Shown piece by piece: positions 1 to 64,000 of a DNA stretch of 64,000 bases; the stretch's first letter is position 1; every line of letters starts with the position of its first letter. Source of the DNA: an uncultured Treponema sp. (GTDB taxonomy: Bacteria; Spirochaetota; Spirochaetia; Treponematales; Treponemataceae). The translations under genes and the position numbers were made by a program. Location of the stretch: contig CAMJZA010000006.1 in the NCBI GenBank assembly GCA_946410085.1, positions 1 to 64,000 of the forward strand, read 5' to 3'. The notes below the pieces were generated by a model. That model saw only the letters and a program-made list of their open reading frames with translations, searched no databases and had not been told where the DNA came from.

Positions 1-1116
1 ACCCTCCACGAAAATACGGATTCCCTTGCCCGGACGGGCATCCTGCACCTGCCGCACGGCGACGTCCATACGCCGGTCTTCATGCCGGTCGGCACCAAGG
101 GGACGGTCAAGGCCGTGAGCCGTGAGTCGCTCGAAGCAATCGGCTTTGAGATCATCCTTGCCAACACCTATCATCTGTACCTGCGGCCCGGGACGCCCCT
201 GATCAGGGAGGCGGGCGGCCTGCACGGATTTACCCGCTGGGAGCGGAACTTCCTGACGGACTCGGGCGGCTTTCAGGTTTTCTCGCTTTCCGCCCTGCGC
301 AAGTTCGACAGTGAGGGCGTGACCTTCCGGAGCGACATTGACGGCAGCAAGCATTTCTTCACGCCGGAGAACGTCGTGCAGGCCCAGACGGACCTGAACT
401 CCGACATCCAGATGCAGCTGGACATCTGTTCCGGCTGGGGCGTGGACCGGAAGGAAGCGGAGCGCGCCCTCAGAATTACCTCGGACTGGGCGAACCGCGC
501 CATTGCGGAATGGAAGCGGCAGCAGGCGGAAGGCTACCGGGGCATTTTGTTCCCCATCGTACAGGGGAACTTCTTTGAGGACCTGCGCAGGGAAAGCGCG
601 GAATTCGTCAGCTCGCTGGATACGCCGGGGCTGGCGATCGGCGGCCTGAGTGTGGGGGAACCTCCCGAGGAGTTTGCCCGCATGCTCCGCCATACCGTGC
701 AGTTCATCACGCGGGAAAAGCCCCGCTACGTCATGGGAATCGGGACACCCCAGTATATCCTTGAGGCGGTCGGGGACGGAATCGACATGTTTGACTGCGT
801 GCAGCCGACCCGCATTGCCCGCCACGGCCTGTACTTTACGCGGAAGGGCATGCTTTCCATAAAGCAGAAGCGCTTTGAAAAAGACTGGGGACCGGTAGAC
901 CCGGAGTGCCAGTGCCCTGTCTGCCGGACCTATTCCCGCGCCTACCTGCGGCATATATTCCGCGAGCAGGAAATCCTGTCGTCCATGCTCGCAAGCTACC
1001 ACAACCTGTATTTCCTGCACGAGATGATGAACGGCATCCGGGCCGCCATCGCCGCTGACTGTTTTGAGCAGTTCCGCGCAGACTTCCTTGCCGCCTTCGA
1101 GTCCGGCGACTTGTAG
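1..1116 (+). CDS. tgt: Queuine tRNA-ribosyltransferase (Tgt), 5' end outside the window
   Basis: The reading frame is open from base 1, and the residues before the first ATG (base 82) still match the Tgt N-terminus (HTPVFMPVGTKGTVKA), so the real start lies upstream and the gene is partial. The enzyme exchanges guanine-34 for preQ1 or queuine in tRNAs with GUN anticodons. Visible hallmarks are LTDSGGFQVFSLS, the nucleophile-region motif MFDCVQPTRIARHG, and the zinc site CQCPVC followed by a histidine in ASYHNLYF. The C-terminal codons GDL-stop are supplied by the first unit of a palindromic tandem repeat (1105-1156), so the repeat has replaced or reshaped the last residues. The assignment is secure. 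Confidence 0.97.
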   Translation, partial: TLHENTDSLARTGILHLPHGDVHTPVFMPVGTKGTVKAVSRESLEAIGFEIILANTYHLYLRPGTPLIREAGGLHGFTRWERNFLTDSGGFQVFSLSALRKFDSEGVTFRSDIDGSKHFFTPENVVQAQTDLNSDIQMQLDICSGWGVDRKEAERALRITSDWANRAIAEWKRQQAEGYRGILFPIVQGNFFEDLRRESAEFVSSLDTPGLAIGGLSVGEPPEEFARMLRHTVQFITREKPRYVMGIGTPQYILEAVGDGIDMFDCVQPTRIARHGLYFTRKGMLSIKQKRFEKDWGPVDPECQCPVCRTYSRAYLRHIFREQEILSSMLASYHNLYFLHEMMNGIRAAIAADCFEQFRADFLAAFESGDL

Positions 1117-1156
1117 TCGTTCCTGGCGACTTGTAGTCGTTCCTGGCGAGCTGTAG
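1105..1156. repeat. Tandem 20-bp palindromic repeat at the 3' end of tgt
   Basis: Two perfect 20-bp units (GGCGACTTGTAGTCGTTCCT at 1105-1124 and 1125-1144) are followed by a partial, diverged third (1145-1156). Each unit holds the dyad CGAC-TTGTA-GTCG and a TAG stop. The first unit provides the tgt stop codon. A degenerate AT-rich relative lies at 5253-5272 immediately before hsdR, so the restriction island lies between two such elements. Confidence 0.75.
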
Positions 1157-1186
1157 GGCGAGGGCCTGTAGAAAAAGACACGGATG

Positions 1187-1206
1187 CGTGCTATACTGAA
1201 ACAATG
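1187..1206 (+). promoter_or_regulatory. Extended -10 promoter, leaderless start of hsdM
   Basis: TGC-TATACT (hexamer 1192-1197) is followed by six bases (GAAACA) and then the hsdM ATG at 1204. No ribosome binding site fits in that gap. With normal spacing the transcript would begin at or next to the ATG. No good -35 is seen, which fits an extended -10 promoter. Confidence 0.6.
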
Positions 1207-2793
1207 GCAGACAGCAGAAAAGAGACTGAGCGGGCGGAACTTCACCGCACCATCTGGGGCATCGCGAACGACCTGCGCGGCAGCGTGGACGGATGGGATT
1301 TCAAGCAGTATGTGCTCGGCATGCTCTTTTACAGGTATATTTCGGAAAACCTTGACAGATACATTTCCAAGGGCGAGATAGAGGCCGGAAACAGGGATTT
1401 CAGCTACGCGGGGCTTTCCGACAGGGAAGCGGAGACCATAAAGGACGATATCGTAAAGGAGAAGGGCTTTTTCATCCTTCCTTCCCAGCTCTTTTGCAAC
1501 GTGCTCGAGAAGGCTGCGAAAGACAACACCGACCTGAACGAAAGGCTTGCAAAAATCTTCAGGCAGATAGAAGGGTCCGCGCTCGGTACTGACAGCGAGG
1601 ACGACTTCAAGGGCCTGTTCGATGACATTGACGTGAACTCAAACAAGCTCGGTGCGACCGTTACCAGGCGGAACGAGATGCTCGTCAAGCTGATGACCGG
1701 CATTGCGAGCATGAACCTGGGAAACGGCGACTATTCCGACAACACGATCGATGCCTTTGGCGATGCTTACGAATACCTTATGGGCATGTACGCCTCTCAT
1801 GCCGGAAAGTCAGGCGGTGAATACTACACCCCGCAGGAAGTCAGCGAGCTCCTTACAAAAATCACGCTCGTCAGCAGTGACGGCAAGCAGAAAAAGACGG
1901 TGAACAAGGTCTACGACCCGGCCTGCGGTTCCGGCTCGCTCCTTTTGAAGTTTGCAAAAATCCTGGGGGCTGACAACGTCCGCCTGGGCTTCTTCGGGCA
2001 GGAAATCAACATCACGACATATAACCTGTGCCGGATAAACATGTTCCTGCACGACGTGAGCTATGACAAGTTCAACATCAAGCTCGGCGACACCCTCATA
2101 GACCCGAAGCATTGGGATGACGAGCCGTTTGAGGCGATCGTCTCAAACCCGCCGTACTCAATCAAGTGGGAAGGCGACGACAACCCGATTCTCATAAACG
2201 ACCAGAGATTCAGTCCGGCGGGTGTCCTGGCCCCGAAGGGAAAGGCCGACCTTGCCTTTATCATGCACTCGCTTTCCTGGCTTGCGACGAACGGAACTGC
2301 GGCAATCGTCTGCTTCCCCGGCATCATGTACCGGGGAGGTGCCGAGCAGAAAATCCGCAAATATCTTGTTGATAACAACTACATCGACTGCATCATCCAG
2401 CTGCCGGACAACCTCTTCTTCGGGACTTCGATTGCGACCTGCATCATGGTTTTGAAGAAGGGCAAGGCCGAAAGCAAGACCCTCTTCATCGACGCTTCCA
2501 AAGAGTGCGTCAAGGTCACCAACTCAAATAAGCTTACGGAAGAAAACATCGGGAACATCCTCAGGGTCTTTACCGAACGCAGGGAAAAAATCGACTATGT
2601 GAGCCGCCTGGTGGACAATGATGAGATAGCGGCGAACGAATACAACCTTTCAGTCTCAAGCTATGTGGAAGCCGAAGACACGCGGGAAGCAATCGATATA
2701 CAGCTCCTGAACGCCCGGATTGCCGGGATTGTCGCAAAAGAAAACACGCTCCGTGCCCAAATTGACAGGATTATCGGGGAGATTGAGGGGTAA
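1204..2793 (+). CDS. hsdM: Type I restriction-modification DNA methyltransferase, M subunit
   Basis: 529 residues, a usual length for HsdM. The N-terminal helical HsdM domain (about 5-130) is followed by the SAM-dependent N6-adenine methylase fold. Motif I reads [12 protein letters not shown] near residue 240 and the catalytic motif IV reads SNPPYS near residue 315. With HsdS it methylates the recognition site; with HsdR as well the complex would restrict. All catalytic motifs are intact, in contrast to hsdR downstream. The gene is GC-rich like the host, while the following yhcG-like gene is AT-rich. The start is an apparent leaderless ATG six bases after a TATACT hexamer. Confidence 0.95.
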
Positions 2794-2794
2794 A

Positions 2795-3841
2795 ATGGAA
2801 AACGAAATTGTTCATATAAAAACTGATAATATCTTAGACGATGCGCGTAAGATTATTGAAACTGCCCGTTCAAATGCCGTTCGTAGTGTAGATTTTAGCC
2901 GTGTTCAGATGTATTGGAACTTAGGCAGACGAATTTTTGAAGATGAACAGGAAGGAAAAGAGCGTGCTGATTACGGTACATACCTTATTAAGAACCTTGC
3001 AACAAATCTTGAAGCTGAATACGGAAGTGGTTTTAGTGAAAGACAACTAAAATTTTGCAGACAGTTTTACAAGCTTTATCCAATTGGGAACGCACTGCGT
3101 TCCCAATTAAACTGGTCTCAGTACAGAGCTTTGATTCAAATTCCTGATGCAGAAAAACGTGAATACTATGAACTTGAATCAGTAAATAACGGATGGACAG
3201 GACGCGAAACAGAAAGACAGATAAACAGTCAGCTTTATGAGCGTCTTTTGATTTCTAACGATAAGGAAACACTTCTGGCTACTGCAAGAAAGGAACGGGT
3301 TGTTGAAAAACCTACAGAAATTATAAAAGACCCTATGATTCTGGAATTCTTAGGTCTTGAAAGAAAACCTGTTTATTATGAAAGTGATTTGGAGACGGCT
3401 CTTATAGAACATTTACAGCAATTCCTACTTGAACTTGGGAACGGCTTTGGCTTTATTGCCCGCCAGAAAAGGCTTCTTATAGAAGATGATGAATATTTTG
3501 CCGACCTTGTTTTCTATAACAGACTTTTGAAATGTTTTGTAGTGATTGAATTAAAGACGCATAAAATTACTCATGAAGATTTAGGACAGCTTCAGATGTA
3601 TGTAAATTATTTTGACCGCAACGAAAAGCTTCCTGATGAAAATCCTACAATCGGAATTCTGCTTTGTACTGCAAAGAATGATGAAATGGTAAAAATGACT
3701 CTTCCAAAAGACAACAAGAATATTCTTGCAAGTAAATATGAACTTTACCTTCCGTCGAAAGAAGCCCTGCAGGAAGAAGTTAAAAAGCTTGCAGAAGCTC
3801 AGCGGAAATTTGATGAAGCAAAGGACGGAGCAGAAGAATGA
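2795..3841 (+). CDS. YhcG-like PDDEXK nuclease domain protein (DUF1016 family)
   Basis: 348 residues from ATG 2795, one base after the hsdM stop. An ATG at 2720 inside hsdM is also in frame but is less likely. The N-terminal half is the helical DUF1016 region (WNLGRRIFEDEQEGKERADY, then FSERQLKFCRQFY). The C-terminal half carries a PD-(D/E)XK core: an acidic helix ESDLETALIEHL, then ADLVFYN near residue 235 and the E-x-K strand VVIELK near 250. The family is often found in or beside type I restriction loci; its function there is unclear (known from the family). Base composition is clearly more AT-rich than hsdM, suggesting separate acquisition. The stop overlaps the hsdS start as ATGA, so it is translated within the operon. 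Confidence 0.85.
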   Translation: MENEIVHIKTDNILDDARKIIETARSNAVRSVDFSRVQMYWNLGRRIFEDEQEGKERADYGTYLIKNLATNLEAEYGSGFSERQLKFCRQFYKLYPIGNALRSQLNWSQYRALIQIPDAEKREYYELESVNNGWTGRETERQINSQLYERLLISNDKETLLATARKERVVEKPTEIIKDPMILEFLGLERKPVYYESDLETALIEHLQQFLLELGNGFGFIARQKRLLIEDDEYFADLVFYNRLLKCFVVIELKTHKITHEDLGQLQMYVNYFDRNEKLPDENPTIGILLCTAKNDEMVKMTLPKDNKNILASKYELYLPSKEALQEEVKKLAEAQRKFDEAKDGAEE

Positions 3842-4416
3842 GCAGGTTAGATGAACTGATAAAGGAACTCTGCCCGGACGGGGTGGAATATAAGACGCTT
3901 GGAGAAGTGGCTACAATAAATCGTGGTGTTCGAGTAACTCGTGATATGTTGCAGATAGATGGAAAAATCCCAGTGTATCAAAATGCATTAACTCCATTAG
4001 GATATTTTGACAAATCAAACAGAAAAGCATTTACAACTTTTGTAATAAGTGCTGGTGCAGCAGGACAAGTTGGTTTTTCTGATGTTGATTTTTGGGCTGC
4101 TGATGATTGCTATACTTTTGATAATTTGAATGGTTTGAACGGCAAGTATTTATATTATTTCTTGCAAACAAAACAAAGTTATATTGATTCGAGGGTTAGA
4201 AAGGGAAGTATTCCTCGAATTAGTCGTGATAATTTTGAAAAACTCTCTGTCCCCGTGCCGCCGTTGCCCGTGCAGGAAGAAATCGTGCGCATACTCGACT
4301 CATTCACCTCGCTTACAGCGGAACTTATAAATGAACTTGCTGCGGAGATTGAAGCGCGTAAAAAGCAGTATGAGTATTACAGGGATAAACTGCTATCGTT
4401 TGAACGGAAAATGTGA
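3838..4416 (+). CDS. hsdS: Type I restriction specificity subunit, half-length
   Basis: 192 residues, about half a standard HsdS, with one target recognition domain (roughly 20-140) and one conserved spacer helix region (roughly 145-192, including PLPVQEEIVRILDSFTSLTA and RKKQYEYYRDKLLSF). Standard subunits carry two such units; half-size ones can work as dimers (known from the family). The 3920-4240 stretch coding the recognition domain is AT-rich, while the conserved flanks are GC-rich like the host, the usual mark of a swapped recognition domain. A second copy of the last 12 codons occurs at 4758-4796 with nothing upstream of it, so a larger hsdS array has decayed here. Confidence 0.88.
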   Translation: MSRLDELIKELCPDGVEYKTLGEVATINRGVRVTRDMLQIDGKIPVYQNALTPLGYFDKSNRKAFTTFVISAGAAGQVGFSDVDFWAADDCYTFDNLNGLNGKYLYYFLQTKQSYIDSRVRKGSIPRISRDNFEKLSVPVPPLPVQEEIVRILDSFTSLTAELINELAAEIEARKKQYEYYRDKLLSFERKM

Positions 4417-4443
4417 TAAAATAGAATTGATGGAGGTGTATTT

Positions 4444-4653
4444 ATGAGTTATGAAGCAATAGAACAAGCGACAACAACGCTCACGAGAATTGAGCAGTTA
4501 AAACTTCTTGCATATTTGGCGAATCTTATAAAAGAAAGCGAAGAAAATGATTATTCGCTGGAAAAAGCCGTGTCTGATTCACGCAATCAGAAAAATCTGT
4601 ACGGTCCTTTTGATTTCGCACAGGCGGCAGTCGCATCAATGCTGGAGGACTAG
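4444..4653 (+). CDS. Small antitoxin-like protein, no partner toxin
   Basis: 69 residues from ATG 4444, preceded by a good ribosome binding site (GGAGGTG). The N-terminal half (LTRIEQLKLLAYLANLIKE) is helical and resembles the N-terminal part of small antitoxins paired with PIN toxins; this is inferred from pattern, not from a clear signature. It follows the hsdS stop by 27 bases. No toxin reading frame follows; the next 170 bases hold only repeats and a decayed hsdS tail. Because the same order (hsdS tail, then a small gene starting ATGAGTKAT) recurs at 4758-4823, this gene and the one at 4823 occupy equivalent slots of a duplicated segment, although their proteins differ after the first residues. 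Confidence 0.5.
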   Translation: MSYEAIEQATTTLTRIEQLKLLAYLANLIKESEENDYSLEKAVSDSRNQKNLYGPFDFAQAAVASMLED

Positions 4654-4675
4654 GCGTAAGCAGAATTGCTTGATT

Positions 4676-4699
4676 TTATGTAAAATGTTATGTAAAATG
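4676..4699. repeat. Two tandem copies of a 12-bp AT-rich unit
   Basis: TTATGTAAAATG occurs twice back to back (4676-4687, 4688-4699) followed by TAGGTAGG. It sits in the decayed gap between the two antitoxin-like genes. No function is evident. Confidence 0.5.
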
Positions 4700-4728
4700 G
4701 TAGGTAGGTGGTAAGCTTCGGTTACTTT

Positions 4729-4796
4729 TGCACGCAATGAAAATGGCAGGTCTATAGTACAGGGATAAACTCCTGTCTTTTGAGCGGAAAGTGTGA
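4729..4796 (+). pseudogene. Remnant of a second hsdS 3' end
   Basis: Bases 4758-4796 read YRDKLLSFERKV-stop, matching YRDKLLSFERKM-stop at the end of the intact hsdS at nearly every codon. Similarity fades upstream through about 4729 with small indels. The homology continues past the stop into the ribosome binding site of the next gene (GTGGAGGTG versus ATGGAGGTG). This is the footprint of an hsdS duplication or cassette exchange. Confidence 0.8.
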
Positions 4797-4822
4797 TATA
4801 ATAACGGTGTGGAGGTGATGTT

Positions 4823-5053
4823 ATGAGTGATATGGCATTGGCGTATTTTAATGAACTTGATAATTTTGATGTTCCTACACTTACAGCGATTTTCGAGAAA
4901 GTGAAAATGCTTCTTGCAAAAAAAAGCGGGCAAAAATCTGTTTTTGATGAAATAGAAATTCCAAAAGAAAAGATGGCTTTTTTTAACGCAATCGGGAAAA
5001 TTTCTTTTGACAAAAGTAGGGTAGAAGATTTGCGGAAGGATAGCATTATATGA
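4823..5053 (+). CDS. VapB-like antitoxin of a PIN-domain toxin
   Basis: 76 residues with a strong ribosome binding site (GGAGGTGAT). The sequence is not a recognisable AbrB or RHH fold by eye; the call rests on context. Its stop overlaps the start of a PIN-domain coding sequence (ATGA at 5050-5053), the standard antitoxin-toxin arrangement. The C-terminal third (FFNAIGKISFDKSRVEDLRKD) resembles the toxin-binding tails of PIN antitoxins. The gene is intact while its toxin is truncated, so it may now be neutral or may act against a PIN toxin elsewhere. Confidence 0.6.
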   Translation: MSDMALAYFNELDNFDVPTLTAIFEKVKMLLAKKSGQKSVFDEIEIPKEKMAFFNAIGKISFDKSRVEDLRKDSII

Positions 5054-5205
5054 TTCTTGCCGATACTAATATACTTGTCGATTTTTTTAATGAGCCGTCA
5101 AAAGAATTTGCCCAAGTCTTTGCGAAGGAAGATGTTGCAATATGTGGTGTTGTGCAGGCGGAACTGATTCACGGTGCAATTTCAGAAAAATTGGAAAAAC
5201 GTTGA
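5050..5205 (+). pseudogene. Truncated, frameshifted VapC-type PIN-domain toxin
   Basis: ATG at 5050 overlaps the antitoxin stop. The first 51 codons are a typical PIN N-terminus: ADTNILVDFF carries the first catalytic Asp (residue 5), and GVVQAELIHGA has the second acidic position near residue 39. The frame then stops at 5203. PIN toxins are normally about 130 residues. Reading one base over after about 5190 gives a plausible helix (NVEKSKNCLKQVLEAKKYIL) up to about 5255, so a frameshift was followed by loss of the C-terminal half, where a palindromic repeat and hsdR now begin. The remaining catalytic residues are absent, so it should be inactive. Confidence 0.75.
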
Positions 5206-5252
5206 AAAATCTAAAAATTGTTTAAAGCAGGTTTTAGAAGCAAAAAAATATA

Positions 5253-5272
5253 TCTTGGAGATTTGTAATCTT
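5253..5272. repeat. Degenerate palindromic repeat next to the hsdR start
   Basis: GGAGATTTGTAATCTTTATG-like sequence resembles the 20-bp unit at 1105-1144 (same GAYTTGTARTC dyad). It lies at the break between the truncated vapC and the hsdR start codon at 5274. Confidence 0.45.
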
Positions 5273-5273
5273 T

Positions 5274-6948
5274 ATGAGCACCTACAATATCATAGCCGAA
5301 ACGAACGAGGCGACCGTCGTATCGGAATATATCCCGCCCGAGCGCCGTAAGCGGAGCTACCAGAGCGAGGCGGAGCTTGAAAGGAACTTCATCGGGGACC
5401 TGCAGGAACAGGGCTATGAATATCTTGCCATTAACACCGAGGACGATCTTGTCGCAAACCTGCGGACTCAGCTTGAAAAGCTCAATCACATGACGTTCAG
5501 TGAAACAGAATGGGGGCGCTTTTACGGCCAGAATCTTGCGAATGACAACGAGGGCATTGCCGAAAAAACTTTTACGATCCAGAGCGACCACATCAAGGTT
5601 CTTGCCCGGGACGACGGTTCTACAAAGAACATCTACCTCATCGACAAACACAACATCCACAATAACTGCCTGCAGGTCATACACCAGTTTACGCCGGAAG
5701 GCGGGCGCTACGCCAACCGCTATGACGTCACGATCCTTGTGAACGGCCTTCCGCTCGTCCACTGCGAGCTGAAACGGCGCGGCGTGAATATCCGCGAGGC
5801 GTTCAATCAGATCCGCCGTTATAACCGTGACAGCTTCTGGGCGGGGGAAGGGCTTTTCCAGTTCATCCAGGTTTTCATCATATCGAACGGAACGAACACA
5901 AAGTATTTTTCCAATACGACCCGCGAGGCAAGCATAAAGGAGCAGACGAGCAGGAAGGGGAGCGGGAAGAAGACAAGCAATTCCTTTGAGTTCACTTCCT
6001 ACTGGGCGGACGCAAACAATAAAATCATCAATGACCTTGAGGACTTTACTCGCACGTTCCTTGCAAAGCATACGATCCTGAACATCCTGACAAAGTACTG
6101 CGTCTTTGACACGAACAGCACGCTGCTTGTCATGCGGCCCTATCAGATTGCGGCCACCGAGCGCATCCTGAACAAGATACTCACTTCTTCAAATTATCAC
6201 CGGGAAGGGACGATCGAGGCGGGCGGTTTTGTCTGGCATACGACGGGGAGCGGAAAAACGCTCACCAGCTTTAAGACCGCCATTCTCGCAAGCCGGATGG
6301 ACTGCATGGACAAGGTTCTGTTTGTCGTGGACCGGCGGAATCAGGACGACGGATCAGGCCTTTGGCGAAAAGCTCCATACCTACACGATTGTGGATGCGA
6401 TCAACGACCACAACGTCCTGCCTTTCCGCATTGACTACATCAAGACAATCCGCATGAAAGACGGGGTAAAGGACAAGGATGTCGCAGGAATTGACAGGGA
6501 AAACGCGCTGTCTGCTCCCGAGCGCATTGCTGCCGTCGTTTCTTACATAATCGAGCACTTTGACCAGAAATCCAAACGCAATACGCACGGCAGCATTGAG
6601 CTCAGGAGCAAGAAGCAGCTCATTGAGGAGTTCATCGCCCAGATAAACACTTCGACTGACATCCAGAAGGACTGGCAGGGCTACATCGCAAAGAAGCGGG
6701 AAGCGGAGCTTTCCGCAATCATCGCGGAGCAAAAGCTGAAGCCGGAGGAAACGAAGGCTTTCATGGAGAACGCCTTCCGCGACGGTACGCTGCGCACGAC
6801 CGGAACGGACATAGACCGGATTCTTCCGCCTGTTTCCCGCTTTGGCGGCGGAACGTCAGGGGGAAAGGCAGTCGGAAACCGGAGCGAGGTCAAGAAGACG
6901 GTCGTTGACCGCCTCAGGGGTTTCTTTGAGAAGTATTTCGGCGTATAG
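5274..6948 (+). pseudogene. hsdR: Type I restriction endonuclease subunit R with two internal deletions
   Basis: HsdR is normally about 1000 residues; this locus has about 558 codons in two frames. The first segment (5274 to about 6337) carries the N-terminal nuclease region (RYDVTILVNGLPLVHCELKR) and Walker A (HTTGSGKT), and reaches VLFVVDRR. At about 6337-6343 it jumps to another frame reading RTTDQAFGEKLHTYTIVDAI, which in full-length HsdR lies beyond the DEAH and GFTGTP helicase motifs; both are missing. A second junction near 6576-6592 joins HFDQKSKRN to ELRSKKQLIEEF, a C-terminal region normally several hundred residues later. The C-terminus (TTGTDIDRILPPVSRFGGG) is intact. Without helicase motifs II-VI it cannot translocate or restrict. 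The deletions are inferred from memory of the family, not from an alignment. Confidence 0.85.
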
Positions 6949-7002
6949 CCTGCGCGTGACGTGTGCAGGGCCTGCTGTTTCCTCTAGTTTTTTTTCAAAA
7001 AC

Positions 7003-7046
7003 TATGATAAAATAAGGCAAAACCTTTTTGAGAGGATGTCAGTTTG
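7003..7046 (+). promoter_or_regulatory. Promoter and ribosome binding site of the MCP gene
   Basis: TG-A-TAAAAT (hexamer 7008-7013) is an extended -10. AGAGGA at 7031-7036 is correctly spaced before the TTG start at 7044. Confidence 0.5.
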
Positions 7047-8903
7047 GAAACGAAGATTCCTGAGCCGCCTAAGTCCATGCTCTTGTTTTACTGCATGATG
7101 TGCACCGTTCCCTCTGTCTACGGTGTCATTTTTTCCGTGATATGCGGGCTTTTCACATTTGCGGAGTTCTTCCGCTGCCTGATGAGCCTGCAGGTGCTTG
7201 CCTACCTTGCGGTCTACGCGCTGGCAGCCTGCCTGATGATTTTTGCCCTCCTGCGGAAGTACCGGTCTTACGACGGGACGGAGGCCTCCTGCGACTCGCT
7301 CAACGGAATCTACAAGGGGGTCGTCGGGGCCTTCATCGTCCTGCTGCTCGTGCATGCCTTCCTTTCACCCGTCATCTTTGCGACGGCGGCCAGCGCGAAT
7401 GGAGTTGTCTCGTTCAGCATCAGGGCATTCATCAATGTGTCCATGGGTTCGACCTTCCTTGTGGGACTCCTGTTCTACGTGCTCTGGCTTGAGAGCCTGG
7501 AGGACTGGCTGGGCTTCCTGCCGTTCCGGGACAAGCACCTCAAGATGCCCCTCCTGTCCCGCTTTCTTCTTATAAACGTCTTCTCGGCGTTCGGCCTGAT
7601 CGGGCTCACGATTTCGCCTATTTTCATGCCGGCCCACGAAAACATGAAGGCCTTTGACCTCTTTGAGAAGTACATGCTGCCTGCCGCCCTGATAGGGACC
7701 TTCTTCAATGCCGTGGGCTTTTTTGCGATGGTCAAGAACCTGACCAAGAGGCTCCGCGACGCGACGGTATTTGCCCAGAAGCTTGCCACCGGGGACTATA
7801 CCTCCAGGCATCTTGACTTGACTTCCCGTGAGGAGGCCGGTGTCCTGGTCGGGAACCTCAACATGTTCCTGGACACGACCCGGGGACTTCTGAACGGGGT
7901 CAAGGGGGCCGTTGCCGTGACGAAGGAGGCCGGACAGGACCTGGGGAACCGCATGGAGGACACTTCGTCCTCTGTCCAGCAGATTGTCGGCAACCTGCAG
8001 GACGTGAAGGGCCTGATGGAACGCCAGTCGGCAGGGGTTGCCAATGTTTCCAGCGCGATGGATGCGATAACCCAGAACATAGACAGCCTCAACAGGAGCA
8101 TCGAGGCCCAGTCGGCAGGGGTTGAGCAGAGCTCCGCTGCGGTCCGCCAGATGCTCGCCAACATCCAGAGCGTGACGGGCATACTTGAGAAGAACTCTGC
8201 CGCCATAGAGAAGCTGAGCAGTGCCTCTGACGACGGGAACACCAAGGTCCAGGAGGCAGTCTCCATATCCGAGCGGATCCTCTCCGAGTCATCCGGGCTC
8301 ATGGATGCTTCCAATGTCATACAGAACATAGCCGAGCAGACCAACCTGCTTGCCATGAACGCTGCGATCGAGGCGGCCCATGCCGGGGAGGCGGGCAAGG
8401 GATTTGCCGTCGTCTCCGACGAGATCCGCAAGCTTGCCGAGCAGAGCAACACGCAGGGCAAGAAGATTTCATCCAGCCTGCAGAACCTGGACGAGATCAT
8501 AAAGAAGGTTGCTGCCAGCACAAAGGCCCTCCAGAGCCAGTTTGCAGTCATTTTTGATCTGGCAAAGACTGTCAGAACCCAGGAGGAGATCGTCATGGGC
8601 GCGATGAACGAGCAGAACTCCGGGAGCAGCCAGATAATCGAGGCCATGAAGAGCATCGACGACAGTACCGTCTCCGTCAAGCAGGGCGCAGGCGAGATGA
8701 AGACGGAAGGCAAGACGGTGATGGCAGAGATACAGAAACTGGAGCAGACGTCAGGCTCAGTCTTTGAGTTCGTGGAGCAGATGCTTGCCGGTACAGACAG
8801 CATTGTGGAAAGCATAAAGGCCGGCAAGGAGTCGTCCACCAGGAACGGTGAGTCCATCAAGTCCCTGGAACAGATGGCGATGAAGTTCAAGGTGGAAGGC
8901 TGA
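7044..8903 (+). CDS. Methyl-accepting chemotaxis protein with six-helix membrane domain
   Basis: 619 residues starting at TTG 7044, chosen because AGAGGA lies seven bases upstream and no ATG precedes the first membrane helix. The first 240 residues hold about six hydrophobic segments (for example [15 protein letters not shown] and [13 protein letters not shown]) rather than the usual two helices around a periplasmic sensor. A HAMP-like stretch follows, then a long coiled coil with the invariant hairpin [20 protein letters not shown] near residue 430. The hairpin tip would contact CheA and CheW. The last residues lack a CheR-binding pentapeptide. A response regulator starts seven bases after its stop, so the pair is probably co-transcribed. 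What it senses cannot be read from the sequence. Confidence 0.93.
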
Positions 8904-8910
8904 CCGCGCT

Positions 8911-9582
8911 ATGGCAAAGGTTTTGATTGTAGAGGACGACGAGGGCATCAGCGACTTCGTGAACCTTGAGCTCAAGCACGAAGGCTACGAGACGTCTGTT
9001 GCGGACACCGGGCGTAAGGCGCTCGATGCATTCGAGGCGGAAAAGCCCGATCTGATCCTGCTCGACATCATGCTGCCGGAGCTTTCCGGCCTTGAGGTCC
9101 TGCGCCGGATCCGCAAGACGTCGGACGTGCCGGTAATCCTGCTGACTGCCCGGGGCGAGACCTATGACAAGGTGAACGGGCTCAATGCGGGCGCTGACGA
9201 CTACCTGCCCAAGCCCTTTGAGATTGAGGAACTGCTTGCGAGGATGGGGGCCGTCCTGCGCCGCAGCGAGCGAAAGGATGCGGGCGGGCAGGAACTGAAA
9301 AACCGCGATGTGGAGATGCAGCCCCTTTCCATGAAGGTGCTCGTTGCCGGGCAGGAGCTGAACCTGTCCAAGACCGAGTTCCTCATGCTCAAAAACTTTC
9401 TGGAACACAAAAACGAGGCCCTGTCCCGCGACCAGATCATCAGTGCGGTCTGGGGCAAGGACCACTATATCGACGAGAACAACGTTGACGTCTATGTGGG
9501 CTACCTCCGGGCCAAGATTGACCAGCCGCTCAAGGCCGAATACATCAGGACGGTGCGCGGCGTCGGCTACATGATGGTCTAG
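8911..9582 (+). CDS. OmpR/PhoB-family response regulator
   Basis: 223 residues. The receiver domain (1-117) has the acidic pair E8-D9, the phosphoacceptor D52 in LILLDIMLP, the switch Thr in VILLTARG and the conserved Lys in YLPKPF. A winged-helix DNA-binding domain fills the C-terminal half, ending in the canonical VRGVGYMM. No histidine kinase is adjacent, which makes it an orphan regulator; its pairing with the MCP upstream suggests a link to chemotaxis or sensory input, which is inference. GGAAGG at the end of the MCP gene is a plausible ribosome binding site. Confidence 0.93.
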   Translation: MAKVLIVEDDEGISDFVNLELKHEGYETSVADTGRKALDAFEAEKPDLILLDIMLPELSGLEVLRRIRKTSDVPVILLTARGETYDKVNGLNAGADDYLPKPFEIEELLARMGAVLRRSERKDAGGQELKNRDVEMQPLSMKVLVAGQELNLSKTEFLMLKNFLEHKNEALSRDQIISAVWGKDHYIDENNVDVYVGYLRAKIDQPLKAEYIRTVRGVGYMMV

Positions 9583-9594
9583 CGGGGATCCGGG

Positions 9595-10041
9595 GTGATT
9601 CAGCGCATCATTGAGGCAGCCAGATCCCTGCTTTCGGGGCAGGACCTGTTCCTCATTGCCGTCCTGCTTTTTCTCCTTGTCTATCTTGTTATCGGAATCC
9701 TCATAGGGCTGCTCATCCAGCGCCTGCGCGACCAGTCGCTGATACGGCGGGAGCGGGAAGATGCCGTGAGGCGCAGCCGGGCGGTTCTGGGAGGCCTTGC
9801 GGGCGAGCAGCTTGCTCCCCTGCTGCCGGGCTTTCCCTGCGGGGCGGGTGACGTGCGCTTTGTCGGCAAGCCCGTGGACTACGTTGCCTTTCCGGGGATG
9901 GCGGAAGGGAAAGAAATAAAGGAAGTCGTTTTCATTGAGGTCAAAACCGGCTCTGCCGGCCTGTCCCGGCGCGAGAAGGAAATAAAGGCCGCCGTCAAGG
10001 CCGGCCGCGTCCGCTGGGCGGAGTGGCGGGCAGGGGAGTAG
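9595..10041 (+). CDS. Membrane-anchored Holliday-junction-resolvase-like endonuclease
   Basis: 148 residues from GTG 9595, 12 bases after the regulator stop, with GGGG upstream. One N-terminal transmembrane helix (LFLIAVLLFLLVYLVIGILI, about 19-38) is followed by a restriction-endonuclease-like core. Recognisable pieces are RRSRAVLGGLAGEQLAPLLP, then KPVDYVAFPGM (the Asp position), VVFIEVKTG (E-x-K) and SRREKEIKAAVKAGRVRWAE. This matches the family described as an endonuclease related to archaeal Holliday junction resolvases. The biological role is not established for the family. It probably shares a transcript with the two genes before it. Confidence 0.85.
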   Translation: MIQRIIEAARSLLSGQDLFLIAVLLFLLVYLVIGILIGLLIQRLRDQSLIRREREDAVRRSRAVLGGLAGEQLAPLLPGFPCGAGDVRFVGKPVDYVAFPGMAEGKEIKEVVFIEVKTGSAGLSRREKEIKAAVKAGRVRWAEWRAGE

Positions 10042-10096
10042 GGCCCGGGCCCAGGGCTAGGCCCGGACAAAGCCCGGGCAAAGCCCGAGGCTGCAG

Positions 10097-10148
10097 TCCC
10101 GCCATTACCACTTGCCGGATGCGCCGCCGCCGGATGTGCGGCCACCAT
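10097..10148 (-). pseudogene. Remnant of a TPM-protein 3' end, opposite strand
   Basis: Read on the minus strand, 10146-10105 encodes GGRTSGGGASGKW-stop, identical to the last 13 residues of the TPM protein that ends at 13306. The DNA matches over about 45 bases, including GGCGGG after the stop. Nothing further upstream of the tail is recognisable. It is the residue of an inverted copy or of a lost paralogue. A run of nine G lies beside it (10152-10160). Confidence 0.75.
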
Positions 10149-10248
10149 GCAGGGGGGGGGCGACGGCCTCACGATAGCTAAAATTTGCCTGAACTCCATG
10201 TCCTGCCTGCAGCTGAATGGAATGCAGCAGGTGTTTCTTGAAATGCGC

Positions 10249-10301
10249 TTGACATTTTTTTTTTTTTTGTCATACTGCGCTATGTTGTTGTAATGAAAGG
10301 A
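10249..10301 (+). promoter_or_regulatory. Promoter with a T14 tract in the spacer
   Basis: A consensus -35 TTGACA (10249-10254) and a -10 CATACT (10271-10276) are 16 bp apart, and 14 of those 16 bases are an unbroken T run (10255-10268). AAAGGAG at 10295-10301 is the ribosome binding site of the lipoprotein gene. A homopolymer between -35 and -10 can change length by slippage and so switch promoter strength. Confidence 0.65.
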
Positions 10302-10309
10302 GTTTTTTC

Positions 10310-10816
10310 ATGGAAAAAAGGGCTTTTGCTTCTGTCCTGCTTTGTTTTGTCGCATTCTTTCTGCTGTCTTTGAGCTGTGCGTCTGGGCCAAAGCAGACAA
10401 CTGTTAAGATTGCGAATGTTCGCTCATGGGTCGTAGATGGCTCAGTCTCTGTGCCGTGTGAATCAAATCTTTCAATTGCCCAATGGAAATATCTTGTGAA
10501 GGAGCTTGATAAAATCGACCAGCTTGATAATATCAAGTTATCTGCAGGCAAAGGAATTGCTTCCATGAACCTTGAAAGTTTCATAAAGATAAGCGGTGTT
10601 CCGTTGAAATATGTATATTCAGTGAAACCTTCTGCCGGAGAGCTTACCCTCACGATTTTGGATATTGCCGAAGCGGATCCTGAAGCCGGTGCTTTTGCGG
10701 TGACGATGACAGTCGATGAGCTTGAGGGATACAAGGCTTCTGTAGTCAAGAAAATCGAGAAAGATTTAACTTCTCATGCAGAATTCCTGGTTGAGAACAA
10801 AGTGCTGCTCGAATAG
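10310..10816 (+). CDS. Lipoprotein, paralogue of the gene at 16709-17242
   Basis: 168 residues of unknown function. A lipoprotein signal peptide ends in LLSLSC with the acceptor Cys at position 23. The mature part (SGPKQTTVKIANVRSWVVDG onward) aligns throughout with the protein encoded at 16709-17242 on the other strand: both have VSVPC, QWKYLV, LDNIKLSA or LNNIKLSA, MNLES and a C-terminal Lys-rich helix. Both should sit on the inner or outer membrane. The gene is less GC-rich than its neighbours. Expression is likely tuned by the T14 spacer of its promoter. No family name is recognised. Confidence 0.8.
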   Translation: MEKRAFASVLLCFVAFFLLSLSCASGPKQTTVKIANVRSWVVDGSVSVPCESNLSIAQWKYLVKELDKIDQLDNIKLSAGKGIASMNLESFIKISGVPLKYVYSVKPSAGELTLTILDIAEADPEAGAFAVTMTVDELEGYKASVVKKIEKDLTSHAEFLVENKVLLE

Positions 10817-11116
10817 AAATAGCTTTCGTTTCGTCGTTGCAACAATCATTCTATACATGGCAATAGTCGGTATGGATTGTTGCACGGCACATTTTAGGGA
10901 ACCTCGAAAAAAGCGTTTAGAAGTTCCTTATCCTGCCCCGGTTGCCTTCCCACATGACATCTCTCTGGAACATCGGTATCTGATACTTCCCCGTCCTCTT
11001 GGGCAAACACGGGACGATTCCGCTCTTTGACGCACAGAACCAAAGACATATTGATCAGGCTTTCGGCCGGGTTTTGCCAGTATGGGCGTAAAACTATGGC
11101 AGACTGGCCGCATTCG
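10817..11116. other. 300-base gap without a convincing gene
   Basis: No reading frame here has a ribosome binding site or protein-like composition. It holds one arm of an inverted repeat (11062-11085) and a weak dyad (GGAAC...GTTCC around 10898-10927) that loosely resembles the first hairpin of the insert at 42830. Otherwise nothing is seen. Confidence 0.5.
11062..11085. repeat. Left arm of a 24-bp inverted repeat flanking lemA-TPM
   Basis: This segment pairs with 13331-13354 in inverted orientation, with 22 of 24 positions identical; both contain CCGGGTTTTG and AGTATGG on the relevant strand. The arms enclose exactly the lemA and TPM genes. Confidence 0.65.
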
Positions 11117-11146
11117 TGCTATACTGCCTTAGTAAGGGAGATTATG
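11117..11146 (+). promoter_or_regulatory. Extended -10 promoter and ribosome binding site of lemA
   Basis: TGC-TATACT (hexamer 11120-11125) is the same motif as at hsdM and at 43314. Here it is followed by AAGGGAG (about 11134-11140) before ATG 11144, so this transcript has a short normal leader. Confidence 0.6.
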
Positions 11147-11758
11147 AACATGAACAAGATACGCAGCGTGCTTTTCACGGCATTCATGCTGACGGTAAGC
11201 CTGAACCTGTCAGGCTGTTTCCTGATAGAGAATAAGATCATACAGCTGGACCAGAACGTGGAAGAAGCGCAGGGCAATATCGCCACCCAGTACGACAACA
11301 AGCTGCGCCGCATCCCGGAACTGCTGCAGGTAGTCAAGGCGTCCAAAAATGCGGAGATCGAAGCGATGGTCAGCGTCATAGAAGAGCGGGCAAAGGCAGC
11401 GGGGCAGATCAAACTGGACGCTTCCACGGTATCCGATCTGGAAAAGATGGCCCGGTTCCAGCAGGCCCAGGCAGAACTGAATGCCGGACTCGGACGCCTC
11501 ATGGCCGTCAGCGAGCAGTACCCGGACTTCAAGTTTCCCGACCAGTTTACGGCCCTCATGACCGAGATTGAAGGGGCAAACAACCGCATCACGGTCGCGC
11601 AGACCCGCTACAACAAGGCCGTCAAGGAATTCAACACCTACATCCTCAGCTTTCCCGGCAGCACGGTTGCCTCGAAAAAGGGCTACGAAAAGAAAGTCCC
11701 CTTCCAGTCAGACATGGACGTCACCAAGCCCGTCGGGGCAATGGAACTGGACCTGTAG
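11144..11758 (+). CDS. lemA: LemA family lipoprotein
   Basis: 204 residues from ATG 11144, chosen over the in-frame ATG at 11027 because AAGGGAG precedes it and the signal peptide then starts properly. The signal ends in LNLSGC, so the protein is lipidated. The mature protein is the LemA helical bundle: IQLDQNVEEAQGNIATQYDN, then RIPELLQVVKA, the central Gln- and Ala-rich helices, and RYNKAVKEFNTYILSFPGST near residue 160. LemA proteins commonly sit beside TPM-domain membrane proteins, as here. Their biochemical role is not established; membrane stress or envelope functions have been proposed for the family. Confidence 0.92.
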   Translation: MNMNKIRSVLFTAFMLTVSLNLSGCFLIENKIIQLDQNVEEAQGNIATQYDNKLRRIPELLQVVKASKNAEIEAMVSVIEERAKAAGQIKLDASTVSDLEKMARFQQAQAELNAGLGRLMAVSEQYPDFKFPDQFTALMTEIEGANNRITVAQTRYNKAVKEFNTYILSFPGSTVASKKGYEKKVPFQSDMDVTKPVGAMELDL

Positions 11759-11797
11759 TATACACAGAGGGCCTTTTAATAAAAGAGGACTTTTTAT

Positions 11798-13306
11798 ATG
11801 AAGAAGAAACACGGCATCTTTACGGTCGCCCACAGGCTTGTCCTCATGCTGTCGGCGCTCTGGCTGTTTGCGGTGCAGGCAGCAGGCACACAAAGCGCCG
11901 TGCCGCAGGCAGAAGCACCGGCACCAGTACCGGCACAGGCTGCCGGGCAGGACTTCCGTACGGACAAAGACGGCCTCTACGAATGGGCGGGCCCCGTCGT
12001 GGACGTATCCGGCCTTTTGTCCCCGGAGGACAGGAACGATCTGGCAGACTTCCTGAACCGGCTGCACGAGGACAAGGGGATCCAGCTTGCCGTGATGGTC
12101 GTCCCGAGCATGAACGGCGATGCAGCATTCTGCACAAAGCATCTTGTGAAATGGCAGAAGGAACAGGCTGCATTTGAAAACGGGGCCCTGCTCACCATTG
12201 CGACCAGCGACAAGCGGGTCGGCATGGGAAAAGGGAAAAAGGCCCAGGAACGGCTCACCCCGGAGCTGACGGAACAGGTGTTCGACGACTATCTCATACC
12301 CGATTACGCGGCGGGCCGGAAAGCCGAGGGAATCCGCAAGGCCGTGCTCAGGACGGCAGTCATACTCAGCGGGGACGAGTCGCTTACGCTCCTGCGGTCC
12401 AGACAGGCCCTCATGGTCAAACCCGCCCTCACGGAGTACCGCAGGGACAAGGAGGGTCTCTACGACTGGACGGGCAGCTTTGTCCTGGACGCCGCGGACA
12501 TCCTGTCTGCCTCCCAGTACGGGGAGCTTGCAGGCTACCTCCTGGACCTGAACGACAGCACGGGCGTGCAGATTGCCGTCCTCACGGTGCCGACGACAGA
12601 CGGCGAGCCGGTGCATGATTTTGCCGTCCGCCACTTCGAAAAGTGGCAGCTGGGCCAGAAGGGCGTGGACAACGGCGCACTGCTGACCATCGTGATGGAC
12701 TCGCATGACCTTGACATCACGACCGGAGACGGCACGGAAGGAGTGCTGACTGACATACTGTGCAAGCGGATCATCGACGACGTTCTGGTTCCCGCCTTCC
12801 GCGGGGGAACGCAGGGCGCGGGCGTCATCAGCGCGGTGCGCAACATGGCGGGCATCATCACGCAGGACGACTCGCTCGTCACGGTATCCCGGGCGGGCGG
12901 AACAGCCGAGGATGCCAAGTGGTATGAGATCCTCGGCGGTGCCGTGATTTTCCTGCTGCTCATGTTTTTCGTCGGAAAGGCCGTCATAGGGGGGCTGAAA
13001 GATATTCTGGATGTGGTTCTGGGAGCGTTCGGAATTGACATTGGCAAAACGACCGGCGGAGGAGGCTCGTCTTATTCCGCTTCCTCAAGCCCGTACTCAT
13101 CCAGGTCGAAATCCTCACATTCGACCTCGCGTCCGTATAGATACCGCTGCGATGATGACGATGATTCCTATTCGTCCCGCTCGTCCAGTTCCAGCTCCTA
13201 TTCGTCCCGGTCCAGCTCGTCCAGCTCGCGGTCGTCCGGCTCCAGCTCCTACCGCTCGGGCGGGGGTGGCCGTACGTCAGGCGGCGGTGCATCCGGCAAG
13301 TGGTAG
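11798..13306 (+). CDS. Membrane protein with two TPM domains and a Ser-rich tail (YgcG-like)
   Basis: 502 residues. A signal peptide (about 1-30) is followed by a Pro/Ala linker and two tandem TPM domains, about 60-195 (YEWAGPVVDVSGLLSPED, then NGALLTIATSDKRVG) and 215-360 (YDWTGSFVLDAADILSASQY, then NGALLTIVMDSHDLDI). Most YgcG-type proteins have one. A transmembrane helix (AVIFLLLMFFVGKAVIGGL, about 384-402) precedes a low-complexity cytoplasmic tail of Ser and Arg with a DDDDD patch, ending in GGRTSGGGASGKW. It follows lemA by 39 bases and forms an operon with it. The pair is enclosed by inverted repeats (11062-11085 and 13331-13354), and a copy of its 3' end lies at 10097-10148. Confidence 0.88.
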   Translation: MKKKHGIFTVAHRLVLMLSALWLFAVQAAGTQSAVPQAEAPAPVPAQAAGQDFRTDKDGLYEWAGPVVDVSGLLSPEDRNDLADFLNRLHEDKGIQLAVMVVPSMNGDAAFCTKHLVKWQKEQAAFENGALLTIATSDKRVGMGKGKKAQERLTPELTEQVFDDYLIPDYAAGRKAEGIRKAVLRTAVILSGDESLTLLRSRQALMVKPALTEYRRDKEGLYDWTGSFVLDAADILSASQYGELAGYLLDLNDSTGVQIAVLTVPTTDGEPVHDFAVRHFEKWQLGQKGVDNGALLTIVMDSHDLDITTGDGTEGVLTDILCKRIIDDVLVPAFRGGTQGAGVISAVRNMAGIITQDDSLVTVSRAGGTAEDAKWYEILGGAVIFLLLMFFVGKAVIGGLKDILDVVLGAFGIDIGKTTGGGGSSYSASSSPYSSRSKSSHSTSRPYRYRCDDDDDSYSSRSSSSSSYSSRSSSSSSRSSGSSSYRSGGGGRTSGGGASGKW

Positions 13307-13330
13307 CGGCGGGGCTGCCGGTGCTTTTTG

Positions 13331-13354
13331 CCATACTAGCAAAACCCGGCTGAA
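13331..13354. repeat. Right arm of the inverted repeat flanking lemA-TPM
   Basis: Reverse complement of 11062-11085 with two differences. It lies 25 bases after the TPM stop and just before the likely valS promoter (GC-TATACT at 13360-13365). Confidence 0.65.
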
Positions 13355-13419
13355 TTCGCTATACTATTTTTCATTATATTCATAAATCTGCGAACGGCAC
13401 AGAACGAGAGGTACAGACG

Positions 13420-16179
13420 ATGAAGGCCATTGAACTTGAGAAAGCGTACAATCCGAAGGATTTTGAGGACAGGATATACAAGGAGTGGGTGGACAGGGGC
13501 TGCTTCAAGCCTGCATCGGACGAAAAATCCCCGATGCACAAGTCCTACCTGGACAAGAAGGCGGCCAATAAGACGGTTGCCAAGTATACGGTCGTCATTC
13601 CCCCGCCAAACGTGACCGGCGTGCTCCACATGGGGCACGGCCTGAACAATACCCTGCAGGACATCGTCGTGCGCTACCACCGCATGAAGGGCGACGACAC
13701 CCTCTGGGTGCCGGGAACGGACCATGCGGGTATTGCGACGCAGAACGTCGTTGAGCGTGCCCTGAAGAAAGAGGGCAAGCGGCGGCAGGACGTGGGCCGG
13801 GAAGCCTTCCTGGAGCGCACCTGGCAGGTCAAGGAAGAGCACCACAATACGATCGTCAAGCAGCAGCGCAAGCTGGGTAACTCCGTGGACTGGGACCGCG
13901 AGCGCTTCACGATGGACGAGGGCCTCAGCAAGGCCGTCCGCAACGTCTTCGTTACCCTCTATGAGCGTGGGCTCATTTACAAGGGTCATTACCTGGTCAA
14001 CTGGTGTCCCCGCTGCGGTACCGCCCTTGCCGATGACGAAGTTGAGCATACCGACACGGCGGGCGGCATGTACCACATCTGGTACGAGTTTGCCGACGGT
14101 CCTGCCCCCGACGGTTCCACGAAGATCGAGATTGCGACGACGCGGCCTGAAACCCTGCTCGGTGATACCGCCGTTGCCGTGAACCCTGAGGATGAGCGCT
14201 ACAAGGCAATCGTCGGCAAGAAGCTCAGGCTGCCGCTGACCGGCCGCACGATTCCCCTCATCGCTGACTCCTACGTTGACAAGGAGTTCGGAACGGGTAT
14301 GGTGAAGATTACGCCTGCCCATGACCCCAACGACTGGGAGGTCGGCAAGCGGAATAACCTTGAAGTCATCAACATCCTGAACCCCGACGGGACGCTCAAC
14401 GAGAACTGTCCCGAGAAATACCGGGGCATGACCTGCGCCAAGGCACGCGACATAGTGATTGAAGACCTGAAGGAGCTGGGCCTGTTCAAGGGCGAGGAGA
14501 AGATTACCCACTCCGTCGGCCACTGCTACCGCTGCAACACGGTCGTGGAGCCCTACCTGAGCGACCAGTGGTTCGTCAGAATGCAGCCGCTTGCCGACAA
14601 GGCCCTCGCCGCATGGAAAAAGGGAGACATCGTGTTCTATCCCCGCAAGTGGGAGAACACCTATGCCCACTGGATGGAAAACATCCGTGACTGGTGCATC
14701 TCACGCCAGCTCTGGTGGGGCCACCGCATTCCGGTCTGGTACTGCCAGAAGTGCGGCGAGGTCATCGTCTCCCGTGAGGACCCGGACAAGTGCCCCAAGT
14801 GCGGGGCTTCTGCGGCTGACCTGCAGCAGGATCCCGACGTGCTTGACACCTGGTTCTCCTCTTGGCTCTGGCCCTTCTCTACGCTCGGCTGGCCGGAGGA
14901 CACGCAGGACCTTAAGGACTTCTACCCGACGACCGCCCTTGTGACTGCCTACGACATCATCTTCTTCTGGGTCAGCCGCATGGTGATGGCGGGCCTTGAG
15001 TTCACGGGCAAGGCCCCCTTCAAGGACATCTACATCCACGGCCTGGTACGCGACAAGCAGGGCCGCAAGATGAGCAAGTCCCTGGGCAACGGCATTGACC
15101 CGCTTGAGATAATCGACATGTACGGGGCGGACGCACTCAAGTTCACCCTGTCCTACATGTGTGCGCAGGGGCAGGATGTCCTCATAGACAAGGATTCCTT
15201 CAAGATGGGAAGCCGCTTCTGCAACAAGGTCTGGAATGCAAGCCGCTACATCCTGGGCAACCTGGAAGGGCGGACGCTCATTCCCGTCAGCGATGCTGAC
15301 CTGACGGAACTGGACCGCTGGATTTACTCCTGCCTGAACCGGGCCGTCCTTGCGGAGAATGCGGCAATGACCGGCTACCGCTACAACGAGGGGGCACAGG
15401 CGCTCTACGAGTATTTCTGGAACGACTTCTGCGACTGGTACGTGGAGGCGACCAAGCTTTCATTCCGGGGCGACGATGAGCACGAGAAGGACCGGGCTGT
15501 TTCCGTCCTGCTGAACGTCATGGAAGAGAGCCTGCGCCTGCTGCATCCCTACCTGCCCTTTGTTACCGAGGAAATCTACGGCAAGCTCCCGCTCGACGAG
15601 ATTTTTGCCAACCGTACGAAGGCGGGCGCACAGAAAATCATCTCCAACGAGACAAGCCGCCTCTTGCTCGTGGACAGTCCCTTCCCGGAGGCTTGTGAGA
15701 GCCGCGAGGACGCGAAGGTGACTGCCCGCTTTGCCGTCCTGCAGGAGCTCATCCGCAACGTCCGCGCCCTCCGCGTGGAGTGCGGCCTTGACCCGGCATC
15801 CAAGCTGCATATCGCCGTCATGGTGCAGGCGGGAAGCGATGCTGAGGTCATTAAGGAAAAGACCGATATGATAGAACTGCTCGCGGGCGTGAACAGGATA
15901 GACTTCGTAAATGCCAAGCCCGCTTCCGCAATCGGTGCGGTCGGGACCGGATTTGAGGCCTTCCTGCTCGTCGATGAGGGCGTGAACAAGGAGCAGCTCA
16001 AGGCCCGCTTCGAGAAGTCCATTGCCGCAGAACAGGCTGCCATCCAGCGGAGCGAGGCAAAGCTTTCCGGCAAGTTCGCCGAGCATGCCCCTGCCGAGGT
16101 CGTGCAGGCGGAAAAGGACAAGCTTGAAGAAAGCCGCCGCCGGGTGGAAAAGCTTTCCTGCTATGTCAGGGAGCTGTAG
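13420..16179 (+). CDS. valS: Valyl-tRNA synthetase
   Basis: 919 residues, the usual bacterial ValRS length. The class I signature HMGH lies in PPNVTGVLHMGHGLNN near residue 65, and the KMSKS loop is exact (GRKMSKSLGNG near 550). The editing domain includes TTRPETLLGDTAVAVNP. Cys pairs in CPRCG, CQKCGEV and CPKCGA suggest zinc knuckles. The C-terminal coiled-coil arm typical of ValRS is present. GAGAGG precedes the ATG at 13420. A strong intrinsic terminator follows at 16235-16263. Confidence 0.97.
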   Translation: MKAIELEKAYNPKDFEDRIYKEWVDRGCFKPASDEKSPMHKSYLDKKAANKTVAKYTVVIPPPNVTGVLHMGHGLNNTLQDIVVRYHRMKGDDTLWVPGTDHAGIATQNVVERALKKEGKRRQDVGREAFLERTWQVKEEHHNTIVKQQRKLGNSVDWDRERFTMDEGLSKAVRNVFVTLYERGLIYKGHYLVNWCPRCGTALADDEVEHTDTAGGMYHIWYEFADGPAPDGSTKIEIATTRPETLLGDTAVAVNPEDERYKAIVGKKLRLPLTGRTIPLIADSYVDKEFGTGMVKITPAHDPNDWEVGKRNNLEVINILNPDGTLNENCPEKYRGMTCAKARDIVIEDLKELGLFKGEEKITHSVGHCYRCNTVVEPYLSDQWFVRMQPLADKALAAWKKGDIVFYPRKWENTYAHWMENIRDWCISRQLWWGHRIPVWYCQKCGEVIVSREDPDKCPKCGASAADLQQDPDVLDTWFSSWLWPFSTLGWPEDTQDLKDFYPTTALVTAYDIIFFWVSRMVMAGLEFTGKAPFKDIYIHGLVRDKQGRKMSKSLGNGIDPLEIIDMYGADALKFTLSYMCAQGQDVLIDKDSFKMGSRFCNKVWNASRYILGNLEGRTLIPVSDADLTELDRWIYSCLNRAVLAENAAMTGYRYNEGAQALYEYFWNDFCDWYVEATKLSFRGDDEHEKDRAVSVLLNVMEESLRLLHPYLPFVTEEIYGKLPLDEIFANRTKAGAQKIISNETSRLLLVDSPFPEACESREDAKVTARFAVLQELIRNVRALRVECGLDPASKLHIAVMVQAGSDAEVIKEKTDMIELLAGVNRIDFVNAKPASAIGAVGTGFEAFLLVDEGVNKEQLKARFEKSIAAEQAAIQRSEAKLSGKFAEHAPAEVVQAEKDKLEESRRRVEKLSCYVREL

Positions 16180-16234
16180 GAGAACGGATGTGAGGGGAGG
16201 CTGTAATCGCCCTCTCATGCTCTCCTGAATGGGA

Positions 16235-16263
16235 GGGGCCTGCATGATGCAGGCCCCTTTTTT
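16235..16263 (+). terminator. Intrinsic terminator after valS
   Basis: A perfect 10-bp stem (GGGGCCTGCA / TGCAGGCCCC) with a TGA loop is followed by six T. The opposite-strand VanZ-like gene ends inside its T run. Confidence 0.9.
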
Positions 16264-16699
16264 ATGCAGGATTCTTTTCGCACAGTGACAGCAGCGTGAG
16301 GATCACGGCGTAGAGCAGGAGGTCGAGGGGGTCAAACGTCCCCAGCTGCGGGAAAAGGAGCTGGGAACATTCGCTCAGGACTGCCATTGCGATGCAGAAT
16401 AGGTACTGCAGCGGCTTTCCGAGCAGGAGCTGCATGTACAGCGTAAAGGAAGTAAACCACAATGCGTCAACGAGGTAGTTGTTCAGGAGCCGCCAGCAGG
16501 GAATGCGGGTGAAATGCGGCATGAACGCATAATGCGCATGCGAGAAAAATGCAGTACAGGCTTTGCCGGATGCTGCAGTTGCAAAAGGCGGGCTCTGAAA
16601 GACGGCAAGCTGTGAAATATCGTGCAGCAATCCGTAGAGCATAAGTGCGGTAAGCACAAGGATTGCTGCAGCGACAGCTTTTATACGGTTCTTACGCAA
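16262..16699 (-). CDS. VanZ-like membrane protein
   Basis: 145 residues with about four hydrophobic helices. The C-terminal half has the VanZ-family look: LLNNYLVDALWFTSFTLYMQ, then AMAVLSECSQLLFPQLGTFDPLDLLLY, where the acidic SE and FDPLD positions are typical. The likely start is TTG 16699, nine bases after the upstream lipoprotein gene ends, with only a weak ribosome binding site, so translation may be coupled. VanZ relatives are integral membrane proteins of mostly unknown function. The assignment to the family is tentative. Confidence 0.6.
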   Translation of the reverse strand: MRKNRIKAVAAAILVLTALMLYGLLHDISQLAVFQSPPFATAASGKACTAFFSHAHYAFMPHFTRIPCWRLLNNYLVDALWFTSFTLYMQLLLGKPLQYLFCIAMAVLSECSQLLFPQLGTFDPLDLLLYAVILTLLSLCEKNPA

Positions 16700-16708
16700 T
16701 GGACGGGA

Positions 16709-17242
16709 TTAATATTCAAGCGCCGTTTTCTTTGCGATCAGTTCGTTTGCATGGGCGGTCATTTCATTGGTGAACTGCTTGATGACGTTTGCCTTGTAAT
16801 CAGAAACTTCGTCGAGGCCCATCGTGACGGAGAAGGTCTTTGCCGCCGGATCCTGTTCCTCGATGGAGCTGATTTTGAGGATTACCTGTCCTGCCGCAGA
16901 TTCCAGCGAATAAATGTACTTCAGGACGGTGTTGCTGATGGTGATGGTGCTCTCAAGGTTCATTGCCGTCAGGCTGTTGCTTGCGGACAGCTTGATGTTG
17001 TTGAGCCCGTTGATTTTGTTGAGCTCCGTAACAAGGTATTTCCACTGGATTACCGACAGCTCCGGGGTGCAGGGAACGGAAACCGTGGTTCCGCCTGCCC
17101 ATTCCTGAATGTCAGCTATCCTGACGGTCTTCTGCCGCGGTGCGCTTGCACAGCTTAACGAAAAGGCAAAAAAGGCCGCAAAACAGAGTGCCGCGGCAAG
17201 TATGGAAAAAGTCTGCTTATTTTTTTTCACGTGTACGTTCAT
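16709..17242 (-). CDS. Lipoprotein, paralogue of the gene at 10310-10816
   Basis: 177 residues from ATG 17242, chosen because CAGGGGG lies six bases upstream; an in-frame ATG at 17266 has none. The signal peptide ends in FSLSC with the lipid-acceptor Cys in FSLSCASAPRQKTV. It aligns along its length with the lipoprotein at 10310-10816 (VSVPC, QWKYLV, LNNIKLSA, MNLES). No named family is recognised. It probably shares a transcript with the VanZ-like gene. Its upstream region contains a nine-base A/T run flanked by ATACTG and CAGTAT, but unlike the paralogue no TTGACA is spaced against it. Confidence 0.8.
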   Translation of the reverse strand: MNVHVKKNKQTFSILAAALCFAAFFAFSLSCASAPRQKTVRIADIQEWAGGTTVSVPCTPELSVIQWKYLVTELNKINGLNNIKLSASNSLTAMNLESTITISNTVLKYIYSLESAAGQVILKISSIEEQDPAAKTFSVTMGLDEVSDYKANVIKQFTNEMTAHANELIAKKTALEY

Positions 17243-17324
17243 AGAATCCCCCTGTATTTCAATCATCGGAATAATACATGAATACTGAAAAAAAAAGCAG
17301 TATGACGCGCTGAAAATCCGTATC

Positions 17325-17822
17325 TTATGCTTCTGTGTCGGATTCCGGGGCGGGAACAGCTTCTGCAGGGGTGCGCCTGCTCTTGACGTGCAGGACGCGG
17401 CCGCTGCGCTTGATGCCGTCCGGTTCGCGCATGTCTTCTTTTTCTGCCCGCTTCATGGCAACCAGGCGGCTCTCACCCTTGCGGCGGTAGACCTTCTTTG
17501 CTGCCGGTTCGTCATCACCGCGCTCTTCGGCGGCAATGGCCTTGTATTTTGCGTCCTTCGCAATCTTCTTTTCGGCCCGGGCCTTTGCCTGTTCCTTCCG
17601 GTTCTTCTCGATGAACTTGAGCGACTCGTCAAGGCCGCCGAGGAAGTCCTTCATGTTGTCTTCAAAGATGACGATGGCCCGCCTGTCGTCCTGTCCGTCC
17701 GAAATCTTACTCTCCACGACCTGCAGGAATACGTCTCCGTTCCTGTTTTCCTTCACGTTAAAAAAGTAAGACCTGTTGTTCACCTGCACCTGTGTCGTGT
17801 AAAGTTCGCCTCGTATTCCCAT
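17325..17822 (-). CDS. PurA-like single-stranded nucleic-acid-binding protein
   Basis: 165 residues. The N-terminal 85 residues match the small PUR-alpha-like domain of spirochaetes and Bacteroidetes: GIRGELYTTQVQVNNRSYFF, then FNVKENRNGDVFLQVVESK and AIVIFEDNMKDFLGGLDESL. The Borrelia relative (BpuR) binds RNA and DNA and acts as a regulator (established for that protein). The C-terminal half is a Lys/Arg/Glu-rich basic extension that may add nonspecific nucleic acid binding. AAGGGAAGGA precedes the ATG, and TATAAT is visible about 30 bases upstream on the minus strand. Confidence 0.85.
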   Translation of the reverse strand: MGIRGELYTTQVQVNNRSYFFNVKENRNGDVFLQVVESKISDGQDDRRAIVIFEDNMKDFLGGLDESLKFIEKNRKEQAKARAEKKIAKDAKYKAIAAEERGDDEPAAKKVYRRKGESRLVAMKRAEKEDMREPDGIKRSGRVLHVKSRRTPAEAVPAPESDTEA

Positions 17823-17954
17823 AGTATCCTTCCCTTGTCCTGTTCTGGGATTATAATCAGATTATCCTGCAAGATGTATAGCACATTTCCCCCTTTTGGG
17901 CAAGGGGGCTGGTACGCCGGTTTCGGGCGGCAGGCGCCGTGCCTGCCGTCCTGT

Positions 17955-19631
17955 TTATTTTTCTTCGTCCTTCTGCCGGATTTCGACACGGCGGATTTTG
18001 CCGCTGATTGTCTTGGGCAGTTCCTCCACGAACTCAATCGTCCGGGGAATCTTGTAGAGGGCGAGGTGGGTCTTTGCGAAGGTCTTGAGTTCTATGTCCA
18101 GCTCCTTGCCTGCCGTATAGCCCTTGTTCAGCACGATCGTCGCCTTTACCAGCTGTCCGCGCTTGGGGTCGGAAATGCCGGTGACGGCGCACTCAAGCAC
18201 CGACGGGTGCTGCATCAGGACGCTTTCGACTTCAAAGGGGCTGACGCGGAATCCCGAACTCTTGATGATGTCGTCGTTCCGACCCACGAACCAGATGTAG
18301 CCGTCATCGTCGTAGTATGCCGTATCGCCGGTATCGTAGTAGTCCCCGTCCAGGGCTTTGTGCGTTGCCTCTTCGTTCTTATAGTAGCCGAGCATGAGGC
18401 CGACGGGCCGTTCGGCAGGATCCCTGCTGAGCCGGACGACGAGGCTGCCCGTTTCAAGCGGGGCGCACTTCTTGCCGTCCTGCAGGCGGATTATCTCAAG
18501 ATCGTAGCCGGGAGCCGCCTTGCCCATTGAACCGGGCTTGGGTGACATGCCGGGGAAGGTTCCCGCCGTGACGGTTGTCTCCGTCTGTCCGTAGGCTTCA
18601 AACATCTTGATGCCGGTCTGTTCGAGGAAGCGGTTGAACACCTCGCTGTTGAGGGCTTCTCCTGCCGTGACGCAGTACTTGAGGGCGGACAGGTCGTACT
18701 GGCTCATGTCCTGCCGTATCAGGAAGCGGTATGCCGTCGGCGGTGCGCAGAAGGTATTGACCTTGTACTGCGAGAGCTTCTTGAAGAAGAGGTCCGGCGT
18801 GAACGAAAGCATGTCGTACACGAATACGGCACTGCCCGCAATCCACTGGCCGTAGAGCTTGCCCCAGACCGCCTTGCCCCAGCCGGTTTCGGCGACGCTC
18901 AGGTGCAGGCCGTCGTCGATGACGTTCTGCCAGAACTTCGCCGTGATGATGTGGCCCAGGGGGTAGGTGTAGGAGTGCATGACCATCTTGGGGTAGCCGG
19001 ACGTGCCGCTCGTAAAGTACATGAGCATGGGATCGTTGTTGTGCGTTGCCGCCGCTCCCGTGGGGCGGGGAAAGCTTGTCCCGCAGCTTTCCAGTTCCCT
19101 GTGGAAGTCTACCCAGCCCTTCCGCTCGCCTGAGACCGTGACGAGTGTCCTGACGCTCGGCGACTTGGCAAGTGACTCCTCGATGCGGTCCTCGATGTGG
19201 CCGTCGTCGAACGAAATTATCATCTTGACTTCCGCGCTCGTATTGCGGTACACGAGGTCGTCGGTCAGGAGCTGGTTCGTTGCAGGCACACAGATTGCGC
19301 CGATGCGGTGCAGGGCAAGGATAACCCACCAGAACTCGTAGCGGCGGCGCAGGATGACCATGACGACGTCGCCTTTCCGTATGCCCTGCCGGGTCAGGAA
19401 CACGGCGGTTTTCTGGGACAGTTCGGACATCTGCCTGAAGTTCCAGATGTGCTCTTCACCGGCATCGTTGCACCAGACCATTGCCCTTTTTTCCGGTGCT
19501 TCCCGGGCATAGCGGTCCACGATGTCATAGGAGAAGTTGAAGTCTTCCGGGACCCGGATCTTGAAATTCGCTTTCAGCTCATCGTATGTTTCGCCTTCGT
19601 GCCAGTCAATAAACTCGTTCAGATAGTTCAT
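17955..19631 (-). CDS. AMP-forming acyl-CoA synthetase
   Basis: 558 residues of the ANL superfamily, closest in pattern to medium-chain acyl-CoA or acetyl-CoA synthetase-like enzymes. The P-loop is MYFTSGTSGYPKMVMHSY near residue 200, A5 is AYGQTET near 345, the hinge region is DTGDTAYYDDDGYIWFVGR, and the catalytic Lys is in SGKIRR near the C-terminus. It would activate a carboxylate to its acyl-CoA through an acyl-AMP. It lies 48 bases downstream of a carboxyltransferase gene on the same strand, so the two likely act on the same acyl-CoA. A good ribosome binding site (AGAAGGAAA) precedes ATG 19631. Confidence 0.92.
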   Translation of the reverse strand: MNYLNEFIDWHEGETYDELKANFKIRVPEDFNFSYDIVDRYAREAPEKRAMVWCNDAGEEHIWNFRQMSELSQKTAVFLTRQGIRKGDVVMVILRRRYEFWWVILALHRIGAICVPATNQLLTDDLVYRNTSAEVKMIISFDDGHIEDRIEESLAKSPSVRTLVTVSGERKGWVDFHRELESCGTSFPRPTGAAATHNNDPMLMYFTSGTSGYPKMVMHSYTYPLGHIITAKFWQNVIDDGLHLSVAETGWGKAVWGKLYGQWIAGSAVFVYDMLSFTPDLFFKKLSQYKVNTFCAPPTAYRFLIRQDMSQYDLSALKYCVTAGEALNSEVFNRFLEQTGIKMFEAYGQTETTVTAGTFPGMSPKPGSMGKAAPGYDLEIIRLQDGKKCAPLETGSLVVRLSRDPAERPVGLMLGYYKNEEATHKALDGDYYDTGDTAYYDDDGYIWFVGRNDDIIKSSGFRVSPFEVESVLMQHPSVLECAVTGISDPKRGQLVKATIVLNKGYTAGKELDIELKTFAKTHLALYKIPRTIEFVEELPKTISGKIRRVEIRQKDEEK

Positions 19632-19679
19632 ATATTTGTTTCCTTCTTACATAGGGCCTGCTGCCTGCATCCTGCCGCA

Positions 19680-21179
19680 TTACAGCGGAATGTTCCCGTG
19701 CTTCTTGAGCGGCAGGTTGTTCTGCCGTTTGTTTTCCAGGAACTCAAGGCTCCGGGCAACGCATTCCCGCGTCTGCTCCGGTTCGATGATTTCGCTGATG
19801 TAGTCATGGGCTGCGGCGATCTTGGGATTCATGACCGTTTCCCGGTATTCCGCTGACTTCTGTGCAACGAAGTCTGCCTGGCCCGGATCCTTCATCTGCT
19901 TGGCATAGAGGATTTCAAGCGCGCCTTCTGCACCCATGACGGCGATTTCCGCCTTTGGCCATGCGTAGACGAAGTCCGCTCCCAAGTGCTTGGAGCACAT
20001 CGCAATGTATGCGCCGCCGTAGGCCTTGCGCGTAATGACCGTTACCTTTGGAACCGTCGCCTCGCTGTAGGCGTAGATGACCTTTGCCCCGTGGCGGATG
20101 ATGCCCTTCTGCTCTTCATCGGGACCGGGCAGGAAGCCGGGGACATCGACGAAGCTGACGAGCGGAATTTCAAAGCTGTCGCAGTAGCGGACAAAACGGG
20201 CAATCTTGTCGCTCGCATCGCAGTTCATCAGGCCGCCCCAGACGGCAGGATTGTTTGCAATGATGCCGACGGACTTGCCTTCGATTTTTGCGAATCCGAC
20301 GACGGACATTGCCGCAAACTCTTCCATGACCTCAAAGAAAGAATCGTCGTCCACCACGCAGTCAATGACCTTGCGGATGTCGTAGCCCTTCTTGCTTTCT
20401 TCCGGCAGGACGGTGCTTATTTCCTTCTTCTTTTTCTTTTCGTCGAACTTGAACTTTGTGTCCTGAAGCAGCTTTTCTCCATAGTAGTGGGGGATGTAGT
20501 CCAGCAGCTTCCTGACTTTCGCATAGCAGTCCTGTTCACTGCCGCAGCGGAAGTGGGCAACACCGCTCTTTTCCGAGTGGATTGCAGCGCCTCCCAGTTC
20601 CTCCGACGTGATGTCCATGGACAGGACGCTCTTGACGACCTTGGGACCGGTGATGAACAGCTGGCTTATCTTGTCGACGGCGAAGATGAAGTCCGTGATG
20701 CCCGGCGAATACACCGCACCGCCCGCACAGGGACCGGCGATGATGCTTATCTGGGGGACGGAGCCGCTCGCCCTGACGTTCTGGTAAAAAAGCTCTCCGT
20801 AGCCGCAGAGCGCGTCAATTCCTTCCTGAATCCTCGCTCCGCCCGAATCGTTTATGCCGATGACCGGGCAGCGTGCTTCGATTGCCTTGTCAATCAGCTC
20901 GGCTATTTTCTGCCCGTGCACCTTGCCCAGGCTGCCTCCCTGCACCGTGAAGTCCTGCGCATAGACGGCGACCTTCTTTCCGTTGATTTTGCCGAAACCG
21001 GTAATGACGCCGTCATAGGGGATTTCCTTATCTGCCATGCCGAAGCTGGTACACTGGTGGCGTGCGCGGGAATATATCTCGTGGAAACTGTTTTCGTCGC
21101 AGAGGGCTGCGATGCGCTCAACGGCGTGCAGCTTGCCCTTTGTGTGCTGTTTTTCAAGATTATACGTGTAGTTAGCCAT
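19680..21179 (-). CDS. Acyl-CoA carboxyltransferase (propionyl/methylmalonyl-CoA type)
   Basis: 499 residues with the two crotonase-like halves of the biotin-dependent carboxyltransferase beta family. The acyl-CoA oxyanion motif is GPCAGGAVYSPG near 150, SGGARIQEG lies near 115, and the biotin-site loop is KAYGGAYIAMCSKHL near 425. The protein could be the beta subunit of propionyl-CoA carboxylase or the alpha subunit of a sodium-pumping methylmalonyl-CoA decarboxylase; no biotin carboxylase, biotin carrier or membrane subunit is adjacent, so this cannot be decided here. It starts at ATG 21179 only seven bases after TGT-TAGTAT, an apparent leaderless start. Confidence 0.9.
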   Translation of the reverse strand: MANYTYNLEKQHTKGKLHAVERIAALCDENSFHEIYSRARHQCTSFGMADKEIPYDGVITGFGKINGKKVAVYAQDFTVQGGSLGKVHGQKIAELIDKAIEARCPVIGINDSGGARIQEGIDALCGYGELFYQNVRASGSVPQISIIAGPCAGGAVYSPGITDFIFAVDKISQLFITGPKVVKSVLSMDITSEELGGAAIHSEKSGVAHFRCGSEQDCYAKVRKLLDYIPHYYGEKLLQDTKFKFDEKKKKKEISTVLPEESKKGYDIRKVIDCVVDDDSFFEVMEEFAAMSVVGFAKIEGKSVGIIANNPAVWGGLMNCDASDKIARFVRYCDSFEIPLVSFVDVPGFLPGPDEEQKGIIRHGAKVIYAYSEATVPKVTVITRKAYGGAYIAMCSKHLGADFVYAWPKAEIAVMGAEGALEILYAKQMKDPGQADFVAQKSAEYRETVMNPKIAAAHDYISEIIEPEQTRECVARSLEFLENKRQNNLPLKKHGNIPL

Positions 21180-21195
21180 ATCAAAAATACTAACA
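21177..21195 (-). promoter_or_regulatory. Extended -10 promoter, leaderless start of the carboxyltransferase
   Basis: On the minus strand TGT-TAGTAT (hexamer 21192-21187) is followed by seven bases and the ATG. No Shine-Dalgarno sequence fits between them. Confidence 0.5.
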
Positions 21196-21211
21196 GCTAT
21201 TGCCCTTCAAG

Positions 21212-21242
21212 TCAATGACAAAAAAAGATATTTTGTCATTGA
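21212..21242. promoter_or_regulatory. Perfect 12-bp inverted repeat, candidate operator
   Basis: TCAATGACAAAA (21212-21223) and TTTTGTCATTGA (21231-21242) are separated by seven bases. It sits upstream of the carboxyltransferase promoter, in the gap between divergent genes, so an operator is more likely than a terminator. Confidence 0.5.
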
Positions 21243-21301
21243 AGCACCGGGAAGCCGCTGCCGGATGCCGGAGCAGCCGTTTTGCCTGCGCCGGATAATT
21301 G

Positions 21302-21376
21302 TTTTACTTAAAAATTACTTGACAAATGGTTAAAAGTGTGCAAATATTACTTTGAAAGAAGTTAATTTACTTAAAA
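21302..21376 (+). promoter_or_regulatory. Promoter region of the GH130 gene with a direct repeat
   Basis: TTGACA (21319-21324) and AAATAT (21342-21347) are 17 bp apart. TTTACTTAAAA occurs at 21303-21313 and again at 21366-21376, about six helical turns apart, bracketing the promoter. The region is much more AT-rich than the genes around it. A regulator binding site pair is plausible. Confidence 0.55.
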
Positions 21377-21392
21377 TAAGCGAGGTAGGACG

Positions 21393-22412
21393 ATGAGCAA
21401 GATTGTGAATGGCGAGAATATCCCGAACATGCCCTGGGAAGAAAAGCCTGCGGGCTGCCTGCTGCCGGTCTGGCGCTACAGTGCAAACCCTGTCATTGAC
21501 AGGAATCCCTTCCCCGGCATGGGCCGGATTTTTAACAGTGCAGTTGTGACCTACGGCGGAAGCTTTATCGGCGTGTTCCGCGGGGAAACGACGACGGGCC
21601 GTCCCTTCCTGTATCTGGGCCGGTCAAAAGACGCCGTGCACTGGGAATATGATGAGGAGCCGATTCACATGCAGGACGAACAGGGGAGGGACTGGGATCC
21701 GCTGTATGCATACGACCCCCGCTGCGTCAAGATCGATGACAGCTATTACATCATCTGGTGTACGGACTTTGACGGGGCAGCGATCGGACTTGCCGAGACA
21801 AAGGACTTCAAGCGCTACCTGCGCCACGAAAACCCCTTCCTGCCCTTTAACCGCAACGGAGTCCTCTTTCCCCGTAAGATAGACGGGAAGTTCGTCATGC
21901 TCAGCCGTCCCTCCGACTCGGGCCATACACCCTTCGGCGACATCCTCCTGAGCCGGAGCCCCGACCTCACCTACTGGGGCCAGCACCGTCTGGTCATGCA
22001 GAAGGGGGGCAGTGCATGGTGGCAGGGCGTGAAAATCGGCTGCGGCCCGGCGCCCATCGAAACGGATGAAGGCTGGCTGATGTTCTACCACGGGGTATCT
22101 TCCACCTGTTCGGGCTTTGTCTATTCATTCAGTGCGGCCCTGCTGGACCGGGACTGCCCCAGCAGGGTGCTGTACCGCTGCAACCGCTACATGCTGACTC
22201 CTGAAGTTCCGTACGAGACGACGGGCTTTGTGCCGAACGTCTGCTTCCCGGTTGCGACGCTTGCCGATCAGGCGACGGGCCGCATCGCGGTCTACTACGG
22301 GGCGGCGGATACGGTTGTTGCGCTCGCATTCTGCCGGGTTGACGAAGTCATACAGTTCATCAAAGACAACAACGAACTGGTCGGCCACGACGGAGACGAA
22401 GGGCGCTTCTAG
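21393..22412 (+). CDS. GH130 family beta-mannoside phosphorylase
   Basis: 339 residues, a five-bladed propeller glycoside phosphorylase by pattern: NPVIDRNPFPGMGRIFNSAV at the N-terminus, FRGETTTGRPFLYLGRSKD, the catalytic-Asp region YDPRCVKIDDSYYIIWCTDF, then RNGVLFPRKIDGKFVMLSRP and KIGCGPAPIETDEGWL. The family phosphorolyses beta-1,4-mannosyl linkages (mannosyl-glucose, mannobiose or mannosyl-GlcNAc), giving mannose 1-phosphate. The substrate cannot be fixed by eye. A good ribosome binding site (GAGGTAGGA) precedes ATG 21393. With the alpha-galactosidase at 28540 it suggests use of galactomannan fragments. Confidence 0.9.
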   Translation: MSKIVNGENIPNMPWEEKPAGCLLPVWRYSANPVIDRNPFPGMGRIFNSAVVTYGGSFIGVFRGETTTGRPFLYLGRSKDAVHWEYDEEPIHMQDEQGRDWDPLYAYDPRCVKIDDSYYIIWCTDFDGAAIGLAETKDFKRYLRHENPFLPFNRNGVLFPRKIDGKFVMLSRPSDSGHTPFGDILLSRSPDLTYWGQHRLVMQKGGSAWWQGVKIGCGPAPIETDEGWLMFYHGVSSTCSGFVYSFSAALLDRDCPSRVLYRCNRYMLTPEVPYETTGFVPNVCFPVATLADQATGRIAVYYGAADTVVALAFCRVDEVIQFIKDNNELVGHDGDEGRF

Positions 22413-22430
22413 CGCATGGCAGGCGTGCTG

Positions 22431-23144
22431 CTAGCGTATGACCGTTCCCTCCTTGTGCTTGATGCGGCTGATGTAATCTGCAATGCACGACAGGGGCGTG
22501 TCAAACGCCATGCCGCCGACCGGCATCCTGCCGTCGCTTTTGTCCTCCTGGGCAAAGGCGATGTTATGGATGTCGGATCCGCCCGTAACCGGGAAGTCAT
22601 ATTCCTTTGCGTACAGCTCAGCAAGTTCGTTTTCACTGGGCCTGTTGCCGCCGTTGTACACTTCAACGCCGTGTACCTCGCGCGGATGCAGGTGAATTGC
22701 CCCGATGTAGTCGCGGAGCCTGAAGGGGTGTGCCTGTATCATGAGTCCGCCCTCGCGGTTCACCGCATCAAAAAGCTGCCGGTGGTTCATCGACTCAGCT
22801 TCGGGATGGGCGAGCAGCCAGTCCTTGCCCAGGCCGTACACGAGATAGTCATCGCCCTCAAAGGTCTGTTCGATGCCGAAGAAGACCTTGAAATTCCCGC
22901 CGTCCAGCCTGTTCTGCCGTTCTGCTTCGGCGAGTGCGTTCTCATAGCCGGAACAGTACTGTCTGATCCGTTCCACCCAGTCAAGTTCATGGGAAACTGC
23001 CGTATTTCCGCCGAAGAAGTGGTCGGTGACAAAGATACCGTCATAGCCGAGCTGCTTGTAGACTGAAATATATTCTGCCCCGCGAGATACGCCGCAGGCG
23101 CTTGCCTCGCAGGTATGAAGGTGTGTCTCGTATTTGTACTGCAT
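22431..23144 (-). CDS. PHP-domain phosphoesterase
   Basis: 237 residues from ATG 23144; longer in-frame extensions read as non-coding. The first PHP metal motif is HLHT at 8-11, followed by FVTDHFF, AHPFRLRD and the C-terminal GGSDIHN with its metal-binding Asp and His. PHP proteins hydrolyse phosphate esters with two or three metal ions; the substrate is unknown here. The start codon lies six bases after TATAGT on the minus strand with no ribosome binding site. It converges on the GH130 gene with 18 bases between stops. Confidence 0.85.
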   Translation of the reverse strand: MQYKYETHLHTCEASACGVSRGAEYISVYKQLGYDGIFVTDHFFGGNTAVSHELDWVERIRQYCSGYENALAEAERQNRLDGGNFKVFFGIEQTFEGDDYLVYGLGKDWLLAHPEAESMNHRQLFDAVNREGGLMIQAHPFRLRDYIGAIHLHPREVHGVEVYNGGNRPSENELAELYAKEYDFPVTGGSDIHNIAFAQEDKSDGRMPVGGMAFDTPLSCIADYISRIKHKEGTVIR

Positions 23145-23156
23145 GGGGCAACTATA
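23142..23156 (-). promoter_or_regulatory. -10 element six bases from the PHP gene start
   Basis: TATAGT (23156-23151) then TGCCCC then ATG. This spacing places the transcript start at the initiation codon. Confidence 0.5.
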
Positions 23157-23284
23157 TACCTTTCCCTCCCGATAATCAACAACTGCGGGAACGGCGGCCG
23201 ATTCTACACTCGCACCCGCTGATAAGCCGAGGGATCTCTTCCGTGCAGCGGCGGGCCTGCTACTAGTCAAAGCCCTTCTTTTCC

Positions 23285-23304
23285 TGTATACTTGTCCAAT
23301 TATG
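23285..23304 (+). promoter_or_regulatory. -10 element close to the ndk start
   Basis: TATACT (23287-23292) is followed by nine bases and ATG 23302, leaving room for only about two to three untranslated bases and no ribosome binding site. Confidence 0.5.
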
Positions 23305-23748
23305 AGTACGAGATGTTTTACCATGTTGAAGCCCGGCGTATTGAACCGCAGGCTCGTCGGCGAGGTCATAAGCCGGCTGGAAAAGAAAGGCCTTAAGCTT
23401 GTCGGCCTTAAGTTGATTAACATCGGCCCGGAGCTGGCCTCAAAGCACTATGCAGAGCACAAGGGCAAGCCCTTCTATGATCCCCTCGTTGACTACATTA
23501 CGAGCGGCCCTGTCGTTGCCATGGTCTGGCAGGGTGACGACTGCATTTCCCTGATCCGCCGGATTACCGGTTCTACCAGTCCGCTCGATGCCCACCCGGG
23601 AACGATTCGCGGAGACTTCTGCTCCCACACGTCACATAACATCATTCATGCGAGCGACTGCGAGGAAAGCGCAAAACGGGAAATCGGCCTTTTCTTTCAG
23701 CCCGAGGAAATCATCGACTGGGAAGATCAGGCTTCCCTCTGGTTCTAG
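23302..23748 (+). CDS. ndk: Nucleoside diphosphate kinase
   Basis: 148 residues, usual length. Motifs include FTMLKPGVLNRRLVGEVISR, KHYAEHKGKPFYDPLVDYI, PGTIRGDFC and the active-site His116 in NIIHASDCEES. The enzyme moves the gamma phosphate from ATP to other nucleoside diphosphates through phospho-His. The start is ATG 23302, nine bases after TATACT, apparently leaderless. gpsA follows closely and could be co-transcribed. Confidence 0.95.
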   Translation: MSTRCFTMLKPGVLNRRLVGEVISRLEKKGLKLVGLKLINIGPELASKHYAEHKGKPFYDPLVDYITSGPVVAMVWQGDDCISLIRRITGSTSPLDAHPGTIRGDFCSHTSHNIIHASDCEESAKREIGLFFQPEEIIDWEDQASLWF

Positions 23749-23799
23749 GGCTTCCGGCTTCCAGAAGCGTCAAAAAATTACTGCGGTATGAGGTGGGGT

Positions 23800-24918
23800 A
23801 TGGCAACTGAAGGTCATAAGGTCGGAGTGATTGGAGCGGGCGCATGGGGAACGGCCCTTGCGACTGCCATTGCCCGGGGCGGAAACGATGTTCAGGCATG
23901 GGCAATGGAAGAAGATGTCGTTGCTTCCATAAACAATGAGCATGAGAATAATCGTTACCTTGCTGGCTACCGGCTTGATCCGGGGCTGACCGCATCATCT
24001 GACATAGCGGCCGTTGCGTCCGGCAAGGAGTTCCTCTTTTTGGCAAGCCCCTCCCTCTACCTTGCTCCGACGGTCAGAAAGATTGCCGGGCTGCCGGGCA
24101 TCCGGGACGGCTCCACGATTATCGCAGTCCTGACCAAGGGCTTCGTTCCGGCAGCAGACGGACCTGCCCTGACCCTGCCGACCATTGAAGCGGAACTGGG
24201 GGCGGCCTATAAGGATGCAACGGTGTACGTTGCCGGTCCCAGCCATGCCGAAGAAGTTGCGATGGGAAAGATTACCGGTCTGATTGCGGCAAGTTCCCAC
24301 CACCGGAATGCCATACGGGTGCGGAACCTGCTCCGCGTGCCGGGCATCATGGCATACGCCTCGTTTGATACGGTGGGCGTGCAGGTCTGTGCCGCCGCAA
24401 AGAATGTCATTGCCGTCGTCTACGGCGCCCTTGATGCCCTGTCGGAAAGCAGTCCGGTTTTCGGCGACAATACGGAAAGCCTCGTCATGGCGGCCGGTTT
24501 GAACGAGATTCAGAAAATCGGGTTTGCGATGGGGGCGACCTATGCGGAAACCTTTACTTCGATCAGCGGCGTCGGTGACCTCGACGTTACCTGCAAGTCA
24601 AAGTTCGGCCGCAACCGGCGATTCGGGCAGGATATCATCAAGACCGACATGCTCGCACAGTTCAGGGATCTGGACGACCTGATTGCCAACGTAAAGAAAA
24701 TAGGCTACCTGCCGGAAGGTGCGGTAGCCTGCAAATATGTCCATGAAATTGCGGTGCAGAAAAAGCTCCGCCTGCCCATCTGTGATGCCCTCTACCGGGT
24801 GCTGAACAAAGAAATCTCTCCCCAGCAGTGCCTTGAAGAACTCATCGGGAACCACGGGGAGCCGCGGGACAATTTTGCCCGCGTCGACCTGTTCAGCCGG
24901 GTCGAAGTCGACGGATAG
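23800..24918 (+). CDS. gpsA: Glycerol-3-phosphate dehydrogenase [NAD(P)+]
   Basis: 372 residues from ATG 23800, preceded by AGGTGGGG; an ATG 12 bases earlier is in frame but lacks a ribosome binding site. The Rossmann motif is GVIGAGAWGTALATAIARGG. The catalytic Lys lies in QVCAAAKNVIAVVYGALDAL, and GVGDLDVTCKSKFGRNRRFG is the conserved substrate-binding stretch. It makes sn-glycerol 3-phosphate for phospholipid synthesis. A 9-bp hairpin (24938-24960) lies between this gene and the convergent RNB gene. Confidence 0.95.
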   Translation: MATEGHKVGVIGAGAWGTALATAIARGGNDVQAWAMEEDVVASINNEHENNRYLAGYRLDPGLTASSDIAAVASGKEFLFLASPSLYLAPTVRKIAGLPGIRDGSTIIAVLTKGFVPAADGPALTLPTIEAELGAAYKDATVYVAGPSHAEEVAMGKITGLIAASSHHRNAIRVRNLLRVPGIMAYASFDTVGVQVCAAAKNVIAVVYGALDALSESSPVFGDNTESLVMAAGLNEIQKIGFAMGATYAETFTSISGVGDLDVTCKSKFGRNRRFGQDIIKTDMLAQFRDLDDLIANVKKIGYLPEGAVACKYVHEIAVQKKLRLPICDALYRVLNKEISPQQCLEELIGNHGEPRDNFARVDLFSRVEVDG

Positions 24919-24937
24919 CCCTCCAAAAACGGATGGC

Positions 24938-24960
24938 GCCGCAGAAGCCGTTTCTGCGGC
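24938..24960. terminator. Hairpin between convergent gpsA and RNB genes
   Basis: GCCGCAGAA and TTCTGCGGC form a 9-bp stem with a five-base loop. There is no T run on either side, so if it ends transcription it does so weakly or with Rho. Confidence 0.4.
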
Positions 24961-25021
24961 TGCCGGAAGCGCTGCCCCGCAATGTGGCCGCGACAGCCGC
25001 TCCTTAGGCTGCATGCCCCGG

Positions 25022-26986
25022 CTATTCCGTCTGCGTAAACTCTACGGTCAGCTCGCTCAGATTGATTTTTCCGGCCTTGACGCGGACCGTCCCGTTCAGG
25101 GGAACATCCCCGTTCAGGCCCATGAAGGTTTCGAGTCCGAGTGCCGGTATGAACAGCTGCGGCTGCTTGCCGCCCTTGTCCACGACGACGGCATCTCCCG
25201 TCCAGTCCGGGTGCTGCAGGAGGTAGACGAGCGTCCAGTGCATGTCTGCCTTGCGTTCTGCCTTGTGGGCAGCCTGGAATCCTGCATCTCCTTCACTTAT
25301 CCGCATCAGCATGTCATCCTTGTTTATGAGGTCCCGTCCGTCAAGGAAGGCCCGCAGCTGCTCGTGCGCCAGCAGGTCGCTGTAGCGGCGGAGGGGGCTG
25401 GTTACCTGCGTGTACATGCCCAGTCCCAGGCCGCAGTGCATGGCGGGCGAAATGCCGACTGACCGCCGGTGCATGCACCTCCGCAGGCGGAACTGCCCGG
25501 CAAGGCCTTCCGGCAGGTCGGACGGCAGCGTCGGCGCATCCTGACTGATGAAGGGGAAGGGAATGCGGTTCCTGAATGCAAAGTGAGCCGCCCCTTCGCC
25601 CGCCAGCAGCATCATCTCGCGTATCATCTCCGAGCTTTCCGTCCGCTCATCCGGTGTAATGGAAACCTGCTTGTTTTCGTCGAGCGTGATGTGAACCTGG
25701 GGAATGTCGATCATGACGGCCCCGGCCCTGACCCGCCGCTCAACGTTTTTTGCCGCAATTTCAAAAAGCTTTTTCAGCTCCGGGCTGTCCTTCATCGTGT
25801 CCGCCTGTTTGTAGCTCAGCCGTTTGACGTTGACGAGCGTCTTGAATACCGAACAGTCCGCGATGTTCCCGTCTGCGTCGAGCTTGATGCGGAAGGACAG
25901 GGCACGGCTCTGTTCCTTGAGGCCCAGGGCATAGTCTTCCAGGCAGTCTTCGGCAAGCATGCGGGCTGCCCCTTCCGGCAGGTAGAGCGTTGCCCCCCGC
26001 GCCCGTGCCGCCTTGTCGATGGAACTGTCCGGGGCGACCGTACTTGCAGGGTCGGCGATGTGGATCCAGAGGAAGGATCCGTCCCATGCGACGGCATCGT
26101 CGGGATCGGTGGAATATTCGTTGTCTATTGCGTAGGAAGTCCCTGCAACGGCCAGCCGCTCTTCATCGGGCGGGGAGGCCAGTCCTTCCGTCGCGCTCTT
26201 CATGCTCAGTCCCCAGCGGATGGGATAGGGGTTCCGCGTGATGTCCCACATGCCCGTTTCGAGCAGGAGCTTGTGGGCATTCTCCGGCGTTTCCTTGAGG
26301 TGGGCATCGTGCATCGTGCGGCTCTTGTCCGTCTTGCCGTAGGCAAGGTTTTCCACGTCGGTCATGTAGAGGGAATCTTCGGGGAGCAGCGTGCGCTCCT
26401 TGAGCCGCTTGAGGAATGCCTCCCGCTTTTCGGCTTCCTGCCCCTTTGCGTCCGCCTTCCTGACCAGTTCGTCGATTTCCGCCTGCGGGCGCGGGCAGAA
26501 CACGAGCTTGCCGTCCATCAGGGCCTTGAGGTCCTGCTTGAAGTACACCGTATTTTTGAGCGCAAGGTAGTTGCCCCAGCATTCGTCGTCGTTGAACTCC
26601 CCCCTGAACAGGGATACCAGATCCTCGAATGTGTGGGAGGCATTCGCCGTTTCTTCATCGGAAATCAGCAGTTCGTAGCATTCCCTGACCTGGTCTGCCA
26701 GCGCATTGCCGGACTCCTTCTCGTACATTGCATCTTCTGAGGGGGCATGCCGTGCAGCCCAGTCAAGGACATGTTCCAGTGAAGAAGCCATGCCGCTGCT
26801 CAGCAGGACAAAGTCCTTGAAGCGGACGCTCTGCTGGGTATACGCGGCGGGCTTTGTCGCCGTTGCGGGGGCAGCCTGGTAGCGGATGGGGAACTTTCCG
26901 TTCTCGCTTTTTCCGGTGATGACTGCTGCGGTGGATTTATATAATACAATTGTGTTCGTGTCGATTATCGTGTTGTTCGTCGCCAT
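25022..26986 (-). CDS. RNB-domain exoribonuclease (RNase II/R family)
   Basis: 654 residues. The RNB catalytic domain spans about 270-590: IDNEYSTDPDDAVAW carries the metal-binding Asp cluster, followed by LYLPEGAARMLAEDCLEDYA, SRALSFRIKLD and the C-terminal QVTSPLRRYSDLLAHEQLRA. It degrades RNA 3' to 5'. The N-terminal 250 residues are helical and unlike the cold-shock domains of RNase R, and there is no clear S1 domain at the C-terminus, so the spirochaete type differs from E. coli RNase R. The start codon is 11 bases after TGC-TACAAT on the minus strand. Confidence 0.88.
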   Translation of the reverse strand: MATNNTIIDTNTIVLYKSTAAVITGKSENGKFPIRYQAAPATATKPAAYTQQSVRFKDFVLLSSGMASSLEHVLDWAARHAPSEDAMYEKESGNALADQVRECYELLISDEETANASHTFEDLVSLFRGEFNDDECWGNYLALKNTVYFKQDLKALMDGKLVFCPRPQAEIDELVRKADAKGQEAEKREAFLKRLKERTLLPEDSLYMTDVENLAYGKTDKSRTMHDAHLKETPENAHKLLLETGMWDITRNPYPIRWGLSMKSATEGLASPPDEERLAVAGTSYAIDNEYSTDPDDAVAWDGSFLWIHIADPASTVAPDSSIDKAARARGATLYLPEGAARMLAEDCLEDYALGLKEQSRALSFRIKLDADGNIADCSVFKTLVNVKRLSYKQADTMKDSPELKKLFEIAAKNVERRVRAGAVMIDIPQVHITLDENKQVSITPDERTESSEMIREMMLLAGEGAAHFAFRNRIPFPFISQDAPTLPSDLPEGLAGQFRLRRCMHRRSVGISPAMHCGLGLGMYTQVTSPLRRYSDLLAHEQLRAFLDGRDLINKDDMLMRISEGDAGFQAAHKAERKADMHWTLVYLLQHPDWTGDAVVVDKGGKQPQLFIPALGLETFMGLNGDVPLNGTVRVKAGKINLSELTVEFTQTE

Positions 26987-27006
26987 AAGATGCGGCTATT
27001 GTAGCA
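26984..27006 (-). promoter_or_regulatory. Extended -10 promoter of the RNB gene
   Basis: TGC-TACAAT (hexamer 27003-26998), then 11 bases, then ATG 26986. The untranslated leader would be about four bases. Confidence 0.5.
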
Positions 27007-27247
27007 GAAAAGAAGGGCCGTTACAAGGCGGGCTGCCGCCGGTGCACGCCAACCGGACCGCAACTGGCAGCCCTGCGACTAACGGGGGCCGGACAGGAAC
27101 GGCAGGCCCTGTTACGGCGGCGGCCGTTCCCTTGACACGCGGGGGACGCCGGTTTATACTTTGCAGGCATCCAGGCACAGGCTGCCAGCTCAGACTGTAC
27201 CTGCTGCAAAAGCCGGTCTCTTTTACACTGGCTGAGGAAGACGTGAA

Positions 27248-28414
27248 ATGAAACTGCCCGGTACATTGCTGCCATGCGGAAATTCCGTTGTCAGCCTGCT
27301 GCATGCAAACAAACGGAACATGGAATATGCGGCTCTTGCTGTCTGTGTGTTTTACCTGCTTGTCTTTTTCCTGTATTACAGTTTCGGTTACACACCGTTT
27401 CTCCTGAAAAATTTCTGCCGGTGGGATTCTTTTCTGTATCAGTCCATAGCCGAATCCGGATACGAGTTCATACCGGTCAATGAGGTTATTTATAACGGAA
27501 ACTGCGGCTGGTTTCCCTTGTATCCCTTCCTGATTTTTCTGTTCCGGACCATTTTTCATGCAGGCTATTACTTTTCAGCGTTTCTGCTTTCTTTTTTATG
27601 CAGCTACGGGCTGCTTTTCATGCAGCTCAAGATAGCATCGGAGTTTTCAGATGACAAAGCGCATGCGGTGAAAATAGTACCGGTCTCCTTGACCTTTGTC
27701 GGCAGCATTTATCTGGCAGCTGCCTTTCCGATGAGTTTATGCCTCTTTCTGCTGCACGCTGCGATATACTGCGTATTAAAGGAGAAATACGTCCTGTCAG
27801 GGAGTTTCCTGTTCGCTGCATGTACGGCGTACAGTACGGCATTTCTCTTTTGCGGAGTTTTCGGCATTTGTTTTTTCATCGAACTGATCCAAAAAAAGAT
27901 ACACTTCCGCACCTTCCTTCTCCGTATCCTTGAAGTGCCCGTCCTCGGCTTTTCGGGCTGGGGACTGGTGCAGTTCATCATCTTTTGTTTTACCGGGAAC
28001 ATGCAGGCCTTCTTCCTGACGCAAAAGAAGTACGGGCATGGAATCCACTCTCCGCTGAAGACGCTGAGCAGTCTTATCGGGGAACTCAAAAGCGAAGACA
28101 TCGTGCTGAGCCAGCAGAGTTTTTTCTCCCTGCTTTTTTTTATTCTGGTTGTTTTTACGACCTGTGTCGTCATACGGAAGCACCTGCTGGGAAAGCGCTT
28201 GTATGTCCTGAGCTATTTCAGCATGCTCATTGTCTATCTGTTCCTTTTGATCATGGGCACGGGTGTCTCCCCGTGGAGACAGTACCTGCTGTGCAACAGC
28301 GGCGCGTTCATTCTTGCGCTGGCACCCGGAAAACGGTATTCCGTGCTTGTCCTGTGCGGAGGGTATGTATTCATAATCCTCACCAAGCTTTTTGCGGCAG
28401 GAATTATCGTTTGA
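27248..28414 (+). CDS. Polytopic membrane protein, PIG-V-like mannosyltransferase candidate
   Basis: 388 residues with about nine to ten hydrophobic helices. The first extracytoplasmic loop carries WDSFLYQSIAESGY followed by GWFPLYPFLIFLF, the pattern of the PIG-V/GT-C mannosyltransferase family, where the Asp-containing loop is catalytic. Such enzymes use lipid-linked sugars. The assignment is by motif only. GAGGAAG precedes ATG 27248. The coding sequence is noticeably less GC-rich than both neighbours, which suggests transfer. It converges on the alpha-galactosidase gene. Confidence 0.6.
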   Translation: MKLPGTLLPCGNSVVSLLHANKRNMEYAALAVCVFYLLVFFLYYSFGYTPFLLKNFCRWDSFLYQSIAESGYEFIPVNEVIYNGNCGWFPLYPFLIFLFRTIFHAGYYFSAFLLSFLCSYGLLFMQLKIASEFSDDKAHAVKIVPVSLTFVGSIYLAAAFPMSLCLFLLHAAIYCVLKEKYVLSGSFLFAACTAYSTAFLFCGVFGICFFIELIQKKIHFRTFLLRILEVPVLGFSGWGLVQFIIFCFTGNMQAFFLTQKKYGHGIHSPLKTLSSLIGELKSEDIVLSQQSFFSLLFFILVVFTTCVVIRKHLLGKRLYVLSYFSMLIVYLFLLIMGTGVSPWRQYLLCNSGAFILALAPGKRYSVLVLCGGYVFIILTKLFAAGIIV

Positions 28415-28456
28415 CGGCCCTGACGGCCTGAATTTCTGCGGACACGGCGGTATGAT

Positions 28457-28478
28457 GCGTCCCCGGAAAGGGGGACGC
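28457..28478. terminator. Hairpin between convergent genes
   Basis: GCGTCCCC and GGGGACGC form an 8-bp stem with a six-base loop between the membrane protein gene and the alpha-galactosidase gene. No T run follows. Confidence 0.35.
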
Positions 28479-28539
28479 CGGCAGAAGTCCGCGGGCGGCA
28501 GGCGGTGCAGCAGGACTGCCCCTGCCTGCTGCCGGAGCG

Positions 28540-30765
28540 TTATACTGCCGTCAGGTGGATCAGCTGGCTCTGGAAGTCGCCCCAGGGACGGCTCAGCAGC
28601 AGTCCTGCGCCTTCAAGCGTCAGTGCCGACCAGATGCCGAGGTCCTGCGTCTTGCCCAGGCTGTCTTCGGCAACGGCCCGGTAGCTTCGTGCCGGATCAA
28701 GCCCCTTGACGATGACTTTGCGCGAGTGCCGGTTGGGACGGTTGAGTACCTGTACGAGGGTAACGAGGGCTTCCGTTTTGTCCCCGGACACCAGCTCCCA
28801 TGCGTCATAGTCACCGGCGTTCTCGCGTGCACTTGCAATCCGGTAGTAGTCGCCTTCCCGTATGAGCTGGCTGCAGCGGTGGTACAGGGCAACCTGCGCG
28901 TCAATCAGGGCCTTGTCCTCATCGCTCATGCCGGTGATGTCCAGCTCGTAGCCGAAGGTTCCGGCGAGGGCCACGAAGCCCCTCGTCCTGAAGGGCGTCA
29001 TGCGGCCGCATGCCTGATTCGGACAGACGCTGATGTGCGCCCCCATCGAAGACAGGGGGTACACGAGGGCGGTGCCTTCCTGTATGGCAAGGCGTTCAAT
29101 GGCATCGGTGTCGTCCGAGCACCAGATCTGCGGACTGTAGTAGAGCATGCCTGCGTCAAAGCGGCCGCCGCCGCCCGAACAGTTTTCCAGCAGGAGCTTC
29201 GGGAAGTCCGTAATCAGCCGCTCCTGCATTTCGTACATGCCCAGGACATAGCGGTGCGACAGTTCCCCAGCCTGCTCCCTGGAAAGGCAGGCACTTCCCA
29301 GGTCGCTCAGCGGCCGGTTCATGTCCCACTTGACGTATTCGATGTTTGCGCTTTCGAGCACCTGCTTGATCTGCGCATAGATGCAGTCGCGGACTTCCCT
29401 GCGGCTGATGTCGAGCACGTACTGCTGCCGGGCCTGTCCCGGCTCCCTGCCGGCGACCTGAATGGCCCAGTCGGGATGCTGCCGGTAGAGTTCGCTGTCC
29501 GGGGAAATCATTTCCGGTTCAAACCATATTCCGAACTTGAGTCCCAGCCTGTTCACTTCGTCGACAAGGCGGGCAAGGCCGCCCGGCAGCTTGCGTTCGT
29601 TGACGAACCAGTCGCCGAGCGAGGAGTTGTCGCTGTTCCGCTGTCCGAACCAGCCGTCGTCCATGACGAGCATTTCGATGCCGTGCCGGGCGGCTTCCCG
29701 TGCAATGGAAAGCAGTTTTTCCGTATCAAAGTCAAAGAAGGTTGCTTCCCAGTTGTTTATCAGAACCGGCCGGGACCTGTCGCGCCAGCTGCTGCGTATC
29801 AGGTGCTTCCGCCACAGCTTGTGGAAGCCCTGCGACATGCCGTTCAGTCCCCGGTCCGAGTACAGCAGCACGGCTTCCGGCGTGACGAAGCGTTCGCCCG
29901 GCGCAAGCTGCCAGCTGAACGTTTCCGGGTTGATTCCCGTCACGAAGCGTATGGCGTCAAACTGGTTCAGTTCCGCCTGGGTGATGAAGTTCCCGGAGTA
30001 GACAAGGCTCAGGCCGTAGACTTCTCCCTTGTCCCAGTCCGCCCCGCGTTCGGCAAGGGCTGCAAAGTTGTTCTGCTGGTGGCTGGTCTCGCCCCTCGTT
30101 GAAGAGACGTTCGTCTTTCCGTGGTGGAGCGGAACCCGCTCGATGTGCCGCTCCCGTGCCCAGCTTCCCTGCAGGGAAATGAAGTCAAACTGCTTGTCCT
30201 GCCGGTCCATGTCCAGACACAGGGAGAGGGCCTTGCGGATTTCGAGCGTCTTGTTCCCGCAGTTCCTGATTTCTGCATGGCGGGCAACGGCGTCTATTCC
30301 GTCAAAGACCGAATAGAACAGGTCGACTTCCAGTCCCAGAATGCCGTCCGCACCGTGCAGGATGAGCGTCATGCAGTCTCTGTCGCTGCCCCAGGTCGCG
30401 GGCAGGCCTTCCAGTGCGGGCTTGCCCTGCCTGATTTCGTGCGAGCGGACGCTCAGGCTGACGGCGCTCTGGCCCTGTCCGTTGCGGATGTCCAGTGCAC
30501 TCTCACGGAAGTCTCCCGTCCCGCCGCAGGGGTATTCCCACTGGAATGCGTCAAGGAAGGAAAGCTTTTCCCGCTTGAGCTTTGAGGGGGTGAAGGGGTA
30601 CTCGTTCACTTTCAGCAGCTGCAGCAGATCGTCCTGCCTGCCCAGCTTTTTGCCGTAGTGTACGTGTCCTGCGAAGTTTTCGCCGTCTGCGAGGGCGATA
30701 TAGTAACCGCTGTTTTCCGTTTCAACGGAAAAAGTCTTGTGCTCTTTGTCGTAGCTGATGTTCAT
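28540..30765 (-). CDS. Alpha-galactosidase, GH36
   Basis: 741 residues, the usual length of bacterial GH36. The N-terminal beta-sandwich (to about 330) precedes the barrel, which contains VMDDGWFGQRN, GLKFGIWFEPEM, the nucleophile Asp in YVKWDMNR near 478 and the acid/base region in IWCSDDTDAIERL near 548. It removes alpha-1,6-galactose from raffinose-family sugars or galactomannan side chains. No signal peptide is seen, so it acts inside the cell on imported oligosaccharides. The start lies six bases after TGC-TAGAAT with no ribosome binding site. Confidence 0.95.
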   Translation of the reverse strand: MNISYDKEHKTFSVETENSGYYIALADGENFAGHVHYGKKLGRQDDLLQLLKVNEYPFTPSKLKREKLSFLDAFQWEYPCGGTGDFRESALDIRNGQGQSAVSLSVRSHEIRQGKPALEGLPATWGSDRDCMTLILHGADGILGLEVDLFYSVFDGIDAVARHAEIRNCGNKTLEIRKALSLCLDMDRQDKQFDFISLQGSWARERHIERVPLHHGKTNVSSTRGETSHQQNNFAALAERGADWDKGEVYGLSLVYSGNFITQAELNQFDAIRFVTGINPETFSWQLAPGERFVTPEAVLLYSDRGLNGMSQGFHKLWRKHLIRSSWRDRSRPVLINNWEATFFDFDTEKLLSIAREAARHGIEMLVMDDGWFGQRNSDNSSLGDWFVNERKLPGGLARLVDEVNRLGLKFGIWFEPEMISPDSELYRQHPDWAIQVAGREPGQARQQYVLDISRREVRDCIYAQIKQVLESANIEYVKWDMNRPLSDLGSACLSREQAGELSHRYVLGMYEMQERLITDFPKLLLENCSGGGGRFDAGMLYYSPQIWCSDDTDAIERLAIQEGTALVYPLSSMGAHISVCPNQACGRMTPFRTRGFVALAGTFGYELDITGMSDEDKALIDAQVALYHRCSQLIREGDYYRIASARENAGDYDAWELVSGDKTEALVTLVQVLNRPNRHSRKVIVKGLDPARSYRAVAEDSLGKTQDLGIWSALTLEGAGLLLSRPWGDFQSQLIHLTAV

Positions 30766-30780
30766 GCCCCGATTCTAGCA
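30763..30780 (-). promoter_or_regulatory. Extended -10 promoter, leaderless start of the alpha-galactosidase
   Basis: On the minus strand TGC-TAGAAT (hexamer 30777-30772) is followed by CGGGGC and then ATG 30765. Confidence 0.55.
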
Positions 30781-30852
30781 CGAAGGGGGGCATTGGACAA
30801 GGAAAAAGCGTCCTGCCGTCTTTTTTTTAGCTTAGGGCATCCGGCCCGGCCG

Positions 30853-31917
30853 TCAGTTTACGGTTGCCGAATAGACTTCCCGGTCCAGCGCATACAGGGT
30901 GAGCGTGCTGCCCTTTGCGACGGAGTAGGGAACGCTGACCCTGCCGCCGTCATGGTAGAAGGTGGCGAGCGTTGCGGTCTTTCCTTCCTGACTGCTTGAG
31001 CGGAATGTCATGGGCACGGGATAGGGATACTCGCTGATTGTCGCCGTGAGGATGCCGCTGCTCGTCTCATCGCCTTCCTTTGCGGGGGCGAAGGCGAAGT
31101 CTGCGGCGACGTGCTTCCAGATGCCGACGGTCTGGCCCGCAGCATCCTGCGCCGTAACCGTTCCCGCCTTTTCCGTTGCGGCAGCCTCGTGGCTCGTGAA
31201 ATCGAAAATAACTTTGGAGGACGAGAGGGTCTTGAGTGCATCGGATACCTTCATGCCCGAAAGGTCCGGGACCTGTGCCTGCTCTTCTTCCGTTCCCCTG
31301 CTCACGATGAGCTGGATCCGCCCGCGGTCTGTCAGGGGACTGCCTGCACGCGGCGTCTGTGCCAGTATGGTTCCCGCAGGCTTGGCGTCTTTTTTGTAGA
31401 CCGGGTCTGCAACGGTTACCGGCGAGCCTTCCGTCCCGAAGCGCTTTTTCAGGTCCGGCAGGACATCATCGATGTTCTTTCCGACAAAATCCTCCAGTCC
31501 GCTTCCTTCCGGTCCCCGGCTCACGGTCAGGGTAACCCGCCGGTAGGCCTTGACGATGGAACCGGGATCGGGATCCTGTTCCAGAATGGTCAGCTCATCG
31601 CCCGGCGTGTCGGAATAGCGCAGCTGGATTTTTGCATACAGCTCTTTCTGCTGCATTTCCAGCAGGGCGGTCGTCAGGCTCTTGCCCACGACATCCGGGA
31701 CCATGACCTTTTCCTCTCCCTGCAGGCTGGCAAAAAAGACCGCGATGCAGGCGATGACCGTGACGAGGAAGGTCAGTATCATCGTGAAGAAGAGGGGCTT
31801 GCCTCCGTATGCAAGGCCTTCGGTCTGGCTCCTGATGCCGTCCCGTATCCGGCGGCCGAAGCCTCCGCTTTTCTTTTCACCGGCGTCTGCCGTATGCAGG
31901 ATGTCTTTTTCGTCCAT
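30853..31917 (-). CDS. Membrane-anchored PASTA-domain protein
   Basis: 354 residues from ATG 31917, eight bases after AGGACAGG; a GTG two codons earlier is possible. A cytoplasmic N-terminus (about 40 residues) and one transmembrane helix (MILTFLVTVIACIAVFFASL) precede three PASTA domains: VPDVVGKSLTTALLEMQQK, LEDFVGKNIDDVLPDLKKR and VPDLSGMKVSDALKTLSSS. PASTA domains bind muropeptides or peptidoglycan. In other phyla they are attached to Ser/Thr kinases or PBPs; here there is no kinase domain. It follows def and fmt on the same strand, with a 98-base gap that may hold its own promoter. Confidence 0.88.
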   Translation of the reverse strand: MDEKDILHTADAGEKKSGGFGRRIRDGIRSQTEGLAYGGKPLFFTMILTFLVTVIACIAVFFASLQGEEKVMVPDVVGKSLTTALLEMQQKELYAKIQLRYSDTPGDELTILEQDPDPGSIVKAYRRVTLTVSRGPEGSGLEDFVGKNIDDVLPDLKKRFGTEGSPVTVADPVYKKDAKPAGTILAQTPRAGSPLTDRGRIQLIVSRGTEEEQAQVPDLSGMKVSDALKTLSSSKVIFDFTSHEAAATEKAGTVTAQDAAGQTVGIWKHVAADFAFAPAKEGDETSSGILTATISEYPYPVPMTFRSSSQEGKTATLATFYHDGGRVSVPYSVAKGSTLTLYALDREVYSATVN

Positions 31918-32015
31918 GTGCACTACCTGTCCTTATTATCTCGTACTATATATCGGTTGCTACCAGTTGTATATCGGTATATCCGTTTCCGCCTGTTTCC
32001 TGCCGGCCGGTCCTG

Positions 32016-33029
32016 CTATTCCAGGACCGAACCGATGAAATTCCGTGCTCCGTTCATGAAGGACTTGTAGTCCATCGCCTTTTTTGCCTGCCACTGCAGT
32101 TCCGTGACGAGCAGGACGCCGTCTCCCGTCTGCACCAGAATGCCGCGCTGCTTGGAGTAGGCCAGGACGGTCCCCGGGACTGCCCCGGTATTCTGCGTGA
32201 TCGACGTGTCCTGAGAGGCAACCTTGCTGGCCGCCGCCGCCTTGAGAATCCGCAGCTGAACCCCGTCCGCCATCGTGTAGCAGCCCGGCCAGGGGGTGTA
32301 GGCGCGTATCTGTGCGTCAATCTGCAGGGCGCTGTCCTGCCAGTTGATGCGTCCGTCCTCTTTCTTAATCGTCGAGCAGTAGCTCGGGGTGCCTTCCTGC
32401 GGCCGGGACGGGGGCAGTTCCCCTTCCTTTGCGACATGGCGGAGCAGGGTCGTAACGGCGATTCCCCCGAAGAGGGCAGCCTTGTTCAAAAGCAGTTCCG
32501 CCGTTTCCGTGCCCGTCAGTCCGATGCGCTCTTCATAGAGCACGTCGCCCTCGTCTATGCCGAGTACCATCTTCTGCAGGGAGAAGCCGGTTTCCGTGTC
32601 CTGATTCAATATTGCGGCGGGAACGGGCGTTGCCCCCCGGTACTTGGGCAGGAGCGAGGGGTGCAGGTTGACGACCCCGTACTTGAACATGGAAAGGAAT
32701 TTGGGGCCCAGAATATGCCCGTAGGCGAAGCAGACAAAGATGTCCGGCTTTACGGCTGAAATCGCATTCCGGGCCTCTTCCTTCAGGTGTTCCGGCGTAA
32801 ATATCCGGATGTCGTCTCCCCGTGCCCGGTTCCATATTTCCGCATACTGGGCAACTTCCGTCGGAATGAGCTCCTTGTGCCGTCCTTTTGCCGAAGGCGG
32901 GTTGGTCAGGACGGCGACAATCTTGTAGGCTTCCGACGGAACGGAGGCGGACATCGCACTGTCCTTGAGGATGAGTTCCAGTGATTTTGCGGACGCGGCG
33001 GGGCTGCCGCCGTAGAGCACTCGGAGCAT
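32016..33029 (-). CDS. fmt: Methionyl-tRNA formyltransferase
   Basis: 337 residues. The formyl-transfer core has HPSLLPKYRGATPVPAAI with the catalytic His/Asn region, followed by the catalytic Asp in LGIDEGDVLYEERI. The C-terminal tRNA-binding beta-barrel is present (YTPWPGCYTMADGVQLRIL). It formylates initiator Met-tRNA. It begins three bases after def ends, the usual def-fmt operon, which pairs formylation with deformylation. Confidence 0.95.
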   Translation of the reverse strand: MLRVLYGGSPAASAKSLELILKDSAMSASVPSEAYKIVAVLTNPPSAKGRHKELIPTEVAQYAEIWNRARGDDIRIFTPEHLKEEARNAISAVKPDIFVCFAYGHILGPKFLSMFKYGVVNLHPSLLPKYRGATPVPAAILNQDTETGFSLQKMVLGIDEGDVLYEERIGLTGTETAELLLNKAALFGGIAVTTLLRHVAKEGELPPSRPQEGTPSYCSTIKKEDGRINWQDSALQIDAQIRAYTPWPGCYTMADGVQLRILKAAAASKVASQDTSITQNTGAVPGTVLAYSKQRGILVQTGDGVLLVTELQWQAKKAMDYKSFMNGARNFIGSVLE

Positions 33030-33032
33030 GGC

Positions 33033-33578
33033 CTAGTTTTCCTTTCCTGCCTTTCTGGCTGCTTTTTTTGCGGCCTTCTGGGCTGCCCGCTCGGCCTTCC
33101 GCTTGAAGGATTCGATCGTCTTTTCCTTAAAGCTTTCGTCACCCCTGTCTATGTACAGGATGCCGTTCAGGTGATCGTTTTCGTGCTGGATGATGCGGGC
33201 AAGCAGGCCGGTTGCATCGTTGATGGTAAAGTACCTGCCCCGTTCGTTGAGCGCGGTGACGGAAATCCTTGCAGGCCGACGGATGGTCTCATTGACGCCG
33301 GGGATGGAAAGGCAGCCTTCGTCGTAGTCTTCAAGTTCCTCCGAAGTCTTGATGATTTCGGGATTGATGAAGACCCGGTTGATGTCGTCATCCGACCGCA
33401 TGACGAAAAAGCGCTTGGCAATGCCGACCTGGGGCGCTGCCAGCCCGACTCCGTTTGCGCTGACCATCGTCTCGAACATCTCGCTGAGCACGGCGCGGAA
33501 CTCGTCGTTTATTTCCTCCGGTGCGACCGGTTCGCATTTCTGCCTGAGAATCTCGTCTCCCAGTTTATAAATCTTCAT
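33033..33578 (-). CDS. def: Peptide deformylase
   Basis: 181 residues with all three motifs: GVGLAAPQVG, EGCLSIPG (metal-binding Cys) and the HExxH-type IIQHENDHLNG. It removes the N-formyl group from nascent proteins. The C-terminal 25 residues are a Lys/Ala-rich tail beyond the usual fold. The Shine-Dalgarno region on the minus strand is GAGAGGAAAG, and the same 13-base segment is repeated 18 bases further upstream (33586-33598 and 33604-33616). Confidence 0.95.
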   Translation of the reverse strand: MKIYKLGDEILRQKCEPVAPEEINDEFRAVLSEMFETMVSANGVGLAAPQVGIAKRFFVMRSDDDINRVFINPEIIKTSEELEDYDEGCLSIPGVNETIRRPARISVTALNERGRYFTINDATGLLARIIQHENDHLNGILYIDRGDESFKEKTIESFKRKAERAAQKAAKKAARKAGKEN

Positions 33579-33621
33579 TTTTCTTCTTTCCTCTCAAAAA
33601 CTGCTTTCCTCTCAAACGGCC

Positions 33622-35004
33622 TTACTTGCTGCCTTCGAATGCCTTGAGCCGAAGGTCCGCTGAGTGCGCATGGGCGGCAAGGCCTTCCGCCTGTCCCAGG
33701 CATACTGCTGCCCGGGCGGAACTGACGGCTCCCCTGCTGCCGGGTGCGACGCGGAGGGTCGTAACCGTCTTGAGGAACATCCTGACGGAAAGGCCTCCCG
33801 TAAAGCGGGCGCTGCCGGACGTCGGGAGCGTGTGGTTCAGCCCCGCCGCATAGTCGCCGAAGACTTCTGCCGCATTGTGGCCGATGAACAGCGAGCCGTA
33901 GTTGTGTACGAGCGAGGCAATCCGGTCCCGTTCGGCTCCGTCTGCCATCGCAAGCTCAAGGTGTTCCGGGGCCTTCCGGTTTGCCAGTGCTGCGGCCTCG
34001 TCAAGGTCCTTCGTGATGAGTATCCTGCCGAAGCTTTCGACGGATGCGGATGCGGTCTGCCGGGTCGCAAGCGCTGCAAGCTGCCGGTCTATCTCCTGTG
34101 CGACTGCCCGGGCAAGCTGCTCATCCGGGGTTGCGAGAACCGGCTGGGCGACGATGTCGTGCTCCGCCTGGGCAAGCATGTCGGCGGCAACCCATCCGGC
34201 ATTTGCGCTTGAGTCAGCGATGATGAAGACTTCGGTCGGGCCTGCGAGCATGTCTATGCCGACCTGCCCGTAGACGAGCTTTTTTGCTTCGGCAACGAAC
34301 TTGTTGCCCGGGCCGACGACGACGTCAACCCTGGGAATGCTCTCGGTGCCGAATGCGAGGGCGGCGATTGCCTGCGAACCGCCGAGGGCGTAGGCCTTCG
34401 TGACACCGCAGATGTATGCTGCCGCCATGATGTTCTCGTCGGCATAGGCCTTGCCGCCCGTATAGGGCTTGCCGGGACAGCCCAGGCCCTTTTTTGCGGC
34501 ATCGTCCCTGTCGTCGGGATGGACGCGGGGCGGAGTACAGAGGATGATTTCCTTTACGCCGGCGGCGGCGGCGGGCGTCACGGTCATGATGACCGTGGAA
34601 ACGAGCGGAAAGCGGCCTGCGGGAACATAGGCACCGGCCCGGTCGACCGGAATGTTCTTCTGGCCGGTGAAAATGCCTGCTTCAAGTTCCGTCTCAAAGT
34701 CGCCGAAAGACTCCTTCTGCTTCAGGGCAAAGCGGAGCGCAAGCTCATGGGAATAGCAGATGGACTCGTACAGGTCCGGCTGCTCCTTCTGCATCCGGTC
34801 CGCCGCCGCCTTCAGGGCGGACAGGGGAATCTCGAATGAGGCGGGATCGGCGAGATCGAATTTCGCCGCATAGCGGTGCAGGGCCCCGTCTCCGTTCGCC
34901 CGGACGTCCTTGAGGACATCCTTTACCGCATCCAGGGAGTCTCCGAAGTCCCTGCCGTCAAAGAAACTGCCGTCTATGTCGCTTGCTCGTTCAATTCTAA
35001 TCAT
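33622..35004 (-). CDS. hisD: Histidinol dehydrogenase
   Basis: 460 residues from ATG 35004; an in-frame ATG at 35091 would add a non-homologous stretch. Motifs include GAYVPAGRFPLVSTVIM, DVVVGPGNKFVAEAKKLVYG, GPTEVFIIAD and the catalytic LAQAEHD. It oxidises histidinol to histidine in two NAD-dependent steps. No other his gene is nearby. The start lies ten bases after GC-TATACT on the minus strand and lacks a ribosome binding site. The length exceeds the usual 430 because of an extended loop around residues 195-215. Confidence 0.95.
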   Translation of the reverse strand: MIRIERASDIDGSFFDGRDFGDSLDAVKDVLKDVRANGDGALHRYAAKFDLADPASFEIPLSALKAAADRMQKEQPDLYESICYSHELALRFALKQKESFGDFETELEAGIFTGQKNIPVDRAGAYVPAGRFPLVSTVIMTVTPAAAAGVKEIILCTPPRVHPDDRDDAAKKGLGCPGKPYTGGKAYADENIMAAAYICGVTKAYALGGSQAIAALAFGTESIPRVDVVVGPGNKFVAEAKKLVYGQVGIDMLAGPTEVFIIADSSANAGWVAADMLAQAEHDIVAQPVLATPDEQLARAVAQEIDRQLAALATRQTASASVESFGRILITKDLDEAAALANRKAPEHLELAMADGAERDRIASLVHNYGSLFIGHNAAEVFGDYAAGLNHTLPTSGSARFTGGLSVRMFLKTVTTLRVAPGSRGAVSSARAAVCLGQAEGLAAHAHSADLRLKAFEGSK

Positions 35005-35022
35005 AGCTGGCAGACAGTATAG
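35002..35022 (-). promoter_or_regulatory. -10 element of hisD, near-leaderless
   Basis: TATACT (35020-35015) then ten bases then ATG 35004 on the minus strand; no ribosome binding site in between. Confidence 0.5.
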
Positions 35023-35077
35023 CGAAAATGAGGGGGAATATCTATAGGGCGTGCTTGTCATTTTCCTGCATTCTGTG

Positions 35078-35092
35078 GATACTGTTTCCATG
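35078..35092 (+). promoter_or_regulatory. -10 element of the HU-like gene, leaderless
   Basis: GATACT (35078-35083) is followed by six bases (GTTTCC) and ATG 35090. The hisD and HU-like promoters lie back to back within about 60 bp. Confidence 0.5.
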
Positions 35093-35815
35093 CTAACAGT
35101 TTATCTTCGCAAGAATCCGTTCAGCAACCGCAGGAAGCCGTATGTCTGGCATGCAAAAAGTGCAGGCAGGATTACCCATGAAAAGCTGATTGAGGCGGTT
35201 GCCCGGGCAAATACGACCGTTACCAGGGCTGATGTTCTTGCCGTCATTTCGGAGTATGAAAAGCAGTTCCTGCTTGCCCTGCAGGAGGGGTTTTCCGTGG
35301 AAAGCTTTTTCGGAACCCTGTGCGCCGGTGCGACCGGCAGTGCGGAAAAGGAAAGCGAACGCTTCCGTCCGGACAAGCCGAAAGACCGGCGGACGTCTCC
35401 GAAAGATCATAAGCTTACGCTGAATTTCAAGGCAAAGCCGCTTTTTCTCCAGAAGGTAAAGGACGGACTGCGCTACAGGACGGAACGGCTTCAGAATGTC
35501 TGCGAGCCGCAGATCAGCTTTGTTGCCGATGCTGCGATGCAGACGGGCACATCGTTCCGGGCAGGCGGCATTATCCATATCCGGGGGCAGTTCCTGAAAA
35601 TCAACCCTGCCGATGAGGAGCAGGGAGTCTTTCTGGTAAAGGCGGGAACGGAATACCGCTTTCACCGCTATTCCCGCTGTACGCGCTGCGGAATAGACAG
35701 CCTGCTTCCTGACGGTGTTTCTCCCGGAGACTATCTCCTTGAGGTCCGTACCCGGAAGTCCCGTTCCCTGCATGTGAGCAATGTCGTTTCCGTGTCTGTC
35801 GCGCAGGAAGGCTGA
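35090..35815 (+). CDS. HU-like DNA-binding domain protein with C-terminal DUF4469-type domain
   Basis: 241 residues from ATG 35090. The first 120 residues look like the divergent HU/IHF domain found in Bacteroidetes and Treponema: the SAGRITHEKLIEAVARANTT stretch, then DVLAVISEYEKQFLLALQEG. The C-terminal 90 residues (FRAGGIIHIRGQFLKINPAD, then VSPGDYLLEVRTR) resemble an Ig-like DUF4469 domain. The HU-like part suggests DNA binding; the role of the second domain is unknown. It is divergent from hisD with a leaderless start. The family is multicopy in Treponema (recollection, not checked). Confidence 0.75.
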   Translation: MLTVYLRKNPFSNRRKPYVWHAKSAGRITHEKLIEAVARANTTVTRADVLAVISEYEKQFLLALQEGFSVESFFGTLCAGATGSAEKESERFRPDKPKDRRTSPKDHKLTLNFKAKPLFLQKVKDGLRYRTERLQNVCEPQISFVADAAMQTGTSFRAGGIIHIRGQFLKINPADEEQGVFLVKAGTEYRFHRYSRCTRCGIDSLLPDGVSPGDYLLEVRTRKSRSLHVSNVVSVSVAQEG

Positions 35816-35888
35816 ATGCCTGCAGGACAAAGCCTGCGGTACTGGAAAAACAGTTCTGCGTGGCTTCCGAAACTTTGAAAACAGGTCA
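35816..35888. other. Non-coding start of the RHS upstream region
   Basis: The 304-base gap before the RHS gene begins here. This part holds nothing recognisable; a palindrome array follows at 35889-35983, then a small CCTTAT/ATAAGG hairpin (36067-36084). Confidence 0.4.
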
Positions 35889-35983
35889 GTTACAGAATGA
35901 AACCAGTCTGTTTACAGACTGAAACTAGCCTGGTTACAGATTGTAACCGGGCTTATTACAGCCTGTAACCGGTCCAGTTTCAG
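35889..35983. repeat. Array of imperfect palindromes spaced 21-23 bp
   Basis: Four related dyads follow one another: GTTACAGAATGAAACC (35889), GTTTACAGACTGAAAC (35910), GGTTACAGATTGTAACC (35932) and TTACAGCCTGTAA (35956), plus a final partial GTTTCAG (35977-35983). Centre spacing is close to two helical turns, so a dimeric regulator would bind all sites on one face of the DNA. The third unit is a perfect 7+7 palindrome around GAT. The array lies 137 bases before the RHS start codon. Confidence 0.65.
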
Positions 35984-36066
35984 CATTCAGGAAGGCTGTC
36001 CGGGACCGTCGAGCAGTATGAGAGCGTGCTGCATGGAAGGGTCCTGTAACCATTGTGCCGTACGGT

Positions 36067-36084
36067 CCTTATAGAAACATAAGG
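36067..36084. promoter_or_regulatory. Short hairpin upstream of the RHS gene
   Basis: CCTTAT and ATAAGG are separated by six bases, 36 bases before the start codon. It may lie in the transcript leader. Confidence 0.3.
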
Positions 36085-36119
36085 GGTGTAAAACAGTTCT
36101 TTAGAAGATAAAGGCATAT

Positions 36120-39100
36120 ATGTCAGAAAGTTCAGGAAGCGGTTCTTCAGTTTCGCATGAAGGCGACTATATGGTTCATTATGACGAGAACGGTGTGGAA
36201 ACCGGCAGAGAATATTATGGAAGCGGGAGCGACTCTGGCGGCGGTCCTGCCGGAAGCGGCTCCGGCAGTGGCAGCAACAGCCGGGCCGCACGGGTCAGCG
36301 CCATACGGGAGGCCTGCCAGTCCATCCTTTCGGCGTTGCAAAGCCTCGCCACTGAAGTCAGGACCGGGCTCTCCAACAGCCGTGCCAGCTGGTCGAATGC
36401 CATATCACAGGCCGCCAGCAGCATAAAGACAGCCGCACGGAAGCTGATTCCCCAGCGCACCAAGGAGAAGTCAACACAGACGGTAGAGTCCGCAGTCCAG
36501 AAGCCGGACACCCCGCCGGTTCCGAAGCCGGACACCCCGCCGGTTCCGGCAACTCCCAAGGAAACCGAGGGCGACCCGGTCATAATAAGTTCCGGCGTAA
36601 ACCGGCAGACGAATACCGACCTGACGCTCGGAAGCTTCGGCGGGATGTACGCCGTGACAAGGCACTACGCCCCCTGCAACGACCGGGGCGGTCTTCTCGG
36701 TTCGTCATGGGCATGCAGCCTTGACACCCGCATCATACGGGGGCTTGACCCCGACCGTACGGAAGAGATACAGAAACTGAGGGAGACTCTGACTGCCATA
36801 CAAGAGAAAAAGGCAGAGATAGAAGCCCTTGATTCCTCATACGATGAGGTAAAGGGGGACATCGAGGCCGCAGCTGCCGAGGCGGACACGGCCATAGCAG
36901 GCCTTGAGGCGGACATAGCCCCCCTTGAAGCCGCCCAGGCAGTGCGCGAACGGAACATAGAGCGCAATAAGTGCGTTATGTACGGCGGGGTGGAAGCCCT
37001 TGCAGAATGCGGGGACGGAAAGCTCATCCTGATGAAGGACGGCTTCATCCCCCTCATGTTCGAGCGGGCGGAGGACGGAAGCTACAGGGGGACTGGCTCC
37101 GCCCGGCTTATGTCCATCACGGAGGCCGGTGACGGCTACACCCTGTCAAATTCTGACGGAAGCACACAGGAATTCGACAGCTACGGCAGGCTCGCGGGCG
37201 AGACCGACAGGAACGGCAGCGCGGTCAGAATCGTATGGGGGGCGGACGGCAGAATAGAAGAAATCATCTCCCCCGCCGGATGCTCCATAAAGGTAAAGAC
37301 CGACGAGGCGGGCCGCATAACCGCCATGAGCCTCCTGCAGGACGGAAAGGAGACCGGCCGCAGCGTGAGCTACAGCTACAGCGGCGACAGCCTGTCCGCG
37401 ATGACGGACACGGACGGCGACACAAGCCGCTACGAATACGATGATGAGAACCACCTCACCGCGATAGTCAAGCCAGACGGCTCGTCCATGCGCTACGCCT
37501 ACACCCAGTGCGCTGACGGGAGCGTGCGCGTCGCGTCGGTCACCGACGAGGAGGGGCAGATCATGGCCTTCTCCCACGACCCGGTAGCCCGGCGCTTCTC
37601 GTACACCCCTGCCGGGGGAGAGGAGGAAGTCAGCCTCTACGATGCGGACGGCAGGATTACGAAAGAGGAGTCCGGCGCTCTTGTAACCGAATACGGCTAC
37701 GATGCGGACGGCAACGTGACGGCCCGCACCGTGAACGGCGAGCGGACGGAATACGCCTACGACGAGAAGGGGAACCTCACCAAGGCCCTCCATGCCGACG
37801 GGAGCGCGGAGGAATACGAGTACAATTCCCTCGGCCAGCTGACCGGCATGAAAGACCGCGACGGCGTGGCGGAGAAATTCGTCCGTGACGGGAAGGGCAA
37901 CCTGACGGAGCTGCACGTCGGCGGGGTATGCGTGGCAAAATACAGCTACGACGGGCACGGCCTTTGCACGGAAAAAGAGATAGCCCACGGGGGCAGGAAA
38001 GCCTGCATCTCATACAGCTATGATGCGCACGGCAGGTGTGTGGAACGCTACCTGTCAGACCCGGACAACGCGGAAGGGGCATACACCGAGAAATACGAGT
38101 ACGACAGCCAGGGGCGGCTCATTAAGCTGACATCCCCGGACGGGAAGGAAACTTGTATCTTATACACGGCCAAGACCGAGACCGTCCTGTTCCCGGACGG
38201 CCTTGAGCGGAGGCTTACCTACGACGGCCGGAAGAACCTCGTCCTCGTCGAGGAGACGGACAGGAAGAGGGGGCAGAAGCTCTCGGTATACTGCGAGTAC
38301 GACAGGTCCCACCATAACACCAAGCGGGTTTTCTCGGAGCGGGACAGGACATTGCTCACCGAGGAGATGAGCTACAACGGGCGGGGAGACCTTGCGTCCG
38401 TGACCACAAGCGCGGCCGGGGACGGCACGAAGAAGCGCCAGCTGCTCTCTTATGACGGGGCGGGACGGGTGACCTCCGTCCGCATACAGAAAATCGGGCC
38501 GGACGGTACGGTAGAAGATGAAACTGAAAGCAAGGCATCCTTCCGCTACATCGGGGCCGGCAGAGAGCTGACCCTTACGAGCGGCGAGGGGCGGGCAAGC
38601 ACAATATATGGCGACAGCCTGGGCCGGCTCGTGAAGCAGACCAACGCGCTCGGCGAGGAGTTCACCAAATCCTTAAGCCCCGCAGGGAGGCTTCTTTCGG
38701 AAAGCTCCTCGCACGGGGGCATGTACGCATACGGCTATGACGATCTGGGCCTTCCCTGCGCCGCAGGCGAGGAGGGGAAGGAGCAGTCCAAGGCCGACTA
38801 CAACCCGGACGGCTCCGTGAAAAAGACGACGGACAGGCTCGGCAACGTGACGGAATACTTCTATGACGTGCGGGGTCTCCTCATAAAGCAGGTTTCGCCG
38901 GACGGCACGAGCCTGTACGGGTACGACATTTCCGGGCGGCTGACTAACTTCCGGAGGGGTGGCCAGAAGATATGCTACGATTACTCCTCCGACGGCAGGA
39001 CGGTGACCGTCACGCGCGGCGACTCCGTCACGGAGACGCTTGAGACGGACGCATGGGGGCGGATCATAAAGTCCACTGACGGCGAGGAAAACTCCCGCAC

Positions 39101-41843
39101 GTATACCCGCGACGCGCTCGGCAGGCTGACGGACGAGGCCGACGCATACGGAAACGAGAGCTCCTACCGCTACAACGCCTGGGGCAGGGTCTCAGAGCGG
39201 ATACTGCCGGACGGCAGCCGCGAGGCTTACGAATACAACGCGCTGGGGCTCTCCACGAAGAAGACCGACAGTGAGGGCACGGCGTGGGTCCTCCGCTACG
39301 ACAGGGACGGCCTCCTGCTTGAGGAGAAGTCCCGCGCCCGGGCCGTACGGGAATACGCTTATGACAATCTCGGGCGGCTCACCGAAGTCAGGTCCGGCGG
39401 TGAGACGCAGGCCCGCTACGAGTACACGGCCTACGGCAGGAAGGAGACCCTCATCCGGGCCGGGGGCGGTAGGTACGTGAAGGAGTACGACGCATACGGA
39501 AGGCTCGTCTCCGAGACGGACAGCACCGGGGCGACACGGACCTTTGCCTACGACGCGGAGGGCCGTGTAAGGGAGCGGAAGTCCTTCGGCGGTAATGTCA
39601 CGCAAATTACGGACGACCGGGCCGGGCGCAGCTACGGCGAGGCCTTCCCGGACGGAACAGAGAACAGGATTCTCCTTGACGAGAACAGGGCCGTCATAAA
39701 GGAAGAAAATCCCTTCGCGTCTGAAGAATATGAGTACGACGCGGCGGGCCTCCTTGTCAGGCAGAAGTCCGCCCTGACCGGGGAGACAATAGAGTACAGC
39801 TACGACAGGCGCGGCCTCTGCACCGGGGTAAAGAGCCCCATCCACCATGCCGTCTATGAGTACGGCAGGGCGGGTGAGCTTCTTCACGCCAGCGACAAAA
39901 CGACCGGCGTAAGCCTGACTTTCAAGTACGACAAGCTCATGCGGGAGACGGAGCGCAGCTTTGCCGGCGGCGCACACCAGCTGACGGCATACGACAAAGC
40001 GGGGCGCATTGCCTCCGTCAGGACGCTTGACCGCAACGGCGAGGTCAAGTCGGAGTACCTGCACTACGGGAATGACGGCAGGATTCTCTCTGCGATGGAC
40101 GAGCGTGGTCGTGTCACGCTCTACGGCTATGACAGGCAGGGGCGGGTCTCCAAAGTCCTGTATCCCTTCACGAACGACATCCTCAGCAAGGCGAGGCTGG
40201 AATATGAGGCCGCCGGCGGTGACAGGAACGCACGGGCTGACGGCAAGGACATAACGGTTGGCGAGGTCATCAGGAAAGCCTTCAAGACCCTGAGCGGGAA
40301 GGACTGCCAGGCCAGCCAGAAGGCCTGGGAAGAAATCTACCGCTACGACGCTGACGGCAACAGGACTTCCAAGACCACGTCGCTCGGCACGGTATATTAC
40401 AAGTACGACAGCGAGAACCGCCTTGTCTCCTACGGCGTGACCGAGGCTGCCGACACGGCACGCCTTGAGTATGACGCGGACGGGAACCTCATAAAAGAAA
40501 GCAGCTGCGGCAAGGAAGCGGTCTACGCCTACAACGCTGCGAACCGCATGGCGGAGAGCCACGTCACCGAGATACGCGGCGGCTCACGGCAGACACCGAA
40601 GGATACCGTATATTCATACGACAGCTTCGGGCGGAGAATCCTTGAGGCTGACATACTGAACCGCTGGGTACGCCACACGGAGTACCGTGGCCTCAGCATG
40701 GACGTTTGGAAAAACGCCGCCGTCCACGGCATAAAGGAGCCGAGAAACAGCCGGGGCATAGACTTCACCGGCATGGTTTTCAAGAACCTTAACGATTTCC
40801 TGCCCGCATTCGCGGACTTCTCGCGGGCATCACCCTACGACTTTACCCACGTCGCGCTTACGCTGCCTCTGGGCATGGGAGGCGAGGTATTCGGATTGTT
40901 GCAGACCGAGCATTCGGGCATCGGCTTCAACCCCTTCGTCAACGCGAGCCATACCGACGCGGAGCGGCACTACTTCGGTAAGGACCATCTGGGCAGCGTA
41001 CGGGCGGTGACGAACCAGTGGGGAAGCCCGCTGTACACCTTCGACTATGACGTGTTCGGACAGCCGCTTCAGGACAGGCCGGAGAGGTTCAGGCATGGCT
41101 TCACGGGAAAAGAATTCGATTCTTGGACTGGCCTCTACAATTACGGCTTCCGCGACTACGCTCCTCTCTATGGTCGCTTCACCACGGTTGATCCCATACA
41201 GGACGGGCTGGGCTGGTACGCCTACGTGAACTCCGACCCGGTCAGCTGGCTCGACCCGTGGGGGCTGGAGTGTCCCGACCAAGAGAGCGGGGCGGACAAA
41301 AAAAAGGAGGATACTGGACGTGTAATAAATAAAACAGGAGATATTATTCTGATAAAACCTGAGCTCGATGAAAATCCTTACACTCTTTTAAAGCCGGGCG
41401 AAACATACGAAGGAAACATCGATGGTGTCATATTTGCGGATGGTACTGTGTTTAAAACCGAGGGGTCTTCTAAGTATGTCGCAAAACAAAAGAGAAGCGG
41501 GGAATATAAAGTTTCTGGCGGAAAGATAAAAGACTTTTTTGGAAACATTGTAAAGATTAATCGAAATAATGTATATGCTGAGCTTATATCTCAAGGATAT
41601 AAGCCCGAAGAGATGGATATACAGTGGAAAGATTTCTATGGCACATATCACTATGGTATTGACAAGGATGACTTTTTAACAAGCTGGCTCAAAGCGGAAA
41701 AAATGTTGGATGTTGATAACGATAAGGATCATACAGCTGACACCTCTTTTGTTCCTATACCGTTTACCAGTACTGATTCGGAGATACTTAAGCGATTTGT
41801 ACTAAAACTGTGGAAAATGGAGTCTCTATATGAAGCTCAATAA
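36120..41843 (+). CDS. RHS/YD-repeat polymorphic toxin
   Basis: 1907 residues. The N-terminus is Ser/Gly-rich with no signal peptide, then a helical stretch and a Pro-rich linker with two PDTPPVPK-type repeats. A DUF6531-like entry domain follows (DPVIISSGVNRQTNTDLTLG near 155), interrupted by a predicted coiled coil (about 220-285). Dozens of YD repeats (GRLxxxxDxxG, YxYDxxG) run from about 350 to 1640 and should form the RHS cocoon. The RHS core ends in GLYNYGFRDYAPLYGRFTTV and DPWGLE at 1712-1717, the usual boundary before a variable toxin tip. The last 190 residues (NKTGDIILIKPELDENPYTL onward) match no toxin family I recognise, and the DNA turns AT-rich exactly there (from about 41290). 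No VgrG, PAAR or T6SS gene is near. The stop overlaps a candidate immunity gene. Confidence 0.9.
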   Translation: MSESSGSGSSVSHEGDYMVHYDENGVETGREYYGSGSDSGGGPAGSGSGSGSNSRAARVSAIREACQSILSALQSLATEVRTGLSNSRASWSNAISQAASSIKTAARKLIPQRTKEKSTQTVESAVQKPDTPPVPKPDTPPVPATPKETEGDPVIISSGVNRQTNTDLTLGSFGGMYAVTRHYAPCNDRGGLLGSSWACSLDTRIIRGLDPDRTEEIQKLRETLTAIQEKKAEIEALDSSYDEVKGDIEAAAAEADTAIAGLEADIAPLEAAQAVRERNIERNKCVMYGGVEALAECGDGKLILMKDGFIPLMFERAEDGSYRGTGSARLMSITEAGDGYTLSNSDGSTQEFDSYGRLAGETDRNGSAVRIVWGADGRIEEIISPAGCSIKVKTDEAGRITAMSLLQDGKETGRSVSYSYSGDSLSAMTDTDGDTSRYEYDDENHLTAIVKPDGSSMRYAYTQCADGSVRVASVTDEEGQIMAFSHDPVARRFSYTPAGGEEEVSLYDADGRITKEESGALVTEYGYDADGNVTARTVNGERTEYAYDEKGNLTKALHADGSAEEYEYNSLGQLTGMKDRDGVAEKFVRDGKGNLTELHVGGVCVAKYSYDGHGLCTEKEIAHGGRKACISYSYDAHGRCVERYLSDPDNAEGAYTEKYEYDSQGRLIKLTSPDGKETCILYTAKTETVLFPDGLERRLTYDGRKNLVLVEETDRKRGQKLSVYCEYDRSHHNTKRVFSERDRTLLTEEMSYNGRGDLASVTTSAAGDGTKKRQLLSYDGAGRVTSVRIQKIGPDGTVEDETESKASFRYIGAGRELTLTSGEGRASTIYGDSLGRLVKQTNALGEEFTKSLSPAGRLLSESSSHGGMYAYGYDDLGLPCAAGEEGKEQSKADYNPDGSVKKTTDRLGNVTEYFYDVRGLLIKQVSPDGTSLYGYDISGRLTNFRRGGQKICYDYSSDGRTVTVTRGDSVTETLETDAWGRIIKSTDGEENSRTYTRDALGRLTDEADAYGNESSYRYNAWGRVSERILPDGSREAYEYNALGLSTKKTDSEGTAWVLRYDRDGLLLEEKSRARAVREYAYDNLGRLTEVRSGGETQARYEYTAYGRKETLIRAGGGRYVKEYDAYGRLVSETDSTGATRTFAYDAEGRVRERKSFGGNVTQITDDRAGRSYGEAFPDGTENRILLDENRAVIKEENPFASEEYEYDAAGLLVRQKSALTGETIEYSYDRRGLCTGVKSPIHHAVYEYGRAGELLHASDKTTGVSLTFKYDKLMRETERSFAGGAHQLTAYDKAGRIASVRTLDRNGEVKSEYLHYGNDGRILSAMDERGRVTLYGYDRQGRVSKVLYPFTNDILSKARLEYEAAGGDRNARADGKDITVGEVIRKAFKTLSGKDCQASQKAWEEIYRYDADGNRTSKTTSLGTVYYKYDSENRLVSYGVTEAADTARLEYDADGNLIKESSCGKEAVYAYNAANRMAESHVTEIRGGSRQTPKDTVYSYDSFGRRILEADILNRWVRHTEYRGLSMDVWKNAAVHGIKEPRNSRGIDFTGMVFKNLNDFLPAFADFSRASPYDFTHVALTLPLGMGGEVFGLLQTEHSGIGFNPFVNASHTDAERHYFGKDHLGSVRAVTNQWGSPLYTFDYDVFGQPLQDRPERFRHGFTGKEFDSWTGLYNYGFRDYAPLYGRFTTVDPIQDGLGWYAYVNSDPVSWLDPWGLECPDQESGADKKKEDTGRVINKTGDIILIKPELDENPYTLLKPGETYEGNIDGVIFADGTVFKTEGSSKYVAKQKRSGEYKVSGGKIKDFFGNIVKINRNNVYAELISQGYKPEEMDIQWKDFYGTYHYGIDKDDFLTSWLKAEKMLDVDNDKDHTADTSFVPIPFTSTDSEILKRFVLKLWKMESLYEAQ
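40338..40985 (+). repeat. RHS core segment, copy 1 (in the full-length gene)
   Basis: This 648-bp part of the RHS gene is repeated in the same orientation at 42452-43237 with high identity. The encoded stretch runs from YRYDADGNRTSKTT to HYFGKD. It ends about 265 bases before the toxin boundary. Confidence 0.9.
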
Positions 41844-42381
41844 ATATGTAGTGATCATATTTTCAGCAGTTCTTGCTTGGGCCCTCATATGTATGCTTCT
41901 AACTCGTATCTCGAAGACAATATGTTATTACGAGGACATAGCAACTCATATAGCAAAGAATCCTCTGGTGGCTAGTGCCAAGATACTCGGGAGCGAATTT
42001 GATGTGCCGTCAGACCGCTATGATATTGAGATAAATACTGTAAGCGGTTACAGGATATGCCTGCATTATGTCAAGAGGTCTTGCCGAAACAGGGAAATAA
42101 GTTTTGTGATAATAAACGACATACACTGTTTTGGCGGAGGAGGCTATGTATTGTGCGATGGCGAAAGAATTCACTATACATTGCGGAATCCCTTTTTTTT
42201 GGGCATGATGCTCGGCACACATATCCAATCCGTCGATGACATCGTGGAGCATGCCGAAGAACTGTACGGGCTGTTTGAGCTGTTTGAAGCCAATTCTGGA
42301 AAGGAATTCATGTACAGCGACAGGTTTTTAATACATCCTGATTTCAGAAGGGGTGAGCCGGATCCAGACTGGCCACTATGA
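41830..42381 (+). CDS. Candidate immunity protein for the RHS toxin tip
   Basis: 183 residues. It overlaps the RHS gene by 14 bases, has no homologue I recognise and is AT-rich like the toxin tip, all expected of an immunity gene travelling with its toxin. An N-terminal transmembrane helix (YVVIIFSAVLAWALICMLL) anchors it in the membrane; the soluble part (about 30-183) contains an acidic helix EHAEELYGLFELFEAN. A membrane anchor suggests that the toxin is met at the membrane or in the periplasm. The overlap fixes the start through coupled translation; GGAGT at about 41818 could serve as ribosome binding site. Confidence 0.6.
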   Translation: MKLNKYVVIIFSAVLAWALICMLLTRISKTICYYEDIATHIAKNPLVASAKILGSEFDVPSDRYDIEINTVSGYRICLHYVKRSCRNREISFVIINDIHCFGGGGYVLCDGERIHYTLRNPFFLGMMLGTHIQSVDDIVEHAEELYGLFELFEANSGKEFMYSDRFLIHPDFRRGEPDPDWPL

Positions 42382-42412
42382 GGATCTTTTCTCACGGTTT
42401 CAATAGACTGTT

Positions 42413-43237
42413 ATGAGCAAAAATACGTATTCAGAATTCTTTGACTCCATATACCGCTACGACGCTGACGGCAACAGGACTTCCAAGACCACGCCGCTCG
42501 GCACGGTATACTACAAATATGACAGCGAGAACAGGCTTGTCTCCTACGGCGTGACCGAGGCGGCGGACACCGCCCTCCTTGAGTACGACGCGAATGGCAA
42601 CCTCATAAAGGAAAGCACTCCTACAAAAGAAGCCGTCTACGCCTACAATGCCGCGAACCGCATGGCGGAAAGCCACATCACGGAGATACGCAGCGGCTCA
42701 CGGCAGACACCGAAGGACACCGTATACTCCTACGACAGCTTCGGCAGGCGCATACTGGAGGGTGACATCCTCAACCGCTGGGCGAGGCACACGGAGTACC
42801 GGGGCCTCAGCATGGACGTGTTAAATGGAGCCTCGAAAAACGTCAGTTTTTTCGAGGCAACTTCCAAAATGCGATGTCCTAAGCCGCGCTATCATAGCGG
42901 CTTAGGACTCGTAGGCATCTCTAAAAACCGCCAAAGGCGTGTTTTTAGAGATTGCCCGAAGAACGCCGCCGTCCACGGCATAAAGGAGCCGAGGGAGAGC
43001 CGCGGCATAGACTCCACGGGAATGGTCTTCACCTGCCTCGACGACTTCCTCCCCGCGTTCGCGGACTTCTCCCGCGCGTCGCCCTACGACTTTACCCACG
43101 TCGCGCTCACGTTGCCGCTTGGCGGAGCGGGCGGTGAGGTGCTCGGTTTATTACAGACCGAGCACTCGGGAATAAATTTCAATCCATTCGTCAATGCGAG
43201 CCATACGGACGCGGAGCGGCACTACTTCGGCAAGGAC
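42413..43237 (+). pseudogene. Displaced RHS core fragment with a hairpin-rich insert
   Basis: From 42452 to 43237 this repeats residues YRYDADGN to HYFGKD of the RHS gene, then leaves the homology. It has its own ATG (42413) and an open frame to 43366, but the last 43 codons are unrelated sequence running into the next gene. It lacks the end of the core, the DPWGLE boundary and any toxin. A 135-bp in-frame insert at 42820-42956 replaces one Trp codon. Such orphan core fragments let recombination swap C-terminal tips; deletion between the two copies would remove the present tip and its immunity gene. Confidence 0.8.
42820..42956. mobile_element. Insert of three hairpins inside the RHS fragment
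   Basis: Compared with the intact core, about 135 bp are added in frame (46 residues for one Trp). The insert contains three adjacent stem-loops: GCCTCGAAAAA with its complement (42830-42858, 11 bp), GTCCTAAGCCGC with its complement (42876-42908, 12 bp) and ATCTCTAAAAAC with its complement (42917-42952, 12 bp, with an inner CGCC-AAA-GGCG). It encodes no transposase and has no evident target duplication. It looks like a small non-autonomous or REP-like element. Confidence 0.65.
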
Positions 43238-43290
43238 CTGTTCACATCCGGCAGGATGCTGGGCCTGACTGCACGCTGGATCTGCGAATC

Positions 43291-43328
43291 TTGCAGGAAC
43301 CTCTGCTCCGTGCTATACTGGCCGCATG
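43291..43328 (+). promoter_or_regulatory. Promoter of the AAA gene, leaderless start
   Basis: TTGCAG (43291-43296), a 17-bp spacer and TGC-TATACT (hexamer 43314-43319) are followed by six bases and ATG 43326. This is the most complete promoter of the leaderless set in the window. Confidence 0.65.
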
Positions 43329-44896
43329 GAAGAGCGATTCTTGCCGATTGGCATTCAGGACTTTGAGAAACTGCGCAGGGGCGGCTATGTATACGTTGAC
43401 AAGACGGAGTTCGTATACAAGCTTGCCCGCTTGGGCACGCCCTTTTTCCTGAGCAGGCCGCGCCGCTTCGGGAAGAGTCTGCTTCTTTCCACGTTCGAGT
43501 CCTTGTTCCTCGGCAAAAAGGAGCTGTTCGAAGGGCTTGCCATCGCAAACAAGGAATGGGACTGGGCGGAATATCCGGTCCTGAAAATCAGCTTCGGGGG
43601 CGACAGTTATCCTGATTTGGAGAGCCTGAAATCTGCAATTAACCTGATGCTTTCAAGATATGAAGAGCTCTATGGGCTTGAAGTTTCAGACCTGCGTTCA
43701 GCCCCCCGGTTAACCAATATCATCACGAGGGTTTTTGAAAAGACAGGCAAGCCCGTCGTCATCCTCATAGACGATACGACAAGCCGATTCTGGATGCCCT
43801 CTACACGGACTACGAGGAACAGAACCGGCAGGAGCTCCGTTCTTTCTACAGCCCGCTCAAGGAATGTGACAAGTACATCCGCTTTTTGTTCATCACGGGA
43901 ATCACGAAGGTAAGCCACGTGAACATCTTCAGCGGGCTGAACCAGCTGAACGACATAAGCATGGACAGGGCGTTTTCTTCCCTGTGTGGAATTTCGGAAA
44001 AGGAATTGGAAGTATACTTCCAGCCGGAAATTGAAATGCTCGCGGCATTCCAAGGCATGAGCATTCCTGATACAAAAGAAAAACTCGCCGGAATGTATGA
44101 CGGCTATCATTTTTCCCACGACGTCGAAGGTGTCTACAATCCCTTCTGCCTGCTCAAATGCTTCACTGCGAAGGATTTCGGCTCATACTGGTTCGAGAGC
44201 GGAACGCCGTCATTCCTCGTGAAGACCTTGCAGAAGCAGCCGCTGTTTTTGGCGAGCCTGGTCAACGGCCGCAAAGTAAAAGAAGACCAGTTCAAGAACT
44301 ATGACCCCGACAGCAAGAATATGCTCCCCGTGGTTTACCAGAGCGGATATCTGACCATCACGGGCTTTGATGAGGATTCCAGGCGTTACACCCTTGATTT
44401 TCCGAATCAGGAAATCAAGGACGGATTCCTTGATGTCCTGCTCAAAAAGTTCGTGACCGTGCCGGACGATGATCTGGGCCTTGCGATTGACAATCTCTGC
44501 GATGCGCTCAAGGCCCGCGACATGGACAAGGCACTTTCCGTCATACAGTCCGCCATCGCGGATCTGCCGACAATCGTCAAGAAGGATATGTGCGAGAACT
44601 ACTACGAGTCCGTGACGCACCTGATGTTCCGCATGACGGGCTGTCGCGTTGTCTCGGAGTTGCAGTCCGTGGCGGGACGCAGCGACGTGGTCGTCAGCAC
44701 GAAGGACGCGGTGTTCATCTTTGCGCTGAAGATGGACAAGGGGCAGGACTTTGAGACCGTGGCGGAGGCGGCGCTGGCACAATTTGACGCGAACGGATAT
44801 TCGGACCGCTTCGCCGTGAGCGGGAAACAGATGGTCAAGGTCGCCCTTGTGTTCTCCAGCGGAGGCAAGGGACTTCTGGGCTGGAAAACTGCCTGA
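43326..44896 (+). pseudogene. AAA-ATPase-like / PD-(D/E)XK protein with a one-base frameshift
   Basis: The N-terminal frame reads FLPIGIQDFEKLRRGGYVYV, then Walker A in SRPRRFGKSLLLSTF. At 43770-43775 the Walker B region reads LID-GA-TACGAC; adding one A restores IDEYDKPILDALYTDYEEQ and joins the second frame, which continues to 44896. The C-terminal half has the NYYESVTHLMF, SELQSVAGRSDVVV and VFIFALKMDKG stretch of the PD-(D/E)XK domain seen in these multicopy proteins. Restored length is about 523 residues, normal for the family. The change could be real decay or a sequencing error, since everything else is intact. Function of the family is not established. Confidence 0.85.
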
Positions 44897-44953
44897 GCCG
44901 GAAGTCCGCTCGTAACCATTCGCACGGATGTCTTGCCAAAATTACGCCCCTGC

Positions 44954-44982
44954 TTGCATTTTCTGCCTAAATATGGAATACT
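44954..44982 (+). promoter_or_regulatory. Promoter of dapA-asd
   Basis: TTGCAT (44954-44959), 17 bp, then TGG-AATACT (hexamer 44977-44982), an extended -10. A normal leader with AGGGGGA precedes the dapA ATG. No lysine riboswitch structure is seen in the gap. Confidence 0.6.
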
Positions 44983-45015
44983 GATGAAAATTTTGTCTAG
45001 CACAGGGGGACAAAT

Positions 45016-45942
45016 ATGGCCAAGATGCATGGTTCTTATACGGCGATGATTACGCCGATGAACGGAGACGGTTCCGTTGACTTTGAGGGCTTTGCCCGGA
45101 ACGTCCGTTTCCAGCTGGAGCAGGGAATCGACGGCCTCTTGCCGCTCGGAACGAGCGGAGAGACCCCGACCCTCAGCGAGGATGAGGAGGACAAGCTCCT
45201 CGACATCGTCATTCCTGCCGTCCGCGAGTGGAACAAGAAGCAGGGCAGGGACGTGAAGGTTCTTGCCGGTGCCGGCAGCAACAACACGAAGGATGCCGTC
45301 CGCTATGTCCAGCGTGCCAGGGACAAGGGGGCCGACTACGCCCTCGTCGTTACCCCCTATTACAATAAGCCGAGCGACGAAGGAATTTTCCGCCACTTCG
45401 AGGCCGTCTCCAGGGTGGGCATTCCGATCATCGTCTACAATATACAGGGGCGGACGGGCAAGAACATCAGCGTGCCTACCCTCATGCGCATAGCCGACCT
45501 GCCGAACATCGCAGGCGTCAAGGAAGCGAGCGGCAGCATCAGCCAGATGATGGAAGTCATTGAGAAGGTTGTTTCCCGCCATCCGGACTTTTCCGTCATG
45601 TCCGGCGACGACTCGCTGACCCTGCCGCTCATGGCGGCCGGCGGTGACGGCATCATCAGTGTCGTGACCAACCTGATTCCCGCCCTGATGACGGAACTGG
45701 TGCACGACTGCCTCAAGGGGGATTTTGCGGCGGCCCGCACGATTCACTACCGCCTGCAGCCTTTCTTCCGCGCGGCATTCTGCGACGGCAATCCGTCCAG
45801 CATCAAGTACGCGATGAACTACAAGGCGCAGACCTCCGGCATGGAGGGAATCAATGCGGGTGCCTGCCGCCTGCCGATCGTCGAGGCGCGGGCCGAGGCT
45901 CAGGAAATCATCAGGAACGCAATCAAGGAGTGCGGAATATGA
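45016..45942 (+). CDS. dapA: 4-hydroxy-tetrahydrodipicolinate synthase
   Basis: 308 residues, TIM-barrel of the DapA family. GLLPLGTSGETPTLSEDE is the pyruvate-binding GTTGE-type loop, the catalytic Tyr is in IIVYNIQGRTG, and the Schiff-base Lys is in IAGVKEASGSI. It condenses pyruvate with aspartate semialdehyde, the first step toward diaminopimelate and lysine. It overlaps asd by four bases (ATGA), and asd makes its substrate. AGGGGGA precedes ATG 45016. Confidence 0.95.
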   Translation: MAKMHGSYTAMITPMNGDGSVDFEGFARNVRFQLEQGIDGLLPLGTSGETPTLSEDEEDKLLDIVIPAVREWNKKQGRDVKVLAGAGSNNTKDAVRYVQRARDKGADYALVVTPYYNKPSDEGIFRHFEAVSRVGIPIIVYNIQGRTGKNISVPTLMRIADLPNIAGVKEASGSISQMMEVIEKVVSRHPDFSVMSGDDSLTLPLMAAGGDGIISVVTNLIPALMTELVHDCLKGDFAAARTIHYRLQPFFRAAFCDGNPSSIKYAMNYKAQTSGMEGINAGACRLPIVEARAEAQEIIRNAIKECGI

Positions 45943-47036
45943 GTGCAAAAATACCGGTAGGAGTTCTGGGTGCAACCGGCATGGTCGGCCAGCGCTATAT
46001 CAAGCTGCTTGAGGACCACCCGTGGTTTGAGGTTGTCTACGTTGCGGCTTCTCCCCGGAGTGCGGGCAAGAAGTACGCCGACGCAGTGGAAAACCGCTGG
46101 CTCATCGGTGCGGATATTCCCGCTGCCGTTGCCAGTCTGACCGTTGAGGATGCGAATGACGAGAAGAAGGCGCTGGGCAAGTGCCGCTTTGTCTTTTCTG
46201 CCCTGGAAATGGGGAAGGACGAGATCAAGGCGCTGGAAGAACGCTATGCTGCCGAGGGCATCCCGGTCGTCTCCAATGCGAGCGCGAACCGCTGGACGAG
46301 CGACGTTCCCATGCTCGTTCCCGAGATAAACTACAGCCATCTGGACATCATTGAAAAGCAGCGGAAGCACCACGGCTGGGACAGGGGCTTTATCGTCGTG
46401 AAGCCCAACTGTTCGCTCCAGACCTACATGATGCCCCTGCACGCCCTGATTCAGGCGGGCTATCCGGTCAAGCGGATGATCGTGACGACCGAGCAGGCGG
46501 TGAGCGGCGCGGGCTACCCCGGTGTTCCCTCCTATGATATGATCGATAACATCGTGCCTTTCATCGGGGGCGAGGAAGAGAAGACCGAGAAGGAATGCCT
46601 GAAGATTCTGGGCCGCGTTGCCGGGGATTCGATAGAGTGCGCCTCTGCGCCGCTCGTCAGTTCAACCTGTACGAGGGTACCGGTCATCGACGGGCATACG
46701 GCAATCGTGAGCCTTGAGTTTGACCTGCCGGAAGACAGGAAGCCCCCGCTTGCGGAGATAGAGCGGGTGTGGACTTCCTACCGTTCGCTGCCGCAGGAGC
46801 TTGCCCTGCCGTCCGCACCGGAACATCCGATCGTCGTGCGCCACGAGCAGAACCGGCCCCAGCCCCGCCGTGACCGGGAGACCGAGAAGGGGATGGCATG
46901 CGTCATCGGCCGCCTGCGCGAGTGCCCGGTCTTTGACGTGAAATTCGTTGCCCTGAGCCACAACACCAAGCGCGGTGCTGCCCTGGGCGGCATCCTGAAC
47001 GCCGAGCTGCTCAAGGCAAAGGGGTATTTCGACTGA
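45939..47036 (+). CDS. asd: Aspartate-semialdehyde dehydrogenase
   Basis: 365 residues from ATG 45939, overlapping the dapA stop; AAGGAG lies eight bases upstream. The NADP-binding loop is GVLGATGMVGQRYIKLLEDH, and the catalytic Cys is in VKPNCSLQTYMMPLHAL near residue 159. The pattern (SSTCTRVPVIDGHT, then LGGILNAELLKAKGYF at the C-terminus) is that of the archaeal/fungal branch rather than the E. coli branch. It reduces aspartyl phosphate to the semialdehyde used by dapA. Confidence 0.95.
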   Translation: MSAKIPVGVLGATGMVGQRYIKLLEDHPWFEVVYVAASPRSAGKKYADAVENRWLIGADIPAAVASLTVEDANDEKKALGKCRFVFSALEMGKDEIKALEERYAAEGIPVVSNASANRWTSDVPMLVPEINYSHLDIIEKQRKHHGWDRGFIVVKPNCSLQTYMMPLHALIQAGYPVKRMIVTTEQAVSGAGYPGVPSYDMIDNIVPFIGGEEEKTEKECLKILGRVAGDSIECASAPLVSSTCTRVPVIDGHTAIVSLEFDLPEDRKPPLAEIERVWTSYRSLPQELALPSAPEHPIVVRHEQNRPQPRRDRETEKGMACVIGRLRECPVFDVKFVALSHNTKRGAALGGILNAELLKAKGYFD

Positions 47037-47099
47037 TTTTGCTGCGGCTTCCGGGGCTTCCTGTCCCGGGAGCGTACATTGTTTTGGGATAGATATTGT

Positions 47100-48188
47100 A
47101 TGGATTTAGTAAAGAAGCTCGACAGCCTTGCCGTCCGCTTTGAGGAGGTGAAGGCGCTCGTCTCCGATGCCAATCTGGTCAAGGATCAGAAAAAGTACAA
47201 GGAGGTCATGCGGGAGCACCAGCACCTTTCCGACTTGATGGAGCTGTACGGTGAGTATAAACGGGTCCTCAAGGGCATTGAGGACGATACCCGGCTCATC
47301 ACGGAAGAGGACGACCACGACATGAAGGAGCTGGCCCGCGAGGAGCTGAACGAGTACGAGGCCCAGAAGCCTGAACTGGAAGAAAAACTCAAGCTCCTGC
47401 TCATTCCGCCGGATCCGCTGGACGAGAAGAACATCATCCTTGAAATCCGCAGTGCGGCGGGCGGCGACGAGGCGAGCCTCTTTGTCCGCGACCTCTGGGA
47501 GATGTACATCCACCTTGCCGACCGCAAGGGCTGGAAGACGGAGACGATGGAAGCCCAGGAGACTGAGGTCGGCGGCTTCAACAAGATCGTTACGTCCATA
47601 AGCGGCAAGTTCGTCTACGGAACCCTCCGCTGGGAGAGCGGCGTGCACCGCGTGCAGCGGGTTCCGGCGACCGAAGCCCAGGGGCGGCTCCAGACTTCCA
47701 CCGCCACGGTGGCAGTCCTGCCCGAGGCGGAAGAAACTGAAATAGACATCAAGCCCGAAGACGTCCGCGTGGATGTCATGCGGGCAGGCGGTCCGGGCGG
47801 CCAGTGCGTCAATACGACGGATTCTGCCGTCCGCCTGACCCACATTCCGACGGGCATTGTCGTCATCCAGCAGGATGAGAAGAGCCAGATCAAGAACAAG
47901 GCCAAGGCCTGGCGCGTGCTCCGTGCCCGCCTCTTTGACCTGGAGGAGAGCAAGAAGCAGGCTGAGCGCGCCGACACGCGCAAGAGCATGGTCGGTTCCG
48001 GGGCGCGGAGCGAGAAAATCCGTACCTACAACTTTCCCCAGGACCGCGTGACTGACCACCGCATCAACGTGACCCTGCACAACCTGCCCTCGTTCATGAT
48101 GGGAAACATGGACGAGATGCTGGACGCCCTCAACGTCTACGCAAAGGAAGAGCAGCTTAAGGACGCTTCCGAGCTTGACCATTCGTGA
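47100..48188 (+). CDS. prfA: Peptide chain release factor 1
   Basis: 362 residues from ATG 47100. The codon-recognition tripeptide region is VQRVPATEAQGR, the P-x-T form specific to RF1 (UAA/UAG), and the catalytic GGQ is in RAGGPGGQCVNTTDSAVR near 232. Its 3' end overlaps prmC by 14 bases; PrmC methylates the GGQ glutamine, so the order matches function. No clear Shine-Dalgarno sequence precedes the start. Confidence 0.96.
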   Translation: MDLVKKLDSLAVRFEEVKALVSDANLVKDQKKYKEVMREHQHLSDLMELYGEYKRVLKGIEDDTRLITEEDDHDMKELAREELNEYEAQKPELEEKLKLLLIPPDPLDEKNIILEIRSAAGGDEASLFVRDLWEMYIHLADRKGWKTETMEAQETEVGGFNKIVTSISGKFVYGTLRWESGVHRVQRVPATEAQGRLQTSTATVAVLPEAEETEIDIKPEDVRVDVMRAGGPGGQCVNTTDSAVRLTHIPTGIVVIQQDEKSQIKNKAKAWRVLRARLFDLEESKKQAERADTRKSMVGSGARSEKIRTYNFPQDRVTDHRINVTLHNLPSFMMGNMDEMLDALNVYAKEEQLKDASELDHS

Positions 48189-49089
48189 GGCCCGGAGCTG
48201 GGGGCGGGACTTCCTGGCAAAGAGCCCGACCCCCGGGCTTGACGCTGACGTGCTGCTCATGTCCGTGACGGGCAGGGACAGGACCGACCTGCTCTTCAAG
48301 GGCGGAGAGGCGCTTGCCCCGGCGGAGGAGGCGGACTTCCGCGCCTACATACAGGCCCGCTCGACGGGGCTTCCGGTTGCCTATATTACCGGCCATAAAG
48401 AATTCTACGGCTATGACTTCCTCGTAACTCCGGACGTGCTCATTCCCAAGCCCGATACCGAGATTCTGGTCGAAAAGACCCTTGCGGCCATCCGCGAAAA
48501 GCTTTCAGCAAGACAGGAAAGGATCCTCACCCTCTGCGACATGTGCACCGGGTCCGGCTGCGTCGGCCTCAGCGTTGCACGGGCTGCCTGGGATGAAGGC
48601 CTTGTTACGCGGGAGAATGCCCTTGCCCTGACCCTCTGTGACATCAGCGGGGCAGCCCTTGAAGTCGCCCGCTCCAATGCGGACCGGCTCTGCCTGCCCG
48701 CACTGCGCGGGAAAGTGCACCTGGTCAGGACGAACCTCTTTCAGGCGGTGACGGGTTCCTTTGACATCATCACGGCAAACCCGCCCTACATTCCGGCGGG
48801 CGAGGTTGAAGGGCTGCTTGCCGACGGGCGGAACGAGCCGCGCCTTGCGCTGAACGGGGACATAGACCTCCTGGGGAACCCGACGGGGGAGGGGGACGGC
48901 CTCGGCATCATGCGGAATCTGCTGCCGCAGGCGTGCGGTCATCTTGCCCCTGCCGGGGTCCTTCTTGTGGAGGCGGGGGAGTACAATGCGGAGATGACCG
49001 AGTACCTCTTCCGGGACGCGGGGCTCCGGGATACGGGCATCGCGAAAGACCTTGCGGGGCAGCTGCGCTGTGTCTATGGCCGCAGCTAA
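48175..49089 (+). CDS. prmC: Release factor glutamine methyltransferase
   Basis: 304 residues from TTG 48175 inside the end of prfA. The N-terminal helical domain is followed by the SAM-binding motif LCDMCTGSGCVGLSVARA and the catalytic NPPY in IITANPPYIPAGE near 202. It N5-methylates the glutamine of the RF1/RF2 GGQ motif. TTG is the likely start because MTIREARSWGRDFL matches the family N-terminus and no ATG is available. Translational coupling with prfA is expected. Confidence 0.93.
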   Translation: MTIREARSWGRDFLAKSPTPGLDADVLLMSVTGRDRTDLLFKGGEALAPAEEADFRAYIQARSTGLPVAYITGHKEFYGYDFLVTPDVLIPKPDTEILVEKTLAAIREKLSARQERILTLCDMCTGSGCVGLSVARAAWDEGLVTRENALALTLCDISGAALEVARSNADRLCLPALRGKVHLVRTNLFQAVTGSFDIITANPPYIPAGEVEGLLADGRNEPRLALNGDIDLLGNPTGEGDGLGIMRNLLPQACGHLAPAGVLLVEAGEYNAEMTEYLFRDAGLRDTGIAKDLAGQLRCVYGRS

Positions 49090-49114
49090 AAAAAAGGGCG
49101 GCTGAATGCCGCCC
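49088..49114 (-). terminator. Intrinsic terminator of the cNMP-domain gene (minus strand)
   Basis: GGGCGGC and GCCGCCC (49096-49102, 49108-49114) form a stem with a five-base loop. The eight A at 49088-49095 give a T8 run on the minus strand. It may also slow transcription from prmC. Confidence 0.8.
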
Positions 49115-49135
49115 CTGGTTACCGCAGTTTTCGCC

Positions 49136-50437
49136 CTACTTCTTTGCCTGCTGCTGCTGTTTTTTCTTTTCTTCTTCTTCTTCCAGGTTCGTATAGTAAG
49201 TGTCGACGGTCCGCTTCATGTCCATGATGTTTGATACGATGATGTAGCCGTCATAGATTGCTATCTTGTTTCTTGCAGAGAACTTGTTGAGTTCGTCGCG
49301 GGTCGCGGGAACGGGAAGGCCGGCAAGCAGCGCAATGTCTTCGATGGTGACGTTGATTTTCCGCTTCATGTCGTCCTCATCTTCTCCACGCGCCCCTTCG
49401 TTTTCAATGCACATGAGCATGATGTCGGCAATGCGGGCAGACAGGTCCTTGATGCAGAGAATCTGGAGGTTCCGCCGCTGCTCGAAAATCCGTTTGCAGA
49501 TCAGGCGGAGCATGATCATTGCGACGGCCGGGTTGGAGATGACGACGCTGTTGAAGTTCTCCCTGGAGAACTTCAGGCAGGTGACGCTGCCCCGTGCGAT
49601 TGCGGAAGTCTGCCGCACTGAATCCTGTATGATTTCCATTTCGCCGAATATTTCGCCCGGTTTGATGAGTCCGTAGCGCTTCATGACACCGTTGATGTAT
49701 TTTTCTATGACGACGGCACCGGACTGTACGAAATAGAAGGATTTTGCCTTTGTCAATTCGGAAATAATGACCGTTCCGTCCGTATATTTCTTTGAAAAGC
49801 GGTTGAAAACGGGATTTGAGAACTGCTTGATGGCACGGGATTCGCTCTCGTCTGTTTCCGTCGTGATGACGGCTTCCTTCATCTCCTGTTCTGCCATGGC
49901 CGAGGCCTTGACGCGGGCGGCCCCGATGAATTCCGACACGGCATCCTTGTTTTTCGGCTCGGGAATGTCCCGGATGATTTTCTCTGCCATGTCAACTGCC
50001 GTGTAGTAGCGCTCGGAGTTGTAGTATGCCTTTGCAATCGCAAGCATGCCCTCTTCTTTTTCTCCCTTGAATTCCTCCATGCCCAGCAGGGTTTCCGTAT
50101 CGTAGTGGAGGGAGCGGAGGGTCTTGGAGAAGTTGATCATCATCTTCTCCATCAGTTCCTTGTTGGGGGATATATTCTTTTCAAATTCCTGTACGGTTAT
50201 CATGACGACGAGGCAGTCGGACAGTGCGCGTGCCGTATCGGTGCGGGGCTTGTGGACCAGGGCGTTCTTGACGCCGAAGAATTCCCCCTGCTTGACCATC
50301 TCGGTGACTGCCATCTTGGTCCTGATGTCCACGGCTTTCAGTTCAACGCTGCCGGACTGAAGGATAAAGATGCGTTCATCCTTGTCGCCTGTAAAGAAAA
50401 TGATGTTACCAGATTTGTAAGCCATCTGCTTTGGCAT
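49136..50437 (-). CDS. Crp/Fnr-like regulator with two cyclic-nucleotide-binding domains
   Basis: 433 residues. Two cNMP-binding beta-barrels are visible: about 5-115 (NIIFFTGDKDERIFILQSGS, then GEFFGVKNALVHKPRTDTAR) and 205-320 (GTVIISELTKAKSFYFVQSG, then PGEIFGEMEIIQDSVRQTSA). A Crp-type winged helix follows (VTIEDIALLAGLPVPATRDE). Standard Crp proteins are half this length with one barrel. The C-terminus is a run of Glu, Lys and Gln. Neither barrel shows a perfect cAMP phosphate-binding cassette, so the ligand is uncertain. A good ribosome binding site precedes ATG 50437 and a terminator follows. Confidence 0.82.
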   Translation of the reverse strand: MPKQMAYKSGNIIFFTGDKDERIFILQSGSVELKAVDIRTKMAVTEMVKQGEFFGVKNALVHKPRTDTARALSDCLVVMITVQEFEKNISPNKELMEKMMINFSKTLRSLHYDTETLLGMEEFKGEKEEGMLAIAKAYYNSERYYTAVDMAEKIIRDIPEPKNKDAVSEFIGAARVKASAMAEQEMKEAVITTETDESESRAIKQFSNPVFNRFSKKYTDGTVIISELTKAKSFYFVQSGAVVIEKYINGVMKRYGLIKPGEIFGEMEIIQDSVRQTSAIARGSVTCLKFSRENFNSVVISNPAVAMIMLRLICKRIFEQRRNLQILCIKDLSARIADIMLMCIENEGARGEDEDDMKRKINVTIEDIALLAGLPVPATRDELNKFSARNKIAIYDGYIIVSNIMDMKRTVDTYYTNLEEEEEKKKQQQQAKK

Positions 50438-50611
50438 GCTAAAACTCCTTTATCTCCACATTCTATCACAATGATACGGTTTGTGCTATGTTTTTTTTTC
50501 TTTATTTCTGCTTTTTTCAGTTTTTTTTCAATATATACAATTATATGTCCATAATGTCCATAGAGGTGCAATTCCCTTTTTTTGCAATGTATGCTACATT
50601 CACGGATAGCT

Positions 50612-51490
50612 ATGCTTGATTTACATGCACATTCGACGGCGTCCGACGGCTGCTATTCCCCCGCTGATCTTGTCAGGAAGGCGGCAGCGGCGGGCCTTTC
50701 CGTCCTGGCCCTGACCGATCATGATACCTGCGGCGGCCTGCTGGAGGCCCAGGAGGAGGCACTCAGGCAGGGAATTACCTTTGTTCCCGGTATTGAGATA
50801 AACATAAGCTGGCCGACAGGGGAATTTCATCTGCTCGGGCTTGCCTTGAAGACCCTTTCGCCCTCCCTGCGGGACATCATTGCCTTTCTGGAGGAGGGCC
50901 GTGCCCGGCGGAATGAGGCGATGGTGGAAAAGCTCCGTGAAAACGGGGTCGAAATCAGCATTGAGGAGCTGCGGAACGCTTTTGACACGAACGAGCTTGG
51001 CAGGCCCCATTTTGCCGCCATGCTGGTACAGAAGGGCTATGTCAAGACGAGGCAGCTGGCCTTTGACAGGTATTTTGCAAAGGGACGTCCCTGCTTTGTC
51101 GACAAGGCGGGGGCCGACCTGTCTGCGGCAGTGGCGGCGATACGGGACTCGGGCGGCATCCCCGTTCAGGCCCATCCCCTGTCGATGTTCGTCTCGTGGG
51201 GGAAAATTCCCGACAAGATTGCCGAAGTGCAGGCTGCCGGGGTCATGGGACTGGAGGCCTGGCATCCCGGGGCGCGGATTTCCGAGGCGGAACGCCTTGA
51301 AGAGCTTGCCCACAGCCGGGGCATGCTGGTGACCGGCGGAAGCGACTTTCACGGCGAAAAGGTCCGGTCTGACCGCAGGCTGGGCTTTTCTTCGGGCGGA
51401 CTCAAGCTGAAGGATGCTTTCTTTTCTGAGGAACTGCTGCCGCGGGTGAAGGAGCTTCGGGGCAGTGAGGATTTGACGTTCCGGCCCTAG
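50612..51490 (+). CDS. PHP-domain phosphatase (TrpH/YciV type)
   Basis: 292 residues from ATG 50612 (MLDLHAHSTASDG); in-frame ATGs at 50582 and 50591 add only a short non-homologous leader. The motifs HAHSTASDG, LTDHDTCGG, FVPGIEIN, IPVQAHPL and VTGGSDFHG are the full PHP metal set. The branch includes enzymes that hydrolyse nucleoside 3',5'-bisphosphates and trim short RNA 5' ends (established for E. coli YciV). Length and motif order fit. Confidence 0.9.
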   Translation: MLDLHAHSTASDGCYSPADLVRKAAAAGLSVLALTDHDTCGGLLEAQEEALRQGITFVPGIEINISWPTGEFHLLGLALKTLSPSLRDIIAFLEEGRARRNEAMVEKLRENGVEISIEELRNAFDTNELGRPHFAAMLVQKGYVKTRQLAFDRYFAKGRPCFVDKAGADLSAAVAAIRDSGGIPVQAHPLSMFVSWGKIPDKIAEVQAAGVMGLEAWHPGARISEAERLEELAHSRGMLVTGGSDFHGEKVRSDRRLGFSSGGLKLKDAFFSEELLPRVKELRGSEDLTFRP

Positions 51491-51588
51491 CGGTCGGGCG
51501 CTGCCGGGTACCGCGGCCCTGCTGCCGGAGGCCTGCGGAGCGGAAGGGGCGGCGGGCCAAAAAAATGCGTTTCCTCCGGTGTCCGCCC

Positions 51589-51618
51589 TTGACTTTTTAT
51601 GCAAAAAACTGCTAAAGT
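51589..51618 (+). promoter_or_regulatory. Promoter of the rplU-prp-rpmA operon
   Basis: TTGACT (51589-51594) and TAAAGT (51613-51618) are 18 bp apart. About 75 bases of leader follow before the rplU ribosome binding site, enough for an r-protein leader structure, though none is clearly recognisable. Confidence 0.55.
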
Positions 51619-51697
51619 ATAGAGCATTTATGCGTTCTTAGGCTCATGACAGACCCGCTACCTGGCAAGAGCAAATATGTTTTTTCAGAGGTTAAAG

Positions 51698-52015
51698 ATG
51701 TACGCTATCGTTGAATACAACGGCAACCAGTACAAGGTAGAGAAGGATGCAGTCCTCACGTTCGCAAAGATTAACGATGTAAAAGAGGGCGATACGATTA
51801 CGATTGACAAGGTGCTCCTTGTCAGCGACGGAGATAAGGTTTCTGTCGGTACTCCCTATGTTGCGGGTGCCAAGGTGACGGTTGAGGTCGGAAATACCTT
51901 CCGCGACAAGAAGATCCTTGTCCTCAAGTATAAGTCAAAGAAGGACTATCATCGCCTGCACGGACACCGTGATTCATTCACGGATGTCAAGGTAAAGGAT
52001 ATCACGGTCGCGTAA
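51698..52015 (+). CDS. rplU: 50S ribosomal protein L21
   Basis: 105 residues from ATG 51698 (MYAIVEYNGNQYKVEKDAVL), preceded by AGAGG; an upstream in-frame ATG at 51677 lacks support. The C-terminus has KILVLKYKSKKDYHRLHGHR, the conserved rRNA-binding basic patch. It is the first gene of the usual L21-Prp-L27 operon. Confidence 0.96.
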   Translation: MYAIVEYNGNQYKVEKDAVLTFAKINDVKEGDTITIDKVLLVSDGDKVSVGTPYVAGAKVTVEVGNTFRDKKILVLKYKSKKDYHRLHGHRDSFTDVKVKDITVA

Positions 52016-52024
52016 CCGGCGTCT

Positions 52025-52384
52025 ATGACGCAGGTTGTCCTGACCTGTTCTGCTGACGGCTGCCTGAAGGAAGTCAGCGCCCGGGGACACGCAGGGTTCG
52101 GAGCGAAGGGACGGGACATCGTGTGTGCGGCGGAAAGTTTTCTGCTGCGGACGGCGATGGCAGTTCTGGAGTCGGGTACCGGCGGTCTTGTCCTTGCAAA
52201 GGATGCGTCACGGCGCGGAGAGCTGTTTTTCCGGGTCGTTGAACGGGGAAACGTCAGTGCTGACCGCCTGCGGTGCGTGGCGGACTTTATACGAGATGGG
52301 ATGCAGAGCCTGTCCGAAGAGTATCCTGAGTGTGTCTGTTTTCGGGAACTTGGGGAATCAGAGGATGCAGGGTCTGGCGATTGA
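52025..52384 (+). CDS. prp: Ribosomal-processing cysteine protease Prp
   Basis: 119 residues. ARGHAGFGAKGRDIVCAAES holds the catalytic pair, His near 22 and Cys near 35. Prp in Firmicutes cleaves an N-terminal extension from L27. The L27 encoded next has no such extension: its frame is closed by a TAA five codons before the ATG. Either Prp has another substrate here or its role differs. No clear ribosome binding site is seen; translation may be coupled to rplU nine bases upstream. Confidence 0.88.
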   Translation: MTQVVLTCSADGCLKEVSARGHAGFGAKGRDIVCAAESFLLRTAMAVLESGTGGLVLAKDASRRGELFFRVVERGNVSADRLRCVADFIRDGMQSLSEEYPECVCFRELGESEDAGSGD

Positions 52385-52416
52385 ACTGGTAATTGGAACG
52401 GTAACGGAGGAATAAT

Positions 52417-52725
52417 ATGGGACGTAGTAAAGGTGGAAGCGGTGCAAAGAACGGCCGCGATTCAAACCCGAAGCATTTGGGTGTCAAGGTGTACGGTGGC
52501 CAGCTGATTACGGCGGGTTCTATCATAGTGAAGCAGCGCGGAACGCCGATTCATCCCGGCGACAACGTGAAGAGGGCTGGCGATGACAGCCTTTTTGCAA
52601 CGGTGGACGGTAAGGTTGTCTTCGGTGAGCGGAGGAACCGCAAGGTTGTCTCTGTGGAGCCGCAGGCCGTTGAGGCTGTCTACATCGGCAGGAGTGAGCC
52701 GAAGCTCGTTCCTGCAAAGGCATAG
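52417..52725 (+). CDS. rpmA: 50S ribosomal protein L27
   Basis: 102 residues beginning [20 protein letters not shown], the mature-type N-terminus that reaches the peptidyl transferase centre. There is no cleavable extension ending in FF. GGAGG sits just before the start. The C-terminus is some 15 residues longer than in E. coli. A terminator follows at 52749-52785. Confidence 0.96.
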
Positions 52726-52748
52726 CCTGCAAGAACTGTGATTTTGAC

Positions 52749-52785
52749 TGCCCGGTCTGGTTTTTCCACGCCGGGCATTTTTTTT
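52749..52785 (+). terminator. Intrinsic terminator after rpmA
   Basis: TGCCCGG (52749-52755) pairs with CCGGGCA (52771-52777) and is followed by eight T. The 15-base loop is larger than usual. Confidence 0.75.
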
Positions 52786-52839
52786 AGCTTTCTGTCTGAT
52801 TTTGCCATATCATTCTGCCATGTAAGGAGGGATATAAGT

Positions 52840-54030
52840 ATGACTGATTTTGCAGACGAGGCCGTGATAACCGTCTTTTCAGGAAAGGGCGGGAACGGCT
52901 GCATCTCTTTCCGCCGGGAGAAGTATATCCCCAACGGCGGTCCCAACGGCGGAGACGGGGGGCGGGGAGGCGATGTTGTCTTTACGGTCCGCCGCAACCT
53001 GCGGACCCTTGCCCACCTGCGCTTTCATCCGATCTTCAAGGCGAAGAACGGTCAGGACGGGATGGGCTGGAACAAGTACGGGAAGGACGGCGAGGATGTC
53101 GTTATACCCGTACCGCCGGGAACAATCCTGCGCGATGCGGAATCCGGCGAGATTATCCGCGATTTTAAGGACGATGACGAGGGAACGAGCCTGGTCCTCC
53201 TGCATGGCGGCAAGGGGGGCTGGGGAAACGTGCACTTCAAGAGCAGCACGAACCAGGCCCCGCGCTACGCCCACAAGGGAACTCCCGGCGAGGAAAAGAA
53301 ACTGCGGGTGGAACTGTCGATTATGGCAGACATCGGTCTGGTCGGCTTTCCGAATGCGGGAAAGTCGAGCCTGCTTGATTATTTTACGAACGCCCGCCCG
53401 AAGATTGCACCCTATCCCTTTACAACGAAGGTTCCGAATCTCGGCGTGCTGCACGTTGATGAAAACAACGATATCATCATTGCCGACATTCCGGGAATCA
53501 TCGAAGGGGCATCCGAGGGTGCAGGACTTGGGATCCGCTTCCTCAAGCACATTTCCCGCACGGCCGGCCTGCTGTTCATGATAGACTGCTCTGACGAAAG
53601 CTGCCTCGGTTCGTATGCAGCCCTCGTGAAGGAGCTGTCCAATTACGGCGGGGGACTGGCGGACAAGCCCCGGATTGTCCTGTGCAACAAGATTGATCTG
53701 GAGGGGGCGCCCGAGCGTGCCGAGCAGGTGAAGGCAGAAATCCTTGCGTCAGGCGAGGACGTGAACGTGATTCCCGTCTCCGTCATGGCACGGACAAACA
53801 TGGGGGCGGCAAAAAAGGCTGTCATTGAGCTGGTGGAAAAGATGGAGCGGACGCATGCACCGGGCAGGAATCATGCGGGGGATTCTGCGGACGGCGGGGA
53901 GAAGCACAGTTCCTTCCTGGAAAGCCGGTCCGTGGATGAGAGCATGGAAGTGCAGTATCCCGGCATGGAGCAGCAGGTGTCCGGTGCAGGCATGCAGCCT
54001 CAGGGCGCACGGCCCGGACAGGAGGGCTGA
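52840..54030 (+). CDS. obgE: Obg family GTPase (CgtA)
   Basis: 396 residues from ATG 52840 with AAGGAGGG upstream; longer in-frame starts read through non-coding sequence and the terminator. The glycine-rich Obg fold is at the N-terminus (NGGPNGGDGGRGGDVVFTV), then the G domain: G1 GFPNAGKSS near 170, G3 DIPGIIEGA, G4 CNKIDLEG. The C-terminal 70 residues are a Met/His/Gln/Gly-rich low-complexity tail rather than an OCT domain. It acts in 50S assembly. It overlaps nadD by one base. Confidence 0.96.
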   Translation: MTDFADEAVITVFSGKGGNGCISFRREKYIPNGGPNGGDGGRGGDVVFTVRRNLRTLAHLRFHPIFKAKNGQDGMGWNKYGKDGEDVVIPVPPGTILRDAESGEIIRDFKDDDEGTSLVLLHGGKGGWGNVHFKSSTNQAPRYAHKGTPGEEKKLRVELSIMADIGLVGFPNAGKSSLLDYFTNARPKIAPYPFTTKVPNLGVLHVDENNDIIIADIPGIIEGASEGAGLGIRFLKHISRTAGLLFMIDCSDESCLGSYAALVKELSNYGGGLADKPRIVLCNKIDLEGAPERAEQVKAEILASGEDVNVIPVSVMARTNMGAAKKAVIELVEKMERTHAPGRNHAGDSADGGEKHSSFLESRSVDESMEVQYPGMEQQVSGAGMQPQGARPGQEG

Positions 54031-54710
54031 TGAAGCTGGCGGTTCTTGGAGGCAGTTTTAACCCGATTCACATCGGGCATCTTGCCCTTGCAGATGAAGT
54101 CTGCTCGGTGCTGGGCTATGACCGCGTGCTTTTCATTCCGACCTTTCAGGCCCCCCACAAGGAGGCGCGGGATGCCGTTCGGGCGGAGGCCCGGCTGGAG
54201 ATGGTGCGTCTGGCCTGTGAAGGAGACGAGCGTTTTGAAGCGGAATCCTGCGAGATAGACCGGGGCGGCGTCTCCTACACCTGGGATACGATTGCCTTTC
54301 TGGAAGAAAAGCATGCCGCTGTGCTGGAAGGTAAGATTGGCCTCATACTGGGAGACGACCTTCTGCCGGGCTTTCATCTCTGGAAGCATGCGGAAGCTCT
54401 TGCCCGGAGGTGCCGGCTCATCCTTGCCCGGCGGCCGGTGACCATTGAGGCTGGTGCCCATGCGAATAAAGCGCACGGAGCGTATGCAAGGGCGGATCTG
54501 GCTTCGAACCCGGACTATGACTGGTCTGCCGACCCTCTCTTTGCGGATGCGGTACGGCTTTCCAACGCTGCCATTCCCTTGAGTTCCACCGACATCAGGA
54601 CGCGGGCAGGAGAGGGGCGGGGGTTCAAGTATCTTGTTCCTGCCCCTGTTTTCCGTTATATTAAAGCTGAAAGGCTGTATACGCATGGAAGTGACGAAGG
54701 ATCTGATTGA
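54030..54710 (+). CDS. nadD: Nicotinate-nucleotide adenylyltransferase
   Basis: 226 residues. The nucleotidyltransferase motif is GGSFNPIHIGHLALADEV, with FIPTFQAPHKE following, and the C-terminal ISSTxxR-type motif appears as PLSSTDIRTRAGEG. It makes deamido-NAD. Its start shares one base with the obgE stop, and its 3' end overlaps yqeK by 26 bases, so the operon is tightly packed. Confidence 0.95.
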   Translation: MKLAVLGGSFNPIHIGHLALADEVCSVLGYDRVLFIPTFQAPHKEARDAVRAEARLEMVRLACEGDERFEAESCEIDRGGVSYTWDTIAFLEEKHAAVLEGKIGLILGDDLLPGFHLWKHAEALARRCRLILARRPVTIEAGAHANKAHGAYARADLASNPDYDWSADPLFADAVRLSNAAIPLSSTDIRTRAGEGRGFKYLVPAPVFRYIKAERLYTHGSDEGSD

Positions 54711-55311
54711 CAGGGTAAGCGCGGTCGCCCGGGCTGCGGAAAAAAAGGAGCGCTGGGAGCACAGCCAGCGGGTTGCTGCGACTGCCGAGCTGATGTGCAA
54801 TATGTTCGGCGTTGATCCGGCAAAGGGCTATCTTGCCGGCATTGCGCACGACATGTGCAAGGATTTAGGCGATGAGGAGCTGCTGGCGCTTGCGGGCCGG
54901 GACCAGCAGCCGATTTCCGTCGTTGAGCGGAAGAAGCCTTCCCTGCTGCACGGCAGGGCTGCCGCGATGAAGCTGATGCACGACTTCGGTGTTGACGATA
55001 TGGATATCATTCAGGCTGTCTCCCGCCATACGCTGGGAGGCGCAAGCCTGTGTCCCCTTGCAAAGATTGTCTATGTGGCGGACAAGATTGAACCGGGCCG
55101 TCCGCAGTCGACGCAGGAATACCGCGACAAGCTCTTTTCCAAGAGCCTTGATGCCCTGACCCTGTCGGTTCTTGAGGAAAACATGCGCTACCTTGAGTCC
55201 AAGGGCAAGAAGGTTGCCGATGTGAGTTACCGCTTTCACGAGAGCCTCAGGCGGGATGTGGCACGTGCAGCCCAGATAGCGATTGAACTGACGGGGGGCG
55301 GCGAGGGATGA
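54685..55311 (+). CDS. yqeK: HD-domain diadenosine tetraphosphatase (YqeK)
   Basis: 208 residues from ATG 54685, preceded by AAAGG. The HD-domain metal ligands are in RWEHSQRV, GIAHDMCKDLGDEE and LLHGRAAA, with KIVYVADKIEPGRP near residue 130. YqeK proteins hydrolyse Ap4A symmetrically (established for Firmicutes members). The position between nadD and an LCP gene ahead of rsfS is the common arrangement. Confidence 0.93.
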   Translation: MEVTKDLIDRVSAVARAAEKKERWEHSQRVAATAELMCNMFGVDPAKGYLAGIAHDMCKDLGDEELLALAGRDQQPISVVERKKPSLLHGRAAAMKLMHDFGVDDMDIIQAVSRHTLGGASLCPLAKIVYVADKIEPGRPQSTQEYRDKLFSKSLDALTLSVLEENMRYLESKGKKVADVSYRFHESLRRDVARAAQIAIELTGGGEG

Positions 55312-56531
55312 ACCTGAGCAGGGAACAGAAGAGTGCCGCCTTTATCCTGTTCATCGTGCTGGTGGTTGCGGTTGTCGTAGTCAAGATTGCGCTGTCCCTG
55401 GTCAGGGATCCCGTTGCCGAGAACCTGAAAAAGGATCAGGTCGTGAAGGTGCTCTTTGTCATACGGGATGATGCGGGAAGCGCCCTTTGTTCCGATGTGT
55501 TCCTGTTTTATCCAGATTCCAAGAAGGGGGCCGTCATTGATGTTCCCGGTAATACGGGAGCAATCTGGGGCAGTCTGGGCCGCGTAGACCGGATCGATAC
55601 CATCTACCGTGAACGGGGAATGCAGACCTACCTCGGTGAGATAGAAGACCTGCTGGGCCTGGAGATTCCCTTTTCAATCAGCATCGGGGAAACTGCTTTT
55701 GGCCGTATGGTTGACTTTCTCGGCGGCCTGTCGGTATTCATCCAGGCGCCGGTTGATAAGGATGACGGACATGGCGAACGCTGGCTCCTGCCGAGCGGCG
55801 CCGTCAATCTGGACGGGGAAAAGCTGCGGGACTACATGGAGTACCTGCTGGACTATGAAGACGAGGCTGCCCGTGATGAGCGCCGCCTGTCTGCATTTAC
55901 GGCGTTCCTGCTTGCATTGAAGAACAGGCGTTCAGATGTGCTCGAAAAGGATACCTTTCCCTACTACGCAGCCTGCATGGAGAGCAACGTTGACGCCGAC
56001 GGCCTGTATGAGCTGCTGAACGTCATAACCGATTTTGATTCGAATTACCTGACGACGCAGTCAATTCTGGGAAGCGAACGTCTCGTGGACGGGCAGAAGC
56101 TGATTTTTCCCTTCCTGAACGGGCAGCTGGTCAAGGATGTCGTCAAGCAGAAGCTCAGGATGCTGATTGCGCGGGATTCCCAGGATAGCCGGCGGGTTTA
56201 CGTTATCGAGGTTCTGAACGGAACCTACCAGCAGGGGCTTGCCCGGAATGCTTCCATCCTGCTTGATAATGCGGGCTACAATATCCTGCAGGTCGGTAAT
56301 GCGGACCGGATGGACTATGAACATACGGTCATCATAAATCATATCGGCAATGAGGAGGCTGCGAAGGCGCTCGGTGACTTCATCAGCTGCTATAACATCA
56401 TCACCGAGGAAATTGACCTCGATGACGAGGGGGATGAAGATGTTGATTTTACCCTCGTTCTGGGGAATGACTGGGACGGACGCTATGTCCGCGGAGGTTT
56501 CGGCAAGGAAGAGGCCGAAGCGAATGAATAG
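55308..56531 (+). CDS. LytR-CpsA-Psr family protein with LytR C-terminal domain
   Basis: 407 residues. One N-terminal transmembrane helix (FILFIVLVVAVVVVKIALSL) is followed by an LCP domain (about 45-215): DVFLFYPDSKKGAVIDVPGN, RVDRIDTIYRERG and GETAFGRMVDFLGGLSVFI. A LytR C-terminal domain follows (YVIEVLNGTYQQGLARNASI). LCP enzymes move glycopolymers onto peptidoglycan in Gram-positives; in a spirochaete the acceptor is unknown. The Arg positions that hold the polyprenyl pyrophosphate are only partly matched, so activity is uncertain. It overlaps the yqeK stop. Confidence 0.85.
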   Translation: MNLSREQKSAAFILFIVLVVAVVVVKIALSLVRDPVAENLKKDQVVKVLFVIRDDAGSALCSDVFLFYPDSKKGAVIDVPGNTGAIWGSLGRVDRIDTIYRERGMQTYLGEIEDLLGLEIPFSISIGETAFGRMVDFLGGLSVFIQAPVDKDDGHGERWLLPSGAVNLDGEKLRDYMEYLLDYEDEAARDERRLSAFTAFLLALKNRRSDVLEKDTFPYYAACMESNVDADGLYELLNVITDFDSNYLTTQSILGSERLVDGQKLIFPFLNGQLVKDVVKQKLRMLIARDSQDSRRVYVIEVLNGTYQQGLARNASILLDNAGYNILQVGNADRMDYEHTVIINHIGNEEAAKALGDFISCYNIITEEIDLDDEGDEDVDFTLVLGNDWDGRYVRGGFGKEEAEANE

Positions 56532-56593
56532 AGCGGTTCGGAAACTGACTCGGAGTCCGGACGGGATACATACGCAGTTTTAGGAGGATTTCG

Positions 56594-56959
56594 ATGGAAA
56601 ATACGGAAAAAACGGAAAAGACGACGGAACAGATGGCGCTGGAACTGGCGCAGCTGATGGAAGACGGGAAGGGACAGGATGTGTGCGTCCTTGACATATC
56701 GGCATTGAACAGCTGGACGGACTACTTTGTCATCGTCACGGTGACGAGCGGGGCGCAGGCTGAGGGTCTGTACAAGTATGTAAAGGATTATAACAGGGAG
56801 AATGGACTTGAGTTCCACCAGACGTCACATAAGTCTCCCCAGGGGAGCGAATGGATGCTGCTGGATGTCGGCTCGATTGTCATTCATCTGATGACAAAAG
56901 AAGCCAGAGACTTTTACGAACTCGAAAAGCTCTGGCATGCCGGAAGGAAATTAAAATAG
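56594..56959 (+). CDS. rsfS: Ribosome silencing factor RsfS
   Basis: 121 residues. The conserved stretch CVLDISALNSWTDYFVIVTV is followed by SPQGSEWMLLDVGSIVIHLM and the C-terminal ARDFYELEKLWH. RsfS binds L14 and blocks subunit joining when nutrients are short. AGGAGG precedes the ATG. It ends the obgE operon. Confidence 0.95.
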   Translation: MENTEKTEKTTEQMALELAQLMEDGKGQDVCVLDISALNSWTDYFVIVTVTSGAQAEGLYKYVKDYNRENGLEFHQTSHKSPQGSEWMLLDVGSIVIHLMTKEARDFYELEKLWHAGRKLK

Positions 56960-56991
56960 GAGTCCGCCGGGCGGACCGCGGCGGCTTTGTG

Positions 56992-57306
56992 CTAGATAAG
57001 GTCGTCGAGGTCTGCCGGGTCTGAGTCCTCTTCTATCTCTTCATCGTCGTTGTACAGCTCGTCATCATCGAAGCTGCGCTTGCGGTTGTCGTAACCGTCT
57101 TCTATTTCCTGATCATCAAAGGGCTCGTCGTAGGGGTCGTCATCATCGCCGAATGCATCATCGTAGGACTCTTCCATGCCTTCATCGTCATCGAAGTCAT
57201 CATAGTCGTCCTCATCGTCGTAGTTGCTTTCCCCGTCATAATCATCATCGTCATAGGAAAATCCGGTAAGCGAAGAGAATTCCAGAAAATCGTCAGCATT
57301 CGCCAT
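56992..57306 (-). CDS. Extremely acidic low-complexity protein
   Basis: 104 residues, well over half Asp, Glu, Tyr and Ser, in blocks such as DDDDYDGESNYDDEDDYDDF. The N-terminus (MANADDFLEFSSLTGFSY) is the only ordered-looking part. A strong ribosome binding site (TAAGGAGCTGTCACA then ATG) supports a real gene despite the low complexity. It may be a spirochaete counterpart of disordered acidic proteins that contact ribosomes or RNA polymerase; this is a guess from composition and from its place between rsfS and rpsP. No family is recognised. Confidence 0.7.
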   Translation of the reverse strand: MANADDFLEFSSLTGFSYDDDDYDGESNYDDEDDYDDFDDDEGMEESYDDAFGDDDDPYDEPFDDQEIEDGYDNRKRSFDDDELYNDDEEIEEDSDPADLDDLI

Positions 57307-57597
57307 TGTGACAGCTCCTTAAAACAATCAGCTTTCCCAAACTAATCCCAGCCCGTCCTTCCACTGTAAAGGACATACAGGCTTTTGTCAATTGCTTTTT
57401 TGATGAATTTGTTTTCAAAATTCGGGCTTTGTGCATTGACTAAAGCTATATTTTACAATAGTATAAATGTCCATACTGTGCGTAGTCCCGAAAGGGGGCA
57501 TCGGACGTCGCCCGGCGCTGTCGGACAACACTGAAAGACCCTGAGGAAACTGCCGTGCAGTTCATTTTTCTGTATTCTATTATGGAGGAAAAAGGAA
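57307..57597 (+). promoter_or_regulatory. Divergent promoter region and leader of rpsP
   Basis: TTGACT (57436-57441) and TAGTAT (57459-57464) are 17 bp apart. About 120 bases of GC-rich leader follow, with small dyads such as CCC-GAAA-GGG at 57488-57497, then GGAGG before the GTG start of rpsP. The leader is long for this genome, where leaders are often absent. It does not fold into a tRNA or a riboswitch class I recognise. Confidence 0.5.
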
Positions 57598-57864
57598 GTG
57601 GTAAAGATCAGACTTAAGAGGTTTGGTACGAAGGCCCGTCCCGACTATCGTATCGTTGTTCTGGATGCCCGCAAGCCGCGCGACGGAGCGACGATTGAGG
57701 AGATCGGCCAGTACCATCCGATCGCAGCGGAGGGCAGGCAGACGAGCTTTAACGAAGAGCGCGCTAAGTATTGGCTCAGCGTTGGTGCTCAGCCGACGGC
57801 GATTGTCAAGAAAATCTTCAATGCAAACGGCTTGTCAGTGAAGGGACAGAAGATCGCCAAGTAA
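57598..57864 (+). CDS. rpsP: 30S ribosomal protein S16
   Basis: 88 residues from GTG 57598 ([20 protein letters not shown]), with GGAGGAAAAAGGAA upstream. GKxKxxYRIVVxDARxPRDG and the [10 protein letters not shown]-type motif ([10 protein letters not shown]) are in place. It leads the rpsP-khpA-rimM-trmD-rplS operon. Confidence 0.96.
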
Positions 57865-57885
57865 ATTGCGGGGAGCTAAGAGGGA

Positions 57886-58119
57886 ATGGAAAAAGACCTG
57901 ATTGAATACATAGCGAAATCATTGGTCGATGATCCCGCCTCTGTCTCTGTAACGGAAACCGAAGGCGATCGTGGCCCTGTGCTGCAGTTAAGCGTTGCCC
58001 AAGGTGATATTGGCAAGGTTATTGGCAAGTACGGTCGTATTGCAAAGGCTCTGCGCACTGTTTTGAGCGCCTATTCCAGCAAGGATGGAAAGCGCTGCAG
58101 CCTTGAAATTCTGGACTGA
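57886..58119 (+). CDS. khpA: KH-domain RNA-binding protein KhpA
   Basis: 77 residues. The KH signature is VIGKYGRIAKALRTVLSA, with the GxxG-type loop GKYG. KhpA binds RNA, often with KhpB, and in some bacteria affects cell division and sRNA action. Position between rpsP and rimM is standard. Confidence 0.94.
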   Translation: MEKDLIEYIAKSLVDDPASVSVTETEGDRGPVLQLSVAQGDIGKVIGKYGRIAKALRTVLSAYSSKDGKRCSLEILD

Positions 58120-58694
58120 TGACAGAGCAGTTTGTAGTTGGTATTGTCCGGGGTACGCATGGTATAACGGGCGAGTTCAAAGTCGAAAGCACTTCCGGCG
58201 AGTACGGGCATTTTGCCGGTATGGAGGAAGTGACGCTTACAGACGGAACGGAGCGTACGCTCTTTAAGGTGGAATATGTTCACCCTGCCTCCGGGACGCT
58301 GTATATGAAACTCGTGGGAATAAGTGGGCCTGAGGAAGCTGCAAGATACAAGGGCTTTCAAATCGTAGTTCCCCGAAAATTTGCGCATCCGTTGCAGGCG
58401 GATGAGTGGTACATAGAGGACCTGAAGGGGTGCTCTGTGCTGTACGGTGAAACGTACGAAAACGGGGCGGCAGACGATGCCGTCGGGACTGTCACAGACG
58501 TAAAGGAAGGCGGATCAGGCTATCTCGTTGAGATTTCGCTGTCCGAGGCCTGCACCCTGCTGCGTGACGACGTCAAGTTCGGGAAGGACGGAAAGGTCCG
58601 GACCGTATATGTGCCTTTTCGGAATGAGTTTATAGGCGATGTTGACGTTGAAGGCAGGAAAATGCGGCTGATGCACCTCTGGATTCTGGAGTAG
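58119..58694 (+). CDS. rimM: 16S rRNA processing protein RimM
   Basis: 191 residues. The N-terminal barrel has VGIVRGTHGITGEFKVES, and the PRC-barrel half has DEWYIEDLKGCSVL and ends VPFRNEFIGDVDVEGRKM. It assists maturation of the 30S head. The start overlaps the khpA stop (TGATGA). Confidence 0.94.
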   Translation: MTEQFVVGIVRGTHGITGEFKVESTSGEYGHFAGMEEVTLTDGTERTLFKVEYVHPASGTLYMKLVGISGPEEAARYKGFQIVVPRKFAHPLQADEWYIEDLKGCSVLYGETYENGAADDAVGTVTDVKEGGSGYLVEISLSEACTLLRDDVKFGKDGKVRTVYVPFRNEFIGDVDVEGRKMRLMHLWILE

Positions 58695-58698
58695 CTCC

Positions 58699-59550
58699 AT
58701 GAAATTTACTGTGCTGACCTTGTTTCCCGAGATTCCGCGCGCTTTTTTTGAAGCTTCGATCATGGCGAAGGCGGTTGAACGGGGAATTATTGCCTACGAT
58801 TTGGTGAATATCAGGGATTTTGCCTTCGATAGACACAAGACATGTGACGACGCTCCGTATGGCGGAGGGGCAGGGCAGCTGCTGTTGCCGGAACCCCTCG
58901 GAAGGGCGCTTGACAGCGTTGAGGCTTACAAACGGACAAAGCACGTCGTGTACGTGACGCCCGGAGGAAGGCCCTTTACGCAGGAAAAGGCCCTCGAGTT
59001 CAGCCGGATGGACGAACTTGTTCTGATCTGCGGGAGATACGAAGGTATTGACCAGCGGATTATAGATTACTACGTCGATGAGGAAATCTCCATTGGAGAT
59101 TACGTCATGTCGAGCGGAGAGCTGGCGGCGGCTGTCATAGTCGATGCCGTGTACCGCCTGGTTGACGGTGTCATCACGGAAGAATCTCTGGACGAGGAAA
59201 GTTTTTCTGGCGGCCTTCTGGAATATCCCCAGTATACGAGGCCAAGCGTATACAAGGGCATGGAAGTCCCCGAGGTTTTGACGGGCGGCAACCACGAGGA
59301 AATCCGGAAGTGGCGGCTTCGCAAGAGCCTTCAGAAAACCCTGATGAACAGGCCGGACCTGATTGCCAGGGCGAGGATGAACGGTACTCTTGACGGGGAA
59401 GCAGAAAAGATGATCGGAGAGCTTGCGGATCATATAAGCTATAAAAATGACCGCAGGCAGGGCAGGATGCTGAGGGCCAGACAGGAGCGGCTGAAACGGG
59501 CTGCTTCCGCTGAAAGGCAGGATGCTGAAGGCCGGGAAAAGGAGAATTAG
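58699..59550 (+). CDS. trmD: tRNA (guanine-N1)-methyltransferase
   Basis: 283 residues, SPOUT trefoil-knot family. Motifs include [32 protein letters not shown] and the SAM knot [20 protein letters not shown]. It makes m1G37, which prevents frameshifting. The C-terminal 30 residues are a basic extension beyond the usual end. It starts five bases after rimM. Confidence 0.96.
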
Positions 59551-59551
59551 A

Positions 59552-60037
59552 ATGGATTTGATTCAGACTATTGGTGAGCAGCAGAAGAAGGCCGACGCTG
59601 AGAACTTCCGCGTCGGAGATACTGTAAAGGTTCACTTTGAGATTATTGAAGGCAAGACGAAGAGGATTCAGATGTATGAGGGTCTCGTCATCTGCATCAA
59701 GAATGCGGGAATCGGCCGCACCTTCACCGTCCGCAAGGTCAGCTATGGTGTCGGCGTTGAGCGCGTATTCCCGGTGCACAGCCCGCGCGTCGTCCGCGTT
59801 GAGGTCGTGCGTCCCGGAAAGGTCCGCCGTGCCAAGCTCTACTACATCCGTGACAAGGTCGGTAAGGATGCGAAGATTAAGGAGCGCCTCGGTGCAAAGG
59901 CTGCAAGGGAAGTGCGTGAGGGCAATGCCGCAGCACTTGCCGCCGCTGCCAAGCGCGAGGAAGCCCTGAAGGCTGAGATTAAGGAAGAAACCGCAGCCGA
60001 GGCAGCTGCCAACAAGAACGCAAAGAAGAAGAAGTAA
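59552..60037 (+). CDS. rplS: 50S ribosomal protein L19 with long C-terminal tail
   Basis: 161 residues from ATG 59552, with AAAAGGAG just upstream; an in-frame ATG at 59522 lies inside trmD. The L19 core ends near residue 115 ([20 protein letters not shown]). The remaining 45 residues are Ala, Lys and Glu-rich and helical. L19 lies at the subunit interface; the tail is an add-on of unknown role. A terminator follows at 60061-60090. Confidence 0.95.
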
Positions 60038-60060
60038 TCAGCCTTTCTGCTGAAATTCCG

Positions 60061-60090
60061 CCCCGGGAGCAGGTCTTCCGGGGTTTTTTT
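60061..60090 (+). terminator. Intrinsic terminator after rplS
   Basis: CCCCGG (60061-60066) and CCGGGG (60078-60083) form the stem, followed by seven T. Confidence 0.8.
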
Positions 60091-60138
60091 ATGCCATTCC
60101 CGGGGCATTTTTATGCCATTTCTGGGGCGTTTTTATCC
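60084..60138. repeat. Short tandem repeat after the rplS terminator
   Basis: A unit of about 22 bp (TTTTTATGCCATTCCCGGGG-like) occurs two and a half times, the second copy reading TTTTTATGCCATTTCTGGGG. It appears to be partial duplication of the terminator tail. Confidence 0.5.
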
Positions 60139-60148
60139 CCCGCGAGCT

Positions 60149-60175
60149 CTTTTCTGCCGCAGAAAAGGGCTTTTT
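60149..60175 (+). terminator. Second hairpin with short T run
   Basis: CTTTTCTG and CAGAAAAG pair around CCG; GGC and five T follow. It may back up the rplS terminator. Confidence 0.4.
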
Positions 60176-60218
60176 GTTTCTGACTCCTCCTTTTCTTCTT
60201 ATATTATTTTGTTCTGTT

Positions 60219-60302
60219 ACCGATATATGAAGAAGATAAATTTCTTTCATACATGCAGGCCCGGGGTGGGACTTCACGGTACGGGAAAACGGAGGACGAA
60301 AG
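60219..60302 (+). promoter_or_regulatory. Upstream region of flgK
   Basis: ACCGATAT (60219-60226) resembles the sigma-28 -10 (GCCGATAA), but no convincing TAAA -35 is found at the right distance, so the promoter class is uncertain. ACGGAGGA near 60289-60296 is the ribosome binding site of flgK. Confidence 0.3.
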
Positions 60303-62174
60303 ATGTCAGGAACATTTGCTGGTATAGAGATTGGAAAGCGCAGCCTTATGGCGCACAATGTGCAGATTCAGACTGCCGGCCACAATATTTCAAATGCCGA
60401 TACCGAAGGCTACAGCCGTCAGCGCGTGACGGTTGCCGCCATGGATCCGCTGGACCGTCCTGATCTTGAGCGTGCTGAGCTTCCCGGCCAGCTGGGGCAG
60501 GGTACGGTCGTACAGTCCGTGACCCGCGTCCGCGATGAACTGCTGGATAACCGTATTTTTGCCCAGACGAATCTGGAGAGCTACTGGAACACCCGCGATA
60601 CCTATTACTCGATGATCGAGCAGATATACAATGAGCCCGATGAAGTTTCTGTCCGCACGAACATGGATAAGTTCTGGCAGGCCTGGCAGGAGCTGTCGAC
60701 TGATCCGGGAAGTGATGCCTGCCGTCAGGCGGTCGTTACCCGTGCCGAAAACCTGACGAATTCGATTCAGCAGAACAATAAATCCCTCCTTGCAATTCAG
60801 CAGCAGGTCAATGGCGATATCGAAGCGTCCGTAAAGCAGGTCAACGATATTACGCGGCAGCTTGCAGACGTGAACAAAGAAATTGTCCGCGTTATGGGCA
60901 TGGGCGACAACCCGAATGACCTGATGGACCGCCGTGACCTGCTCGTAGAACGGCTCGGCAACCTGATAAACGTTACGGTCGTCCGTTCGGATCCCGATGA
61001 ATTCATCGTCCATACGGATGGGCAGATGATAGTGCAGGGCGGTCTTGCCCGCCAGATTGACGAAGTGACGGACATGGACAACTCCGGCTATACCAAGCTC
61101 ATCTGGCACGATACCCAGTTTGACGCTTCGTTCAGGGGCGGATCGCTCGGTGCCCTCGTCGAACTCCGCGACAAGGATTTGCGGAGTGAGCTGCAGTCGC
61201 TCGATACAATGACGCAGAACTTTGCGGACCTCGTGAACGATGTACACCGCAATGCAATCGGCAAGAACAACGTAACGGGGCTGGACTTCTTTACGGAACA
61301 TCCCTTCGTTGAAAATACGAACGGCAACTATGACCGCGACGGCGACGGAGCGGTGGATTCTTCCTATATATTCCGCATGACGGGTACCAATGCCCTGCGG
61401 CCCCAGGAACAGATCGGCCTTGCCGGTACGATGACCTTCAGCGGGACGAGCGGCAACATCACGGTGACCTACTATCCGACGGACACCGTTGAGGATGTCG
61501 TGAACCGCATCAACGACAGCAACGGAGAAGTGAAGGCATATCTGGACCGGAATTCGAACCTTGTCCTGAAGGCGACGACGGCCCAGCAGATCGGAAACCC
61601 CGACTTTGTCATCCGTCATGTTGAGGATTCCGGAATGTTCCTGACCGGCTATTCCGGCATTCTTGCCGGCAGCGGTGAGGCCGGTGCCTACGACTGGGCA
61701 CAGCCGGATGCGGTGAATTCCCTTGCGGGTGCACAGTTTGCCGTAACCCCGATCATGCATCCTTCCGGCTATGTTGTCGTGAACCCGGCGATTGCTTCTG
61801 ACGTGCAGTCCGTCGCCGCCGCCTTTGCGAACAATCAGGGCCGGGCCGAGACCGATGACGGCCGGGCTGCCGTCGAAATTGCGGCAATCCGTAACAGCAA
61901 GATGATGGTTGGCGGTGACCGTACCTTCGACGACTACTTTGCCGAGACGGTAACGAGGATAGGACTGAAGGGTGAGCAGGCGGAGAACATGCTTGCGAGC
62001 CAGAAGGCCATCATGAATGACCTGCGGGATTTGCGTGACAGCATTTCCGGCGTCAATGTCGATGAAGAGCTTGCCGACATCATCAAGTTCCAGTACGGCT
62101 ATCAGGCGGCGGCGAAGTTCATCAGTGTACAGGATCAGCTGCTGAACACCCTGATCAACCGGATCGGCGTGTGA
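60303..62174 (+). CDS. flgK: Flagellar hook-associated protein 1 (FlgK)
   Basis: 623 residues. The N-terminal helical motif IQTAGHNISNADTEGYSRQR is characteristic of the rod/hook/HAP family, and the C-terminus (EELADIIKFQYGYQAAAKFI) forms the matching helix. Between them is a large variable region. FlgK joins hook to filament; in spirochaetes the filament is periplasmic. AACGGAGGA precedes ATG 60303. flgL follows by 47 bases. Confidence 0.95.
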   Translation: MSGTFAGIEIGKRSLMAHNVQIQTAGHNISNADTEGYSRQRVTVAAMDPLDRPDLERAELPGQLGQGTVVQSVTRVRDELLDNRIFAQTNLESYWNTRDTYYSMIEQIYNEPDEVSVRTNMDKFWQAWQELSTDPGSDACRQAVVTRAENLTNSIQQNNKSLLAIQQQVNGDIEASVKQVNDITRQLADVNKEIVRVMGMGDNPNDLMDRRDLLVERLGNLINVTVVRSDPDEFIVHTDGQMIVQGGLARQIDEVTDMDNSGYTKLIWHDTQFDASFRGGSLGALVELRDKDLRSELQSLDTMTQNFADLVNDVHRNAIGKNNVTGLDFFTEHPFVENTNGNYDRDGDGAVDSSYIFRMTGTNALRPQEQIGLAGTMTFSGTSGNITVTYYPTDTVEDVVNRINDSNGEVKAYLDRNSNLVLKATTAQQIGNPDFVIRHVEDSGMFLTGYSGILAGSGEAGAYDWAQPDAVNSLAGAQFAVTPIMHPSGYVVVNPAIASDVQSVAAAFANNQGRAETDDGRAAVEIAAIRNSKMMVGGDRTFDDYFAETVTRIGLKGEQAENMLASQKAIMNDLRDLRDSISGVNVDEELADIIKFQYGYQAAAKFISVQDQLLNTLINRIGV

Positions 62175-62221
62175 GACGCGGACGAGAAAGGCTAGAACAC
62201 AAGGATAAGGAGTAAAAGGAT

Positions 62222-63472
62222 ATGGCTACAGGCAGAATCAGTTCTCAGATGAACAACACTGATACGCAGTATTACCTCAGGAAGCAGGAAGTCAAGCAGA
62301 ACCGTTTGAACAATCAGGTCGGAAGCCAGAGCCGGATCGGTTCCCTTCGTGATGATCCGATCGCAGTCGGCCATCTGGTCCGCTACCAGTCCTACCTGTC
62401 CCGCGTGAATCAGTTTGAGAAAAATGCCCAGACCCTTGCCGACAATTTTAAGATTACCGAGGGATACGTCAACTCGAACCTGCAGATCATGCAGCGGGTC
62501 CGTGAGCTTGCGGTGAACGGGGCAAACGGAACGAACAGCAAGGAAGACCTCAAGAACATGGCGACTGAGGTCAATGAGCTGCTCAAGGAAATGATTCAGA
62601 ATGCGAATGCCGTCGGACCGGAGGGCGACAGCCTTTTTGCCGGCACCCGGAGCAAGACACAGGCATTTGACGTGCTGCTGGGAAATGTTCCCGGTGCAAG
62701 CGAGCCCCTCATCAAGGAAGTCAAGTATCAGGGAAACATCGCGCTTAACTCGGTTGAAGTGGACGAAAACCAGTACATGAAGGTTGACAACAGCGGTAAC
62801 CGCATCTTCTGGGCGGAACCGCAGCGCGTAATGGGCAGGCGTGACTTGACCGGCTGGACGAGCAAGGCTGACAGCGTCATCAACGTGGACGGCGTGGAGA
62901 TTGCGATAAACCGGGGCGACAACATCTATTCGCTTGCTGCAAAGATAAATGACAGCGGTGCGGCGGTCAAGGCGAGGATTGACCCCGTTACCAATGGCCT
63001 GGACCTTGAGACGACTGACTCCCACCAGCTGTGGCTGGAAGACAAGAACGGCACGGTTCTGGAGGATATCGGCTTCATCAAGGACAAGTCCCAGCTGCCG
63101 CCCTATAACCTTGCGACGAACGTTGTCTCTTCCGGCGGATCTGTCTTTGACACGGTGATTGCCCTGCGTGATGCAATGTATGCCGCAGATCAGGAGTCCA
63201 TCGGCGGCCGGGTTCTCGGTTCGATTGATGAAGGCATTTCCAACATGACGACCCGCCTTGCAAAGACGGGTAGCGACTACGAGCGGGCCGAAAACAACAT
63301 CACCCGGTCCCAGACCAATACCCTCAATGTAACCGCCCTCGTCAGCAGGGAAGGTGATATTGACCTTACGAAGACGATAACCGATATGAAGATGCTTGAG
63401 CTGGTGAATCAGGCTACCTTGAGCAATGCAGGAAAGATGTATTCCACGACGCTGCTCGACTATATCCGCTGA
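62222..63472 (+). CDS. flgL: Flagellar hook-associated protein 3 (FlgL)
   Basis: 416 residues. The N-terminus (GRISSQMNNTDTQYYLRKQE, then SRIGSLRDDPIAVGHLVRYQ) and C-terminus (LTKTITDMKMLELVNQATLS) are flagellin-like helices of FlgL. AAGGAGTAAAAGG precedes the ATG. It sits on FlgK at the hook-filament junction. Confidence 0.95.
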   Translation: MATGRISSQMNNTDTQYYLRKQEVKQNRLNNQVGSQSRIGSLRDDPIAVGHLVRYQSYLSRVNQFEKNAQTLADNFKITEGYVNSNLQIMQRVRELAVNGANGTNSKEDLKNMATEVNELLKEMIQNANAVGPEGDSLFAGTRSKTQAFDVLLGNVPGASEPLIKEVKYQGNIALNSVEVDENQYMKVDNSGNRIFWAEPQRVMGRRDLTGWTSKADSVINVDGVEIAINRGDNIYSLAAKINDSGAAVKARIDPVTNGLDLETTDSHQLWLEDKNGTVLEDIGFIKDKSQLPPYNLATNVVSSGGSVFDTVIALRDAMYAADQESIGGRVLGSIDEGISNMTTRLAKTGSDYERAENNITRSQTNTLNVTALVSREGDIDLTKTITDMKMLELVNQATLSNAGKMYSTTLLDYIR

Positions 63473-63495
63473 TTCTGTGTTCTTGACTAGGTGGC

Positions 63496-63942
63496 ATGAT
63501 GTTAGTTGAAACAAAGACAATGGGGAAAATGGAGGTTTCCGAAGGGCAGCTGATAAAGCTCCCGTCGGGCCTGTTCGGTTTTGCCGATTACCATGATTTT
63601 GCCCTGATAGACTGCCATATCAAGCCCTTGATATGGATGCAGTCACTCGATGAGAAGGACCTTGCCTTTCTCCTGCTGGATCCCTTCATCGTCAGCCCGG
63701 ACTATGAGGCGGATATCGATGATGAGGAGCTTGCCAAAATAGGCATAGAGGATCCCGCTGACGTACTGCTTCTTTCCATCATTACGATTCCGAACGACGG
63801 GTCTCCGGTGACGGCAAACCTGCGCGGACCGCTGGTGATCAACAAGAAAGCCCGTATCGGGATGCAGGTCATCCTTGATGACAAGAAGTGGCCCATCAAG
63901 TTCGATGTTGCGGGTGCCTTGGCAGCAGGGGAGGGGGCATAA
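63496..63942 (+). CDS. fliW: Flagellar assembly factor FliW
   Basis: 148 residues; ATG 63496 and 63499 are both possible, with AGGTGG closest to the first. Motifs include GLFGFADYHDFALIDCHIKP, then LLLDPFIVSPDYEADIDDEE and VTANLRGPLVINKKARIGMQ. FliW binds CsrA and frees flagellin translation (established in Bacillus, also studied in spirochaetes). Its stop overlaps the csrA start by one base. Confidence 0.95.
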   Translation: MMLVETKTMGKMEVSEGQLIKLPSGLFGFADYHDFALIDCHIKPLIWMQSLDEKDLAFLLLDPFIVSPDYEADIDDEELAKIGIEDPADVLLLSIITIPNDGSPVTANLRGPLVINKKARIGMQVILDDKKWPIKFDVAGALAAGEGA

Positions 63943-64000
63943 TGCTTATCCTTTCGCGCAAGGTCGATGAGAAAATAAAAATAGGCACTGACATTACCCT
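63942..64000 (+). CDS. csrA: Carbon storage regulator CsrA, 5' part only
   Basis: The first 19 codons (MLILSRKVDEKIKIGTDIT) are present before the window ends; they match CsrA. CsrA blocks translation by binding GGA sites in mRNA leaders. Overlap with fliW fits the FliW-CsrA partner switch controlling flagellin. Confidence 0.95.
   Translation, partial: MLILSRKVDEKIKIGTDIT

Follow-up and report, generated by a model that had tools for sequence, protein, structure and literature searches.

In a 64,000-nucleotide stretch of DNA from an uncultured Treponema sp. (hereafter, the window), a lipoprotein gene is preceded by a σ70-type promoter whose −35/−10 spacer consists almost entirely of a run of 14 T, and the same run forms the centre of an inverted repeat that is also found in front of fatty-acid genes. 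We put at somewhat below even the chance that this is a σ70 promoter with a slippage-prone T14 spacer that drives the lipoprotein gene and at the same time serves as operator for a lipid (fatty-acid) regulon. This reading is favoured over three rival explanations because promoter spacers of surface genes carry simple repeats throughout the genus and because the repeat at this locus lies in an operator-like frame.

Anatomy of the T14 promoter

The promoter, TTGACA-T14-GT-CATACT, occupies positions 10249–10276 of the forward strand. The initial annotation had placed the two hexamers 16 bp apart with 14 of the intervening bases being T, and direct reading showed this to be exact: the −35 hexamer TTGACA (10249–10254) is followed by the T tract (10255–10268), by GT (10269–10270) and by the −10 hexamer CATACT (10271–10276), which matches the consensus at four of six positions. 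Both hexamers were recovered by a promoter scan, which also revealed a TG preceding the second hexamer, i.e. an extended −10 element (TGT, or TGn, 10268–10270). The extended −10 TG, the inverted repeat and the paralogous gene described below had not been mentioned in the initial annotation. The scan found exactly one σ70-like promoter in the region 10042–10400, this one, with 10 of 12 hexamer matches, while shuffled sequences gave 0.1 ± 0.4, and none of 100 dinucleotide shuffles of the window came close to the full promoter string. A Shine-Dalgarno-like AAAGGAG is located at 10296–10302 (forward strand), 8 nt upstream of the lipoprotein gene.

T14 is the longest homopolymer in the window. The genome from which the window comes (G000, 3.64 Mb in 134 contigs) contains only eight runs of at least ten T and two loci with at least 14, at both of which TTGACA stands immediately 5′ of the run; since both directly follow TTGACA in a genome of this size, the T14 promoter is not a product of chance. 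The 200 genomes of the genus that were searched contain 239 runs of at least 12 T and seven sites where TTGACA is joined to at least 11 T, all seven with at least 12; equal base frequencies would predict about 0.06 such sites, and reversed-pattern controls gave none. A chance origin of the run was rejected on the basis of the genome and genus T-run counts and of the shuffles. Because the assembly is a draft, the T count is perhaps off by one.

The possibility that the T run belongs to a terminator was also rejected, as a terminator-like stem is absent from 10042–10400. A search against Rfam detected no RNA elements in the window.

Several other repeats are located in the vicinity. A G9 tract at 10152–10160, longer than any other G run in the window, lies about 90 bp upstream of the T14 promoter and outside any promoter spacer. 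A 54-bp inverted repeat (87%) pairs 10093–10146 with 13265–13318, i.e. the 3′ end of a TPM-domain gene region (11798–13306) has a reversed copy upstream of the lipoprotein gene. A second inverted pair, of 24 bp, is formed by 11062–11085 and 13331–13354.

The lipoprotein gene and its homologues

The gene following the promoter (10310–10816, forward strand) codes for a protein of 168 aa with a signal peptide and a lipobox LSLSC (Cys23). The annotated product, a lipoprotein, was thereby borne out, and it is an envelope product of the kind expected for phase variation through a promoter spacer; it is presumably surface-exposed. No Pfam or NCBIfam family matched it. An AlphaFold model was obtained with a mean pLDDT of 84, and a Foldseek search with this model gave no match at E ≤ 0.001. 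Weak similarity to the BamC N-domain and to START/helix-grip folds (Z at most 7) was set aside as a guide to function.

A paralogous lipoprotein gene, about 51% identical, is located 6 kb away on the reverse strand (16709–17266). Its upstream region contains neither TTGACA-T14 nor a TGACA/TGTCA site, and its orthologues in other Treponema keep the same conserved upstream region. A search for orthologues of the exact 10310–10816 copy, undertaken for comparison of tract length, yielded only the paralogue lineage and more distant homologues, the latter including a branch with about 22–25% identity. The T14/operator site is absent upstream of the homologues in nine other genomes and of the paralogue. 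Named homologue matches came from Treponema and from Spirochaetaceae MAGs, including goat rumen ones.

In one homologue (G098; L072 / L031) a single extra A just after the start codon, A8 compared to A7 in G035 (L073 / L029), puts the gene out of frame. Either translational phase variation or a mistake in the assembly could account for this.

Long T tracts in promoter spacers of the genus

Nine promoters of the form TTGAC(A/T)-T≥11 were found in the 200 genomes, with TTGACT-type sites sought only in a narrower search than TTGACA-type ones. Five of the nine precede lipoprotein genes (the window gene 10310–10816, a TRL-family gene in G107, and genes in G034, G142 and G125) and two precede genes of outer-membrane β-barrel-like proteins (G092 and G032); the remaining targets are a membrane protein gene in G123 and a RiPP/radical SAM unit on contig C88 of G000, which has a T17 tract. 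Lipoproteins are thus more frequent after these promoters (5/9) than after generic TTGACA-N17-TATAAT promoters (3/30; Fisher p 0.009).

Poly-G and AT-repeat spacers

Other simple repeats occupy the same position in related genomes. A pattern with at least eight G in the spacer matched in 46 of the 200 genomes, at roughly 100 distinct sites with runs of G8 to G13, compared to 5 counts for the reversed-pattern control. Genomes with such promoters include G196, G222, G108 and G021, with up to 18 in one genome among the matches listed, and most of the set lies in front of lipoprotein and outer-membrane protein genes. When downstream products were classified by our own simple rule for lipoproteins and signal peptides, 19 of 30 poly-G promoters examined preceded lipoproteins and 8 preceded other signal-peptide proteins, the corresponding numbers for 30 generic promoters being 3 and 12, of which 12 about seven seem to belong to a single gene family present in several copies (Fisher test for lipoproteins, 3e-5).

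Which repeat unit occupies the spacer varies within a gene family. In G127, TTGACA-AATGT-G9-TATACT lies about 100 bp upstream of the start of a homologue of the window lipoprotein. The outer-membrane protein gene that carries a T12 spacer in G092 is matched in G000 by a homologue of 92% identity, where an AT-dinucleotide repeat lies in the −35/−10 spacer of the barrel-like gene (TTGACA-ATCC-(AT)n-TACACC; contig C68, L219 3945–3990), and more distant homologues have spacers with G9, G11 and G9. Tract length also differs between orthologous poly-G promoters: G13 in G143 corresponds to G9 in G156, the flanks being almost the same, and G9 corresponds to G8 in the G101/G084 pair, these being differences between species with one genome per species. 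Taken together, the comparison says that spacer repeats appear to be maintained before surface genes across the genus.

These data bear on a neutral account of the locus, in which an ordinary strong promoter happens to have a spacer rich in T, or the tract owes its length to an artefact of assembly, with no regulatory meaning in either case. Ordinary promoters do have T-rich spacers, and the genome is a draft of 134 contigs. As a control, T7 after TTGACA was found to be common; most such sites are not promoters, and they show no enrichment for surface genes and mostly do not precede them. It is the long tracts, and not T7, that concentrate before lipoproteins and outer-membrane proteins, and different repeat units substitute for each other within the same gene families. 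We consider this account improbable.

The initial annotation had proposed phase variation of a surface-type lipoprotein through changes in T-run length. The promoter geometry, the product, the T, G and AT repeats in spacers before lipoproteins and outer-membrane proteins of relatives, and an orthologous G tract of differing length all speak for the proposal, which the comparative evidence makes plausible for the T14 promoter. It is weakened by the operator-like inverted repeat described below, which is a partly rival explanation of why the tract is T-rich and exactly 14 long.

T14 forms the centre of an operator-like inverted repeat

Positions 10250–10272 read TGACA-N13-TGTCA, an inverted repeat identified in arm/spacing and matrix searches, with T13 of the tract as its centre. 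Within-genome searches covered 1.66 Mb of G000 (about 45% of the genome), with the window among the stretches used. Exact arms flanking an AT-rich centre occurred at four sites, all at spacing 13, and at none with spacings 5–12 or 14–23 in the same 1.66 Mb. Besides T14, these are a site inside a chemotaxis-receptor gene, a site before fabF (L219 8810, contig C68), with a FabA-domain gene next after it, and a site within the window, TGACAAAATATCTTTTTTTGTCA (21216–21238, reverse strand), upstream of an acyl-CoA carboxyltransferase gene (19680–21179, reverse strand; PF01039). A further site, with one mismatch, precedes an acyl-CoA ligase gene (L260 10636). The −35 and −10 elements that we read for the fabF and carboxyltransferase genes are placed elsewhere relative to the repeat, which indicates that the repeat is more than a by-product of promoter geometry.

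The genus was searched with the pattern TTGACAT6-N(0–10)-GTCAKAHTG. Besides T tracts, four sites were found, all with the same 14-bp distance: before fabD in G178 and G148, before a carboxyltransferase gene in G119 and before a fabG-like gene in G147. The G148 fabD site differs from the T14 site at just two central bases. A matrix built from the three fatty-acid sites of G000, including the mismatched ligase site, scored T14 at 23.8 bits and the next unrelated site at 17.9. When the matrix was built from the foreign sites instead, the top three ranks went, in order, to T14, the ligase site and the fabF site, the rank of T14 being favoured here because the search string was derived from the T14 site; the association of the other matches with fatty-acid genes is independent of that string. 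Across the fatty-acid-site matrices T14 ranked first or fourth, well above the 1.66 Mb background. We conclude that the TGACA-N13-TGTCA sites before the carboxyltransferase, fabF and acyl-CoA ligase genes probably mark a fatty-acid regulon. No gene for a cognate regulator of these sites was found, and our literature search returned nothing relevant on spirochaete fatty-acid operators. Sites of repressors of the FabT, FapR, FabR and FadR type overlap fab gene promoters; to our knowledge, TGACA-N13-TGTCA does not match the consensus site of any of the four.

One way to account for these observations is a fixed operator of the fatty-acid regulon, combined with a promoter, in which the all-T centre is fortuitous, a repressor dimer holds the spacing at 13 and phase variation plays no functional part. 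The T14 site does share arms and N13 spacing with the fatty-acid-gene sites of G000 (fabF, carboxyltransferase and, with its mismatch, ligase) and of other genomes (fabD, carboxyltransferase, fabG-like), the near-identity of the G148 fabD site points the same way, and all three T tracts with operator-type arms are of length 14. With a genomic GC content of 56%, an unbroken run of 14 T has no explanation under this proposal. Moreover, fatty-acid genes are absent from the targets of the nine T≥11 promoters, though the operator precedes such genes in several genomes; the window gene itself lies outside lipid metabolism, its product being a lipoprotein, and its homologues lack the site in their upstream regions. 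A fixed operator is, in our judgement, unlikely.

Equally unlikely in our estimate is plain promoter-spacer phase variation, in which T14 only tunes the −35/−10 distance and the arms are incidental to a −35 element and an extended −10 element. Six of the nine T≥11 sites have no right arm at the relevant spacing and still mostly precede surface proteins, and the poly-G and AT-repeat spacers of the same gene families have no arms. Against this stand the scores of T14 with the fatty-acid-site matrices, far above the 1.66 Mb background, and the sequences that directly follow the T run in G123 (TGTCA) and G125 (TGTAA), where the tract, as in the window, is exactly T14 and the spacing N13. T tracts without operator-type arms are T12, T16 or T17. 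That all three arm-bearing tracts are exactly T14 suggests constraint rather than free drift.

A proposed combined spacer and operator switch

A tract of 14 T is long enough for replication slippage. Returning to the combined promoter and operator, which we favour, slippage would change promoter spacing and operator half-site spacing together, since the T tract is the centre of the inverted repeat. At T14, the 16-bp spacer and the extended −10 element should keep the promoter active. If one or more T were gained or lost through replication slippage, the −35 and −10 hexamers would stand 15, 17 or 18 bp apart, and the TGACA and TGTCA half-sites, now separated by 13 bp, would be separated by 12, 14 or 15. 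A single slip may in this way alter the fit of both RNA polymerase and repressor, so that some cells of a population would express the gene and others would not. Length variation of T14, its effect on transcription and the existence and identity of the repressor are what we infer. A more specific proposal, in which one homopolymer sets both the promoter spacing and the half-site spacing of a single fatty-acid-repressor operator, slippage resets polymerase fit and lipid responsiveness, and the locus is one case of genus-wide T-, G- and AT-repeat switches in commensal Treponema, is possible but doubtful. Counting against the combined switch are the small number of operator sites, the derivation of the search string from T14 itself, the failure to find a regulator gene, the uniform length of the three arm-bearing T tracts, and the occurrence of T14 in one paralogue only with no orthologous site in relatives.

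Promoter-spacer switches of related design are known. In the Treponema pallidum gene tp0126, coding for an OmpW homologue, a poly-G tract lies between −35 and −10, and expression is optimal at spacing 17 (Giacani 2015, as summarised in PMC7864442). The T14 promoter likewise has a homopolymer between the −35 and −10 elements of a treponeme envelope-protein gene; unlike tp0126, it has a T tract, a lipoprotein product, a gut/rumen-type Treponema as host and a tract that is also part of an operator-like inverted repeat. Surface genes of two other bacteria, Neisseria meningitidis porA (poly-G spacer) and Haemophilus influenzae hifA/hifB (TA-repeat spacer), share the simple repeat in the −35/−10 spacer (PMC3899988), and the AT-repeat promoter of the C68 outer-membrane protein gene has a hif-like layout. 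These systems belong to a different phylum, and the repeat unit read in the window is T. In N. meningitidis nadA, a repeat tract and the repressor NadR act on the same promoter, and repeat length changes operator spacing (PMC2791445). The geometry of the T14 locus fits this, as tract length would set the spacing of the putative operator; in nadA, separate operators flank the repeat, whereas here the repeat lies between half-sites of a single putative operator, inside the promoter spacer. By analogy, we read the T14 locus as a variant form of the spacer switches of tp0126 and porA to which a NadR-like feature is added.

In the papers cited here, treponeme promoter-spacer switches come from the agent of syphilis. 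The same architecture, with several repeat units, is seen here in commensal gut/rumen Treponema, where its targets include lipoproteins, outer-membrane proteins, a RiPP unit and even Cas12a, so that treponeme surface variation gains a large comparative base in commensal species. No relevant paper joining Treponema, rumen and phase variation was returned by our literature search. If the operator overlap is true, the locus would represent a compact design with stochastic switching and lipid sensing in the same 23 bp, and would point to a fatty-acid operator of the genus without a match to a described one.

Other loci with repeats in promoter spacers

The second long T tract of the G000 genome is located at G000:C88:9413–9435 (L002 1495–1517) and reads TTGACA-T17-GGTGGTACACT. 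Its spacer is 22 bp, which predicts an off state. The promoter precedes a 35-aa peptide ending in CYCSC, followed by a radical SAM/SPASM maturase-like protein, and the locus is possibly a phase-variable RiPP unit.

A poly-G9 spacer promoter, TTGACATTTTTAT-G9-TGTTATAAT, lies about 115 bp upstream of a Cas12a gene in two species (L300; L301, G111:C12). In L300 (G151:C39:600–8600) the gene occupies 959–4924 on the reverse strand (TIGR04330, 1324 bits). CRISPR repeats were not found near Cas12a inside the 8 kb examined. CRISPR-Cas12a is a candidate for phase variation in these genomes.
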